NCBI GenBank assembly: GCA_037976565.1
Contig: CP137668.1
Coordinates: 31,296,264 to 31,360,263 of the forward strand
DNA: 64,000 nt
Source of the DNA: Mesocentrotus franciscanus
Taxonomy: Eukaryota > Echinodermata > Echinoidea > Camarodonta > Strongylocentrotidae
Direction: 5' to 3'
In this document: in pieces, positions 1 through 64,000 of the stretch
Layout: each line of letters starts with the position of its first letter
Position numbering within the stretch: position 1 is the stretch's first letter
Program-made: the position numbers and the translations under genes
Notes under the pieces: model-generated
Database searches by the model: none
Told to the model about the DNA's origin: nothing
The model's input: only the letters and a program-made list of their open reading frames with translations

Positions 1-572
1 AGTGATTTTTTTTTTCATCCAGAAAACGTTTATTTTTTTATCTAATATCGCCCGTTACTAGAAATTCCCTTTTCATACAAAGCGCCATAAAAATATTCTG
101 TTTCTTGTATCCACTGACTATGATAAAATTCTGAATTTTGATTTCAACATTGAACAACTAGAACGTTGCTGAAAGTTACATAATTACGTAATTATTATTT
201 TATTGAGGACATTTTCCCAATAATTTTGTTTTAAAATAACGAATAAAACCGTAATAAAAGATATTTATGTTAGCAATGAAATTCGAAATGTGATATTCTG
301 TCGCCATATTTTGTTTGTTTTTCTTAAAAAGCATGTAGGAGTTTTCATACTATATGGTGGTAAATTGTATTTTTGTGAAATTTAACGCAATTCCCAGTAT
401 CTTTGAACGTGTTGTTTCTTTTTTGCCAAATAATTGATCATCCTGAAACTTGTCAAGGATCCGACCTTAATTATACAAGTTTAAATTTATTAAGTCATCA
501 TTGGTCTAGTTCAATTTGTATGAAGAATGAAAAAAAGTAAGAAAGAAAGAATTAACAAATAAGGAAGGAATC
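1..572. other. AT-rich intergenic sequence
   Basis: Poly-T and AT-rich sequence without an open frame of interest or a recognisable repeat. Confidence 0.6.
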
Positions 573-735
573 GGAGGAGAAGGAGGAGGAAGAAGAAGAT
601 GAAGAAAAAGAGAAGAAGAAGAAGAAGAAGAAGAAGAAGAAGAAGAAGAAGAAGAAGAAGAAGAAGAAAGAAGAAGAAGAAGAAGAAGAAGAAGAAGAAG
701 AAGAAGAAGAAGAAGAAGAAGAAGAAGAAGAAGAA

Positions 736-776
<41 letters not shown>

Positions 777-862
777 GGAAGAGAAAGAAGAAGAAGAAGA
801 AGAAGAAGAAGAAGAAGAAGAAGAAGAAGAAGAAGAAGAAGAAGAAAAAGAGGAAGAAGAAA
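573..862 (+). repeat. Long GAA/AAG homopurine array
   Basis: Mostly perfect AAG trinucleotide repeats. From 601 to 862 there is no pyrimidine on the plus strand (262 nt); a single T at 600 separates this from further purine sequence back to 573. The open frames of poly-Arg/Lys, poly-Ser and poly-Phe over it are artefacts of the array. Confidence 0.98.
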
Positions 863-1505
863 TGTCGATTGTCAATTTTTACACTCGTAGGGGAATTCTT
901 GATTTTATTTCTATTTATACTATCATTCACCTGTATTTATACAATTTTTAATTTTTAATTTATTTATTATCACTTTTTAAAACCCGCAAAAGGGATCATA
1001 TGTGTTCGGGCAAATTTTCGCGAGGGGTAGGTAGGGGTGACTCTTCTAGCTCGAATATTTTTTTATTTTAATAATTATTTTTAGAGTGAGCAAAGTGAGT
1101 GAGCAAAAGAAAATGCCATTTTGTTATATTAAGAATGTTATTTCAAACTCAAAATATGCTACATAATATTTTTCAAAATAAATGTACATTAGGATCTTTC
1201 GCTGCCCGAAAACGATATGACGGTTGCCACATTATTGGTATTTTGAAAATTCCAGGGATCGCAGTTAATTCCAGTGCACCCTCAAATTATGTAGGCCTAT
1301 ATATTATAGATCTTCTCCCCCAAAAGAATCAGACGAAAAATAATTGACAGACCATAACAGGCCCACCTACAAACCCTCCGAACAAAAATTGGCTTGACCA
1401 TATACAATATGTATATACTTTATAGAAACAATGGAATCATTGTGAGAGAAAGTGGCAGGGGTGAGTTAAAAAAAGGGAAAATGAAATCGAAAACCTTCGC
1501 TTTTC

Positions 1506-1536
<31 letters not shown>

Positions 1537-1860
1537 TCCCTTTTCTTTCGTTCTACAAGTTCTATGTTTGCCTTCTTTCCTCATGACATTCTCCCTTTCA
1601 TTTTCTTGCTCTTTTTGTTTAGCATGTAACTTTTGTTTGTACAGGGGAGGGGGTTGCAGCCCCCAAAGCACCCCCACCAGTATTCCAGGAGTAATTTTAT
1701 TATTAATACATAGCTGTTAGTCTGTTCATTTTTCGCTGTATCATCACTGTGTCTTTCAGTGATTATTCAAACTCTGGTCTTATCTGAAAATATAATGCAC
1801 TTTGAACTTGTTAAGCTTGCTTCATGTCAATACAATATTAGACCAACACAATAACCCATG
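863..1860. other. Intergenic sequence with a short TTTC array
   Basis: AT-rich sequence. A TTTC tetranucleotide run lies at about 1505-1540. A GGGGAGGGGGTTGCAGCCCCC motif at 1644-1664 looks like an end of a GGGG/CCCC-type repeat, but no full element could be delimited. Confidence 0.55.
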
Positions 1861-1869
1861 TATTCATTC

Positions 1870-1882
1870 ATCTCTCTCTCTC

Positions 1883-1913
<31 letters not shown>

Positions 1914-2015
1914 TCAATTCAATTCATTAACAAAATCTGGCTCTCTTCGCGTGTTTATGTTTGTCTTTCTGACTGTCTCTGTCTTTGTCTCTCTCTCTCT
2001 CTCTCTCTCTCTCTT
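1870..2015 (+). repeat. Two CT dinucleotide arrays
   Basis: CT arrays at about 1870-1914 and 1974-2015, separated by about 60 bases of non-repetitive sequence. Confidence 0.95.
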
Positions 2016-4980
2016 CCCACCCTCCCTGTCTCGTATTCATTCAGGCTTTTATACAGCTCTGTGCGCCCCTTTCTCTATATCATACCCATATACTTCACTG
2101 TAACAATTTCTGGTTTCTATCTATCATTTTTTTTAGTCCTTTTTCATCCCAACCAAATTTATTTTTTGCTGTACATCGCTAGATATCCGCACAGTCATGA
2201 TTATGCGATTGTTCCATTGTTTGCATTATTTGTCTGATATTTGCTCAATAATTTTGTGCTCGTCACAGAGTCCTATATCGTAACGCCAGTGTTTTGCTAA
2301 AACCAGGTCGCGTAAATTCTAGCTCTCTCACTCGCTTTTATTCTCCAAGTTCACCAGCTCATTATCCAAACGCAATCACCTATTGCTTTTTTTTATATAC
2401 ACACCACGCGTGGACCTATATTTTACTATTTGCTAGCATCGGTCTATAAAAGATCATCACAAGTAATGTTAGTTCATGTATATAATTGTTATTAATAACC
2501 AAGCCATACGAAGAATGCACCATCGGTATAGCTGATCTACAAATAGTTCTTCATTTACTACCACTGCCGTGCTTCGTACCGATGCGTATGTATATAGACA
2601 GGAACCAAAGGATTTTGACCGTGTCACCGGAATGAATGTGCTTTTACGACGACAAGAGCGCAGTTACCAAGGCGAATGATGTTACTACTCATAGATACTA
2701 TAATATGATACGCGGTAGTATTGCAGTTTTTATTAATGAGAAAAAACTCGCTTTTCTGCCGCTGAGTTGAATTACGAAAACGATACTACCCAACCATGAG
2801 TACCAAGAAATTGGCATGACTTGCTTTTAGATGAGCTCATAATATTCGTTGCTGGTCACATTCATACAGGCTCATAATTATCTTCAACATGATGGTTGCA
2901 TCAACGTTTTAATTCACGTAGGCTTCTGCACAGATATACTAGTACAGGACTGTATTCTACACGTGAGTATAACTATTTCTCGCTTCCGGGTTGGGACACT
3001 ATTATGATGATTATCATTGTTATTAGTATCGAGACCTACCAACCACCTGCCAACGCTTGTTCAACATTTCCTACTCAATAATGGGCGGAAATATCACTCA
3101 TTTTAATTACAGACGGTTCTCTGTATACTAGGACTATATCTTTCCCATGTAAATTCAGACTGAGCAGTTTTATCAAAACATTGCCTCGTGACGTTGCTTT
3201 CCGATTGCAACTGCATTAATGTTTGCGCATTATCTGTATCATGTTTACATGTACCAAATAGAGATGGCACCACATGCCTATGCAGTCTTAATTTACTGCG
3301 TTGTAGAATTTCAGCCTGATGCATGTATTATTTCAATAACAAGTTGTCAATTTTTTTCTTTTTTTTCTTCGATTCAAGTGAAAATGATGAATCTACATAT
3401 CAAGATCGATTTGATAGCTATCAAGTAATACCTTCTTATATATGCATCAACATCTACTGATTTATACATAAAACTAACTGTATTAATCCAACTAGACGAA
3501 TGATATTAGGTTTTAGGTTTTATACAGGCCTTTCAATAACTTAGGGGAAATATTTTCTTTTTATATCACTAATTGAAGTTCTGTTCTTGTTCTTCCCTCT
3601 TACCCTGTGAATTTCAAACGTATCCTAAATAAGTACATGGAATCGAATATACATTGACGAGTGAAGCATATATTGCGTGTTTTTTGTTGTTGTTGTAAAC
3701 TTGTGTATATGTATTGCCCCTATTAAGTATTTTAATCTACATAGTTTATTCATTGTCATTATTTTATATATATATATACGTTTTCTTAATATTGTATGAT
3801 TTTTTTTTTAAATGTATGCACAGCCCTACTGAAGCACAGGCTTCGGGCTGAGGTAAGCTCCCCTCCCCCCCCCTCCCCTCCCCTCCCCTCCCCTCCCCCG
3901 ATTCCGTGTGCATGTGTTAAATTGGTTACACGTTTACGTCTGCGGTTATTTTATTAAGTGGGGGATAGAATATCATGTTTGTCGAATGACGAGAGAATAG
4001 ACTAATATTGAATGTGAACTAATGTTCAAGGTGATACAAAGTTTTGGTATGGGGTCATGAACTTGGTTCAAATGAACATATTGGAAGCATATGCGATTTT
4101 ATAATATTCAATGGTCGTTGTCGCGGTTGAAATCGAGTCTAAAGTGATGAAATTACAAACTCTTTATGTTGTATAGCTCCCTCTCAAGACTGATATTACT
4201 TTAGCTTTAAAACAATGTTTCTTGACTACAATCGACCAATTTGCTATTCCCGTTTGGAAATTATATATCAGAACTGCATATTCTGAGATTTTCATGGTCG
4301 CAGCTACCATGGAATGGCCTTAGGCGCTATTTGAAATATTTGAAATTTACCGGGAGCACCAGTAAATTTTGATTATTCAATTTCTCGAAAGCAGAAGTGT
4401 TTTAGGGGCTACATTTTCTAGTGCTTATAATACATCCATAGGGGCATCCAAATATATCAACATTTTAAAGAATCACTATCCATCTAATTTTCAAAATTTC
4501 CCAAAACTTTGCATTACCTTTAACGTGCGTGTATGTAATATGAGTGCACTTCGAAAGTTGAAGGTTAAGCACCAGGAAAAAACTCATTATCCGGGTATAT
4601 ATGACACCCTAAACCAACCGGACCTGTGACGTCACTATGGTTATGAGCTGATTTCGCTTTTTTTCTCCTCTAAGGGCAAGGAAGCATAAAAGACCTTTGA
4701 ATCTTGATTTGTTCAATCTTATGACCATTCAGGTCAGCGGTCATTACGATTTTACATGTTTGAGTGTTCTTATCAAATTCTATTGTAAATTCTCCCAGAA
4801 ACGGATCGTAGTCCGATCATAGTGTGCGGTGGGCTGTAGTCTGGCAATGTAAGATCCTGAAACATATATAAATGGACGTATATATCCCTATCCCTATAGA
4901 TATGTCCCTATAGGCTACTGTCAGCTACCCGATACTTATCTGAGGTGCGGCTCACATATCAACAGCTATTTATTAGTTAA
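2016..4980. other. Intergenic sequence, no gene recognised
   Basis: AT-rich. A TA run lies at about 3765-3778. A pyrimidine CCCCT array lies at about 3858-3898, preceded by a short GCACAGGCTTCGGGCTGAGG segment. No coding frame or transposon terminus was identified. Confidence 0.55.
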
Positions 4981-4991
4981 CGGAATACCGA

Positions 4992-5152
4992 CACGATGCG
5001 CTAGTGCCCTTTGGTAAGGCATTAATCCTCACTACCAGGTCCCTCGGAGAGGACCTAAAGCCGTCGGCCGTCTGGTTGCTTACTTACAAGCATTTGTGCT
5101 TTCTTAGCAGTCAGGTTAAATAACCATCACATCACATCACATCACATAACAA
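4992..5152 (+). mobile_element. SINE-type fragment with an ACATC tail
   Basis: Body motif GTGCCCTTTGGTAAGGCATTAATCC, then GGACCTAAAGCCGTCGG, then CTTTCTTAGCAGTCAGGT, ending in an (ATCAC)n tail at 5127-5147. The CCTTTGG(T/C)AAG(G/A)CATTAATC motif is shared with the SINE bodies at 44540 and 49500. I recall similar composite elements from sea urchin genomes. The tRNA-like head is not evident, so this is 5'-truncated. Confidence 0.6.
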
Positions 5153-7200
5153 GGTTAAAGGTTAAATCAACAACAGTTGATACACGTAATGTACTCAGGA
5201 AAACTATACTAGAATGCATAATAGGAAGATACTTAATATGTGGCTTCAAGAAATAGTATTTGATTGTATCTTGATAAAAACAGTGTCAGTACCGCTTTCC
5301 AACAAAGATGAAGAATGATAAAATTTATTTCGTTACAGAATCGTTAATGTTGTCACAGATTCCAATTTGTCAACTTGAATTTCCATTCGAAATCGAACAG
5401 TCGACGATTCGACAAAAAGTCAGTTTCTTGTCCCTGTTCAGAGGAGATACCTTAACCTGTATTCTCGTCTGTATACCATTGCATGTAGTCATTCATTTCT
5501 ATATTTTGGCCTGCAAATGAATACTACACCTTTAATAACACAACTCTATACCACCATACAATTTTGGAGCACGCCGCGGCGTCCACAATGTTTGTGAAAA
5601 GCACATATGAATAGCGTTTGCGTTCAAGGTCACGTGTAAACATGCCCTGAACTCTTTTATACACGCGTATACTGTATGCATGCATTTGCCACATGACACA
5701 TTTTACAAAAGAAACGCGGTATATTGTAGCGTGTAGAGAAAAAATGAAAACTGGCTAGAGCAAGACTGGTAGTACCGAATGTGAAATCTGAAACCACCCA
5801 GGCATGATCTCTTCTATCATGTTATTCATGTATCACGCTGTATACTAATTAATTCCTTGGCTGAATATAGATTTATCTCCTTCACCTGCATTAGTTCTAT
5901 GGGGCCTTATTTATAAAACCTTATACTATGTAAAGCTAGTCGACTAACTATACACAGAGTATATTAAGTTGATTGACTGTTATAGAGTTTATGGGCCTGG
6001 TAGTTTGCAGCTATTGATTAGAATACAAAACTAGTTGAATATAGAATAAATTTGTCTCTGACATGCTTGGAAATTCGCCTTATAAATATAATCGTTTATT
6101 TTGTTTTAAACGCAGAAATCGGCGTTTGTCGCATTTCCTTCACCGACCAAGCTGTGTGGGTTCCATGTGTATACTTAAAAAGTAAATAAATACTAGTTCA
6201 ATTTTCCAAACGGAGAAGATTATTTGTTGGCAGCGGTTATGTAGATGCTATTTAGAATTTAAACTACAAACTAAACCTTTACAAAAATATATCTATACCA
6301 TATCACCATTTTTTTTTAAAGAAAGGACTATCTTTATGACTTTAAATTTGCAATGATTTTCAGTAGACGATATTAGTTCCACTAGGGCTTCGCAGCTATG
6401 GTACTACTATACTAGTCTGTATAGACAGCGGCAGATCCATCATTTTAATGGAGGGGGGTTGAGGGTACTTCTCCTTTTACAGTCACAATTATAGAATTTT
6501 TCCTAAGGAAACAAGGAAAAGGATTGGTGCTTCAAGGGAATTCCGTCCCCTAGACAGTTAAAATGATAAACTTGACCCAATTAGGAAAAAAAGAGGGGCT
6601 CTTCGTGAATGCAATTAAGACTGCATTCTGTGCTCACATTGTGGAATTATCTATTTCTTACTCAACATAGACAGTAGTACAAATAGATCACAATTGTACA
6701 TACACAATGTATACTAGCTGATATAAGCATCTTGAGACTCGCAAACTACAACTAGGCCTCGAGAAGGGCGTGTCGGGGGTTGTGCATTATAACTCCTGCA
6801 ATTCGGTCTTAACGGTGACTACTGCAAATATCCGTCGAAAACAAATATTGACATTACATAATTTCAGGAAGATAATTATCTCGGCTTTTCAGGTCACCTT
6901 CAGCTCAATGGCACGAGGTTGACCTAGATATCGATGGGGTTTTCCCTGCCTTGTTCTTTGGGAGTGATACATGCATGGAAAGGAGTAATCCCTGTTCTGC
7001 AATTATTTGTTAATAGGCCTAGAATTACGCGGTTGCTCAATTAGCATTATGAAAACTATGCCATACCTGGCAATATGCATTAAAACAGTAAGTGAGGAAA
7101 TAAAAAGTTTGATACGGAACGACACGTACATGTGTGTCTACCAATTTTTTTCACCAAGCAAGGAAGCTGAATCAAACGTTGATTTTACACTCTCCCTCCT
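5153..7200. other. Intergenic sequence, no gene recognised
   Basis: AT-rich. A GCGGCAGATCCATC...GGAGGGGGGTTGAGGG stretch near 6428-6465 resembles one end of the CAGxGGCGGATC-type MITEs seen at 23068 and 32946, but no opposite end was found. Confidence 0.5.
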
Positions 7201-7202
7201 CC

Positions 7203-7258
7203 CCTCCCCATCCCCTTTCTCTCTCTCTCTCTCTCTCTATGTGTGTCTCTCTCTGTTT
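7203..7258 (+). repeat. CT-rich array
   Basis: CCCTCC-rich sequence leading into a CT dinucleotide array, interrupted by TATGTGTGT. Confidence 0.9.
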
Positions 7259-7782
7259 CCTTGTTTTTAGGGGGCATTCGGTCTTACAGTGTTCATGTTA
7301 TGCCAATCAGGAATTCTACACTTGATAAACATCCTGTGCATACGCGTTATCATATCCGATTGCACAACATTTCGTTGTGTCTATATAAATTATATATACT
7401 TTAATAGAAAATGGTTGTTTACAACCTTCAAAAGTAGAGGGCAACGAGTCTTGAAATACAGGTATATTTAGAATCGAAGAATAACAATTCTTTTTAATTA
7501 CTACAATTTATTCATAAACATGGTCTATACAAATGAAATGAATATGAAACACAAGCAGAGATAAATCACCAAACTTGATCGGTTAATTAGCAATAATATT
7601 GTCTCATGATTTCATTTTCAGTTTCAATCATGACAATACTAAATTTATGCTATTTCGCAGTGCTGATAGAAACTCTACAAATTTGTGATACTGTTCATGT
7701 TATCCTTCTTCTAAATAATATCTTTTCACCAGGCTGTGACTGAAAATGGCTGTCACGTTTTTATGTCTTTCTTATTTTTCAG

Positions 7783-7919
7783 GGCTCGATATCCATTGAT
7801 CTCATTTTACAATAATTTTACAATTTTACAAGAAAGGAATGATTTCAGAGGCATTGTGAATTTGGTCAAATACAACTGAAATTCTCCAAGTCAATTCAAT
7901 CATTTTATCCGGCTTCACC
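7783..7919 (+). other. Probable 5' UTR portion of the receptor's first coding exon
   Basis: A strong 3' splice site (a pyrimidine-rich stretch ending TTATTTTTCAG) ends at 7782, so the first coding exon probably starts at 7783 and one or more non-coding exons lie upstream. In the reading frame of the 7920 ATG there is a TGA at 7857-7859 and no ATG between them. The start context is CACCATGG, a strong Kozak match. I see no convincing core promoter immediately upstream, which also suggests the promoter is further away. Confidence 0.55.
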
Positions 7920-8257
7920 ATGGACTCCATAACGGTACAGTATGACGGGCTCCGGATAGCTAAACAAGATTCAACTGGAAAATCCAGAATGGATACATTG
8001 GATACCACCGACGACTATTTCTTAGAAGTCAAGCCTGAAAATCGCCACATCGAAGTGCACAATGATGTCGAAGACATGGAGGCTTCGTCGTCGAGTTCGG
8101 ATGACTCGATCACGAGCGGCAAGGAAATGTTGCATGGCAGAGAGAGTACGATGACGACGATGACGACGATGAAGACAACGACGATGACAACGGAGCAGGA
8201 AGAAGTGTCGTCGCAGACGTGTAATGTATCAAGCTCGAGAGCAGAATCATCAAACAG
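7920..8257 (+). CDS. Receptor coding exon 1: N-terminal A/B region
   Basis: It encodes residues 1-112 plus two bases of codon 113. The exon ends CAAACAG before GTAAATAC at 8258 (phase 2). The product is rich in acidic residues early on, followed by a serine run near residues 56-62 and a threonine/methionine-rich stretch near 77-90 made of ACG/ATG/ACA-type codons, which looks like expansion of a trinucleotide repeat. A/B regions of nuclear receptors are poorly conserved and often carry ligand-independent activation function; no specific motif is visible here. Confidence 0.85.
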
Positions 8258-11200
8258 GTAAATACATCAAAGGCGTATTCATGGTGGTGGTGTGTGTGTG
8301 TGTGTGTGTGGGGGGTATTTGAACAAATTCTGATAAGAAAGACGAAAAAAATGAATAAAGCTTGTTAGGTGTAACACTTGAAGGGGGGGGGGCACAATTA
8401 TTGGGGCACAGTGTATTGTGTACTTAAGATAATCCAGATTGGTTTTTAAAGGGGTTGTGGAGGGTACAAGCCGGTTGTGTCCTAAGTACTGATACCGATT
8501 TGCATTCTGCCAAAGTTTCTGAGTGCATTTTGCATCTATGCTGAGACAGATTTGATTCTGCTATTGCGGTTTATCACTTTGATTTCCGTTTTATATATCG
8601 CCACTGACCACGTGTGGTCATTGTTGTTTCGAAAATCATATAAGTCGAGGAAAGTTTCATTTTCGTTTCAAAATAGTGAATTTATCATATTACCAGTTTC
8701 ATTCAACGGAGAGAGATAAAGATAGATAGCGAGAGAGTGAGGGAGGGAGAGAGAGAGAGAAAAAAAAGGGGGAGAGAGAGAGAGAGAGAGAGAGGGGAAA
8801 GAAAGGGATTGTGCGTCATGTGTGAGTGTGTGTATGTGTATGAGAATGAGAAAGAAAAGATAGAGAGAGAGAGAGAGAGAGGGGGGAAGGGAGGGAAGGG
8901 AGAGAGCAATGGAGGTGAGAGAGAGAGAGAGAGAGAGAGAGGGGGGTATAGAGAATACAAGAAAGGTGAGTATTGAGAATGAAAGAGAGTAGAAATTAGA
9001 GAGAGTTGAAAATAGAAGAGACGTAGAAAGAGAAGAAATGAAGAGAGAGAGAGAGAGAGAGAGAGAAAGAAAGAGAGAGAGGTCAATTACTGAGCAAATA
9101 GGTAACCTAATTTGTAAACCACTCTGATTAAAAAACAGAAGCCGAAAGTACGTATAAAGGTAATGGAATATACAAATGCAACCATGGCAATGGTAAGATC
9201 ACCGTCATTACCGACCAATATTAATTAATCAAGACCATATTACCGAATCCATACCATTTTATAAACAGCACAGTAGAAATGGTAAAAAATGCCCCCCCCC
9301 CCTAGGGGCTTTAGATTTCCATTACTACCCAAATAATTTGAACAGAGCTACGAGCAGTAATATCTATGAGCAGTAAATTCATCTGAAGCAAATCCCAAAG
9401 GATTCAAATTCTTATAAAGATAGATAATTTTGAGCAACTTGATATTTTGAATTCAAATGAATCAAGCTTTCAATTGATTTCTTTCATTAACAAAACCCGA
9501 ATTACTGACCGTAATCAGGGAGGTGAGACTATCACCTCCCTGCCGTAATAGAGCTTGTTTGTGATTGTGCTCACCATTTCAATATCTCGTATTCTATTTC
9601 GTATTCTTTGTTTCCTTTATTGAAAAAGCTACATTTGTTTCCATTCCACTCTACAACACAGAGCTTCGTGCACATCCATCATTCGCTACACACACACGCA
9701 CACGCACACGCACGCGCACACACGCACACCAACACAACACACAATACACTCACACAACACACTCAAAAACTCATAAACACATTTTCATTTTGAATTTCAC
9801 CCTAAGATTTTTCTTTTGAGGCCGCGATCCTAGTCAAGCATCGCTAATGATTACGGTCTCCTGCACTTTTTCCACAAATTGTTCGGATAATAATTGAAAT
9901 TTATAATAATATGTTATAGAAATATTAAGTTTCGTTATTATATGTATATTATGTTAATAACATTTTGACATGCAGTTATCATTGTTTGTATATTTTGTAA
10001 TTTACCTTACGTTTATATGTTCTTTGTTATTCAGTTATTACATTTGGAAAAATGTAGAAATAAAATCAAAACAAAATTCGTTTATACTCCTTTTCCAATT
10101 CCAATAAGTATATAGCGTTTAGTGAAATATCCTCTTGTTCTTTTTCAGGGGAAGTGTCAGATGCAAGTTCAAGAAGGAGCCAGCTCTTACTAAGAGAGTA
10201 AAATGCAGCTCCACATGTGACGAAACAAAGACAACAGCATGCAGGAGAAAACCTAGAAAAGACAAACACAAAGGAGACGACCCCGTGTATTCAGGTACAG
10301 AATCAGTGATCCGACATTCGCTCTGACGACAATTGATCTAGGCTTTATTTGATAAAAAAATAAAGTGTTAGGGTTAGGATTGCAACTGGGTTTGAGCATA
10401 GGTTTGGTGGTAGGTTAGTGTTAAGTATGGCGTTAGGTCCATGGTTGAAGTTGCAGGAGAAATGTGTCGTGCAGCCACAGTAATTGCTTGAGACAGTTAA
10501 TGTATTTGTTATATCAAGGAGAGCACCGTGGTTTAGTGGTTCATTCGTTTGACTCTAAATAGAGAGGTTTGGGGTTAGAATCCTAGCTTGAACATTTGAG
10601 TGATATACCAAGCGAAACACAATGATATAGTGGTACACTCATTTGACTCTAAATCGAGACGTGTAGGGTTCGAATACCTAATAGAACCTTCGAGTGTTAT
10701 ATCAAGTGTAGTGGTCCATTCACTTTGACCTGAATTAATAGGTTTAGGGTGAGAACCTTTGCACGGAGCACCGTCCTGTCCTTAGACAAGTATTTATTAT
10801 ATACTCATTTCATAATTCTGTTCTATACAATTTGTATTACTATCCCCTTGATACAAGTATGATATCATCAAGACATTTCTCATATTTGTTTCACCTTATT
10901 ATGTTACTTGCAGAATTGAATGTGCCACTTTTCGTTTCAGTTATAATTTGTTAGAGCCCATCATGAACCCTTAAATCACCCTTTTGTCAATCAGTTTTCC
11001 ACAAAACACCCTGTCAAGAAAAACCTATATTGTAAACGCCTTATTCCGTAATCATAATGGCATATGTAGAAAGGTGTGGGGACGAATTTTTCATTCTACA
11101 TGTAAAACTTCACGTTGATAACATGGCGTTGCTATATATATATATCTGTAACAATTCTATAATGAATATTGGTAATCGCAAATATGAAGGTCCAAGGAAA

Positions 11201-14200
11201 TTCATGTCTTTAAACATAATAACCGCAGTGTATAGAAATTATGTTGATGGTGACTGTCCTTCGATTTTGTTTCCTCAGTTTTGATTACCTCGGTATATTT
11301 AAAAAAGTAGGTCTCTCCGTGATCATGGTAATAATAATGAGAGGTTATTGCAAGATATAAAACACATGTTTAGTACTGTTATCATCATATCTTGATCATG
11401 TATCAGTAGGTTTGCTTGCAATATGGTATCATGTCCATATGGCGATTGTCCTTCTATTTCGTTTCCGTATTCTTCGACTACCTCGGTAAATTAAAAAGTA
11501 GGTCGCTACGTGATCATGGTATTAATAAGGGGAGGTTCTTACGATAACCGAAACATAAGTTGAGTACTGTAATCATCACATTATCTTGATAAGGTATCAG
11601 TAGGTACTTGTACCTTATCTTGTTCATGTATCAGAAGGTTTGCTTTTAATTAGGCATCTTATATTATGTATGATATTGAAAGCTATTTTTGTAAGGAATA
11701 TTTGAACAGATGTGTGAAGTTCCAAGTTAGGTTTATATCCGTAGACAGTAATTTTTTTTTTTCAGAAATGAGTCGATAATTACCAACTTTTCTAAAAATT
11801 CTTGATAGGATTGTCTTTATGAAAATGACAACATATCTCTATCACACGGGCTCAATGAATGGACAAAAATACCGTGATGATATAATCATTCAAGAGACAA
11901 AATGAAATTAATAGTATTTCCATCACTAATGATGATTTTCTGGATAGGTTAATCATTTATGCAATTGTTTATTTTATTTTATGAAGCTTACAATTATATC
12001 ATATTTGAAACAGTGAAGATTTATTTAGTACTATTCCATCATTAGATATCATCAGATGTCAGATCTGTGGCGATAAAGCTTCTGGTATGCACTATGGTGT
12101 TTACTCGTGTGAAGGATGTAAGGTAAAGAACTTTAATATTTCAATTTGATCTGGGCCCTGTTTCATTAAAAAAGAAATCAATAACACTTATCAAAATTCA
12201 AAGGTGAATCCGCCCTCAGTCAACAAAATGCCGTTATATCAGTAGCTTATAACACATATCGTAACGTCTCTTATTGGGATGTTTTTTTAAATAAATAATT
12301 ACACGCAATACGAAGTTTATTTCATATTATCTACTTCAAATGAAAAACAAGGCAGAAAACCATCTTGTCTGTAAAAAAACAAAAATTGTCTGCAATAAAT
12401 GAACTTTGACAAAGTTTAAAATGTCAATTCGAAACAACCTGGAAACAAACCCCATTAATAATCAATGTCCACACCCAAGTACTTACAAGTCTTGTGTCCT
12501 CAGATAAATTCAATGCGTTGACCTCCTACAAATATTGATAAATATAAACCGTAAATTACCAATTGCTTCTTATCTTGATATCTGATTATATATCATAGGG
12601 ATTCTTTAGAAGAACCCAACGACTGAAGATTGATTATAAGCCTTGCCCATACTGGGGTCAACCTGACGGCTGCATCGTCAACATAGGTACAAGGAACAAG
12701 TGCCAGTACTGCAGATACCAAAAGTGTATTATACTTGGGATGTCCTCTACAGGTAGGTTACCAGGCACCAGGGAATTGTAAGAGAGTCCCTCGATCGTAG
12801 TTCACTTTCCAAAAGGCTTTATAGACAATAACAGAAATCACAAAATCACTGCTTTCTAATTTAGTTTTCGAATTTAATTTAATTTTTTATTTTTCATAGT
12901 TCAAACATGATATTCTTCCTATCATCGTGAAACGATATCCATCAATAAATTCATATCACATGGTCTCTTTTATAATTTCTAATATAAGTCACGTGCTGTG
13001 TTTTGTAACGTCTAATGATAATTGTGATCGTGCCGGGCAGCATACATAGCCTAGTCCAAGATGGATAATCTATATTTGTAAAATGCAAATGACTCTTTCA
13101 CGTTTACTTTCACTTTCAATGTCAATCAGCCGTTCGAATGGGACGAGTTCCAAAGGTCGAAGTCCTCAAACTTAAAGAAGAGCTGGACGAGAAGGACAGC
13201 GTCCTCCACGAAACCGAAGGCGAGAGATCGCATCGGGTCTTCGTCGACTCCCTAGCCAAGCAGTTCAATGACATAGTCTGTGCCCTGACGCAGGAGGACT
13301 TGGAGAAATTCTGGAAGCGATGCTCAAGGGTAACGTTACTGCCAATGGATCTGTCTGTCATCTTTGGAATAGTATCTATTTTGAAACTAAGAGAAAATAG
13401 AATAAAGTACTGTTGACATAATGTGATGTAAAATAAATATAATGAAATGAGCAGCCTCCCTTTGAGATGTTTAAGGAACATTTCATGCCATGTACAGGTA
13501 GGTCATCCCAGAAAAAAAAGAAAGAATGCAATTAAGAGAGATAGAAAGAATTAAAAAAAAAAACGAGAGAGAAAGGAAAAATAATAGATTTTCTTAATAC
13601 ATTGAATGTGAGGACTCAAATCCCACTATAATAGGCTTATTCATAATACTCATAAACAATAGGTCATTGTTTATTATCTACATTATCAAATACGAGTTGA
13701 TGACTTGATGGAATTGTTATAGTTAAAACTTTTTGATTTGCTCGGATATGAAATCAAGATTTCTAAAAGATACTGTGTAATAATCCTTATTTAATATTTC
13801 TGGAATAACTACGCACATTTATATAATTCCTTTGATTTGTTCTTTCGTACTCTAATTCGGTACATCTCAAATTTTCTCTTCTTGATATGATTTGCCACAT
13901 ATCTTTGATACACAATTTAATTTTAAGGTAATTTAAGTTATGTTTCTTTATAATTTATTAACCTTATCTACACTCACTTTTTGTATTATTAAATTATGCT
14001 TGGGCAATATAACAATATGAATGAATTTGAAATTTAAATTTGAAATTTATATTTGGAATATGTTTTCATTTGCTCGGTAATAATAATCTGACTCATGACA
14101 AATTATTATCATTATTATATCATTTCTTAATGACCGTTATTCAAATTCTAATTTTGTGTCTATGTTTTTATGTCTTATGTTTACGTTCGGCACCAGTCAG

Positions 14201-16505
14201 TGAGGAGAGCCTCTCGACAGGATTCTCAATCCTTTTAGGCAACCCACAGGCACTGGCTGGTACCCATTATCCTTTTCTCTGTATTGTTTATACTGATGTC
14301 TGTGTTACATTGCATTCTCCTGGATATTAAATAAATATTAAAAAACCTATAAAAAAAATTTTTTTTCATGGAGGAAGCATCCAAGAATGGAAAGCTGGCA
14401 TAATGGTAGAAATAGAAACGAATGGATTCTAACATATAAACAAATATTGAGTAATATTTTGAGTTGTCAATGTATCAAAGTAAAGTATTAAGGGTTTACA
14501 TTGCAGTCTAGTATCGAGGACTTATGTACATGTGCAATATGAAGCCTACGTAGAAACTCATACTTCACTCTCATGCACTTGTGTTTCCCGTCAGCCTTTC
14601 ACAGCCCACATGCCTTCGGGTACCTACGTCATCGAGGGGATGCAGCTAAACAAAGACGGTCCACCTCAGGAGATCACCAGCCGGGCCGAGATGGCCCAGC
14701 AGTGCTTCGTCAGCATGGAAGTCACCATCGAGAAGTTCGCTACCTTCGCCAAACAACTCCCCGAGTTCCGACGGCTCTCCTCTGCAGATCAACTGACGTT
14801 GTTTAAGGGTGCCGCCCTAGAGGTGTGTGCCACACTGAGTGCCAGCAGGTACTACCACGGCGTTTATAGGTAAGTCGTGATATTCCTGCTCTTCTGTAGT
14901 TCTGTACAATGTCACGGGCACAAATGTTTCAAAGGATGGAAGATTAATTTTCACAATTTTTCATTCAATAAACCTGCAAGGAAAACTGAAAATCTCAAAG
15001 ACTTCCGAGAAATCAACTCAGTAAGTAATTTCAATAGCCTCTTGTCTGTCCCATAAAAATCCCATTCGGTTTACGTGATGTTCGCGCATTTCGAAAGGTG
15101 ACGTACAAGGTCATTGAAATTGCATTTAATAGGTTGATTTTTCGAAAATAGTCGCGATCGTGTTAACTGTAAGGGGATGGGCTGAGCGGTGTCTCCAAAG
15201 TGCCCGTCCCGTCGGCATTACGCCAGATAAACCCCGTAAGGGATATGCTTGCGATTTGGTTTATTTAGGGTTACTTGGGGTTTAAAAGGCATTATTAGCA
15301 CCTCTTCCTCCAAAACATTTCAAAAGTGTAAAGGAGGAAAAGCAGCGACGGGGGAAATAACTATAGCAATAATACGACTCCACCCATATTTCTTACACAT
15401 ACTCCTGAACCTGCTGTGGCAAGAAATCTAGCTTAGTCTTCGTCAGTCAACAACCCGTCTGCACAAACCCCAGGACAACCATCTGACATCTTCGTTTGTG
15501 AGAAGAAAGGCCAATGGATAAAATGACGAAAATTGATCGCTTTTCATATCTTTCAGGTTCCCGGAAATTAACACCTACATTCGAAGAGACGTGGCGGAGA
15601 ATTCGCCGTTCGGGAAGGTGACCACTTACACGACCGAGATGATGTTTTATGAGATGTTCAACGAGCTAGGCTTGTCGGACAAGGAGAAGGCCATTTTCTG
15701 TACCTTCCTCCTATACTCACCAGGTAGACGGTTTCTTGTCTTCTTATTCAGCGTCGCCGATTCCCCCTTGAGATGGGAGAAAGGGGAACAAGTTCGGCTG
15801 AAACATAATTAAGACACACTGTTTATTAACCTGTCTGTCGAGGCAGTTTAAGTTATAAATTTGTGAGAAACCATTAAGATGTTACATCTTTTAGACTTGA
15901 TAAATTATGATATTGCGAATCTTCTATTAACAGGTCGGTTAACGGATGCCATGTCATACCTTAGGAACACTCCCATAGGTTATGTACAACATTGTTCTAA
16001 ATTGAAAGTGTCACTGTTAATGTGAGAGCATGTTTCTAATGATACATGAGAAATAAATCACAGTTAATGTATATTGCCTTAAAAAACAGTATTTTCCTAA
16101 TTGTGATGTCCTGTCAGAATATGTCTCAACGAGTTAATATTTTCTAATAAACAGAGGGGCATTTGTTTTACAGATCGGGAAGGTCTAGTGGACCGAGAGG
16201 TTGTAGAGCGTCACCAGGAGCACCTAGCACAAACTCTGTACCTGGAGGTGAAGAAGAACAATCCGGACCGGAGCAACCTCTACGCCAAGCTGATGGACGT
16301 AGCTGTGGCCCTTCGCTCCTTGGTACCTGACCATTTGGAGCGGTTGGAGCAGATCAAGATGCGATGCAACGGCCACCTGCCAGCCGAACCTAGTCCACTG
16401 CTCAACGAGGTGTATGGGAGTATAGTATGGCTACAGACGGACGAGCAGACGACGCCGAACGCGCCAGAAATGGCGGGAGCTGGCGAATCTACGATGCCCA
16501 CGTGA
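7920..16505 (+). CDS. Nuclear hormone receptor, NR1-type, eight coding exons (span)
   Basis: This is a ligand-regulated transcription factor that would act in the nucleus. Coding exons are 7920-8257, 10149-10294, 12046-12122, 12599-12752, 13130-13329, 14595-14869, 15557-15723 and 16174-16505; the sum is 1689 bases, or 562 residues plus TGA. Every intron is GT-AG and every phase fits. Residues 1-165 are a low-complexity A/B region. Residues 166-235 are a C4 DNA-binding domain with P-box CEGCK, as in NR1 receptors. Residues about 236-305 are a hinge. The ligand-binding domain holds the helix 3-5 signature FAKQLPEF...DQLTLFK (356-376), a helix 8-9 SPDREGL (451-457) and AF-2 core LLNEVY (528-533). 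From family knowledge, the CTE GRVPK and RNKCQYCR resemble PPAR/E75/E78-type receptors. The D-box loop is unusually long. I do not recognise a specific orthologue; an echinoderm-specific NR1 branch is possible. Confidence 0.93.
8701..9081 (+). repeat. GA-rich compound microsatellite in receptor intron 1
   Basis: Nearly all purine on the plus strand, with several AG arrays (for example 8772-8794, 8920-8941, 9042-9081) separated by GGGA-rich and GTGTGT segments. The 127-residue minus-strand and 79-residue plus-strand open frames here are low-complexity artefacts. Confidence 0.95.
9516..9542. repeat. Short perfect hairpin (11-bp stem)
   Basis: CAGGGAGGTGA at 9516-9526 pairs with TCACCTCCCTG at 9532-9542 around a 5-base loop. 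Flanking copies of CCGTAAT extend the symmetry loosely. It is probably the core of a decayed foldback element. Confidence 0.6.
9686..9745 (+). repeat. CA/GC-rich dinucleotide tract
   Basis: An imperfect CA microsatellite with CG interruptions (ACACGCACACGC type), followed by AACAC-rich sequence. Confidence 0.8.
10149..10294 (+). CDS. Receptor coding exon 2: basic A/B segment
   Basis: The acceptor CTTTTTCAG ends at 10148 and the donor GTACAG begins at 10295. The first base completes an AGG (Arg113) codon, giving the continuous reading [15 protein letters not shown]. The segment is strongly basic ([10 protein letters not shown] near residues 145-154) and contains several cysteines, but no zinc-finger spacing. 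It could serve as a nuclear localisation signal, which is inference. It leaves phase 1 for exon 3. Confidence 0.8.
10526..10800 (+). mobile_element. Three decayed tRNA-like SINE heads in tandem
   Basis: Three successive segments (about 10526-10594, 10621-10687, 10703-10766) each read TAGTGGT(T/A/C)CA followed by TTTGACT-type sequence and a degenerate B box (GGGGTTAGAATCC, GGGTTCGAATACC, GGGTGAGAACC). They resemble the SINE heads at 45432 and 20923. The last is followed by GTCCTTAGACAAG, similar to the SINE body motif GTCCTTTGGCAAG at 44541. Confidence 0.6.
11248..11650 (+). repeat. Diverged two-copy tandem duplication, about 193-bp period
   Basis: The block around ACTGTCCTTCGATTTTGTTTC, ACCTCGG, AAAGTAGGTC, GTGATCATGGTA and TATCAGTAGG recurs 193 bases later with substitutions and small indels (compare CCTCGG at 11288 and 11481). 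No coding frame is preserved. Confidence 0.75.
12046..12122 (+). CDS. Receptor coding exon 3: first zinc finger of the DNA-binding domain
   Basis: It encodes DIIR followed by the first C4 finger: C166, C169, C183 and C186, ending CEGCK. The acceptor is CATTAG at 12040-12045; G from exon 2 plus AT gives GAT (Asp162). The donor GTAAAG starts at 12123 in phase 0, immediately after the P-box lysine, which is a classical intron position between the two fingers of nuclear receptors. The P-box residues E, G and K predict recognition of AGGTCA-type half sites. Confidence 0.95.
12123..12598 (+). other. Receptor intron 3
   Basis: 476-base GT-AG intron between the two zinc-finger exons. A GGGCCCTGTTTCATTAAA motif at 12153-12170 resembles one end of the MITE at 18142, but no partner end is seen. 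Nothing else was recognised. Confidence 0.8.
12599..12752 (+). CDS. Receptor coding exon 4: second zinc finger, with extended D-box
   Basis: It begins GFFRRT and contains the second finger cysteines C203, C212, C222, C225 and C230. Between C203 and C212 lie eight residues (PYWGQPDG), where most nuclear receptors have five and PPARs three. The X9, X2 and X4 spacings that follow are normal. The exon ends at GMSST, and the donor GTAGGT starts at 12753 (phase 1). The D-box normally forms the dimer interface on DNA, so a longer loop may alter half-site spacing or partner choice; that functional reading is inference. Confidence 0.94.
12753..13129 (+). other. Receptor intron 4
   Basis: 377-base GT-AG intron, AT-rich; no repeat or motif recognised. 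Confidence 0.85.
13130..13329 (+). CDS. Receptor coding exon 5: C-terminal extension, hinge and start of LBD
   Basis: The acceptor AATCAG ends at 13129; G plus CC gives Ala239, then VRMGRVPK, the T/A-box region that follows the fingers in PPAR/E78-like receptors. It continues through a charged, helix-prone segment ([12 protein letters not shown]) to [12 protein letters not shown] at residue 305. The donor GTAACG begins at 13330 in phase 0. The ATG at 13138 lies inside the exon and is not the gene start. Confidence 0.92.
13330..14594 (+). other. Receptor intron 5
   Basis: 1265-base GT-AG intron. AT-rich, with short A-rich and GA-rich runs near 13515-13575; no element recognised. Confidence 0.85.
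14595..14869 (+). CDS. Receptor coding exon 6: LBD helices 3-5 signature
   Basis: It encodes residues 306-396 plus two bases. The acceptor TTTCCCGTCAG ends at 14594 and the donor GTAAGT starts at 14870. It carries the nuclear-receptor LBD signature: [14 protein letters not shown] at about 350-363, then [11 protein letters not shown] at 366-376, matching the helix 3-4 charge clamp and co-regulator groove of the family. GC content and codon use are clearly higher than in the flanking AT-rich introns, as expected of coding DNA here. Confidence 0.95.
14870..15556 (+). other. Receptor intron 6
   Basis: 687-base GT-AG intron with no recognised repeat. Confidence 0.85.
15557..15723 (+). CDS. Receptor coding exon 7: LBD helices 6-8
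   Basis: The acceptor ATCTTTCAG ends at 15556; AG from exon 6 plus G gives Arg397. It reads [14 protein letters not shown] and continues to [19 protein letters not shown] and LLYSP, a typical mid-LBD arrangement. The donor GTAGAC starts at 15724 in phase 1. Reading past the donor would replace the C-terminal half of the LBD with a short unrelated tail, so the splice is needed for an intact domain. Confidence 0.93.
15724..16173 (+). other. Receptor intron 7
   Basis: 450-base GT-AG intron; nothing recognised beyond AT-rich sequence. Confidence 0.85.
16174..16505 (+). CDS. Receptor coding exon 8: LBD helices 9-12, AF-2 and stop
   Basis: The acceptor TTTGTTTTACAG ends at 16173; G plus AT gives Asp453, joining SP to DREGL, a junction conserved in NR1 receptors. 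It runs through helices 9-11 to [10 protein letters not shown], an AF-2 helix 12 that keeps the glutamate needed for the co-activator charge clamp (hydrophobic pair, x, E, hydrophobic pair). A 29-residue F-like tail follows, ending at TGA 16503-16505. The intact AF-2 argues for a receptor able to recruit co-activators rather than a constitutive repressor. Confidence 0.95.
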
Positions 16506-16802
16506 CTCTACGATGTCTACGATGACATAAAGTGCCATGAGGACATTAAGTGAATGAACACTATCAAAGGGAAATATACCAAGCGAGCGAAGAGAGAAAT
16601 ACAGGCATAGAAGATTACGAAGACTGCACGAACACTTTTTTAGATAGGGGTTCCTTGGTTCAGCGGTTTGTGTCGTGGTAGATTGCATCCTTAAATTCCG
16701 TACTCTGACTAATAACAGTTGGAATAGACCAACAAAATGTCGAGACGCCTAATGGTTCCGGACTTGTATGCTCAGAACAGCAGCCTAGAAACGACCAATA
16801 AA
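16506..16802 (+). other. Receptor 3' UTR (minimum extent)
   Basis: Sequence between the stop codon and the first canonical AATAAA. No coding potential was seen. The real 3' end may lie further down: further AATAAA hexamers occur near 18630 and 18935 in AT-rich sequence, so alternative polyadenylation is possible. Confidence 0.55.
16797..16802 (+). terminator. Candidate polyadenylation signal AATAAA
   Basis: This is the first AATAAA after the receptor stop codon, 292 bases downstream, within CGACCAATAAAACAT. A TTGTGCGC stretch some 25 bases later could be the GU-rich downstream element. Confidence 0.45.
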
Positions 16803-18141
16803 ACATATTTACGTCACACATTGACAATTGTGCGCTCATCTACTGTAATTACAGTGATATATCAAAATATACTTTCTCCGTTCTAAAGCAATATGTAACA
16901 TATTTCTCACGTTCACATTCGACCAATGCCGACTGTGATTTTTCGTCTGCTCTTATCATAACAGAAACATTGCGTGTGGAGACTTCACGGTATCGTTCCT
17001 GACATACTGGGTCGAAGTGCAGGCAAGATGTGCAATCAAGAGACTCTCTAGAGACAGAAATATCGCCAGGATAATAAAACATTCCCTTCGAAAATGAGAG
17101 GTTGATGACCAATAATTCATGAATTAATGATGCTTGTAATCGTGTATACATTATATTTTCTTATGTTTTCCGGTGTATTGATACGATTTTGTAAGAAATG
17201 TACAGCTTGATGATTTATATCAATTCTAGTGAAATAATATTCTGTATTTGCAATACATTTTAAAATTGGATTTTGCCTGAGGTTACAGTGTGGTGATTGT
17301 AAATAGAAGAAAAATAAGATTATGAATAGAAGAAGTAATTTTTTAATTATGTTTCTCTATTCTAAAGATCAAAATCATTGTACCAGTTTTAAAGCAACGT
17401 TAATTTCTTCATCTCAAAATCAATTACTTATTGTAATTATTTCAAAGATTCTTTTCATATAAAACATGAAAAGCAGATATTGTTTTTGTCTCTGTTTGGT
17501 AGTGTTAACATTACTGTACTGGGCTATTTGAAGTATTTTACATTGTGAAACTTTTTTCTTCTGCACTTGTGTATTTGATATAATGTAGTGATGACTCTGT
17601 TTATCAGTTCGTTAAAGTTTCACCACACATGATAGTTTCAACGCACAAAATCATCCCAGCTTTTCACAGTGCGAAGTTGAAAAGACCCCCCCCCCTCAAT
17701 AAAAAACAATAATAATAATTGCCATAATCAATTAGATGTGGGCTGATAATGTAGACGCGGGCATCAGTGATGTAGCTACGGGAGGGGTGGGGTGCCCCAT
17801 CGAATGGCGAGCGAATAAAACAGAAAGGGAGACACGAGAATGGCTACGTGAAAGGAAAACAAAAAGGACGCCATTCCATATACTCCAACTATAAAGAAGA
17901 AACTTGTTAATTCGCAATTTATTGACCTAGTAGGATAGGGGCACCGCCCTTCTTTCATGCCCCCTTCATTGTCTAGTTGAACGCTACGCCACCTACGAAC
18001 ATAGTGTCTTATGCGAGACTGAGTCAATTCCTTTAACAACTTGGAGGATTTAAAAAAACAATCTCAATATAGATGTATAATCAACGTTAATTTTCGAATC
18101 ACTTCCAGGCAGTTTCTTTCAAAAATGCTTTCGCATGATCA
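16803..18141. other. Sequence downstream of the receptor; possible extended 3' UTR and a decayed hAT-like element
   Basis: AT-rich from 16803 to 17700. Between about 17765 and 17995, CAGTGATGTAGCTACGGGAGG and, inverted, CTACGCCACC with GGGGCACC/GGTGCCCC symmetry suggest a decayed TIR element of the 'CAGTGGCGTAGC' type. No target duplication is preserved. Confidence 0.4.
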
Positions 18142-18289
18142 GGGCCCCATTTCACAAAACTTGTCATCAGTGACAAATGACAGTTTTTATTATAAGCTAG
18201 TGAAATCCTAGCTTCTGATTGGTTATCAGCAGATTTGTCACTGATTTCTGTCATATGTCATTGACAAAATGCTTTGTGAAACGGGTCCC
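18142..18289. mobile_element. 148-bp MITE with GGGCCCCATTTCACAAA-type TIRs
   Basis: The left end GGGCCCCATTTCACAAA matches the inverted right end TTTGTGAAACGGGTCCC with three mismatches, and internal GTCA/TGAC segments continue the symmetry. The termini resemble the element at 47070 (GGGGGTGTTTCACAAAG). No clear target duplication was seen, so superfamily is left open. Confidence 0.75.
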
Positions 18290-19278
18290 AGAACTCGAGT
18301 TAATTTTAAAAAGTAATGAGATCAGCATCAGCTTCTCAACAATGATATTTTGCTTCTTTCTCTCAATACATTTTTATGTCAAACATTTCATTTTGTTAAA
18401 ATTACCTTTAAAAAGCTTTTCATATATTGTTAATCTTATCATTTCCATCGCCTTGTTGTCTTTCAGTAAGGTTGAGGTGGAGGTGGAGTGCTTTGCTGTT
18501 TTGCACAATCATTTTGGGGGATAATTTTGGTTCTACTTTCATTCCAGAAAAGAATATTTTATTTCGTTTCTTCAACGGTAAAACTGAAAAAATATGGATG
18601 GAGAGAAGATATTAGGATTATATTTTGTGTATAAAGTTATAATAAAGCCAAAATTTGAGTTCAACAATGCACAATTTTACTTTTATGAGGACTCGACTCT
18701 TTATGGAATTTATACTGAACTTTATAGCTATCACTTTCTTCAAGCAATTTTGTTTTGTCCTTGAGTGTGTGTTTTATTCTCAAGTTGCCTAGGTGATGGG
18801 GTTTTCTGTTTAGCCTTTCATTTGCTTGTAATCTTTAATTTCATGTGTTTTTATACGATATTTCTATGTAATAATATTATGATTTGCTGCAAGTTTAGGA
18901 CTACAAGACCGTGGTCCTTTATCGCTTAATGAACAATAAAAATAATGTTAAAACATGTTAAACCAAAATGGATAGCTGAATTAAAGAAATGCTGCAGATA
19001 CCGCACGATTTGGTTAATGCTTAATAGTTATTTATTTGAAGTCGTGAGAAACAGAAACGGGACGAGTTACTGCATGTCATCATCTACAATTTCTTCATCT
19101 CTAGCTCGATCCCAAACGAAGACATTATATTGCAGTGCGCCATCTCGAGTCAGCTCAGTTCATTTCAGTTCACTTCACTTACTCATTTCATTTCTGAAAA
19201 AGTACAAACAGCTGTATACATGACAAACACATATTTCAGAAATTATCCATATTGATACAAAAAATAATTAGTATGTAT

Positions 19279-19815
19279 AATTGGTTGCCCATGAGTGAAC
19301 GCATTGTTTTCAAGGTCATTTTGCTTTTATTTCATTGTGTCCATGGCTCTGCTCCACAATATTACTTTAATAAATCATTACATTCCGCCCAGATCTTTAC
19401 GCACTAAAAACTCCGGATTTCTTGTTCTTCCTAAACTCAATACATAGTGGGAGGAAAGAACATTTTCTCATGCAGGGCCTTAGCTGTGGAATGCTCTACT
19501 CGAGAGATTCGTAGTAACAGATCAGTTTAAGTGTTTAAAAATAATCTTAAACGTATCTCTTTAATTCTGCATATAACTAATCGTTCTGTCATCTTTTAAT
19601 GTATTATCCTACAAATTTTCCTTTGTTTTTGTTTTTTCTTCACATTTACGCCTTGAGCATTTGCTTTCAAGTGGAATCAGCGCCTTACAAATCCCATGTA
19701 TTATTACTATCATTGATATTAATATTGTTTAAATTATTATTATCGTCATGTATTATCCTGTATTGTATTGAAATGAAATGAGAATGAAATAGGAGAACTT
19801 AATGTCATGCCTGAG
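19279..19815 (+). mobile_element. Non-LTR retrotransposon remnant (C-terminal end of an L2/CR1-type ORF2)
   Basis: Frame from 19279 reads NWLPMSERIVFKVILLLFHC, VHGSAPQYYFNKSL and, after stop codons, CRALAVECSTREIRSN and FKNNLK. This matches the conserved tail downstream of the reverse transcriptase in L2/CR1-like elements (LP...R..FK....FKC.HG.AP.Y, then ....LWN.LP..IR, then FK..LKT). Several in-frame stops show it is dead. The 3' flank is AT-rich; the 5' part is missing. Confidence 0.75.
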
Positions 19816-20004
19816 TGGGCTTTGTGGAACAAAATTCTATTGTCAAAGTGTAATTTGGAGGCTATAGAAATTATTAAAATCCTTCTGTACCAATAATTGT
19901 ATAATATAAATAGAAAACAGACATATCTACAGAAATATCTTGAGCAACACAGATTAAATAGTTAACTATGTTAATTTTAGAAGTGTTGTTTAACTTTGCT
20001 TTAA

Positions 20005-20533
20005 AGGTACTATGTCCCATTTGCAGGCCAAAAAAATGAAAGGTTAAATTCCAACGGCATTTGAAAGACGATACTAATTTAGAACTTCCCTAAAAAAGGG
20101 GGGCTTGAAAATGTCTTTAAGTGGGAAAATAACGACTATTAGTTGTCGAATCGACTTAGGAGCTATAGAGCCAGTAAGTAATAGTCTGATTTTTCAGACC
20201 ATTGTACCGAATGGTCATACGTTTTATGCTGCGCAAAGATTTAATCAGTTTAATTTTGGCCATTACAAGAAGTGGGTTATTGATGTAGACAAATGCTCAT
20301 GTACCCTTTACAGCTCATTTTATGTATGTTATTACCAAAGATGAAAAAAGCCAGTCAGTCACTCAATAGTGTCTGACAGTGAAATCTAGCAAGTAAACAG
20401 GTTTCCTTGCATAATTTTAATACTAGGACACTGCTAACGTTTAAATTTCACAGATAGGACATACATGACATATTCATAATTCCTGCAAAGTTCTACAGAA
20501 TTTGATGTTAGCTGCAAAAGGGACATATTATCT
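20005..20533. mobile_element. 529-bp TIR element flanked by TTAA
   Basis: TTAA is found at both borders (20001-20004 and 20534-20537). The left end AGGTACTATGTCCCATTTGC pairs with the right end GCAAAAGGGACATATTATCT with a few mismatches. A TTAA target is typical of piggyBac and Kolobok transposons. There is no transposase; the 79-residue open frame inside is not recognisable. Confidence 0.75.
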
Positions 20534-20711
20534 TTAAAGAGGGGAGCACTTATTTGAGTTTTGAGTATACCCGAAGCTGATAGCATGCTCGTCTTTCTCT
20601 ACGCCATTGCTTGTATACCTTGTACTTGGGCAGGGCCAAGCTATTTTGTCGAATTTGTCCCACAATATCCCCTTCCATAACATTATATATGAGTGAATAT
20701 TTTGATTGCAT

Positions 20712-20923
20712 TAATTTATTAGCCCCACTATAATAAGGATGGCTTCTTATATAGCGCAAATGTCCTTGGCGGGCAATTATGTGGCGCTCTGGCATACCGA
20801 GTACCCATTTACACCTGGGTGGAGAGTGGCAAAAGTGGATTAATATCTTGTTAAAAATGTTCATTCCGGGCTGGGATTCGAACCCTCAAGTGAATGAACC
20901 AATATACCACGAAATCTCCTTTA
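20712..20923 (-). mobile_element. tRNA-derived SINE, minus strand
   Basis: Read on the minus strand it starts with CGTGGTATATTGGTTCATTC (A-box-like), then GGGTTCGAATCCCAGCCCGG (B box), then GATATTAATCCACTTTTGCC, CCACCCAGGTGTAAATGGGT and TTTGCGCTATATAAG, ending near ATTATAG. The 18-mer GGTTCGAATCCCAGCCCG is identical to the SINE at 45483. The 104-residue minus-strand open frame here is an artefact. Confidence 0.85.
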
Positions 20924-22558
20924 AAACCGATTATGAGGTAAACTGACCGGTTTTGTTTTCAACTTATGTTAATTCCCAAATAATAATGCATGTGAAAAAA
21001 ATCATCAAATGCTCTGGACTTTCCCATTTTTGACCATATTTAGTCATTCTTCGTGTTCAAAAAAAAGAAAATGTTAGGCATATACGTCAAACACTGCTGC
21101 ACTACAATACTGCTGTAATGAACACTCAGGGAGATCTAAACTGAATACAACCATTGGCGCATTGATGTTTTCGAAACCACTGTTGCACATAATTTATTAA
21201 CATGATTTATGATAACCACTCCTACCTTATCTTATTCTGCGATGTCATGTACAAAACTGTACTTCCAAATTCAGTCCCTTAACGTGGAGAATGGATGAGC
21301 GGAATTTTTGGAGAAAACAAAAATCATATTTTCTCTTTTGAAAACTGGAGATTTCCATGGAACCAGGATTTGTGTTTTTCTTGAAAATTCGATACTGGGC
21401 CTGGGTCAAATATATCTTTTGTTTCTAAACAAGATGTGTTATAAAAATCTGTACAACCACAAATCCGGTTAATGATCCAGCGTGGTTTAAATACATACAT
21501 CAGGCCTACTGCCAGGTAAATAAACTGGTATCGCATTTAAAAAACCTCATACATCAGTCACACCGTCAAGCCGATACAACACCGACTTCAAACTGAACGA
21601 TTCCTGGCCATTCGATGCAATATGATTGTGTGTTCGGTCTGCTGTCGGTCTGGCGTTTGGTGAGACAGGGGTATAAAACAGACTCCGGTAATAATTATAT
21701 AATAAGTGGGCCACATATTTTGCATTCATTCTGCTCACCTTCTACAAAAAACTGGCTATATCTTATAGAGTTTTGAAACGTAATACATCATCACATTACT
21801 ATTGATTCAATCAAAATGGTCGGAATCCTTGGCGAAAGGGGAAATTTAAACATTACGAGGAGCTGGTGATACGTTCTGGGGGCGTATCTGTTATTGGCAA
21901 ACAGAGGGGCGAAATGGCCACCCCCTGATACTCCGGTCACACCGGTAGCCCGATTCCAAGCTGAGACCGATCCGCCCGATTCTTAGCCTCTCGATATATA
22001 ATGTTTTGAGCAGCCTATTGTCGAATCTGGTGCCAGTCTCGCCGGTTTAACTGACGCTGGAAATGTTCCTAAAATTATATCAAAAATTGGGGACCGGGAT
22101 GGTGTGGGGGGCTGTAAACGGAAGGGTATGGGGCATAAGCCTGCCCCTATACATAAGCTTGAGATACGCGTGCTAACGGATGGATATGTAGGTCACACGA
22201 TAACAATCTTGAGATTTGATACAGACCTTAATGAAACCCGAAACGGTCTTTTCAGAGAATTCGTTTCATCATTATGATTATGTCACATCAGAACAAGCGT
22301 GACAGGTATTCTGAAACTGATCTAACCGAAGTCCATTATGCTATAATGTTTCATTTCTTTTGAGAAAAATTAAATCCATTGACAAATGAAGAAAACGATT
22401 TCATTTCCATGCAACCACTTTTATCGGCAACATAATTGCAAAATTGAAACCGGTCATAGTGAAGAAGTGAACTCTCAAGGATTTTTCTTTCAATTGTTTT
22501 AATTATATTCTATATATTGGCGTGACGGAGGATTATCCAAATTGAAATTATTTGTATA
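20924..22558. other. Intergenic sequence, no gene recognised
   Basis: Mixed composition. A more GC-rich patch (21830-22160) contains no recognisable protein or transposon terminus. Confidence 0.5.
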
Positions 22559-22559
22559 C

Positions 22560-22625
22560 AGTGTGTGTGTTGTGTGCGCGCGTGTGTGTGTGTGTGTGTG
22601 TGTGTGCGTGTGTGCGCGTGTGGGT
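22560..22625 (+). repeat. GT/GC dinucleotide array
   Basis: GT microsatellite interrupted by GCGC steps. Alternating purine-pyrimidine sequence of this kind can adopt Z-DNA. Confidence 0.95.
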
Positions 22626-23144
22626 GTATAAATATCAACAAAGAACCTGGCCATTGGAAAACAAATTCTTGAAGAGCATGTAAATAGGTTTAAGACATAC
22701 AAGTACCTCGTCGAAACATAATACGGGAACTTTCCTCAAAGCGGTGCGTATTTAAAGTGCGTGGGTGGGATGGACTGTGTGAGGGTGGAGCTGGATAGCT
22801 GTGCATATTCTCCTCAATTGTTGTTCTTCCAAGTTTGATGCAAATCTCTTCACATAGAACGATCGGTATTAGTTATAACGCCAATAAATTCACTTCCATG
22901 CTATTTCCTCGAGGTAATGTGTACGTGGCAAAATGACCACATCGTATATTTTGTATAGGTCATTGTCTGAGTAGTGAGTGAAAACTATTTTTCAAAGATA
23001 CATAAAATAGCACCACGATTCTTGTAAGGAAGAATGTTTTTTTTCTTCCTAGGACGGGCATACTCATCAGGCGCGGATCTACGGGGGAGGGGGTTAGGGG
23101 TTTAGCCCCTGGGCCGCCAAAAAGAAAAAAAGAAAAAAGAAAAA

Positions 23145-23229
23145 AGAACGCACACTGGAGAGAAAGCTTTCAAGTGCAAACATTGTGAGAATATATTCAA
23201 CTCATCTGGTAACTTAACCAAACACATGA
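23145..23229 (+). pseudogene. Captured C2H2 zinc-finger fragment
   Basis: The plus-strand frame reads RTHTGEKAFKCKHCE, then NIFNSSGNLTKHMI. That is a TGEK-type linker, C-X2-C, the phenylalanine, the hydrophobic leucine and the first histidine at the correct C-X12-H spacing. The second histidine is absent because the sequence diverges after HMI. It lies within a TIR element and is preceded by an A-rich run, so it is a transduced exon fragment, not a gene. Confidence 0.8.
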
Positions 23230-23244
23230 TAACTCTGGATATAA

Positions 23245-23278
23245 CAAGTAACAGTTTAATATATTAAACTGTTACTTG
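23245..23278. repeat. 34-bp perfect palindrome
   Basis: CAAGTAACAGTTTAATA followed directly by its exact reverse complement. The repeat of AAACTGTTACTTGATTT at 23440 shows the right arm is also the start of the 174-bp tandem unit. Confidence 0.95.
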
Positions 23279-23614
23279 ATTTAAAAAGACGTTATCATGC
23301 ACTGCTTTTTATGATCTCCATTGTGTTAGTAGATGCCAGGAAAACGTCACTTACGGGCCGGGGGATTAAAAATAGCACCAAAAAAAATCGCCTCGCCGCT
23401 ATGCGGCTCGTGGACGATGCTCCGCATCGTTATTGAGTCAAACTGTTACTTGATTTCAAAAGACGTTATCATGCACTGCTTTTTATGGTCTCCATTGTGT
23501 TAGTAGATGCCAGGAAAACATCACTTTTACAAGGGGGTTCAAAATAGCAACAAACAAAAAAAAAATCGCCTCGTCGCTTCGCGGCTCGTGGACGATGCTC
23601 CTCATCGTCATCTT
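23266..23614 (+). repeat. Two-copy tandem repeat, 174-bp period
   Basis: Copies at 23266-23439 and 23440-23614 share AAACTGTTACTTGATTT, GACGTTATCATGCACTGC, TAGTAGATGCCAGGAAAAC and CGGCTCGTGGACGATGCTCC with few differences. Each copy ends in a small CGAGCC/GGCTCG hairpin-rich segment. Confidence 0.9.
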
Positions 23615-23656
23615 TTTTGTTACCCCCAGCAAAAAGCTAGATCCGCCCCTGCTCAT

Positions 23657-24633
23657 GGAGATTTCATTTCATGTCGTTTCATCGCAGGCTGGAATACGCT
23701 CCGAGTCCCCACCCAAGAGTTTCCCCAGTCATATTATGCACTTTGAAATACAATCGGCTGACCTAAAGAGCTATATTTGCACACAGAAATTGATACTTTG
23801 CATCGGCGGTTGAATTCAATGGTTATTGAAAGTATTCTATACTCTAGTCCAGACAAAAGATTCGTAATATAAATTATAATTCCTGTAATAAATGTTGGAA
23901 CTACGTGTTCATGCTCCACAGAAGTTTGACGGCTTTGCATGATTCTGTGGCGTCAGAATAGATCTGTTTCATTGTTATGCTCTCTTCTGTAACAGTAAGC
24001 GATCTGAATAAATGTTTTAGTACTTTCAGCAGTATGGGGCTTATGTAGATTTTTTTTAAAGTTATTTTTTTATTTGTTAGGGGGGGGGGGCTTACCCAGG
24101 GCCTCATACACAAACATAATAATAAAAACATTGGTCTATTTCGGTGTTTTTCGTGTGCCATGCTACGGACGAAAACACAATGGCATGTATTTTGCATATG
24201 GCTAAAGCATCATATAGACTAAGGAATTCACCAAGGCACTTGGTGACTCTGACAATTGGCCTCATCATCGGGAGCTATCATAGCGTCTCGTTCTTTATGG
24301 GTAGAAATCTGCAGAGTATTATCATGTCTATACAAAAAGATATTCATGTTACATGGAATACGCCGTCAGCTGAGAGCTAGAGGGCGTTTTCACCTCTACA
24401 CAATTATTGTAATGCCCTCCTGGTTCTCAGCCTGGCTCTTGTTTACGTTTACATTGCATTTAACGCCCGATGAAAGGAACATTTATGCAGGGGCAGCGAT
24501 TTCTTTCATGACCGGGGCCAAATCTGTATTCCGTTGGTATCACCAGTAGCGTAATGAGCAAAAACATTTTTTTTTTTTTGGGGGCAGATCAAAAAAAAAA
24601 ATCCTCATCACCACCACTCTTACGTGTTACATG
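23657..24633. other. Intergenic sequence, no gene recognised
   Basis: AT-rich with runs of T and G (24050-24090, 24565-24600). A few open frames of 60-98 codons have no recognisable motif. Confidence 0.5.
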
Positions 24634-25145
24634 CAGGCCCCGTGGAACGTTTTTCAAAGTAGAGGGGGGGGGGGGCTAAAGTATTTACAATCAGGTAGAG
24701 CGTAGCGTAAATTAACGTGGGGTCTAGGGGCAAAGCCACGGCGGGGATCAAGGGCAGAGCCCCCCAGAAGCTCAGGGGTTTTAGGCATTTAATTAAGGTC
24801 AGATGAGCATATTTTGACACCTTATTTGTGACACTGGAAGGACACTAATTGGCGTGGGGTCCAGGGGGAGAGCCCCCAAATCTAAGGGGTTTTAAGCATT
24901 AAATTACGGTCAGATGAGCATCCAGGGGCCGCCTTAGGGCCCCTGGTGGGGTTCAGGGGGCAGAGCCCCCGCAAGCTCAGGGGTTTTAGGCCTTTAATTA
25001 AGGTCAGATGAGCATATTTTGATACCTCATTAGTGACACTGGCAGGTCGCTATTCTTTCTTTCTTTCTTTCTATTTCTCTTTAACATACCTTTTCGAAAA
25101 AAGTGGGGGGCTCGAGCCCCTAGCCCCGCCGTTCCATTGGCCCTG
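24634..25145. mobile_element. 512-bp TIR element with internal tandem GGGGC-rich units
   Basis: Left end CAGGCCCCGTGGAACG and inverted right end CAGGGCCAATGGAACG; a 5-bp direct repeat ACATG flanks both sides (24629-24633 and 25146-25150). Inside, three related units carry GTGGGGTCYAGGGGG..AGCCCCC, then AGGGGTTTTA(G/A)GC, then TTAAGGTCAGATGAGCAT (about 24715, 24855, 24945). CAG-starting termini suggest hAT; no transposase frame. Confidence 0.7.
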
Positions 25146-25319
25146 ACATGTAGGCTTCTAAATAAGCATATTTTTTGCCTGACTGTAAATTTTGGGATTT
25201 TTCATTGTCCAACAAACGCAAACAAAAAAGTGAGGAAAAATCAAGGAAAATCATGTCATGTCAGCAACATTTGTAAATCACTGGTATCGAATTAAAAATA
25301 AACCACGTTTGAATTGTTT

Positions 25320-25640
25320 TGGGGGGAGGCCATTGCCATCCCCCCCCCCCATCAGTACGCTAGTTGGTATCATGGTGATACCAACGGAATAAAGATTTTC
25401 TACAATATTTACTTGTACATTTTGAAGGATATTATGCGAGGGAGCGTAGCGAGAAGAGTTTTGCACTCTTTGGCCCTCCAGAGCCTAAAAGTGTGTTGCA
25501 GTCTTTAGTCAGTATTTGCTATACATTTCTTTTTGCACTTTTTCAAATTTTCCGGGGGGGGGGGCGATCCCCCTAAACAAATTGAGGGGGAGACGTGTCC
25601 CCCGTCCCCCCGGATCACCGCCCCTGCATATTTGTATTGC
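25320..25640. mobile_element. Probable incomplete CAGGGGCGG-type TIR element
   Basis: Ends at about 25627 with CCCCGGATCACCGCCCCTG, the inverted form of a CAGGGGCGGTGATCCGG terminus. It contains GGGGGGCGATCCCCC and GGAGCGTAGCGAG motifs typical of the same MITE class. The opposite terminus is not clear; a G/C-run-rich segment at 25320-25352 may mark it. Confidence 0.4.
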
Positions 25641-25674
25641 ATGAATCTTGAATCTTGAATCTTGAATCTTGAAT
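25639..25674 (+). repeat. Heptanucleotide TGAATCT array
   Basis: Nearly five head-to-tail copies of a 7-base unit. Confidence 0.9.
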
Positions 25675-26155
25675 GTTTTAAAATTAACTGAAGGCCCAAC
25701 AAATCGACAGCTCATTGAAACGGCAACATTGATGGCTAGGAACATCGAGGAACTGTGACGAACTGTGACCACTATATCCATGGTCATCTGGTGGACGAAA
25801 TGCGAAGAAACGGAGCTACCTACCACGAGAATGTCGGGGAGGGCGTATATCTCTTTCACAGGGCCAGGAAGCTTGTTTCATATTCATCAACTATTACCAG
25901 AACCATGAGCTTCATTAGTGTGAAAAGCCTGTCTTGCGTAATCTTGTAAGCTTCAAATATATGTCAAAATATTGAAGAAAAAAATATGTGTATTTCTCAA
26001 CAGTACTGAATAGTAAAAACTGTTATTACGGCGGTCATCTATTTTTCCCTCCTTGAATCATAGGGGTTTCGTCTTAGGTTGGTTCTGTAGTTTATTCAAA
26101 TATTCAAACATACTTATGAGGAAAGGTGAATGACAGTGTTGCAAGATATGTTGGT

Positions 26156-26420
26156 ATTGATTATGATGATAGTGATGATGTTTATGATGATGTTTATGAT
26201 GATCACGACGAAGAATGAGTTAATGATGCCTTAAGTCGTGGTGATGATGATGGCAATGATGTCGATGATGATGATGATGATGATGACGACGATGGTTGAT
26301 ATCTTATTTGTTATTTGTTGTTTGTTGTTGTTGTTGTTGATGACGATGATAATGGTGTTGATGATGAACACGAGGGCGATGATGATGAAATGAAGAAGAA
26401 TGTGATGACCATAATGACGA
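26156..26420 (+). repeat. GAT/GTT trinucleotide-rich region
   Basis: Interrupted ATG/GAT repeats with a GTT run at 26318-26338. The poly-Asn/Ile/His open frames on the minus strand are artefacts. Confidence 0.9.
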
Positions 26421-27423
26421 GAATGACTGCGACGCTGCATCTCCATTTACGGGAGGGGTAATGACGATCACTACAACAAAGCAAACATCATCTATACTTC
26501 TAAATTTAAAGCTAGACCCTATGGAAACCAATTCCATTCTCATTGCAATGTCGGACGAACAAAAAAGAGAAATGAGTCCTCATGTGTATCAGATTCCCAT
26601 ACACAAACATGAGGCAAAAGTATTATTAGCTCATACATGTATAATGTTACAATACGACCCCATGAGAACGCAAAGGTTTCATATCCTGACTCGGGAGGCT
26701 GTTCTATAAAACTAGAAACAAACTTCACACTGTAATTGAATAAATTTATTTTCAGACCCCTGGCAGACAAATAATGAAACTCAAATTACCGGTTTACATT
26801 CCTTTCAGCATGTTATGTTAATATTGACGAGACGTGTTTTCAATGTAAGTCAATGTAGTCATGTTAACACGAATATGTATTCTTGCATGGAAACTAGGAC
26901 GTTGCAAGTCTCTCTTGTACCTTTAATCAAATCATTTTATATATATGTTTGTAGAATGAGTTGAGGCACGTCAACAGATATTCAAATATGTTTGTTTACA
27001 TGCTACGGCTGTCGTGTTCCTTAATCATTATATTAACGCCTTAAGTCGTAAACTGATTGTTTCACCTGACTTAATGATGGAAATATTGTTTCTGTAGCTC
27101 TTATGTTTCATGTTGAAAAAAAACAGAATAGCAACACCAATTCCAGGCCATAACGCGTAGCCCGGAGTGCATTTCTCAACTTTCGGCATAAATTGTCAGG
27201 TGACACCCGAAGGTCGTGTCACATGACACAGGAGGTGAATCACATGACCCGAAGCTGGCGCGCCTTAATGCGATTTGCTGGCATCCTGGGGCCGAACGAT
27301 GGAGGCGAGACGATGCGATTCTTTTCTCTCCAGCTTTCTCCTCATCGTCAAGTAAGGAGAGTACGCTACATAGAGGAGAGGATTATATTTATAGTGTTTT
27401 GCTAAACATGTTATCCAGTAAAG
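26421..27423. other. Intergenic sequence, no gene recognised
   Basis: No recognisable repeat boundary or protein motif. Confidence 0.5.
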
Positions 27424-27448
27424 TCTACTACTACTACTACTACCACTC

Positions 27449-27497
<49 letters not shown>
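27424..27497 (+). repeat. TAC trinucleotide array (left part of a split array)
   Basis: ACT/TAC repeats, directly abutting the element at 27498. The same repeat on the same strand resumes at about 27985. Confidence 0.95.
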
Positions 27498-27982
27498 ATA
27501 TGGAAACGTTGTATTATCCAGTCAATCTGACTTGCGTGCATAGAACAAAATTAAATAAGCATTTTTGCATGAAAAAGTTAAGTTTTTTTTTAAAGTGCGC
27601 TTCTTTCCAGCGTTGGGGTGCCCGGAAGTCACTTGGGTAACCTTTCAAAAAGTATAATATAAACAAATTATATGCAATTTCTCTGTACGTTTGTCGGAAA
27701 AAAAACATAGTACTTCGGCCCCTCTTGCAAGCCCTCACTCGTTCCATTTTGGTCAGGCGGCTTTGGGTTGAGCGGCTAATGAATATACTAACCGTAAGCT
27801 TTCTTCTGGTATTACACTTGTTTTGATTGGTTGTATATTGTTGTCGGAATTTACCCATTCACATAATGGAACTACCTGCCCGACGAAGCCAGTGGCCCGT
27901 GACCCCTGCACTCAACACTGTGTGGGAGTTAGTATGGAGTCAACTTCTTTTATGAGATAAATCCAAGCAAACGTTTCCATAT
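27498..27982. mobile_element. 485-bp insertion inside the TAC array
   Basis: Perfect 13-bp inverted termini, ATATGGAAACGTT at 27498-27510 and AACGTTTCCATAT at 27970-27982, with TAC repeats in the same orientation on both sides. Internal sequence is unique here and encodes nothing recognisable. Because the target is itself repetitive, the target duplication cannot be defined. Confidence 0.65.
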
Positions 27983-27984
27983 GC

Positions 27985-28000
27985 ACTACTACCACTTCTG

Positions 28001-28043
<43 letters not shown>

Positions 28044-28058
28044 TACCACTACTACTAT

Positions 28059-28093
<35 letters not shown>
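27985..28093 (+). repeat. TAC trinucleotide array (right part)
   Basis: ACT/TAC repeats with CCA and TTC interruptions, ending exactly at the TA target of the next element. Confidence 0.95.
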
Positions 28094-28094
<1 letters not shown>

Positions 28095-28249
28095 AGTGAA
28101 ACCTGTCTTTAAGGACCACCTAAGGGAGAAAAGAAAAGTGGTCTTTATAGGCAGGTTCCTTTAGTACATGTTTCAATTAGAAACCATTTTCGAGGGAAAC
28201 ACAAAGTGTGGTCTTTGTAGACAGGTGGTCTCTAAACCAGGTTTGACTG
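28094..28249. mobile_element. 156-bp pogo/Tigger-like MITE
   Basis: TIRs CAGTGAAACCTG and CAGGTTTGACTG (inverted CAGTCAAACCTG), TA on both flanks (28092-28093 and 28250-28251). The CAGTNNAACCT terminus and TA target are characteristic of the pogo/Tigger branch of Tc1/mariner. Internal GTGGTC(T/C)TTATAG-like repeats continue the symmetry. The element at 41639 is a relative. Confidence 0.8.
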
Positions 28250-28301
28250 TACTACCATTAATATTATACTTATGCCATAGCTATAACACGGTCGCAGACG
28301 G

Positions 28302-28850
28302 TTCGAGAAATCAACTCCAGGGCGCTTTAAATACCCTATTGTATTCGAGATCGATATCGTGTTCGGATTATGTACCATGTTTTTGTTAGCACATTTCAAT
28401 AGGCGAGTATTAAAATGGCCTTAGGTTGATTACACTTTTCACTTTTGTAAGTAGTTGCAATCGTGTTTAAAGTGGCCTTTATCTACTCATGCACAGATAG
28501 TTCCTCCGCACTGGCTCCTTACATTTTAATCTTGGTCATTATTTGCTCACTGCAGAACATAAAAAAGAAAGTTGAAAGGCCGAAAGATGAGAACTCTTGG
28601 AGTTGTATGACAGCCAATTAGTGCCGTTGGCGAGGCAACGCACAAGGCCATTGTTAACGTTCTAATGTGAAAGCCATAATCTCAGCCAAAAGAAGAAGAA
28701 AAAAAGGGGGAGGGGGAGCAAACACATTGGCATTAGATTAAACAAAATAATAAGAAGAAGAAGAAGAACGAGAGGGAAACAGGGAGAAAGAAAGAGAGAG
28801 ATGGAGAGAGAAAATAACGAGATGAAAGAGAGGGCCACGGGACATGAAAG

Positions 28851-28888
<38 letters not shown>

Positions 28889-28986
28889 GAAAAAAAAAGA
28901 GAGACAGAGAGGGGGATTAGAACAGAGAGGGACAAGGTTAAGAGCCATAATTCAAAATCTAGAAAGAGAGAAGGGAGCAGTGAGTG

Positions 28987-29055
<69 letters not shown>

Positions 29056-29201
29056 CAGACAGACAGAGGAGAGACAGACAAAAAGAGAGAGAGAGAGACA
29101 TAGACAGAAAGAGAAAGAGAGAAAGATAGAGACAGACAGAGAGACAGACAGAAAGAGGAGAGACATACAGAAAGAGAGAGTGAGAGAGAGTGAGAGCGTG
29201 G

Positions 29202-29257
<56 letters not shown>

Positions 29258-29735
29258 GACAGACAGCCCATGGACCTGACAGACAGACATATCGAGAGGA
29301 ATGTTTTCAACCGCGGTGATGACCGAGTCCAGGATAAAAACAATGATAGGTCAGCTTTTGCCGCATCAATTCGCCAATCTCGATGGCGCCTATGTTAACT
29401 CCCGACAATCGTATACCACATCAACCACAGACAGGTGAAAACGAACTCGCCAACGTACTAATTACGTCTTACATAAAGAGATTGGTTTTCATTCGACACC
29501 AAGAGTTCTCCTTTTTGCGACCTCTTTATCTCTCTGCCTTTCAACTTTCTTTTTTTATGTTCTGCAGTGAGCAAATACTGACTAAAATTATGATGCAATA
29601 AGCCAGTTCGGAGAAACTATCTGTGCATGGGTAATTAAAGGCCACTTTAAGCACGATTGGAACACCTTACAACAACAACAAAATACAAACAATAGGGTAT
29701 TGAAAATGCCCTTGATTTGAGTTCTCGAAAATAGA
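28302..29735. mobile_element. Large inverted-repeat element with a GA-microsatellite loop
   Basis: Arms at about 28302-28636 and 29443-29735 are inverted copies. Matching blocks include AATACCCTATTG / CAATAGGGTATT, GTTTAAAGTGGCCTTTA / TAAAGGCCACTTTAAGC, TTTGCTCACTGCAGAACATA / TATGTTCTGCAGTGAGCAAA, GAGAACTCTTGG / CCAAGAGTTCTC and TTGGCGAGG / ACTCGCCAA. The loop is about 800 bases, most of it GA repeat. No terminal target duplication could be fixed, so the outer limits are approximate. Confidence 0.8.
28753..29268 (+). repeat. GA-rich compound microsatellite
   Basis: Long AG arrays (28853-28881, 28991-29052, 29202-29248) with GACA and GAAA interruptions. The 201- and 112-residue minus-strand Ser/Leu open frames here are low-complexity artefacts. 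Confidence 0.97.
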
Positions 29736-32700
29736 TGCGATTAAACAAAAAAACAATTATTAACAAAAAATGCAAAGCCATAAATGCCATCGTTCAATTA
29801 TGCACCAACGGTAAGTACATTCTATGATACACATATGGAAATATTATTTTCAAGAAGGCAAACAAATGGTATTGATGAAGTACCTCCACTACTTTAGCAT
29901 TGCTTATCTTTCTAAAAATGTGAACAGTTGGTCTTCTCCATAACTAAAAGATCTGTGGATATTTGAGGGTTATTTGTACATGTGCTATCTTCTAATTGGT
30001 CTACTTTGTAATTGTATAAAATGATGCTCACCAATGAAATTGAAAAGCGGAAAGAATAAGAAAATGCAATTTTGAAGTATTATATGAAGGACAATTAAGA
30101 CAACCTCAAAATAATAAGATCATTTTAATACAGGGTTCACAATAATTACTGTCTATGGAGAACTTGCAATTACTTGTTATTGACATTGTTTGGGGCCCGA
30201 ATGGTGTTAACATTTGTGTTGAAGTATATGAGTCAACGGCTTCGAACAGACAATTTTAAAATTTAGAAACAATATACTTTCAGACTACCGAATAATTCAT
30301 AAAGAAATTGCAAGGAAAATTGGGTGTTGTAGTTTATCAATAATATTTTTATCATCACAATCACAGCTATTATTCAAGTAGCGTAAGTAATTTCAATTAT
30401 ATTAACGTAATCATCATAGTTATTGCTATCGCATTCACATTGTTTGTAATTGATATTGCTTTCGAATTATTCATAGTCCTAAATACTTGAATAAATTATC
30501 CGTTTTATATAAGTTGACGGATGAGGTATAATAATAATCACACATGAGGGATTTATCTTTACTTTGTGAGTTTGTGAAGATTGCGAATATCATCTATCAT
30601 AATAGAAATCCGCCATTTTCAAATATTTCGAGTGACTTTACAGAACTACAAGCATACTTAGAAAAGAACAAGATCAACATGTGTCCAGGCTTTCGAAGTC
30701 AAACTCTACTTCATCAAAAGAATTGTCTTTTCTCTTATTTTCCTTTTTCCGTCCTATTTGTTTTACCTCCTCCGAATTTTCCTTTCTAGTTGAAGAAAGA
30801 CTCTCTAATTTCAATAAGAAGAGGATACGGGTTGTAATGGAAAACCGGTGAGGAGTAAAATGACGTTTCGATCGAGAAAGGAGACCTCAGTCTCCCCCCT
30901 GGTAATTACGAGGCAGGTGTTTCTCGGGAACCTGTCGGGCTCTAAGAAGGAAAAAGACGAAGACCCTCTCTTGTAAGCTCTTAAATTTCTTGGTGAGGTT
31001 AACGTTGTCTTTCTATGGAAAAATAATTACCTTGGTAGTGTTATTGGCTTCATGTTTTGCCGTGCAATATTGCCTTCATAATTATCTGCACTTGTTTGTG
31101 CGTGCCTTGCGCCGATTCTCTGGGTTTTATGACTTTCGAATGAATGCCGAGGTCGCAAAGGACATGTGAATTTAGATTCAGCTAGATTTGGTTATCATGG
31201 ATTTGTGATGTAAACAATGTTCATGTTTTTCCTCCACATTTATTTCCAGACATCTATTTTCAAGTGCACATTTTGTTTAAAAAAAAACTAAATAGTGATC
31301 ATTTTGGCCAAGGCTGTTGAACCTTTCCCCTTATACATTCAAGAAAAAAGATAAGATTCATGATGGATAAAACCAAGACTTACGAAATAATGCAGAACAA
31401 TTTCGTTTGAAATCATATCAGTACTTTAAGATGTTAATATGCAATTATTAAGAAATGCAAACTCATTACAGTGTCCATAATTTTGCCTTCCGAATCTATT
31501 TTTTCATTGTCCTTCTTCATGTATTTCAGAGTTTTTGATTGTTCTGTTTTTAATTATTTCGATTACTTCACCTAAATTTCTCCATCTTCTTCTATTTGAA
31601 GCCTCATCTCGTCTGTCCTTTTTATTTCCCTGTCTTTTTCCAATTCCTTGTGGATTTTTGTGTGTGTGCAATGTTATTCCTATTTTGTATATTACTGTGC
31701 ATATTACTGTATTTTATCGAACCAATTTTCAATGTTTTGTATTTTAATGTATTTTTAAAAATTCTTTTGTAAATTTAATATTGTTTCTATATTGTTGCTG
31801 CTATTTGAATGTGCGTTTTCCTAATCAATAAACCAGTCTAAATAAAATCAAATTAAAATGTATTATAGATCACCTATCGTCAGTATACTGCATCACGATA
31901 ATGCCATCATAGTCCCGAAACCTCAATAAATGTTGATGTTCAACCTTCGAAAACCACAGCAAGCATCAACTGATTTAAGCCTATTTGGTAATTAAGCTTA
32001 TTTTAAACTGCTCTAGATATATTTTCGCAATACGATAAAGCGAATTAATTGTTTTTTTTAAGGTTTTCTTTATTTTCTAGACCTTGTATTGCCATTATCC
32101 ACTTAGATTCTGAAGTGACACAGTTTGGCCTGATGTATTCCATATAAAAAAAAGAAAAGAAAATATCAAGATAACCTTATTCACCTTGTTATCAATCGAG
32201 GCTTAGTAAAGCAGTTATGTCCTTAAAAAGAACCCCAGTGAATTCAATACATCATTCTACATTAAGAGCAAACTCATTTTCCCCTTAAGCCTCTCCTGGT
32301 CAATGTATTCCTCCTGGCGCCAGCCATGTTTCTTTGAAACCCGGAAGAAACGATTAATATTTGTCCCGTAGTCGATGATTACCAGTGGAGGTGCCAATCC
32401 GCCGCGACGGTTTGATTTGTCCCGGCCTTCGATTCGAGTTCAATTTATGACGACCAAGATCATCTTTGTTTTCGTTCTCAATGTAAAGACTAGTAGCGAG
32501 TGTGTGTCACGAAAAAGGATTCAATCCTAAATATCATTGCAATGAGTAGAAATACATGTAGATTTAGTCAAAGATATATTATTTTTAATGACCATTATTA
32601 TATTCGTTGTCAAAGTGTGTAAAGATCGTTTGTAGCGATATACAACCATATATATATATATATCAGAAAACATACGTGTAGATATACTTGTAGATGTAGT

Positions 32701-32937
32701 CAAATATAATATTATCTATGATGAACATTATTATCTTCGTTGTCTATGTGGATAAAGTTTAGTTGTAGCGATATACCGTGAGAGTCACGAAAAAAAGAAC
32801 CCTAGATTCAATCAATAATAACGTTGCAATTAGTAAATATACATGTAAATGTATTCTAAGAAATATTATATATATACTAATTATTACTGTCAACGTTCGC
32901 AATGTGTGTAAATATTCGTGGTGATAAACAGTGTGAG
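29736..32937. other. Long AT-rich intergenic stretch, nothing recognised
   Basis: AT-rich, with no coding region, TIR or SINE found. A TA run occurs at about 32650-32664. Short AATAAA-like motifs near 31828 and 31845 have no gene upstream that I can support. Repeated variants of ATACATGTA(G/A)ATNTAGTCAAA (near 32553, 32690, 32843) hint at a diverged tandem repeat. Confidence 0.5.
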
Positions 32938-32945
32938 TCACAGAA

Positions 32946-33180
32946 CAGTGGCGGATCCAGGGGGGTGCCAAAAAAAAAAAATTGTGCTCACTACCCCTGG
33001 CGCCCAAGGGGGGGTGGTGGGAAAAAATTACCCTTCCCGGAGAAAAATTTTCAGGTGCCAAATTTTTTTTTGCTCACTCCCCCACTGAGCGAAAAATCGA
33101 CCGGCACGATTTTCAAATTTTCGCCCGAAGTGGGCCCCTTGTTAGGCCCCCTCCCTTGCCGCCGGCTGGATCCGCCCCTG
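32946..33180. mobile_element. 235-bp hAT MITE with perfect 8-bp target duplication
   Basis: Left TIR CAGTGGCGGATCCAG and right TIR CTGGATCCGCCCCTG (one mismatch), flanked by TCACAGAA at 32938-32945 and again at 33181-33188. Eight-base duplications and CAG-starting TIRs define hAT transposons. Non-autonomous: the open frames of 85-103 codons crossing it are not transposase. Confidence 0.93.
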
Positions 33181-33188
33181 TCACAGAA

Positions 33189-34740
33189 GAAGGAAGTCCG
33201 AATTCAACCCTAAATATGAAATATCGTTGCAATCAGTAGATATAGATTTTGTCAAAGATGCTCATATATTGTAGCCTATCATTTTTCTTAGGTTTGACGC
33301 TTTGATCAACAACATTTTAATAGTTTAGAGTGGAACAGCAGCATTTTCCTAATTCATGTCGAATCTGAATCTGCCTCTGCCCAAGGTTTGATTGAGATGT
33401 ATGGTCGCACAAGGTGTATTATAACCCAAAGCGTGTTGAACCAAAATAAGGGAATGGTATACAAAATAATACAAATCACCCTCTTCCTCTATATCCAGAA
33501 GTGGGCTTCTTCTTTCTCGTTAGACCTGTGACGTCTCCTTTATTTAGTATCATCGTCTGTATCGATATTAATGAAGCACATCTAAATAAACTTATACATT
33601 TAAGACTAAAGTTTCTTGAAAAGCTACATTGTAATTGTGTAGCTTATCTCTAAAGACTTGTAATGTTATCGATTATACAACTCAAAGAATATATTATTGT
33701 AACAAATGACATAGTTTGAATAATAACAACATTGATTCCTTATAATTATGGATCACTTGTATTTCTGTTCCAATCTACTGTCGATTGATCCGATGATTGC
33801 TCCGATGATATATTATTTTGCTCTAGCCTTCATAGGAAAGAGTGTAGCGGTTCGTTTTTACTTTAGGTTTACGTTTAGGGGTATAGCGTTGGGTACAAGC
33901 TTGAAGTTACAAATGCGGCTAGTGAAACCGATCGCGGCACAATATTGTTCCTTGCATAGTTAATATGCCACCTTGTTAAATGTCATGAAACAAGCCAAAA
34001 CGTATTGATCTCTGTACAAACAATGTTCTATTTTAAGGGACTAGCTTCATTCATTTAGATACCTTGAACTTCAAGAAGATGTACCTGTCCATTTTTAACC
34101 CACTGCTTCAGCGTCCCCTTAAAAAGCCTATAAGGAATGACAGAATTCGGCAGACAACGGGATGATTTCAAAATTTATATGTACCACACACAATTTTGAA
34201 AGGTATAAACTTATTACGACACTGAAAGTCTCCAAATCTTCGTGATTTCAAATCAATGACTTTACCTTAAAGCGCCTGACCAAATTGCTACCTCCTAAAC
34301 AGAGGTTCGAAAGACACATCTGGCGAGCCTTGCACTTTGGATCAAAAAGAAAATTACAAGGCGGAGATTAATTTCAATTTCATACCCGGATTCGTATCGT
34401 TTAGATATCCCCGGAGACGTACTAACATCCCCATCGTATGTCCCCTGTTGAGTTATCAATATGGCTACCTATATCACGAGCTATAAAATAGGTTTCCGTT
34501 TTTTCACTTCCAGAGGTTTTATTTCCCAAGGGGCCAAAGAGCTTCCACTATTCAAACGCTTAAGATTTTCATGGTATGTGAGTATAATCGTGATTATAGA
34601 ACAAATGGTGTGAAGGCATACAGTCATGTCGAATGTAACGTTGATAATCCTGATCAAAGTATGTGGTTATTTTAATATTAAACAGAATTTTACAAAAGAT
34701 CCAGAAGTAATCAGTAAAGAAATGGCAGAGAATAGATGAG
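33189..34740. other. Intergenic sequence, no gene recognised
   Basis: AT-rich; no repeat boundaries identified. Confidence 0.5.
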
Positions 34741-34743
34741 AAA

Positions 34744-34851
34744 AGGAGGGAGGGAGAGACAGAGATATAAAACGAGATAGAGAGAGAGAGGGGGGGAGAT
34801 GAAGTACATATGCAACGGGAGAAACAGAGAGAGAGAGAGATAGAGAGAGAT

Positions 34852-34910
<59 letters not shown>

Positions 34911-34930
34911 GAGCTCGACCGGGGGGGGGG
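34744..34930 (+). repeat. GA array ending in a G run
   Basis: AG repeats, densest at 34858-34904, followed by a run of G near 34921-34931. Confidence 0.95.
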
Positions 34931-35525
34931 GAACAATATTAGCTCTATATTAAATCAACGATGTAATGTGAAATGTACTTGATACAATGACTGCATTCGA
35001 TTCATGTTGATCCATGTTGCGAGGACTTGTCTCATATGTCAAAACAAGTTGTAAAATGAACATGAATGGGCAAAAGAGAAAGAATTACCAACACGGGAAG
35101 ATAATCTGTCTTTCATCACTTTAATGTAAAGAATCAAAACGAAAGAAGAGGAACAAAGTGGAAGAAGAAGCAGATAATGCCTAGAAAGAGTTTTTTAACA
35201 ACGATTTCAATTTAAAAGCCATGCTTCCTCTGCTCTATTATCAAAGTACACATAACGTTATCTCGTTTGCCATTGGCTGGTTTGCGTTGGTCACGTGCAC
35301 GGTGCGCGGCGTCCCAGCCACAAGGGATGATCGACGTTTGCTAAGACGCGTGTGTCAGCTTAATTAAACGACTTCTTGACCGCAAGTTGAAAAGTTCTGT
35401 AACCCGTGACGGGGAGATCTTTCAAGGAATTTGGTTTGTTTAAGGTCACCCAGGTCATGAGTTATAGTTCATTCCTACTTTATTTGGGTTCAAATGTATA
35501 ATAACCTTTAATGTAAGCTGGAAGC

Positions 35526-35554
35526 AGAGAGAGAGAGAGAGAGGGGGGGGGGGG
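35526..35554 (+). repeat. GA array with a G run
   Basis: Short AG array then about 12 G residues, immediately before the hAT MITE. Confidence 0.9.
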
Positions 35555-35564
35555 TAGATAAGAG

Positions 35565-35699
35565 CAGCGCCGTAGCCAGAGTTTGATGTTTGGGGCACAT
35601 ACATGTAATTGATCGACGTCCTGGGGAGGGGTGTATGAGGAAGTGTGTATGATCTTGGAAATGTTGGGGCACGTGCCCCTGCCCCTGGCTACGTGCCTG
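35565..35699. mobile_element. 135-bp hAT MITE with perfect 8-bp target duplication
   Basis: Left TIR CAGCGCCGTAGCCAG and right end CTGGCTACGTGCCTG (inverted CAGGCACGTAGCCAG), flanked by GATAAGAG at 35557-35564 and 35700-35707. The intact duplication suggests a relatively recent insertion. Internal GGGGCA...TGCCCC symmetry; no coding. Confidence 0.93.
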
Positions 35700-35794
35700 G
35701 ATAAGAGTAAGAATTATAGATGAATTGCATGAGAAAGAAAATCGCGAGAGATGTAATGAGCTAGAGTGGGAGATTGAAAAAAAAGATAGATTGA

Positions 35795-35799
<5 letters not shown>

Positions 35800-35828
<29 letters not shown>

Positions 35829-35829
35829 G
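35800..35829 (+). repeat. AG dinucleotide array
   Basis: About 14 AG units. Confidence 0.9.
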
Positions 35830-37357
35830 CCGCGCATGATTTTGTCGTATATCTTCGCCATCAAAACAAAATAACATTCACTGTTACAATTGGATGTTAT
35901 TACATGTTGGTATTAAAGGAAATAAGTTTGGAATGCGCAGGCAGAGACATGCGGTGATTGAAGTTTAAATTAAAGGCACAGATCAGTCTTCTATTTCTCA
36001 AACATGTTAATGTTTGCTGCCAACATCATCCGTTAACCATCCGTGACATAAAGTCATCATTAACCAATTAACATCTGTGTAGTCATCACTGTAGTCATCA
36101 TTTATTTTTGAGAAAGTCATTGTCGGCGACATTCCGACCAATACGTCGGCTACATTCTGGCAGTATACCATCTCTTGGTATTCCTCCATATGATACCCCT
36201 ATTGGCCACTGCAACAACAAACAGGCGATCTGTCAATCAAGCATCAAGCCCTCATCCGGAAGAAATACCATGTTTTCATTCCAGCTCAATCCCATCATGC
36301 AGCGCTCCTTCATCAACCCAACTTCCAAAACTCTCGAGACCGCGCCTGCTCCTCTCTCATCCTGTTAGCCGCATCACGCAAATCGCTTTATCCGTCCTCC
36401 ATCTTCGCTCCCGAATTCTTTATTTTTCTTCCCTATCAACCCACCTGTCACTATGAAGGACTGACCGTGGTCTCGGCGACAATCCAAAGCAAAACTACCT
36501 TCCTCCCCGGAAAAAAGTCAAGTGTTAAAATAAGAATTGGAAAGGAAAAAAATCGAATTCTCCCGCTCACTTGTGGCCTTTATCTGCTTATTGGCTATCC
36601 CAACACGCGCGTGCCGTAATTTTTCGCTGGGATAGCTCAAACCTCAAAGTCAATAAGAAAATCCTATTGCCTGATGCTCCCGGTGGGACGCAGCGAATCG
36701 ATAAAAGTCCCAGGCTCCGGGACTGCTTCACATGTAAATAAATTACTTGATTGGATTGTGGTAACTTGCATTACAGTCTTCGCAATGATTAGCTTTGCAT
36801 TGAATTCAAGTCAGCGCTTTACAGTGATTTGCGCGCGCATCGCAGTGCATAATTACCGTTAAGAGATAAGAGGAGTTTTCTTTTTTCAAGCGAACATAGG
36901 TAGATTGACAAAAAATAAGGCGTCAAGTATTTAATGCATTCTGAACCTTTGTTCAAATAGCAGTTTCATGACAGAATATAAATAATCTTGCTCGGGTCCA
37001 AATTGATTATGATAAAGAAAATATTCTTAGGCAACTGAATATAATCAATTTATATTTGGATGATTTATAACGAGTCTCAGATAGTTGGATTGACTGCTTG
37101 ACAATAACTTGATTGCAACTTCTGATACAAAACGACGCCAGATGCGACTTATTTTGATACCAGTTCAATCGTACGGTCTTCATTTTAAAAGAAAATAGAC
37201 TTACCCCGTATAGCTATAGGGGCCTAATGATTAACATTCAGTTGCAAATCATGTCAAGTATATAAAATAAAATGTAGACATATAGAAAAGGGAAATTTGT
37301 ATGTAAGGGAGCAAGCAAATCAAAAGCATCATCGTTCACCATAAAAACAGAAATCTC
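35830..37357. other. Intergenic sequence, no gene recognised
   Basis: Includes a somewhat GC-richer portion (36120-36460 and 36540-36860) with overlapping open frames of 60-93 codons; none shows a known motif or credible splice-linked partner. Confidence 0.45.
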
Positions 37358-37360
37358 ATT

Positions 37361-37661
37361 GGGTGGTATTCTCGAAAGCGGACTAACTTTAGTCCATGGT
37401 TTAATCCTCCAACTAAGTATGGAATGCCAAGTGTCCATATGAATATATTTTTGAATAATTTGATATGTCCCTAAATTACCATGATAACATGATTATTTCA
37501 TAGTTATATTGTTGTTAATTAATCATGCTATTACATTTTATTTTCATTTAGTGACAGATTAAATTATTCAAAAACATATTCATGTGGACACTTCGCATTC
37601 CATACTTAGTCGGCGAATTAAACCATGGACTAAAGTTAGTCCGCTTTCGAGAATACCACCC
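37361..37661. mobile_element. 301-bp foldback MITE with about 100-bp arms
   Basis: Left end GGGTGGTATTCTCGAAAGCG continues through GACTAACTTTAGTCCATGG, and the right end is the inverse (CCATGGACTAAAGTTAGTCC to CTCGAGAATACCACCC type). Arms match for about 100 bases. ATT flanks both ends (37358-37360 and 37662-37664), a 3-bp duplication such as PIF/Harbinger elements leave; that assignment is tentative. Confidence 0.85.
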
Positions 37662-37664
37662 ATT

Positions 37665-38799
37665 ATATTTGATTACAGGACATTACTTCTAGCTGTATTC
37701 CATTTCTATAGTTTGAAACCTGGAGCGCCGATAGTTATATATGTAACCAGTTTGATGAATTTTATGTAAAAGAACGTAATTGCATCAGAATAAATGGCCA
37801 TTAAATTTCAAATAAAACGATATCATTTGTAAAGATATTTCTCTCCTCTATGAATTCTGCCGGCGGCAGAGCGGAATTTTAATTCTTTCTCTTTGTATGC
37901 GTTTTTAAAATAGAAATCATATCACGCAGTATGGATTGTCCATATATTATTGCAATCTATATTTTCCAGAAAGAAAAATTATGACACATTCATCTTACCA
38001 ATTCCACTGGCTCGTTTGGGGTGTATTCAACTTTCCAGAGGTAACTGTTTCTGATTGCGTTATTAAATCAAGTATGCCAGCATAATATGGGCAAATGATT
38101 CCTTTCTGTAATTTAAATGAAAATAGTCTGTGTCTTACATCCATATCTTAATCTTTCTATGAAATTTCTATCTGTGCCTTACTAAACATGCTTTGACACT
38201 AATCTTATACCCGTTGCACAAGATGTTATTTCAATTGGGTTATACACCTGCGCTAATCAAGGCTGGAGAGATAACTAGAACATAGAGCAGTAAAAGCAAA
38301 GTTTGTTGAAAAGCCGTGGCAGATTCAGACGCAGTTCCTCTTGATGTACGTCAGGCAACTGACGCCTCTTATGCAACAAGTATCAGGCAATTTCTTCAGA
38401 TGTGAAATGGGCGGTATTTAGGCCAAGGGAGCCATGAACTGTTTGCGCAAACACAACTCCTTCGTTGAACGACACAGAGCGGAGGTGAACTCCAAAATGT
38501 GACCAAACATGCGGCCCCCCTTTCTTGCTTTCAAACAAACCGGGTCAGAGAAACATTTGAGATGCCCTCCTCGCCCCAGGCCTATCTCCTAGCGATGGGA
38601 GGGAAGGGAAATAAAGATAAGTCAATACTAAGAAAGAAGAAAAACAGAGAAAAGAAGAACAAGCTTTGATTTAAACGAAGGGAATGACGTAAAGTATACC
38701 ATGCTCTGTAAAAAAATGTATTCATTGTTTCCGACTTAATAAAGTAAAGGAGGAAAGAAAAAAAAAAAGGTAAATGGGGGGGGGGGCAGATGAAGCAAC

Positions 38800-38805
<6 letters not shown>
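37665..38805. other. Intergenic sequence, no gene recognised
   Basis: AT-rich to 38260; 38300-38600 is less AT-rich, but no reading frame or element was identified. Confidence 0.45.

Positions 38806-38848
<43 letters not shown>
38806..38848 (+). repeat. AG dinucleotide array
   Basis: About 21 AG units, preceded by poly-A and poly-G runs. Confidence 0.95.
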
Positions 38849-38850
<2 letters not shown>

Positions 38851-40548
38851 GGGTATTTTTTGAAACCGGTGAATAATGTGATCATATGTTATAGATTATT
38901 TAAATTTCACCTTACAAAACTTGAATCTAGAATAGGCTCTGCGACATAATATGCTCCTACTACAATAATTGCTCCACCGTAAATATCCAAACATAATCGC
39001 TAACTGAAACCATTGTATCAAGTTCATTTGAATAAAAGTAGAAAAATTAGATAAACAGAATGGCGAAGGTTAGAAATAAAAGGGACTAATGATAAGAGAG
39101 TTATAGATATTTGAAATATCTCATATTGGCAAGCTTGTCAGTGGATTGTGACGTATTCATGGACAACTCTCCCGTTCGTCGGGTACTAAAATAAAATTAA
39201 TTCCTGTTTTATTCCCCTTCTCCTTCAGGGCACTATTCAAACATGTTATGGATAGCATATTATTACAGGTCCTGTAGAAAGAAGAGACCTTCCCGAGTCA
39301 TACAAATTTATTGAAGAAAAAAAAACGCCAAATATTTTACTTAGCTTGTGTGTTGGAACAAAAGGGGAAAGTTGCCAGGTACTACATCACAATGACAGTA
39401 CGAATTCAACCAATTTTATGTTACCATACGTATAGTGATTTTAACTTTCCAAAATTCATATATTTCTAAATTCTTGTCCAATTTACCAGTGGACTTCTCA
39501 AATTTTCTGCTTTCCATTAGTTCATTACTATTTGCTATTAATGTTGGATTTCGCTTTCATCCTAGACAAAACGCTATAATTGATTTGAAACATGAAGAGC
39601 AAATTACACTGAAAACAGGCTTGTGATGAATTTTTATTTCAAAGCGCGTTTGTGTCAAAATGTCAATATTAATGATATTTAAAATCTAACCATAAACTTA
39701 TGATTTTTTGAAATCCTTATTCCAAAAATTATTCACATGCTTGAATTTAGCCCCCCCTCCCCCACCCCTCCCCATCTCCCCCCTCAAAAAAAAAATTCAT
39801 TTCAACTAGCCTCCACATAATGCCCCACACTCTTGTCTGGTTCGATATTTTCCTTGCTTTTCAAGATCAAATCTTCAGATTTATTGTTCAGCTGGAAAAT
39901 CGAATGCCTTTACTACATTTTCATGATTTTTGCTATGCTATTTCACCAAAATGGAGAAAAGCTTGGACTTCTTTTAGACCTGAATGTAACGGGTAGATCT
40001 CTTAATTTCATTTCAAAGGCAGTGAGAGGAATTGAAAGCCTTGACGGATAGATTTCACCTCACGATTTGGTGTGTCAACTCTCGCTGTTTGTCCTCCTGT
40101 TTGATGTTGCTTGAAGCGACAATCATACCAAAAGAGGCGCAGGAGGGACCCATTGTCAAACAAAGTACCCCGGTGGTGGTGTAGGTTTAGGGGGCAAGGG
40201 GGCATGTGACCCCATCTAGAGACAAACAAGAAATTAAATTAAATTAAACAAAATTAGAGAGGAAGAGAGGAAAAGGTACAGGCGAAGTAAATATAAGCTC
40301 ATCCCATCATTCTATTGCCTTGCTCGCTCTCATTTATTTTTCCTACTATCCTACTACCTGATGACTCTCCCCACCCCCACGGCAGTGCCCCCTCAGAGGA
40401 TGGACCCACTCTATACCTCTGTGAGTGCCACTAACTTTGACTATACGTGCAAGACATATCTTCTCCTTCCTTTTCTCCTTTAAGATCCGGTCACAGTGGT
40501 CATATAGAATGCATCGTTCGGAAAATTCATCTTTCACATTATGCATAT

Positions 40549-40550
<2 letters not shown>
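38849..40550. other. Intergenic sequence, no gene recognised
   Basis: AT-rich, with a C-rich segment (39750-39785). No gene or delimited element. Confidence 0.5.
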
Positions 40551-40610
<60 letters not shown>

Positions 40611-40612
40611 AT

Positions 40613-40646
<34 letters not shown>
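40551..40646 (+). repeat. AG array in two blocks
   Basis: AG repeats at 40555-40606 and 40619-40646, separated by AAGGATAGAGGAT. Confidence 0.95.
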
Positions 40647-40650
<4 letters not shown>

Positions 40651-41066
40651 CGATTATGTCGAGGGAGGATTAAATTAATTCATTCACAATAATATACTAA
40701 CATCATATATATATATAATGTATAGATTTGTAGGTGAATTGATGAGATAAAATATAATTTAAATAAGGTGGAAAGTGAAAAGGCCCAAATAAAGCAAATC
40801 CATTCACGAATTGAAGAAATTCTATACAAGCTGGACGGTTCAGGAGTGTTGGAGAAGGAAAGAAGGAGGTGGCGTTATATATGTATACATAATTTCGTAT
40901 CACAACGTAATCGAATATAATATATATTTTTTAATTGAGAGAATGTCCTTAACGATGCAACTGCAACTAGGGACGAGTTGATTAGGCGAATGATGTAATT
41001 GCTGGGAATGTCTTAAATATGGCGTCGTTGTAACGCTGTTTTACCTGAAGAACTGGACTCGAGGCC

Positions 41067-41069
<3 letters not shown>

Positions 41070-41099
<30 letters not shown>

Positions 41100-41215
41100 T
41101 TGATGATGATGATGATTATTATTATCATTATCATCATCATCACTACCTTCATTGTCGATATTATTATCAATATCATTACCAGCATCATCGCTATCATCAT
41201 GCTCGTCATCATCAT
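41070..41215 (+). repeat. GAT/ATT/ATC trinucleotide region
   Basis: (GAT)n at 41071-41116, changing to ATT and then ATC repeats, so that the first and last parts are partly complementary. Confidence 0.9.
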
Positions 41216-41638
41216 TTAGTGTGGGTAGCTCTTTTATTCGAGTTCTTCAGGGCTTGGTGACAGTAAAACGGTACTTGTGTTTTCCCAAATTAAATGCGCT
41301 TTTAAAACAGGCATTTTGTTGTAATAATGCCTACCCAGCCAGTATCATCCTTCTTATAGCACAAAACAGTTAAAGAGCAGTTTCGTAAACCAGAACGTCC
41401 CCGCAGAAAGAAAACAAGAAGAAGCCTGAAAGTCGAGAAAAATGATACAGAGAAGGGCAAAATAGGCCTACCATTAGAAACATTAGCACCTATTAGTGTG
41501 GGATGTGCGTATATTAAACGCAAGCAAGGGAGGGTGTGCGGTTTTCGTGTGTTTGAGAGTAGACCATTCCACGAAAGAGGCCCTATCTGTTTCCTGTTTC
41601 CTGTTGATGTCACTTATTAATTTGGCTTCTTTAAACTA

Positions 41639-41804
41639 CAATCAAACCTGCCTTTAGTGGCCACCTCTCTTTAAAGCCCCCTGTCTATAATGGTCACCCA
41701 CATTGCATCCCTCTAAAATGAAATGTAAGTTAAGATCCTCACTATAAAGATCACCTGTCTACATCGGACACCTTTTTGATGGTCTTAATAGACAGGTTTG
41801 ACTG
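41639..41804. mobile_element. 166-bp pogo/Tigger-like MITE
   Basis: TIRs CAATCAAACCTG and CAGGTTTGACTG (inverted CAGTCAAACCTG), with TA before and CA after (TA mutated). Internal GGTCACC / GGTC..AATAGACAGG symmetry and termini relate it to the element at 28094. Confidence 0.75.
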
Positions 41805-43238
41805 CATTTCAACCCGAACTGTTTCCAATTCCAAATTGACAGTGTGACGGACGGTTACGGTACTCCTTTGTTTATACGGCCAACTTTCTCTTCGCCTTGT
41901 CCCTTTCAACTGTGCTTACACATGCCAAGCAAAGTTGGGGGTATAAATGCTTGCTTAGAACCTAATGCATCAAACTGCCGGGGGAGGGGGTTTCTGAGGC
42001 CACTCGATCTCCATCTTAACTTCAGTTTTATATGACCAGGAGTGAGTGCGTTCCCATGGCAACGATCTAAATCTTCTGGCACCATGTGTGTGATTTACTG
42101 AAGGGCATGTGATCCTGCTATGAGTATGATGGCCATAACATTATAAAATATGTATATCTCTTTTTGTTCTCTCTTACTCTATGTCTATCTATCTTTCTTT
42201 CTATCTAATCCCACACACTTTCTCTGCCTCCCACTCACTCTCCCCCTTTCTCTCCCTCCCCCCTAATTGCCCTCCTTCCCCTCTCCCCATCTCTCTGAAT
42301 ACATACATGGATGTATGAACATCTATCTACATCATCCTAGAATGGCCAAAACAAATGGAGCCCAAGTTGAAGAGGGAACGGGATAGGTATGGCATTTATC
42401 ATCCATCATCCAAGTTCTCATGATGATTCAATGAATAAGCGAAATCTAGATAAGAAGCAACGAAATACTTCCCTAATAAATTATATTTACCTCTAATCAC
42501 AAACTTTCTTTCTTAGCTTTCTCGTAAAACAACCATCCAACATCAACATTCTGCTACCTGTCTACTGACGTTTTTGTTTGTTGTTGTCATCTTCCGGGAG
42601 CCTACTAAATCTCTCATCTTTTATTCTTATTCTCTCTTTATCTTTTTACTTCACGCAAGCTAGTTGTTTGAAGTTTTGAAGAAATTAAAGAAGGATTTGA
42701 AGTATTCACTCTGTCATATTGCAACTGTGATTAATTATTTTTCCGCAATACGTTTAGTACCTACATTTTGATCACAATGTTGCAGTCAACATCAACATAT
42801 CTGCCCAAAACTTCAAATCTAATCGTCTTTCATTCTGTTGACTATCTCATCCTCTCTTTAATTCCTTTCTCGGAAGTAAAGAAAAATAGGATTAGTATCA
42901 ACATCCGTCTAACATGTCTCAATTTCGATTAAATATTCATTTTATCCCATGAAGTGCTTCTTCACGCTTTAAAAGTGATCCGGTCTCATTTTCTCCCTTT
43001 ACAATTTCCCCCTTTCAACACCTTGAGTTCAGTTTAGTTGCGTATTTCATAATACCGTAAATGGCTGACGCAATGACTCATGAAGTAATTGTAAACATTA
43101 TACGATGATAATTTCACTAACCGTTTCTGCTTTTCCCCATCCTAAATTCATGCTTCGCTTACTCCTGTTTCAATGCCAATTTTCTCCATGCCTGAGAGAT
43201 TTGATGAGAAAGCTCAAGAATATATTTGGGAGGGACAT
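41805..43238. other. Intergenic sequence, no gene recognised
   Basis: Pyrimidine-rich near 42160-42300 (CTCTCC-type, imperfect). Otherwise AT-rich with nothing recognised. Confidence 0.5.
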
Positions 43239-43242
43239 TTAA

Positions 43243-43430
43243 AGCCCCTCTGCACTAGTTTGGCCAGGAGGGATTGGAGCTCCCAGCGTGGTCACTGACA
43301 GGTGGTTATCTCATCAACTCAGCTCTCAATTAACATAAGATAAAGAGGATCATGGGGGACCAACGGGCACCGCTTAGGCATTGTTTTCTATAAAGAGGGA
43401 GCAAGGAGCTACAAGTAGTGCAGTGGGGCC
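43243..43430. mobile_element. 188-bp TTAA-flanked MITE, copy 1
   Basis: TTAA at 43239-43242 and 43431-43434. TIRs AGCCCCTCTGCACTA and TAGTGCAGTGGGGCC (inverted GGCCCCACTGCACTA). Nearly identical over its length to 50482-50670, about 7.2 kb away. Confidence 0.9.
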
Positions 43431-43434
43431 TTAA

Positions 43435-44280
43435 AGATAGTATTTGTACTGGTCATTTATGTGTGGGCCTATATTTATTGTGAAAGAAAATGTCTGGAAC
43501 TTGATGGAAACGCTTGGAAATGTATGACAAAATAATGAGAGAATACTATGAGGTTTCGGAAACCTCAAAATCATTATCAGTGGTCCTTATTGTCCTTAAA
43601 AAAATGACATCCAGTGAAAAGCACTGCACACGAAAGTGGGTATATGGGACCATGCTTAAATAAGGCATGAACAATTTGTGATCACGGAATATGATTTTTC
43701 ACAATGGCATAAACATAATAAGGACGCTCACATTGTTCACCTTTGCTATAGAACACAGTTTACTCTTCAATATCAAATATGAGGCAATAAAACGTCTCCC
43801 TGCTCTATAAACAACTTGCGGACACCGTTGAAATGATTTTCCAAATGCTATTGTTTCATTTTGGCCCAAGGGAATACACGTTCTTGTCCACAACCCTTCA
43901 AGAAAGGTAAATAGACGCTGTGTATTATCTGCCGCAGCCAATAACCGATGCTAAATGAGAAAATACAATATCATTACTGAGACGATCAACGAGTCATCTT
44001 CATGAACAATATATGTAGTCCTATACCTCTGCAAACTTGGGTTGCACAAACTATGAATGAAATATTGATGCCATGAATCATGCAGTCCTTCCTTTTGCTT
44101 TGCGTATAGCTTTCGCAATATCTCGGTTATGCAACATCAACTTTTTCTATGATCTAGGTACATGTAGTTGGTTGATGCGGACTGGGGTTGAGGATGATAG
44201 CGGCTATACCACTCAATAACGATGTTTGTAAACATGCATGTTGTATTTCCTTATCTCTGAGCTCAGATTCAGCTTACAAA
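43435..44280. other. Intergenic sequence, no gene recognised
   Basis: AT-rich; no element delimited. Confidence 0.5.
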
Positions 44281-44430
44281 GCAATTACGATAGATAGATC
44301 AATAGATAGACAAATAGATGAATAGATATAAAAACAGACAGATAGACAGATATATATTTATTAATATATATACACGACAAAAATACATAAATGAGTGAAT
44401 GAATGAATGAATGAATGATTAGGTATATAA
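44281..44430 (+). repeat. GATA / GAAT tetranucleotide-rich region
   Basis: Imperfect GATA repeats (44289-44350) and GAAT repeats (44394-44418), a TA-rich spacer between. Confidence 0.85.
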
Positions 44431-44480
44431 ATAGATAAATGAATAGATTTATTTAAAAAACCATATACACACATACATGC

Positions 44481-44808
44481 AGTCGTTGTCTAGTAGACAA
44501 CGGACTGTGAATCATATGATTCGTGGTTCGGCCCTAATGTCCTTTGGCAAGACATTAATCTATATTTGCCACTCCACCCAGGTGTTAAATGGGTACCCGG
44601 TTGACTGTGGATGTTTATGTGGATGGATTGGCATTTGGGCGCTTGTACAATGGCGCCTGGCTGTAATACTCCCCAGGGAGCCGTGTACAATCATGTGCAG
44701 ATTAGCAATCGAACCCAATGACCGGGGTAATAATAATTTCAAAGTAAAGCGTTTTGAAAGGTAATATTAAGCGCTATACAAATGTGGCTATTATTATTAT
44801 TATCATCA
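44481..44808 (+). mobile_element. SINE with ATT tail
   Basis: Degenerate head (GTTGTCTAGTAGAC...GTGGTTCGGCCC), then body TAATGTCCTTTGGCAAGA, CCACCCAGGTGTTAAATGGG, then AAGCGCTATACAAATGTGGC and an (ATT)n tail at 44790-44803. The 18-mer TAATGTCCTTTGGCAAGA is identical to the minus-strand SINE at 49281. The open frames over it are artefacts. Confidence 0.88.
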
Positions 44809-45431
44809 TAAATGAAAATATTAGAAATGCATGAAAGAAATTTAAATAATACTAAATAAGCTACAGCCTACACCACTCGCTAACGATGTTCGTAAAAGTG
44901 CCCTTTGCGTTTTCTTTTTCACTAAGCTCAAATTCAGCTTATCATCAATGAAAAGAATTGAACAGGAAAATTAATAGAAAGAAACGTACAAATGATAATA
45001 TTATTTGCCTCAATAAACATATTAGTGACTGTCTATTACTCATTTTGATTTTCTGCCACATTTGATGACATTGCATTATATCGACTAAATAAGCGACAAA
45101 GTGAATTAACAACGACTCTTGAGTGACAGGATGGTTTTAGCGGGTAACATGTGTATGACAGTGTGTTAATCTCATTCATGGGATCAATTTGGATGCATGG
45201 GTACATATAATTGTAAACGTTACACCACCCAGTGTCGTTTGCGGCGGGGATGGGGTCACGTATCCCTTTATAGTCATGTATATAATGCCAAAACAACAAC
45301 CACAACAAACAGCAATTCAGAATATGGAATATGCGGGGAAATGGAAAGAGAGAAGATGAAAACGACTAGAACATGAAAACGACTAGAACATGAGTGATCT
45401 AAAGACTCCCTCACCGACACTCCCCTGTGAA
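44809..45431. other. Intergenic sequence, no gene recognised
   Basis: AT-rich; AACGACTAGAACATGA is repeated once near 45360-45390. Nothing else. Confidence 0.5.
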
Positions 45432-45600
45432 GGTGTTGTGGTATAGTGGTTCATTCACATGACTCTCAATCCAAGGGTTGTGGGTTCGAATCCCAGCCCG
45501 ACATTACCATCGTTTGACAAGATCCACATTGGCCACTCTCCAATCAGGTGTAGATGGGTGCCTATCAATTGACGGGGGTAATAATAATAATAATTGCAGG
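45432..45600 (+). mobile_element. tRNA-derived SINE, 5' part
   Basis: Head GTTGTGGTATAGTGGTTCAT (A box) and GGGTTCGAATCCCAGCCCG (B box, 45482-45500), then GACAAGATCCACATTGGCCA and CAGGTGTAGATGGGTGCC. The canonical 3' end is lost in ATAATAATAATTG, about 170 bases before the long ATT array at 45775. Confidence 0.85.
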
Positions 45601-45664
45601 GCTCTCAGGAGGTACAGTATTGGTGTTGATGTGGCTTCCCTGGGTCATTATTCTTTTTATTTGA

Positions 45665-45917
<253 letters not shown>

Positions 45918-47069
45918 CGGTAGCCTTGTTCATTTCATTCGTCGAGTAAGACCCATGCCGCCCCCTCCTTATACCGGTGCCCCTTCAAAGGTTGGAATCA
46001 CGCTACACCTCTAAGATGAAACACTGTATCCTCTACCAGCCTTTTAGACACTTGACAGAGATGGGAAAATGCATTTAATGAATTGTGAACGTTTCTTCAG
46101 CTTTTCAATCGCCTATTTTCGCGGGTTGATGATCTCGTAGATAGTGCATGCCGGGAACGATCGCGTCCGTGCTCGTCTGATACAACAGACCGCTAAAATG
46201 GGGAAGGTGGTATGACATTTAATTGATCTTAATTTCCTTATTGTAAATATTATATAGGCGTGCATAAGATTTAAAAAAAACAATGAAAAGAAAAGGACTA
46301 ACGGAAAGAACCTTACTCTCGTGAAAACAAATACGAAATTTTAAGAAGAAGAGAGAAAGAGAATAATAGTGCGTTACTCAATCAAAATTCCTCATTGCTG
46401 CCATCCATTTAAAATTGGAGCGACACGTCACCATTATCTCTCATTCTATACTACGTCAAACCTTTTGTGACAATGCCACAAATTGACATTTCCAAACGAG
46501 TATTTCTGCATTAATATGCCATTATTAAACCATTAATATTCAATCATGGTTGAACTGGAAATAGAACCCGAAATGCTTCCGTGAATACAGGTATACGTAA
46601 ATATTTTAATGGGGTGAGAGGGGTAGTCTATATATTGCCTTAGTCGACTCGAAATAGTGTGTTACATTCAATTAAATGTGATTAATTGGTTGAGAAAACG
46701 AATATATCAGTAGAACAAGAGCACTAAAAATCATCTCATAAAAAGGATGCAGCCTTTCAGTTGAAAGTCCATAGTTCATTTACTTCCACACATGTCATCT
46801 CTTTTTCTATAACATAACAAAAATATTCACGTTAAGAGCATAATTAAATTACCCACAAATTGATATGGCAAATATCTTCTAAAATACGTTATATACTGTT
46901 TACGATGGTCATAGAAGAAAACAAGATGAAACTTATCCATGATAACAAGTAGTAGAATTGACCAAACATACTTGTTATTTGAAATATAAGAGAAATTTAA
47001 AGTAATCTAGACATGGGAAACACAGGTGGAGGGTATCGGGAAAAGGATAAGTTGTATTTTATAGTTCCT
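45918..47069. other. Intergenic sequence, no gene recognised
   Basis: Mixed; no element delimited. Confidence 0.5.
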
Positions 47070-47330
47070 GGGGGTGTTTCACAAAGACTAAAATCGACTT
47101 TAAGTTGGACTTAACTATGGCAGGCCATCCATGCTACTGGTTGCTCTCACGATTGGTCTCTCAATTATGATCTTTAGATAATATTTTTTCCTTTAAAAAA
47201 AGGTAAATTCTGTAGATTTGTGACCACGATTTGTACGTCCTTTGAGTGAGAGCAAACAGTGGCACGAATGGCCTTGCCATAGTTAATAAGTCCAACTTAA
47301 AGTCGATCTTAGTCTTTGTGAAACACCCCC
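47070..47330. mobile_element. 261-bp foldback MITE with GGGGGTGTTTCACAAAG termini
   Basis: Left GGGGGTGTTTCACAAAGACT and the inverted right end are identical for 20 bases, and the arms remain similar for about 85 bases (ATCGACTTTAAGTTGGACTT in both). Termini resemble the 18142 element. Target duplication not evident. Confidence 0.88.
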
Positions 47331-47846
47331 ATGTCTAACAAAATACGATCACTTCAGATGATGAAAGTGGGAGACACGTTGTTAGTTTATCACTTCTAAA
47401 TACAAATAAAAAAGAAAAAAGAAAGAGGTAACAAGAATGCGACAATAATGTAATTGAGACTCCTACCAAATTATTTGTCTTGATGTTTAATGCATCTAGC
47501 ACGCAATATGTACTCGATTGACTATTTTCTATCGTATATATATACGCAACAGGTGGTAAAACAGGAAAATTTTTGTCAAACGATGTCATTTTAGGAGCAT
47601 ACGTGCAATTTTCTACCTCATGCGGCCCGCAGATGGTAACACGAGACCGATAACATTCACAACACGCTGAGATTTTTAATTCATCATATCATATTCTCAA
47701 CAACTTGTTCCCAAGGGTGTAAACCCCTGAAATGTTTGACAAAAATAACCAAGACTACATGATACGTCACATCTTATTGCGGCAATGCGTCACAAAAAGA
47801 AACAGGCAACGTTTAAACTATGTCAAGTCTCAAATTATCATGACTA

Positions 47847-48678
47847 CAGTGCGTCCCAGAAAAAACGAAACCGAGAAGTATCGATGTTTTATCATAATTT
47901 AGTCCCAACTATCATTAATAAATGACACATATTTGTAAAGCTTATAGTCTCCTCTTTCATTTGATGCTACTCAGGTGATGCATATTTCACGCATGAGTGA
48001 TTAAAAGCAATTTGAAGGAAGGAAACCAAAAAGTCATTTGGCGGGCGGTATCTGAATTTCGAAGAAAAAATTACATTTCTAAAAAGTTCATTTTCTGCCC
48101 TTTCATATGACACTTGAATCAGGAAAAATGAGCCTGGAATAACAAAGTTCTGTTTGTTTAAAGTAATGCTTGCATTTCCATAATTTGATTAAACGAAATC
48201 GTTTTCAATGGCTGCCTGCCGTAGCAACAAAGAGAGTTATCAAAAGTCTTCATGCATGGCTGATCGTCAACGAAACCCTTGTCTTCTTTCTGTGTTGTTA
48301 GGGCAGGCAGCCAGTGAAAACGTATTTGTTTGATAAAATTATAAGAATGCAAGCATTACTTTAAACAAACAGAACTTTGTTATTCCTTGCTCATTTTTTT
48401 CCTGATTCAAGTGTCATATGAAAGGGCAGAAAATGATCTTTCTAGAAATGTGAATTTTTCTTCGAAATTCAGATACCGCCCGCCAAATGACTTTTTAGTT
48501 TCCTTCCTTCAAATTGCTTTTAATCACTCATGCGTAAAATATGCATCACCTGAGTAGCATCAAATGAAAGAGGAGACTCTAAGCTTTACAAATATGTGTC
48601 ATTCATTAATTATAGTTGTTATTAAGTTATGATAAAACATCGATACTTCTCGGTTTCGTTTTTTTCTGGGACGCACTG
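47847..48678. mobile_element. 832-bp Tc1/mariner-like foldback element with about 375-bp arms
   Basis: TIR CAGTGCGTCCCAGAAAAAAC at the left and its inverse at the right, each flanked by TA (47845-47846 and 48679-48680). Arms 47847-48220 and 48302-48678 are near-identical inverted copies; only about 80 bases separate them. A TA target and CAGTGCGTCCC-type ends suggest Tc1/mariner. No transposase. Confidence 0.92.
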
Positions 48679-48680
48679 TA

Positions 48681-49280
48681 TAAGAGGGAAGACGGTCAGA
48701 AATCATCTAAGGACATGATATTTCATAACCCGCTATATTTAAAGTGTCGTGTTGTTGATGACCGTCATCAAAACTTTACATCTAAGATTGTGTCAGAAAA
48801 CAAACAAACAAACATTTCACTTCAAAGAAAATACGTCACGGTGATGTTCGTGAGAGTAACTAGAGCAAGCATCGTAAAGCATCGTACAACATGCTGGTAC
48901 AGAACCACTTGAACATTTAAAATCTGATACGCCTGTACTTTTTATGAACCTCTTGTTCAATGTGTTTTCTTGCTGTTGTTATTGTTGTTTCTTCACCTTT
49001 CCATATTTTCTGCATGGAATATTCATTTCCATCATCTCTACAGGAAAGAGTTTGATCATTCAACATGGATTCAGTGCAGAGACAGTAGTTTAATGGTCAA
49101 GCTTCAGTCAATGTTTGTCTACAACAGTAACGCCATTATTTCTACGCACTGATACATGACCATCTACAATCTGTTTCATCTCATAGTAACATTGACGTAT
49201 CATTGGAGATAAACGCGTCTTGGACACCTGTTTCAACGGAAGAACCCTATCGGATGAATAAGTTTTGAAACACGCTGCAC
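48681..49280. other. Intergenic sequence, no gene recognised
   Basis: No motif or repeat identified. Confidence 0.5.
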
Positions 49281-49580
49281 GTAATAATAATAATAATAAT
49301 AATAGTTTAGTTCTTGTATAGCGCATAATACGTTATGAAATAACATCTCTTCCAAAGAGCTTTGCAAATTATTACCCTAGCTTTAGCTCCGGCAGCCGAT
49401 ATCAGCGCACAGTGCATTTCAAGGAATAATCCTACCAGGTACCCATTTACCTCACCTGGGTTGAGTGTGGCAAATGTAGATCAATATCTTGCCAAAGGAC
49501 ATTAGTGCCGCGGCGGGACTCGAACCGCGGACCTTGTGATTGATAGTCCGGTGACGTATCCACTCGACCACAACACCTCT
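49281..49580 (-). mobile_element. Full-length tRNA-derived SINE, minus strand
   Basis: Read on the minus strand: tRNA-like head GTGTTGTGGTCGAGTGGAT with B box GCGGTTCGAGTCCCGCCGCG, then TAATGTCCTTTGGCAAGATA, CTCAACCCAGGTGAGGTAAA, TTATGCGCTATACAAGAAC and an (ATT)n tail. The first seven bases GTGTTGT can pair with GCGGCAC at the end of the head, allowing GU pairs, as in a tRNA acceptor stem. ACGTAA at 49279 and 49581 may be the target duplication. Confidence 0.9.
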
Positions 49581-49739
49581 ACGTAAGTAAAAAGTAGGTA
49601 ACTGATTGTTGTTATCGTTGTCGTATGACAGACAATGATTTCTGATATTGTAGAATAATACTTAATACTTGGCATTTAGGTTGAAAGAGTTATATAAATA
49701 CAGGGAGAAGTTGAATTATGACATTTTTTATATTAGTCT

Positions 49740-49740
<1 letters not shown>

Positions 49741-49772
<32 letters not shown>
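49741..49772 (+). repeat. GA array
   Basis: About 15 AG units. Confidence 0.9.
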
Positions 49773-49776
<4 letters not shown>

Positions 49777-49923
49777 AATCAATCCTTATTTATAAATTAG
49801 GCATACTGTTTATCCGCCAATTTCAAGCCATGCCGAAAACAATGTGATGACGTTTACGAAATAATAAGTGAAATGGAGTTACCCTATTCGAGTATTAAAA
49901 AGTCTCACTTGTCAATGTCAAGG

Positions 49924-50456
49924 AGGCTGTTCACACCGCAAGGGGGGACCGTGGGCGGACCGTGGATCGCGCTATCGTAGCGCGACCCACGGTCCGCCCA
50001 TTGGCATTCGCCGGATTCACACCGCAGTGAGATAGCGCGGTCTATCGTAGCACCCCCTTTTTTGAGAGGTCCTGTTGCCATGACGCGTGACGTCATGAGG
50101 TCAGAGCGGTCAAAGATTTCGCGCGCTATTACGAATTAGGAGTGTTGAGTAGTACCGATTCAGATTCAGATCGCACCAAAATAGAATGAGTATAAAATTC
50201 CCCGCGTGTAGAACGATGACTTCCGGCGTGCTATCGTAGCTCGGGTTCACACCGGCAGAGATAGCGCGGTCTAGCTCGCGCTAGACCGCGCTATATCTCG
50301 TGGACCACCCCCAAGAGGTGGTCCAGTGGCACGCCGTTTTGGCTCGCCGTGGCTCGCTGTTGGGCGGACGGAAACGACGTTGTACCTTCCACACCGCAGA
50401 GATAGCGCGGTCTAGCGCGCGCTAGACCGCGCTATCTCTGGCGGTGTGAACAGCCT
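49924..50456. mobile_element. 533-bp GC-rich element built of serial hairpins
   Basis: Perfect 16-bp TIRs AGGCTGTTCACACCGC, flanked by CAAGG at 49919-49923 and 50457-50461 (5-bp duplication; a 3-bp reading AAG is also possible). Four hairpins: 49952-50000 (14-bp plus 8-bp stems), 50258-50299, 50301-50325 (9-bp stem), and a perfect 42-bp palindrome at 50398-50439. TTCACACCGC-like words recur at 49931, 50016, 50246 and 50388. Far more GC-rich than its surroundings; no coding. Confidence 0.9.
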
Positions 50457-50481
50457 CAAGGCCTCTCTGCATAAGATTTAA

Positions 50482-50670
50482 AGTCCCATTTGCACTAGTT
50501 TGGCCAGGAGGGATTAGAGGGATTAGCGTGGTCACTGACAGGTGGTTATCTCATCAACTCAGCTCTCAATTAACATAAGAAAAAGAGGATCATGGGGGAC
50601 CAACAGGCACCGCTTAGGCATTGTTTTCTATATAGAGGGAGCAAGTAGCTACAAGTAGTACAGTGGGGCT
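50482..50670. mobile_element. 189-bp TTAA-flanked MITE, copy 2
   Basis: TTAA at 50478-50481 and 50671-50674. It matches the 43243-43430 element base for base over long runs (for example GCGTGGTCACTGACAGGTGG and GGTTATCTCATCAACTCAGC), with a small change where GGAGCTCCC is replaced by AGAGGGATT. Confidence 0.9.
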
Positions 50671-50674
50671 TTAA

Positions 50675-52229
50675 ATATGTTATTTGTAAACTTCTATTCT
50701 ATCGGCTGATTTACAATTACGTGATGCGTTATAAAGAATGCTCAATGTTTTGTTTTTTTACTTTTGCGAGCTGGAAAATGATCGCACATCCACGTTTCAG
50801 ACGTAATGACGCTCGCGAGAAATTGAGAATGACCTTATGCGATTCCAGATAACAACTTTAAATCATGCATGTATATCTCTCAGTTCCCCTCCAATTTCGG
50901 AATATTACACATCTATTCCATATTCCAACCCATGCATTCGGCCCTAATAAAATATAAATAAGCTAGCTTAACTTATGAGTTTCACAATACATTTATCATA
51001 TTGAATCTAGAGCACGAACTATTTACATATTTTGAAGGATACAAGATAAAGGCAATAATACAAGCTCTGATTTCCATGCATGGACCAGCATGGGATATAC
51101 AGGTTGACAAATCATTGACAATTCTCCAAAGTGGAATCTATTACTCCATAATCCATACAATGTCGTGTTTTATCACCTAAAATTGCAAAAATTGTTTGCT
51201 GTGGATTCGTTATCGTTGCTCTGACCAAGAAGTGTGTCGATTGATGTTGTCATGCTGAGTTATGTGAACGTTATCAGAAGAAATACTTGGTCATTTCAAT
51301 TTCAAATGTGTAGTTTTAAGATGCAAACATTCGATTTACGGGTGGTTAAGTACTGTGTCGAGACCTGCTTCTTATCATCGGGTGTGTAACCGTAAGCTTT
51401 TTAACTTTCAGAAATGGGATTTATAACCTTTTTTTCCTTGAACAAAACAGTAACGGCACTTCGTTTAAAGCCACGTTCTTTAAAACTGCGGCTCTTACAT
51501 GTGCACTTTGTAAAGAGATCCGTATGTATTTGAAATCAACATGAACTTGGTAGCTGGAGTAAAGCATGTAATTTAATCTTGATTTAGAACTGTCCCTTTC
51601 TGAGAAACTCTTAAAACAAAACAAAATCCAATATTTTTACTGGCTGCAATATTGGTACTAAATAGCAGGCAACTACCCTTGAAAATACATCCTACAATGC
51701 GTTTCAATCGATAACACTCTGCCGTTAAACATTTTCTTGAGCGACTCATATATCTGTGTTTATCTCAGTCACGTTTTAAAACCAGAAATTGAACACCTAA
51801 AACATTGCCATGGAGTTTTGCTACGTGCCGGCTAGCAGCCATGTAGGTTTTTAGAGAAGGAATTTGAGAAATTGGCCATCGAATTGGATTTATTTGATTC
51901 TTGTTTATAGGTATGAAACTTGAGATAGGAAAATATATACGATGGTGAGCTGATGGCAAATTCTTAACATTACCAGCGGGGTATATCGCGGTGTGTATTT
52001 GTTGGAAAGATGTTAAAGAAAATAATAAAAAAGAATGGTTCTTCGAAAGAAAAGAATCACAAGCAATGGGAATAACCGAGCGGAAATGAGAACTCGAAAG
52101 ATTAGAAAAACAGCTGACAAAAATTCTGTAGGGCAAAAAGATCAACTTTGAAGAAAATCATTCGACAAAAAAAGTTCATGATTTTTTTCTTTTCTTTTCC
52201 CGCCGTTTGAGATTCTGCTTTCATAAATA
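50675..52229. other. Intergenic sequence, no gene recognised
   Basis: AT-rich; no recognised features. Confidence 0.5.
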
Positions 52230-52233
52230 TCAT

Positions 52234-52266
52234 TATTTTGATTTGATTTGATTTGATTTGATTTAT
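52234..52266 (+). repeat. GATTT pentanucleotide array
   Basis: Five to six units of TGATT/GATTT. Confidence 0.9.
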
Positions 52267-55013
52267 TGGTTATTGTGTTTAATGCAATAAATTAATTCGT
52301 ATCAATATTTTAGGAGAGTATGCTGAATGATTCGGAAAGTCTAATTCCACCAGTAGACGCGGTACAATCTGATAATATATTGTACTTCACTCTTGTCCTC
52401 ACAGTAGATCTCATATTTTTCACACTTATTTGAAATTGTTTTAATTTGAATAATGAACTCTTTTTACCTATGAATACACTAAGGCATATCGTAAGTTTAA
52501 TTCATTGCATCTTATGCCATTATTTATCATCGTAATTATAATATGTAAGCAATGATTGCAATTAAAATTGTGCTACTATGCTAACTAAGTTTTGGGACTT
52601 GCATCTCACAGGCATTACATTCTAATCCATTTCTCTCTGAATATACATGTGCGCTTGGGTCAATTTAATCCGTCACTGATCATTCATTGTATAGATTAAT
52701 TATGAATCGCAATGTATCAGTTCTATGTTTATAATTGACTCGTACAATTACAGAAATTAAATGTAAAATATATTTTAGTGGAAATCTAAAAATAAATCAA
52801 GGGCGTGTCATAAATGAAAAGGATCATAATTTTTTCGATCAGTGATGCGCATAATCCATTTTTCTTTTGCCTCCAATCAAGTTTTCTAAAGGACACCATG
52901 ATGTAATTGCAGAACATCAATCTTGCTCCAGAGATTAATGACTTTATCATGCAAGCGATTTTAGGAGAATAACGTTTCGTAATTTTTGCGAACGAAATAA
53001 TTTGAAGTCCATCCATCACTTTGGAGTTCAAATAAAATACAACAAGAGCAAAATAATAATTATGACACGTCATTGTCATATCTGCACGTTTCAATAGGTG
53101 TCACACAAGGCCATCGAAATTTAGGTTGATTTTTCGAAAGTAAAGTTGCTATCTAGTTGCTTTCGCATTATAAGATCCCTATTTTTTCTTCGGATCTCTT
53201 AGACAAGAAAACAATTGCAAATAAATAAACAAACAACTGCCCGAGCTTATAACATTTTCAGATGCCTAAAATTGTTGCCGGGCGAAATTGAAAGGGCGCC
53301 TCTTGTTTTAGCACTTATTGTATACTTGAAGGTAAGCCAGGTTGGGGTTTGCCGTAGGCTGGTGCCCCCTCCCACCCCGCGTTCCCTGGATACGTCACTG
53401 AATTGGGACAGATGCTGATTATAGATGGCGAAACATTATGAAGTTGGAATGATAATTGGTGCTTTCTTCCGATGTAACTTCATCGATATTATAAAACTCT
53501 AATGACCTTAGAACGTGAAATATTTTCACATTATAACTTGAGGTACACCACTTTGGATTTTGCAGGGGGCCCCCTCCCCTAAGTACCCCGAAAACGCAAC
53601 TGATACAATATCAGGGCTTGAAATGAGAACTAGTTTATCCTTCCGATATGATTCCATTTATATTATTAAAAATCCAATAACCATAGTGCACGTAAGTATT
53701 CGACATTATTACTTTTCAAAAGTGCAGAGGACGCAATTGCTTCAAAAGTAAATTATCCTTGTCTCGCTCCACTACATAATAATCATCGATTTCAATTTGT
53801 ACGCTTAGATATGTACATATTATAAAATGTGTCCTTCAGCAATGTAAATTATATACGTAATGATTTAAAGTATAGTTTATGTAGCCTCTTTCCTCCTATG
53901 GGTTGGTACCCAGAGCCTATACACAATGAACAAGTTTTATAGTTTCGTGGGTTTTTTTAAATTGACTTTTTGAATATTCCAGTAGCAGCCCGTATGCCAT
54001 TATCATTTTCATCATGCCCTTTTTTAATGTCATATTTGCTTGATGACTCTGAATTGCTTTTGTTTTTAAAAGAGAGCATGAATAAATGTATTCTTTTATC
54101 ATTTACTCAGAGATTGCAATTTATATGGTTTCAATAAACCAGTCACATAAAACAGGTTGAAACAAAGGTACGCCACAGTAACATTATATGCATAGGAAAT
54201 ATCCCGAAAATATAAACGCTTTAAACAGTGGATGCTGAAAGAGCAGTAGATCTTTTGATTATGTTCCTGAAAATATGCCATCGATGAAGAAGAAAAAAAA
54301 ATCATCGATATTCCTACACCTGTAGAATAATAACGTCTATTGTTTGTATTCAACAGGTTCGCTATACCAAGAGAGAAAACTCAATTTTTCTCCTAATACA
54401 TGACGTATACATGTATTTACATTGTATTTTCGGCATATGAGCTAAAAAGAAGATACAATCCGGATTGCAGCTTGCTATATTTCCTTAAGCGACCGTGAAA
54501 TCGGCCATTACGGAAAACAGAGATTAAACTTTATGGATAAATCCACCGACGCCATATTTACCCGTTCAATGAACTCGTACACCCATCCCCATGCGAGTGG
54601 AAGATAGCAAAACTCAATATGAAAGCGAAATTTGATCAATTAAAGACCATGTCATAAATACTTCTTGATCAAAAGGAGGGCATGTCAGCTAGATCAAATT
54701 CATGATCCGATTAGTTTCTTGTAATAGAAAATAAACTTACAATATCTACAAAACATCTGGACATGCTGCGTAAACGTAGATAGATAAATTGAGCAATAGC
54801 GGGGATAGTGTTTCTCTTAATCTGTAGATTCGCTTTGGAGGGCTAACTTTACATCGAATTTTAGTTTGAATAATAGTGGATTTTTGGATTTAAAAAAGGA
54901 GATTGTTTTCAATTGAACATTCAGTCGTTTTAACTCTAATTTTGTCTTCCGAGTAATGACATTTTAGATACCCGCTTGTAATGACTGAAATAACAGAAAA
55001 CCAAAAATACGAG
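52267..55013. other. Intergenic sequence with a solo TIR-like end
   Basis: AT-rich. At 53370-53402, CGCGTTCCCTGGATACGTCACTG looks like the inverted end of a CAGTGACGTATCCAGG-type hAT MITE; the opposite end was not located. No gene recognised. Confidence 0.45.
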
Positions 55014-55055
55014 AAATAGAGAGAGATAGAGAAAGAGAGAGAAAGAAAGAGCGAG

Positions 55056-55093
<38 letters not shown>
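55014..55093 (+). repeat. GA-rich array
   Basis: GA/GAAA repeats, purest at 55063-55092. Confidence 0.95.
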
Positions 55094-55095
<2 letters not shown>

Positions 55096-55804
55096 TCAAT
55101 GAGATGAAATTAAACCTAACAGTATATTTATATCAGATATCATTCATGAAAAGAAAAGAAAATTCGATAGCTCTCGCAAATGCAAATGTTAAAAAAAAAG
55201 GAAAGGAAACGAGGGGACGGAGAAACAAAAGCCGATTTTAATGGTCGGGTGTGGACAAACAGGTGAGAAAATGAATGAAATTGGTGCAGCAGTTATAACT
55301 CATGAGAAATCATAATCTTCGTCATCAGGAAATATGATCATTGCGAACTGACATAATTTTTTTTTTCTTTTGAAAACGCGCCGCCTGTAAATTTATATTG
55401 TTTTTAAGGGAAATAGGACCTTTTAATGGAACAGGCATACAATCGGTGGTGCTACATTACTTTCAATTCAGATATGACGATGTGCTTGGGACCTACTCTA
55501 TGTCTCTGCCCAATTATTGATAATTTATTGATAACAACTCTATATCAACGGATAAATATTGTGGGACGAATTGTCCGGCCTTTTTAACTGGTTACAATAT
55601 AATTTGTATTGTCGTTTGAGATCATCAACATATCCTTATGTTATTGCTATATATTTGACGATGGTTTTACATCATTTTTACATTGAAAAGGAAGGAAAAT
55701 AACTCAGCGAGTTTAATTTCTTGGCAAGGCAACAGTGGCAAATCGAGGATCATCTCACCGGAGGTTTTTTTTTTTTTGGGGGGGGGGGGGAATAGCCCGA
55801 AAAA

Positions 55805-55925
55805 TCTGAGTCAAGGAATAAATGAATGAATAAATAAATCAATGAATAAATGAATGAGTTAATTAATAAATGAGTGATAAATAAAAAAATAAAAACGAAT
55901 AAATTAATTAATAAATTGACAATAA
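55805..55925 (+). repeat. AATA/AATG tetranucleotide region
   Basis: Imperfect AATA and AATG repeats following T and G runs at 55768-55790. Confidence 0.85.
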
Positions 55926-56173
55926 TTAAAAAAATATATATATAAAATAACAAAGAAAGAAGGTGAAGAAATACATGAACAAAGAGATAAAAGGACGACA
56001 AAAACAAAAAAGCACAAACAAATTTAGCAAAACTTATCACATTTTTGAGTGCCAATTTCCACTTTATCATGTCCTATTACCATATCCGACTCTGAGCAAG
56101 GCATATACGTTAAAAGGGGCATGGCATTATCATGATCATTAAGGACTGATATTTTCTAACACGGCCTAATTAA

Positions 56174-56675
56174 AGGGGAAGTCCACCCTGATAATTGCTG
56201 ATGTTAATAAATGCAGAAAAAAACGAGAGAAAAACATTAGTGAAAGTTTCAGCAAAATCCAATTAAAAGTGAGAAATTTACGAATTTTTTATGAAGTTGT
56301 CGTCAGTGAAACACAAACTGGCAACACAGACGTATCTTGCGAGGCTCTCTCCAATTTGCTCCGTACAGAAAACTCATAACGTTCATTTTCTTAGTTATTG
56401 ATGACGGAATAGATTTGTTTCGTACAGGGGTTTTATAGAAACATAATTGCGATGATTATATTGAGGGTGCATGTATGACTGAAAATTTTCGGTAGAGAAA
56501 AAGGAAAGTCCGATTTTTTTTTTCTTCTTCCAGTACGGAGCAAATGGGAAGGGACCTCGCAAGATACGTCACAGAGTCGCCATTTTGTGTTTCACTGACT
56601 TTCACTGACCTGTTCCTCTCGTTCCTCTCGTATGCTACTATTAAAACCAACTCAATCTCAGGGTGGACTTCCCCT
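56174..56675. mobile_element. 502-bp TTAA-flanked foldback MITE
   Basis: TTAA at 56170-56173 and 56676-56679. TIR AGGGGAAGTCCACCCTGA is perfectly inverted at the right end. Subterminal segments are also inverted: TATCTTGCGAGG with TTTGCTCCGTAC on the left, GTACGGAGCAAA with CCTCGCAAGATA on the right. TTAA targets indicate a piggyBac- or Kolobok-type element; no transposase. Confidence 0.9.
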
Positions 56676-57040
56676 TTAACTGTTACACGGGTCCTAATCA
56701 TTCCTAATTGCCACACTCTCGATCCACTCCTATCATAAATATGTCATGCAAGAAGCCTTCTTCTTGGACGCCCACTGAAGGTTATGGACAGGTGTGGTAT
56801 CTTGGGAACTGTAAGGTCCTGCTTATGTTTAATGAAACATCAGAGAATTTCAGAAAAGAAGGAATTCTCAAGTGCATGCTATGAACCCAATTAAAATGCA
56901 GGTAGCTGTATATTGGGAGGCACTAGAAAGCGGAATCCGGTAAACATGTATGTAGCTATTTCTTGCGCATTTTGTAGTTATGAAAAAGGGAGACTATTGT
57001 GGGGCAAGGACGGAGATTGAGAAACTCCCTAATTATAGTG

Positions 57041-57290
57041 AGGGAGAGAGACAGGCAGACAGACAGACAAAGAAATAGGGGCATAGAGAGAAAGAGAGAG
57101 AGAGAGAGACTGTGCGTGTGGATGAGAGGGAGGCCGGGGAGAAGATAAAAACGTGTTCATGTACGTGTGTGGGCGTAAGTATGCGTGTTCGTGTGTTTGT
57201 GTGTGTGTGTGAGTGGGAAAGATAGAGAGAGATAGAGAAAAAGAAAGAGAGCGGAAGAGATAGATAGAGAGAAAGAAAGAGAGACTTCCT
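57041..57290 (+). repeat. GA/GT-rich compound microsatellite
   Basis: GACA, GA and GT arrays; the overlapping Ser/Leu-rich open frames on the minus strand are artefacts. Confidence 0.95.
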
Positions 57291-57293
57291 AAC

Positions 57294-59202
57294 CCACACA
57301 CATTCAACATAATCCGTACAGTGAACGAAATTCGAAAGAAAGAAATCGATAATACAATTATTTATTAAACTAGAGTGACCCCCATTACTCGTGGTTAATA
57401 GTAAATGCAATCCTGGTTTTGTTTGATAACTTTCAAAGCGACAACGCAATGATAATGTGAGCTAATCAGTAGACATTCTTGAAGAAGAAAAACACACTTA
57501 TGGACAGGGAGCATGTCTCTGTGATATGGAAGATTGAGTCACATAGTTCGAAATAATTCACCACCACCATCATCATCATCATCATCATTATCTTCATTAT
57601 TCATTATAATCACCACTTCCATTACACATTACATTATACATTACATTTTACTTCCATGTTTAACAATCTGCATTTGTATAGTTAAACAAAATAAAACACT
57701 ACAAGAGTACTATCCAAATAATGCTGCAGCTTACTCTGTGTTTCAGAATGAATCAGGTAATACGGAATTCTGGAGATTTATATCAAAGGCCAATGAAGGA
57801 AAAGGAGAAATCTGTTCATCTTGGCAATTCAAAAGGTCTTTTACTCTCTTTGAAGGACCTTTTGGTCGCATTATATGTCACGCTAAGTCGGAAAATGCAT
57901 TGAATCGCTGAACTATACGGCTAAAACTGAATATCATTTACTCTAATGGATATCGAATCATTCCGCGTACCATTGTAATTGGTGACAGATCCACGAATTC
58001 TGTATGGGGTGGGGGACAGCTTCGAAAGGTTTCGGAAAAGCCAAACAAGTTAAAAAAATATATATAAAAAGAGAGAAAAAAAAACACCCAATCAACCTAC
58101 TAAAGAAACAAGCGAAACATATTAGCAGATTATCAGTAGCCAGCTGGTAGCTTTTTGGATATAAGATTTTTTTTGTATTCGTAGAGGCACAAGAACACAG
58201 TGGGATAGGGCCTATTTTTGTCTTGTTTAAATAAGGCACATCACTTAACTTATAAAACAAGGGGGAACGGGCCCTTTGCACCCCTGAATCCGACAGACGT
58301 TGTATAAAATATTCTCCCTTACTCATAGTTTTCAAATCAAAGGTAAACGATTACATTTGAGCGATGATGCGATTCACGTTCACGGTATGGATCGATAGTT
58401 TCCGACAACCGTGCGTGTTAAAAGTGTTAAAAGGATGCAGAAAGTGCATACAATTGAGCATTTCCTAATGCATTTATCTTCGGGCTTCAAGGCTTGAATG
58501 AAAGTGGAAAAAACATCACATGAATCTATTAGCCTTTAGGTTGTATGTTGTCATTTTCCCCCTTCTTTATTGGCTAACAGAGGGACGCAAGAATAATTGG
58601 GGACGCAAGAATAATTTGAAACTACTCAAATCGCACATTAAATCTTTCTCCGCTGCAATAGAGTTAATATCAAAAATGATTTCCCTTTTTAAAAATCTTC
58701 CCAAGGATTTATATTGATTTTTGTTTTAGTTTTTTTAAATTGTAGTTGTTGTTTTTTCATTAACAAATCAATAGTCATAGTAGCATGTATCACGCGTTTT
58801 GGCAACACTGTGTACATTTCAAATGTGTACCCTGTCCACTCTGAGATTGCTTTCTGACAATGTTTACCCATCCTAGTTCTCTCTTTCTTCCATTTTTCTG
58901 AATTAATGTGATTGGCGGGCATGATGTACTATACACTGCTTATCAAGATTCAAGGCCTCTGATTGGTCAAAGCTGCAGGCATGGAATTCGCTACTGATTG
59001 CTGGGCAGTATAGCGACAAATATTGATCGGACATACTTCGACATAGTTCGACATAGTTCGTGAAGGCAACAATGGATATGCGCAAAGCTTCTCAGACGTG
59101 TAAATTTCGAGAGACTCTATAGAAATAAATGCATTTTTACGGGCATATCTTATTCAAATACCTCTTTTTGAGAATTGCCACGGTTGATTCAGCATAAAAA
59201 AA
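57294..59202. other. Intergenic sequence, no gene recognised
   Basis: A CATCAT run at 57568-57590. A 125-codon open frame at 57534-57911 starts in low-complexity sequence and shows no known domain. The rest is AT-rich. Confidence 0.5.
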
Positions 59203-59353
59203 AAATATTGACTGCCTATTTTTCGGGTTACGGTTAAAACTATAGCTCCCAGCTCGATGATCTCGATACTGCACTATGCTCCTCGAATTCGTCTTGGCTT
59301 TCGATATCACCTTGGGTAATAGTTTTATCCGTGCCCCCAAGCAGTCAATATTT
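59203..59353. mobile_element. 151-bp foldback element with AAATATTGACTGC ends
   Basis: Perfect 13-bp inverted ends (59203-59215 and 59341-59353) and inner GGTTAAAACTAT / ATAGTTTTATCC and GATGATCTCGATA / TCGATATCA symmetry. It shares the GGTTAAAACTAT arm with the foldback at 62540. Confidence 0.75.
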
Positions 59354-59479
59354 GTATGCTATTTCAACTCCTATTGATAATTCTATAAACACTTCACATT
59401 CATATCTAATTTGATATACCTCACTTTAGAAATCTAGCCATCTGATTGGTCGAAATTGGAGGCGTGATTTTAGCCATGC

Positions 59480-59580
59480 CCGCCTACCAGTCAATAGTCT
59501 TTTAAAAATTCCCGCATGCCCGCCTACCGGTCAATAGTCTTTAAAAAAAATGACCGCATGCCCGGTTAACTGGCCGCATA
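59480..59580 (+). repeat. Two-copy tandem repeat, about 50-bp period
   Basis: CATGCCCGCCTACC(A/G)GTCAATAGTCTTT at 59477 and 59515, followed by a third partial CGCATGCCCGG. Period varies because of A-run length. Confidence 0.8.
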
Positions 59581-61869
59581 AATAAATTTTGGCGAGATCC
59601 CCATTGGTTTAGGTGTAAAACGTTCTTTGTGCGAGCGCGGATACCATACGGTGTTTTGTGCGATTTGGTCGCTTAGTGTGTGCGATTCCCGAATGATCAT
59701 AATATTCAGGCAACTTTCTAGCGAAGATTAACATACAGTGTCACAGATTTTCTGTGACGTTTTAACAAATCTTTACTCAAGAAAAGGATGAGGTAAGAAT
59801 TCTTTGTAGATTTTTTTTTGTAAATTCGGTATATAAAAATGCCACGTCCCCTTGACCCTATAGAAACAGCTATGCCTCTCATAGCAGTCAATATATCTAT
59901 ACTGTACCCTTTTTATGAACTCCATTTTATACCTTGAATTTCTGAATAAACATAATCAACGACAACGTTCATGGTATGTCATTTCAACATGTAATGAGAT
60001 TGCTATGAGAGCATTTCAGATTTCTTCTTTGCTTTCTGAAAAGAAAAAAAAGTCTCTATTTACATTTGTCATGTTTCAAGACGTATACCGACAGGTCTAT
60101 AGGCCTAAACATATCAGAATGCGGGTTTTATGCATGAGATATCTTCAGTGTTTTGCAACCCTACTTTAAAGATGTAAACGGTGGCTGCAATCCATGATTA
60201 ATCCATGAGTAAGACTTCGCGATGATAGATATTTGGTCCGTTGGTCGAATCTCTGCGTGCCATTAAGGACGTGTGACAACCTGACAGTCACAGTAAAGAT
60301 CTCTGACCGTAGAAGTTTCCTATAAGGGGGACTAATTATTCAGGCGGTGATTTCGAGGGAGATAGTATTTCTTTATAATCACCCTTGATACTGATAAGAG
60401 GTCATGATGTCAATGTTGCTGAATGAATAAAATAGTTACGTTCTGGTGGAGCGAATGCTTTGATATTCGTTGCACACGAAGAGTCTTTTGCCTGAGATAG
60501 AACTGTATCAGCGACTGGCGTGGCTTTTAATGACACGCCATGCGAGACCGAAATCGTGAAAAAGTGAATTCAAAATATACAATGCTACATTTTTGCTTTG
60601 GGTTAATGACGTATGCGCTGATTGTATTGACTGGCTCGATTAGCGCATTATAATAACGCAATCGAAATGACACCTCGTGTGCAACGGGCTTTAGATGCCA
60701 ATTTACTTCATGTGCGACTTAAATCAGAATTTGCCCCTAGTACCCAGAAAGGCCCTCGTCCAAGGATGTTGAACTTTGCTCGGTGCTCTTCTGTTCGTGA
60801 ATGAATCGTGGATGTAATGGATGAATACAGTGGTGCAACGTAGTCTTGCCTTGTCTCTTGAGACGCCTGTAAAGGAGTTGATTATAACACCTTTTTTATA
60901 TAAACTATTCTCCTGTCCTGCACAGTCCCTTGCACAATAGGTTTCTGTCCCGTTTTCTCTTCTTATAATTAAACATGGCAGACATTGTTCCAGTCACTGA
61001 AGGGGGGCACTGACCGTCGCGATGGTGGGCAGGCGGAGTGGTTTATGTAACTGAAATTCAAGAGAGCAAAGCGATCGAGCGGGCATGATGTGGTGGAAGG
61101 GCATGTGTCCTCTTCTCATGCTCCTTTTACTTTCTTACTCTTTCATGTCCCCCCTCGTTTCACTCTTTTCCCTTTTCTCGAAGTCATTATCATTCAAAGG
61201 CATCTAGGATTTTGGCTCCATCACATTATTCTTGATGACGTGTTACAATCGCTTTTCCACGAAATCACGGATGTTAAAATGATAGCAGCATATCATGACG
61301 ATATCACACGTAGGTTGTTAGCGCGTATTAAATGGCGCAATCGCAGAAGGAGTGAACGGTTGTGGAGTCTCGTAGGACAGCGTGAAAGTCGACCAGCTAT
61401 CAAATCAAGGGAGTTTCCTCTGGGTTTTGAACCTTACACCTAAGTTATGCATCGCGGTCAGCGATGGCGATGACATGTTGATGACAAAGGAGAAGAAAAA
61501 AATAAAAATAATAGGGGGTGGGGGATAGAAAGAGGACAAAGAAAGAGGGCGGGAAAGAGAGAGGGAGAGAGAAAAGAAAGGGAGACTCTGATTTGGAAAG
61601 AGGGCAAGATTTGTTACGCCAGCCAAACGTCAATAACGGCGCACGGAAACCCAAAGGAAACCTAAGCGCGCGGCAAACCGAAGGGGAAATAGGCGAGATC
61701 GATTTAACCGACAATGCGATCGATATCGGCCAGTTGCCGGCATGCGTGGAATTCCTATGTGAGTAAGTGAATTAGTACAGGCATTAGAAGTGGCTGTGGT
61801 AGTTGAATTTTCGTGTGTGTCTGTAGCGGTAGTAGAAACATCAACAGCCGCATCAGTAGGAGTAGCATA
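59581..61869. other. Intergenic sequence, no gene recognised
   Basis: Contains a 117-codon open frame (61090-61443) without a recognisable motif, a GA-rich patch (61530-61600) and mixed sequence. The 61620-61760 stretch is less AT-rich and open in one frame, but shows no domain. Confidence 0.45.
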
Positions 61870-62066
61870 GTAGGTAAAATAGTAGTACCGTGATGGTAGT
61901 AGTAGTCGTAGTAATATTCATGATAGTAATCGTAGTAGTAGCAGTAATAGTAGTACCGTGATGGTAGTAGTAGTCGTAGTAATATTCATGATAGTAATCG
62001 TAGTAGTAGCAGTAATAGTAGAAGTAGTAGTAGTAGTTGTAGTAGTAGTAGTAGTAGTAGTGGTAA

Positions 62067-62145
<79 letters not shown>

Positions 62146-62185
62146 TGTGGTAATAGTACAGATAGTAGTTATAGTAGTAGTATAT
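61870..62185 (+). repeat. AGT array preceded by an exact 68-bp duplication
   Basis: AGTACCGTGATGGTAGTAGT and the following sequence are repeated with a 68-base period (61884 and 61952) with no visible difference, then AGT repeats run from about 62019 to 62150. The poly-Val, poly-Tyr and poly-Thr open frames are artefacts. Confidence 0.97.
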
Positions 62186-62205
62186 ATGTGGCCTATAGGT
62201 GGTAT

Positions 62206-62513
62206 TATATCCTGCATCAAAAATTTGTTGGCTTTTGATTGGTTGAGTGCTCGTCACATGACCAGAAATATTTGAACTATTTTTATAAAGTACTATATGA
62301 GAGTACTATTTGGGAGTACTATTTGGGAGTTTTTTTTTAATTGAATTGAATTGAATTTTTTTTTCCTTCAAATCTTAATTTCATGAAAACAAAATATTCT
62401 AAATCTTTTTAGATAAAAATTGACATTTTTTTTGTTCTAAATTTTTTTTTGTCCCAAAAATGTTTTTTTGTAATATTTTTTTTAAATAAAATAAATTGTT
62501 GATGCAGGATATA
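62206..62513. mobile_element. Possible TIR element with TATATCCTGCATCAA ends
   Basis: TATATCCTGCATCAA at 62206-62220 is exactly inverted at 62499-62513. The interior is T-rich with AATTG repeats (62340-62356). No separate target duplication; TA at the borders may be the target. Confidence 0.6.
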
Positions 62514-62539
62514 AAACAAATATACCATGCCTTCTATTC

Positions 62540-62661
62540 GAGGTACTGGTTAAAACTATGGGCCTCGGTGACTCCAAAAGTACCATTTGCTTCGGGGCTG
62601 CGCCCCTCAGCAAATAGTACTATTGGAGTCACCTCTTGCGCATAGTTTTAACCAGAACCTC
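62540..62661. mobile_element. 122-bp foldback element
   Basis: GAGGTACTGGTTAAAACTATG at the left and CATAGTTTTAACCAGAACCTC at the right, with GGTGACTCCAA / TTGGAGTCACC and GCAAATAGTAC-type inner arms. The central GGGGCTGCGCCCC forms the loop stem. Shares GGTTAAAACTAT with 59203-59353. Confidence 0.85.
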
Positions 62662-63303
62662 TCAAGACAGTGTATATTTGTATACTATAGTAGTGGAAGA
62701 AGTAACAGCAGAAGCAGCAGCAGCAGCAGTAATAAGGTAGTAATTATAGAAGTGGTGGTAGTAGAAATGGTACAATAGATATACGTTGAATGCACACGAG
62801 GCGCCATTTGCTTTTACACATCAAATAAGGGCAATGCGCAACAAAGAGGGAATTGAAAATGTACAATTTAAACATTGCTTCGAATTTCTAGCGTTTGCAC
62901 AAATACCTCCACAGTCTTTTTTTTTTTCGAGCATGTAACAACGTAATTTTTACAACTCAATCCTAGATCCCAGTCAAATGATTGGTCAAACGCAATGAGT
63001 TTGAGTTTGAGTTTGAATTTTGTTATCCAAACAAAAAGTACATTAATATAACAATCAAATGTAATAGTTAACTTGAAAGCATAAATGGGACCAGAAAAAA
63101 GCATTAAATGTTAATCGTGTCTAGTACCACTACCACTAACACACAAAAGTATCACAACAATGAATGAGAATGTAATGAATAAATATGAATAACTATTGAA
63201 TACATACTTAAGCTACAAACTATTCTACATCTAGGCTAAAATATGTTCTGTGATTAAATACAAATAATATTAATATAAAAGTAGTGAAATATGCTATTCA
63301 TTT
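62662..63303. other. Intergenic sequence, no gene recognised
   Basis: Short AGC run (62706-62730) and AT-rich sequence. The final part may belong to the LINE remnant that follows. Confidence 0.5.
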
Positions 63304-63644
63304 ATAAGTGAAGCGCTAAGTATTATATTTAATAAATGTATATCAGATGGCATCTTTCCATTAAAAATGAAAATTGCCAGAGTAATTCCAATTTTTAAAA
63401 AAGGTGATCGTAAAGAAATTAACATTTATATACCAATCTCAGTTTTAACCATATTTTCAAAATTTTTAGAAAAATGTATTTATAAAAGACTTATACATTT
63501 TATTGAAAGTTATGATATTTTTATTGACAAGTAATTTGGATTTAGACGGGGACACACTATAACTACAGCAATACTAGATCTAATTAATAACATAAAAAAA
63601 GCAATTAACAATAAGGAATACGCGCTTACTATATTCATAAACCT
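63304..63644 (+). mobile_element. Non-LTR retrotransposon reverse transcriptase fragment
   Basis: Frame from 63304 reads ISEALSIIFNKCISDGIFP, KIARVIPIFKKGDRKEIN, then IPISVLTIFSKFLEKCIYKR and, after a TAA at 63532-63534, FGFRRGHTITTAILDLIN...ALTIFINL. This is the fingers and early palm of a non-LTR RT: the (N)YRPIS motif (here IYIPIS), the (Q)FGFR motif, and the start of the FxDL catalytic strand with D replaced by N. The stop and substitutions mark it as dead. It is cut at 63645 by unrelated GC-rich sequence. Confidence 0.88.
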
Positions 63645-64000
63645 TATGCCTAGGTCACATTTGCTCTACGGCTAGGATACGGCGGTCGTACGCCCCCGAG
63701 ATCGAGAGATACTTGCGGCGGCCGCAGAGAATCTGCGGTGGCCTCAGGGTCACCCTAGGGCGTATCCCTATTTTTACAGGCCGTACGGGTCGCCGTAAAA
63801 TTATAACGCGGAGTTATAACTATTTTCATTTCTAGGTTCGCCGTAGCGATAAGACACGCCGTAGTCAAGTCGTAGAGCGGTTCCAAGGCGAACGTACGTC
63901 GGGCGTACGGTGGTCTTGCGTTTTATATACTCTAGGGGTGAAGCGGGAGCATCAGTCTGGTCGCACGGTTGCCGTATGGTCCCCATTCGGCCGCCTTGCG
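63645..64000. mobile_element. GC-rich sequence interrupting the RT remnant; probable left part of a TIR element
   Basis: Begins about CCTAGGTCACATTTGCTCTA, with an abrupt rise in GC, and runs off the window end. Contains GTCGTACGCCC and, inverted, GGGCGTACGG, plus several CGCCGTA words. No coding frame recognised. The assignment rests on the sharp composition junction inside a reading frame. Confidence 0.5.

Follow-up and report, generated by a model that had tools for sequence, protein, structure and literature searches.

The window, the whole stretch of 64,000 nucleotides of Mesocentrotus franciscanus DNA that was analysed (contig CP137668.1, positions 31,296,264 to 31,360,263), holds on its forward strand a gene that, judged from its sequence, is a PPAR (NR1C) paralogue and that was named PPAR2 in this analysis. 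The coding part of PPAR2 runs from window position 7920 to 16505 (+) as eight exons, spread across about 8.6 kb, which join in frame to encode 562 amino acids, with GT/AG borders at all seven introns. The features are listed below with the basis of each assignment in brackets, P0001 being an echinoid PPAR2 orthologue and P0002 a protein of Lytechinus pictus.

7920..8257, +, exon 1 (coding); N-terminal A/B domain (first in-frame ATG after a stop; conserved with P0001 and P0002)
10149..10294, +, exon 2; A/B domain (exon join, 24-row alignment)
12046..12122, +, exon 3; first zinc finger with C166, C169, C183 and C186 (exon join)
12108-12122, +, P-box CEGCK, residues 183-187, in exon 3 (sequence)
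12599..12752, +, exon 4; second zinc finger and start of the T-box (exon join)
12644..12673, +, C203 to C212, extended D-box, in exon 4 (C203 at 12644-12646, C212 at 12671-12673)
12647-12670, +, the eight loop residues PYWGQPDG (exon 4 codons)
13130..13329, +, exon 5; remaining T-box/C-terminal extension and hinge (exon join)
14595..14869, +, exon 6; end of the hinge and first part of the ligand-binding domain (exon join, Pfam, alignment)
15557..15723, +, exon 7; ligand-binding domain (exon join)
16174..16505, +, exon 8; end of the ligand-binding domain, AF-2, C-terminal tail and stop (exon join, alignment)
16398-16415, +, AF-2 motif LLNEVY, residues 528-533, in exon 8 (sequence)

Pfam analysis detected zf-C4 (PF00105) at 88.1 bits and Hormone_recep (PF00104) at 63.9 bits, both above the curated cut-offs, and these two domains together with all eight finger cysteines place PPAR2 in the nuclear receptor superfamily. 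An earlier sequence-only reading of this DNA had described eight residues between the first two cysteines of the second finger, with otherwise normal spacing, in a protein with both fingers and the AF-2 intact. This description was confirmed: PYWGQPDG between C203 and C212 is encoded exactly at 12644-12673; the second finger reads C203-x8-C212-x9-C222-x2-C225, the odd spacing being limited to C203-x8-C212; the ligands C166, C169, C183, C186, C203, C212, C222 and C225 are all present; and LLNEVY is found at residues 528-533. With the fingers and AF-2 whole, the protein looks functional, as had been proposed. It extends beyond the AF-2 by a tail of 28 residues (535-562, window 16419-16502), of which 26 of 28 are common with P0001 and 12 of 27 with Lytechinus pictus, and which the remaining rows of the 24-row alignment lack or have in a much shorter form.

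The assignment to NR1 made in the same reading was borne out by search and trees, and it can be narrowed to the PPARs (NR1C). PPARs top the full-length protein search (best 120 of 2376 matches listed), in which the named matches follow in the order Lytechinus pictus, Diadema, sea stars, brittle star and crinoids, and then a second echinoderm set, hemichordates, amphioxus and vertebrates, all of them labelled PPAR-like. The P-box CEGCK is that of a PPAR, and so is the AF-2, where a helix is present at 523-529 in the AlphaFold model of P0001. The 24-row PPAR alignment shows no variation at the P-box, R219-N220-K221-C222, C225 and R226, or in parts of the T-box region. The D-box, with eight residues, departs from the three residues used to recognise a PPAR; this short form appears to mark chordate PPARs and not the whole family, because the mollusc and ambulacrarian PPARs listed also lack it. 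The best solved structure by sequence in the PDB search was PPAR-gamma 3dzu_D (E 3.4e-56). A fold search with the P0001 model gave as top match 3dzy_D, which is PPAR-gamma in the structure of the intact PPAR-gamma/RXR complex bound to DNA, with an rmsd of 13.9, a large value that is possibly due to free placement of the domains in a single-chain model. In this model, pLDDT averaged by block is 88-96 for residues 161-230 and 88 for the block (201-210) in which most of the loop falls, and the DNA-binding domain (DBD) of P0001, identical to that of the window, is predicted to fold well. NR1M was considered as a group name for sea urchin receptors of this kind and dropped, as PMC2774871 (a Daphnia receptor) and a table row of PMC7827873 use it for HR10.

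Comparison with individual relatives indicated how closely the loop is shared. P0001 has 91% identity over 100% of the window protein, the same domain layout and the loop PYWGQPDG; P0002 of Lytechinus pictus, labelled "PPAR gamma-like", has 80% identity over 99%, again with this layout and PYWGQPDG; and P0003 of Diadema antillarum, labelled "PPAR delta-like", has 70% identity over 70% and the loop PYWGQDDG, in which one residue is changed. For P0001, P0002 and P0003, respectively, identity to the window was 8/8, 8/8 and 7/8 in the loop and 83/83, 79/83 and 74/83 in the whole DBD, whereas the N terminus and the C-terminal tail diverge among these orthologues. The PPAR2 proteins of sea stars, brittle star and crinoids (P0004-P0009) fall in the same clade as the window protein and share its P-box and the pattern of its second finger after the loop, but they have a loop of seven residues (four in Amphiura) and no comparable C-terminal tail, and just 67-76 of 192-197 positions of the ligand-binding domain (LBD) are common with the window. 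Ambulacrarian PPAR1 (Lytechinus variegatus P0014, Apostichopus P0013, Saccoglossus P0016 and others) is likewise a PPAR with an extended loop starting CPY or CPF, but the loop has seven residues, as in CPYVKTEPC, and the trees place it as a separate paralogue. Vertebrate PPAR alpha, gamma and delta (NR1C1-3), which include the best solved-structure match, resemble the window protein in P-box, T-box region and LBD fold and differ from it in their three-residue D-box, PPAR gamma P0024 matching the window protein at 34% identity across 66% of the latter. Mollusc PPARs share the PPAR-type DBD but have a five-residue D-box in those listed.

The sequence-only reading had also raised the chance that another splice site in exon 4 takes out the extra residues, and the sequence argues against this. 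There is no AG within the loop codons of exon 4. Leaving GC donors aside, every in-frame GT..AG pair that touches the loop is 30 or 96 nt long, and its removal would delete a zinc ligand. Furthermore, the occurrence of the same eight residues in P0001 and P0002, and of seven of the eight in P0003, makes a frame or splice error unlikely. The contigs that carry P0001 measure no more than 2764 nt and contain its complete frame of 558 aa; the source tag of P0001, "lgn", we take to denote assemblies of sequencing runs. Because the coding exons here span about 8.6 kb with seven introns, contigs of that size suggest that P0001 represents a spliced transcript; they are too short for the unspliced gene and carry an identical DBD, and the PPAR2 loop is therefore probably expressed. 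A splice or frame artefact is thus very unlikely, given the conserved loop and the lack of any GT..AG option in exon 4 that keeps the finger.

The loop had been called longer than usual against five residues in most nuclear receptors and three in PPARs. Three protein searches, with the best 120 of 2376, 2759 and 771 passing matches taken, gave 260 distinct proteins. By the length of the loop in the first domain these divide into 188 with three residues, 48 with five, 20 with seven, 3 with eight and 1 with four; the sample is dominated by vertebrates and is hence not a census of receptors. The eight residues of PPAR2 are indeed long beside the three or five of most of these 260 relatives, the five-residue class being a mixture of ROR, NR1D, RXR and, from molluscs, PPAR and E75-like proteins. 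All three eights among the 260 are the echinoid orthologues P0001, Lytechinus pictus and Diadema. Ambulacrarian PPARs make up 19 of the 20 proteins with seven, P0012 being counted on its tree position and P0122 included together with P0013, which it overlaps; the remaining seven belongs to P0160, an E75-like protein of Mytilus. Among the ambulacrarian PPARs listed, the loop is therefore of seven residues in 19/23, eight in 3/23 and four in 1/23; in the trees, a three-residue loop characterises the PPARs of vertebrates, amphioxus and Ciona and a five-residue one those of molluscs. The value of three for PPARs thus stood for the chordate PPARs listed and failed for the mollusc (five) and ambulacrarian (mostly seven) ones. 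In the review PMC3832966, five residues are ascribed to almost all nuclear receptors except PPARs, and the three-residue D-box is named as the PPAR hallmark that sets them apart.

The earlier reading had further taken many known receptors with the same spacing as grounds for giving up its claim. Spacing of about seven residues is common in this sense (19/23 ambulacrarian PPARs listed), and spacing of exactly eight is confined to three orthologues among the 260 proteins listed. As seven is the rule among the ambulacrarian PPARs listed, the novelty of PPAR2 relative to its own kin is one residue. An isolated oddity was ruled out by the eights in three orthologues and the sevens in 19 ambulacrarian PPARs among the 260 listed, and on this comparison of sequences the extended loop is a lineage trait, not a one-off.

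Two exceptions to the common lengths were observed. The lone four among the 260 is the PPAR2 of the brittle star Amphiura filiformis (P0007), in which this stretch reads CPANPC, indicating that loop length is not fixed. P0160 of Mytilus californianus, which groups with E75-like rows, has the seven-residue loop CANGDKKGC, apparently a separate expansion. The E75-like rows with the loop ENPNG or DNPKG group with Diadema NR1D2 in the 39-row tree with loop columns kept, and PMC5398557 calls an oyster receptor with ENPKG a PPAR; whether counted as E75-like or as PPAR, these rows have five residues (seven in P0160).

To place the loop lengths on a phylogeny, trees were built on the sequence from the DBD onwards. 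The 39 rows were our own choice and comprised the window and 38 of 211 collected proteins, P0122 (overlapping P0013) being in no tree. Six of the 39 were left out of a 33-row tree (P0124, P0199, P0161, P0183, P0160 and P0126) and five out of a 34-row tree (P0124, P0199, P0161, P0183 and P0160), in which the long-branched Ptychodera P0126 was put back. The 33-row tree, with loop columns removed, united 22 ambulacrarian PPARs in one clade (100/98), with the window inside the echinoderm PPAR2 clade (100/100), and the five length states required four changes, which is the minimum, so that each length arises once. With P0126 included and loop columns removed, the ambulacrarian clade was supported at 99/98.6, the echinoderm PPAR2 clade containing the window, crinoids, stars and brittle star at 99/99, and four changes were again obtained. 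The 39-row trees, which include ROR, NR1D2 and mollusc E75-like rows, did not recover the ambulacrarian clade with loop columns either kept or removed; the clade, when constrained with loop columns removed, was not rejected (p-AU 0.314). In the 39-row tree without loop columns, loop-length changes rose to six, the added rows including the Mytilus E75-like protein with seven. With far outgroups added, these trees do not fix the deep order among PPAR groups, and the ambulacrarian clade is firm only without them.

P0126, a divergent hemichordate PPAR of Ptychodera flava, was placed as sister to echinoderm PPAR2 (95/93). This position would put the PPAR1/PPAR2 duplication before the split of echinoderms and hemichordates, a tentative dating that depends on a long branch.

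Most likely, the loop expanded in the ambulacrarian ancestor and gained one more residue in echinoids. The simplest reading of the lengths assigns seven to the ambulacrarian ancestor, eight to echinoid PPAR2, three to chordates and five to molluscs; an ancestral PPAR loop of five is a guess.

The published background on pairing is divided. On DR1, PPAR lies at the 5' side and RXR at the 3' side (PMC11521896). Human PPAR and RXR are stated to pair via the T-box only, to the exclusion of the D-box, so that the oyster PPAR could still pair with its D-box of another length (PMC5398557), whereas PMC3774650 describes a contact of the RXR T-box with a zinc finger of its partner, which serves pairing with RXR downstream on DR1 and by which the PPAR second finger may be part of the contact surface. 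These papers thus disagree on whether the D-box loop is at the PPAR/RXR contact. In HNF4 on DR1, the T-box is set against the second finger (PMC10315846), and by analogy the second finger of PPAR would face RXR and a longer loop could touch it. The review PMC3832966, citing Okuno 2001, credits the three-residue loop of PPAR-gamma for dual binding, including homodimers on the palindrome Pal3, and another review (PMC7827873) records a Paracentrotus lividus PPAR/RXR heterodimer that is active in cells, the PPAR paralogue not being stated.

The P-box, the RNKCQYCR that follows the loop and the T-box region of PPAR2 all keep to the PPAR pattern. RXR is accordingly its most likely partner, on DR1 sites where PPAR2 would occupy the 5' half-site. 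As a whole, the gene is probably best explained as an echinoderm PPAR2 whose loop has grown from seven to eight residues and which works as an RXR heterodimer on DR1-like elements that tolerate the longer loop. A loop of about five residues, such as mollusc PPARs have, was perhaps the starting point; it would have reached seven in the ambulacrarian ancestor and eight in the echinoid PPAR2 line, against three in chordate PPARs. At most, the longer loop may alter the second-finger surface facing RXR and the capacity for palindromic homodimers. A change of partner for reasons apart from the loop could also have occurred, as the LBD is so divergent from those of the non-echinoid PPAR2s.

It is also conceivable, though on the unlikely side, that loop length drifts neutrally, with the loop facing solvent and taking no part in pairing. 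PPARs with both domains have loops of 3, 4, 5, 7 or 8 residues, one Mytilus E75-like protein also has seven, and the loop residues vary by echinoderm class, only 0-3 of 4 to 7 being common with star, brittle-star and crinoid PPAR2. However, the loop is conserved about as well as the remaining DBD among the four echinoid-type sequences (window, P0001, Lytechinus pictus and Diadema), and the start CP[YF] recurs across many ambulacrarian PPARs.

The sequence-only reading had suggested an unusual partner or half-site spacing, and an effect of the loop on pairing is plausible. The specific proposal that the extended loop changes dimerisation, such that homodimer binding to palindromes or the preferred half-site spacing in ambulacrarian PPARs, above all in PPAR2, departs from that of vertebrate PPARs, is rather doubtful. 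The retention of 8, 8 and 7 of the eight residues in P0001, P0002 and P0003 agrees with it, as do the dual binding tied to the short D-box (PMC3832966) and the contact of the RXR T-box with its partner's finger (PMC3774650); the exclusion of the D-box from PPAR/RXR pairing (PMC5398557) and the active urchin heterodimer, of whichever paralogue (PMC7827873), speak against it. A still bolder form, in which the expansion rewired ambulacrarian PPAR pairing, the PPAR2 loop making a new contact with RXR or with itself at a spacing or with a partner unused by vertebrate PPARs, and the three residues of chordates being a derived shortening that opened palindromic homodimers, would be more speculative again and improbable. 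Finally, although the gene model of PPAR2 is conceptual, an artefact of that model or of splicing, or a dead gene, is scarcely credible beside the complete frame of P0001 on its short contigs and the breakage of the finger by every GT..AG option touching the loop inside exon 4.

The loop takes five lengths within PPARs, each of which, without far outgroups, arises once and tracks phylogeny. The lengths 3, 4, 5, 7 and 8 provide a natural series for testing the role of the loop in PPAR pairing, and they advise caution in applying vertebrate PPAR binding rules to echinoderms. Work by Capitao, dated 2020, reportedly concerns echinoderm PPAR. In the accessible sections of the open-licence literature, we found no report of D-box length in echinoderm or hemichordate PPARs, which is not proof of its being unpublished; ppar genes are reported from each echinoderm class in PMC8834484.

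Elsewhere in the window, 10 of the 37 listed stop-to-stop frames were searched against Pfam without a match, three other frames being parts of the PPAR2 gene. Long GAA/AAG-rich and other simple-repeat tracts at 603-850 and about 45600-45950 give rise to spurious long reading frames. A single C2H2 zinc-finger fragment (HTGEKAFKCKHCENIFNSSGNLTKHM) can be read in one frame at 23151-23228, directly ahead of a repeat at 23266-23611, in which an 87-nt unit (97% identity) and a 54-nt unit (91%) recur 174 and 178 nt apart and which looks like a duplicated repeat element.
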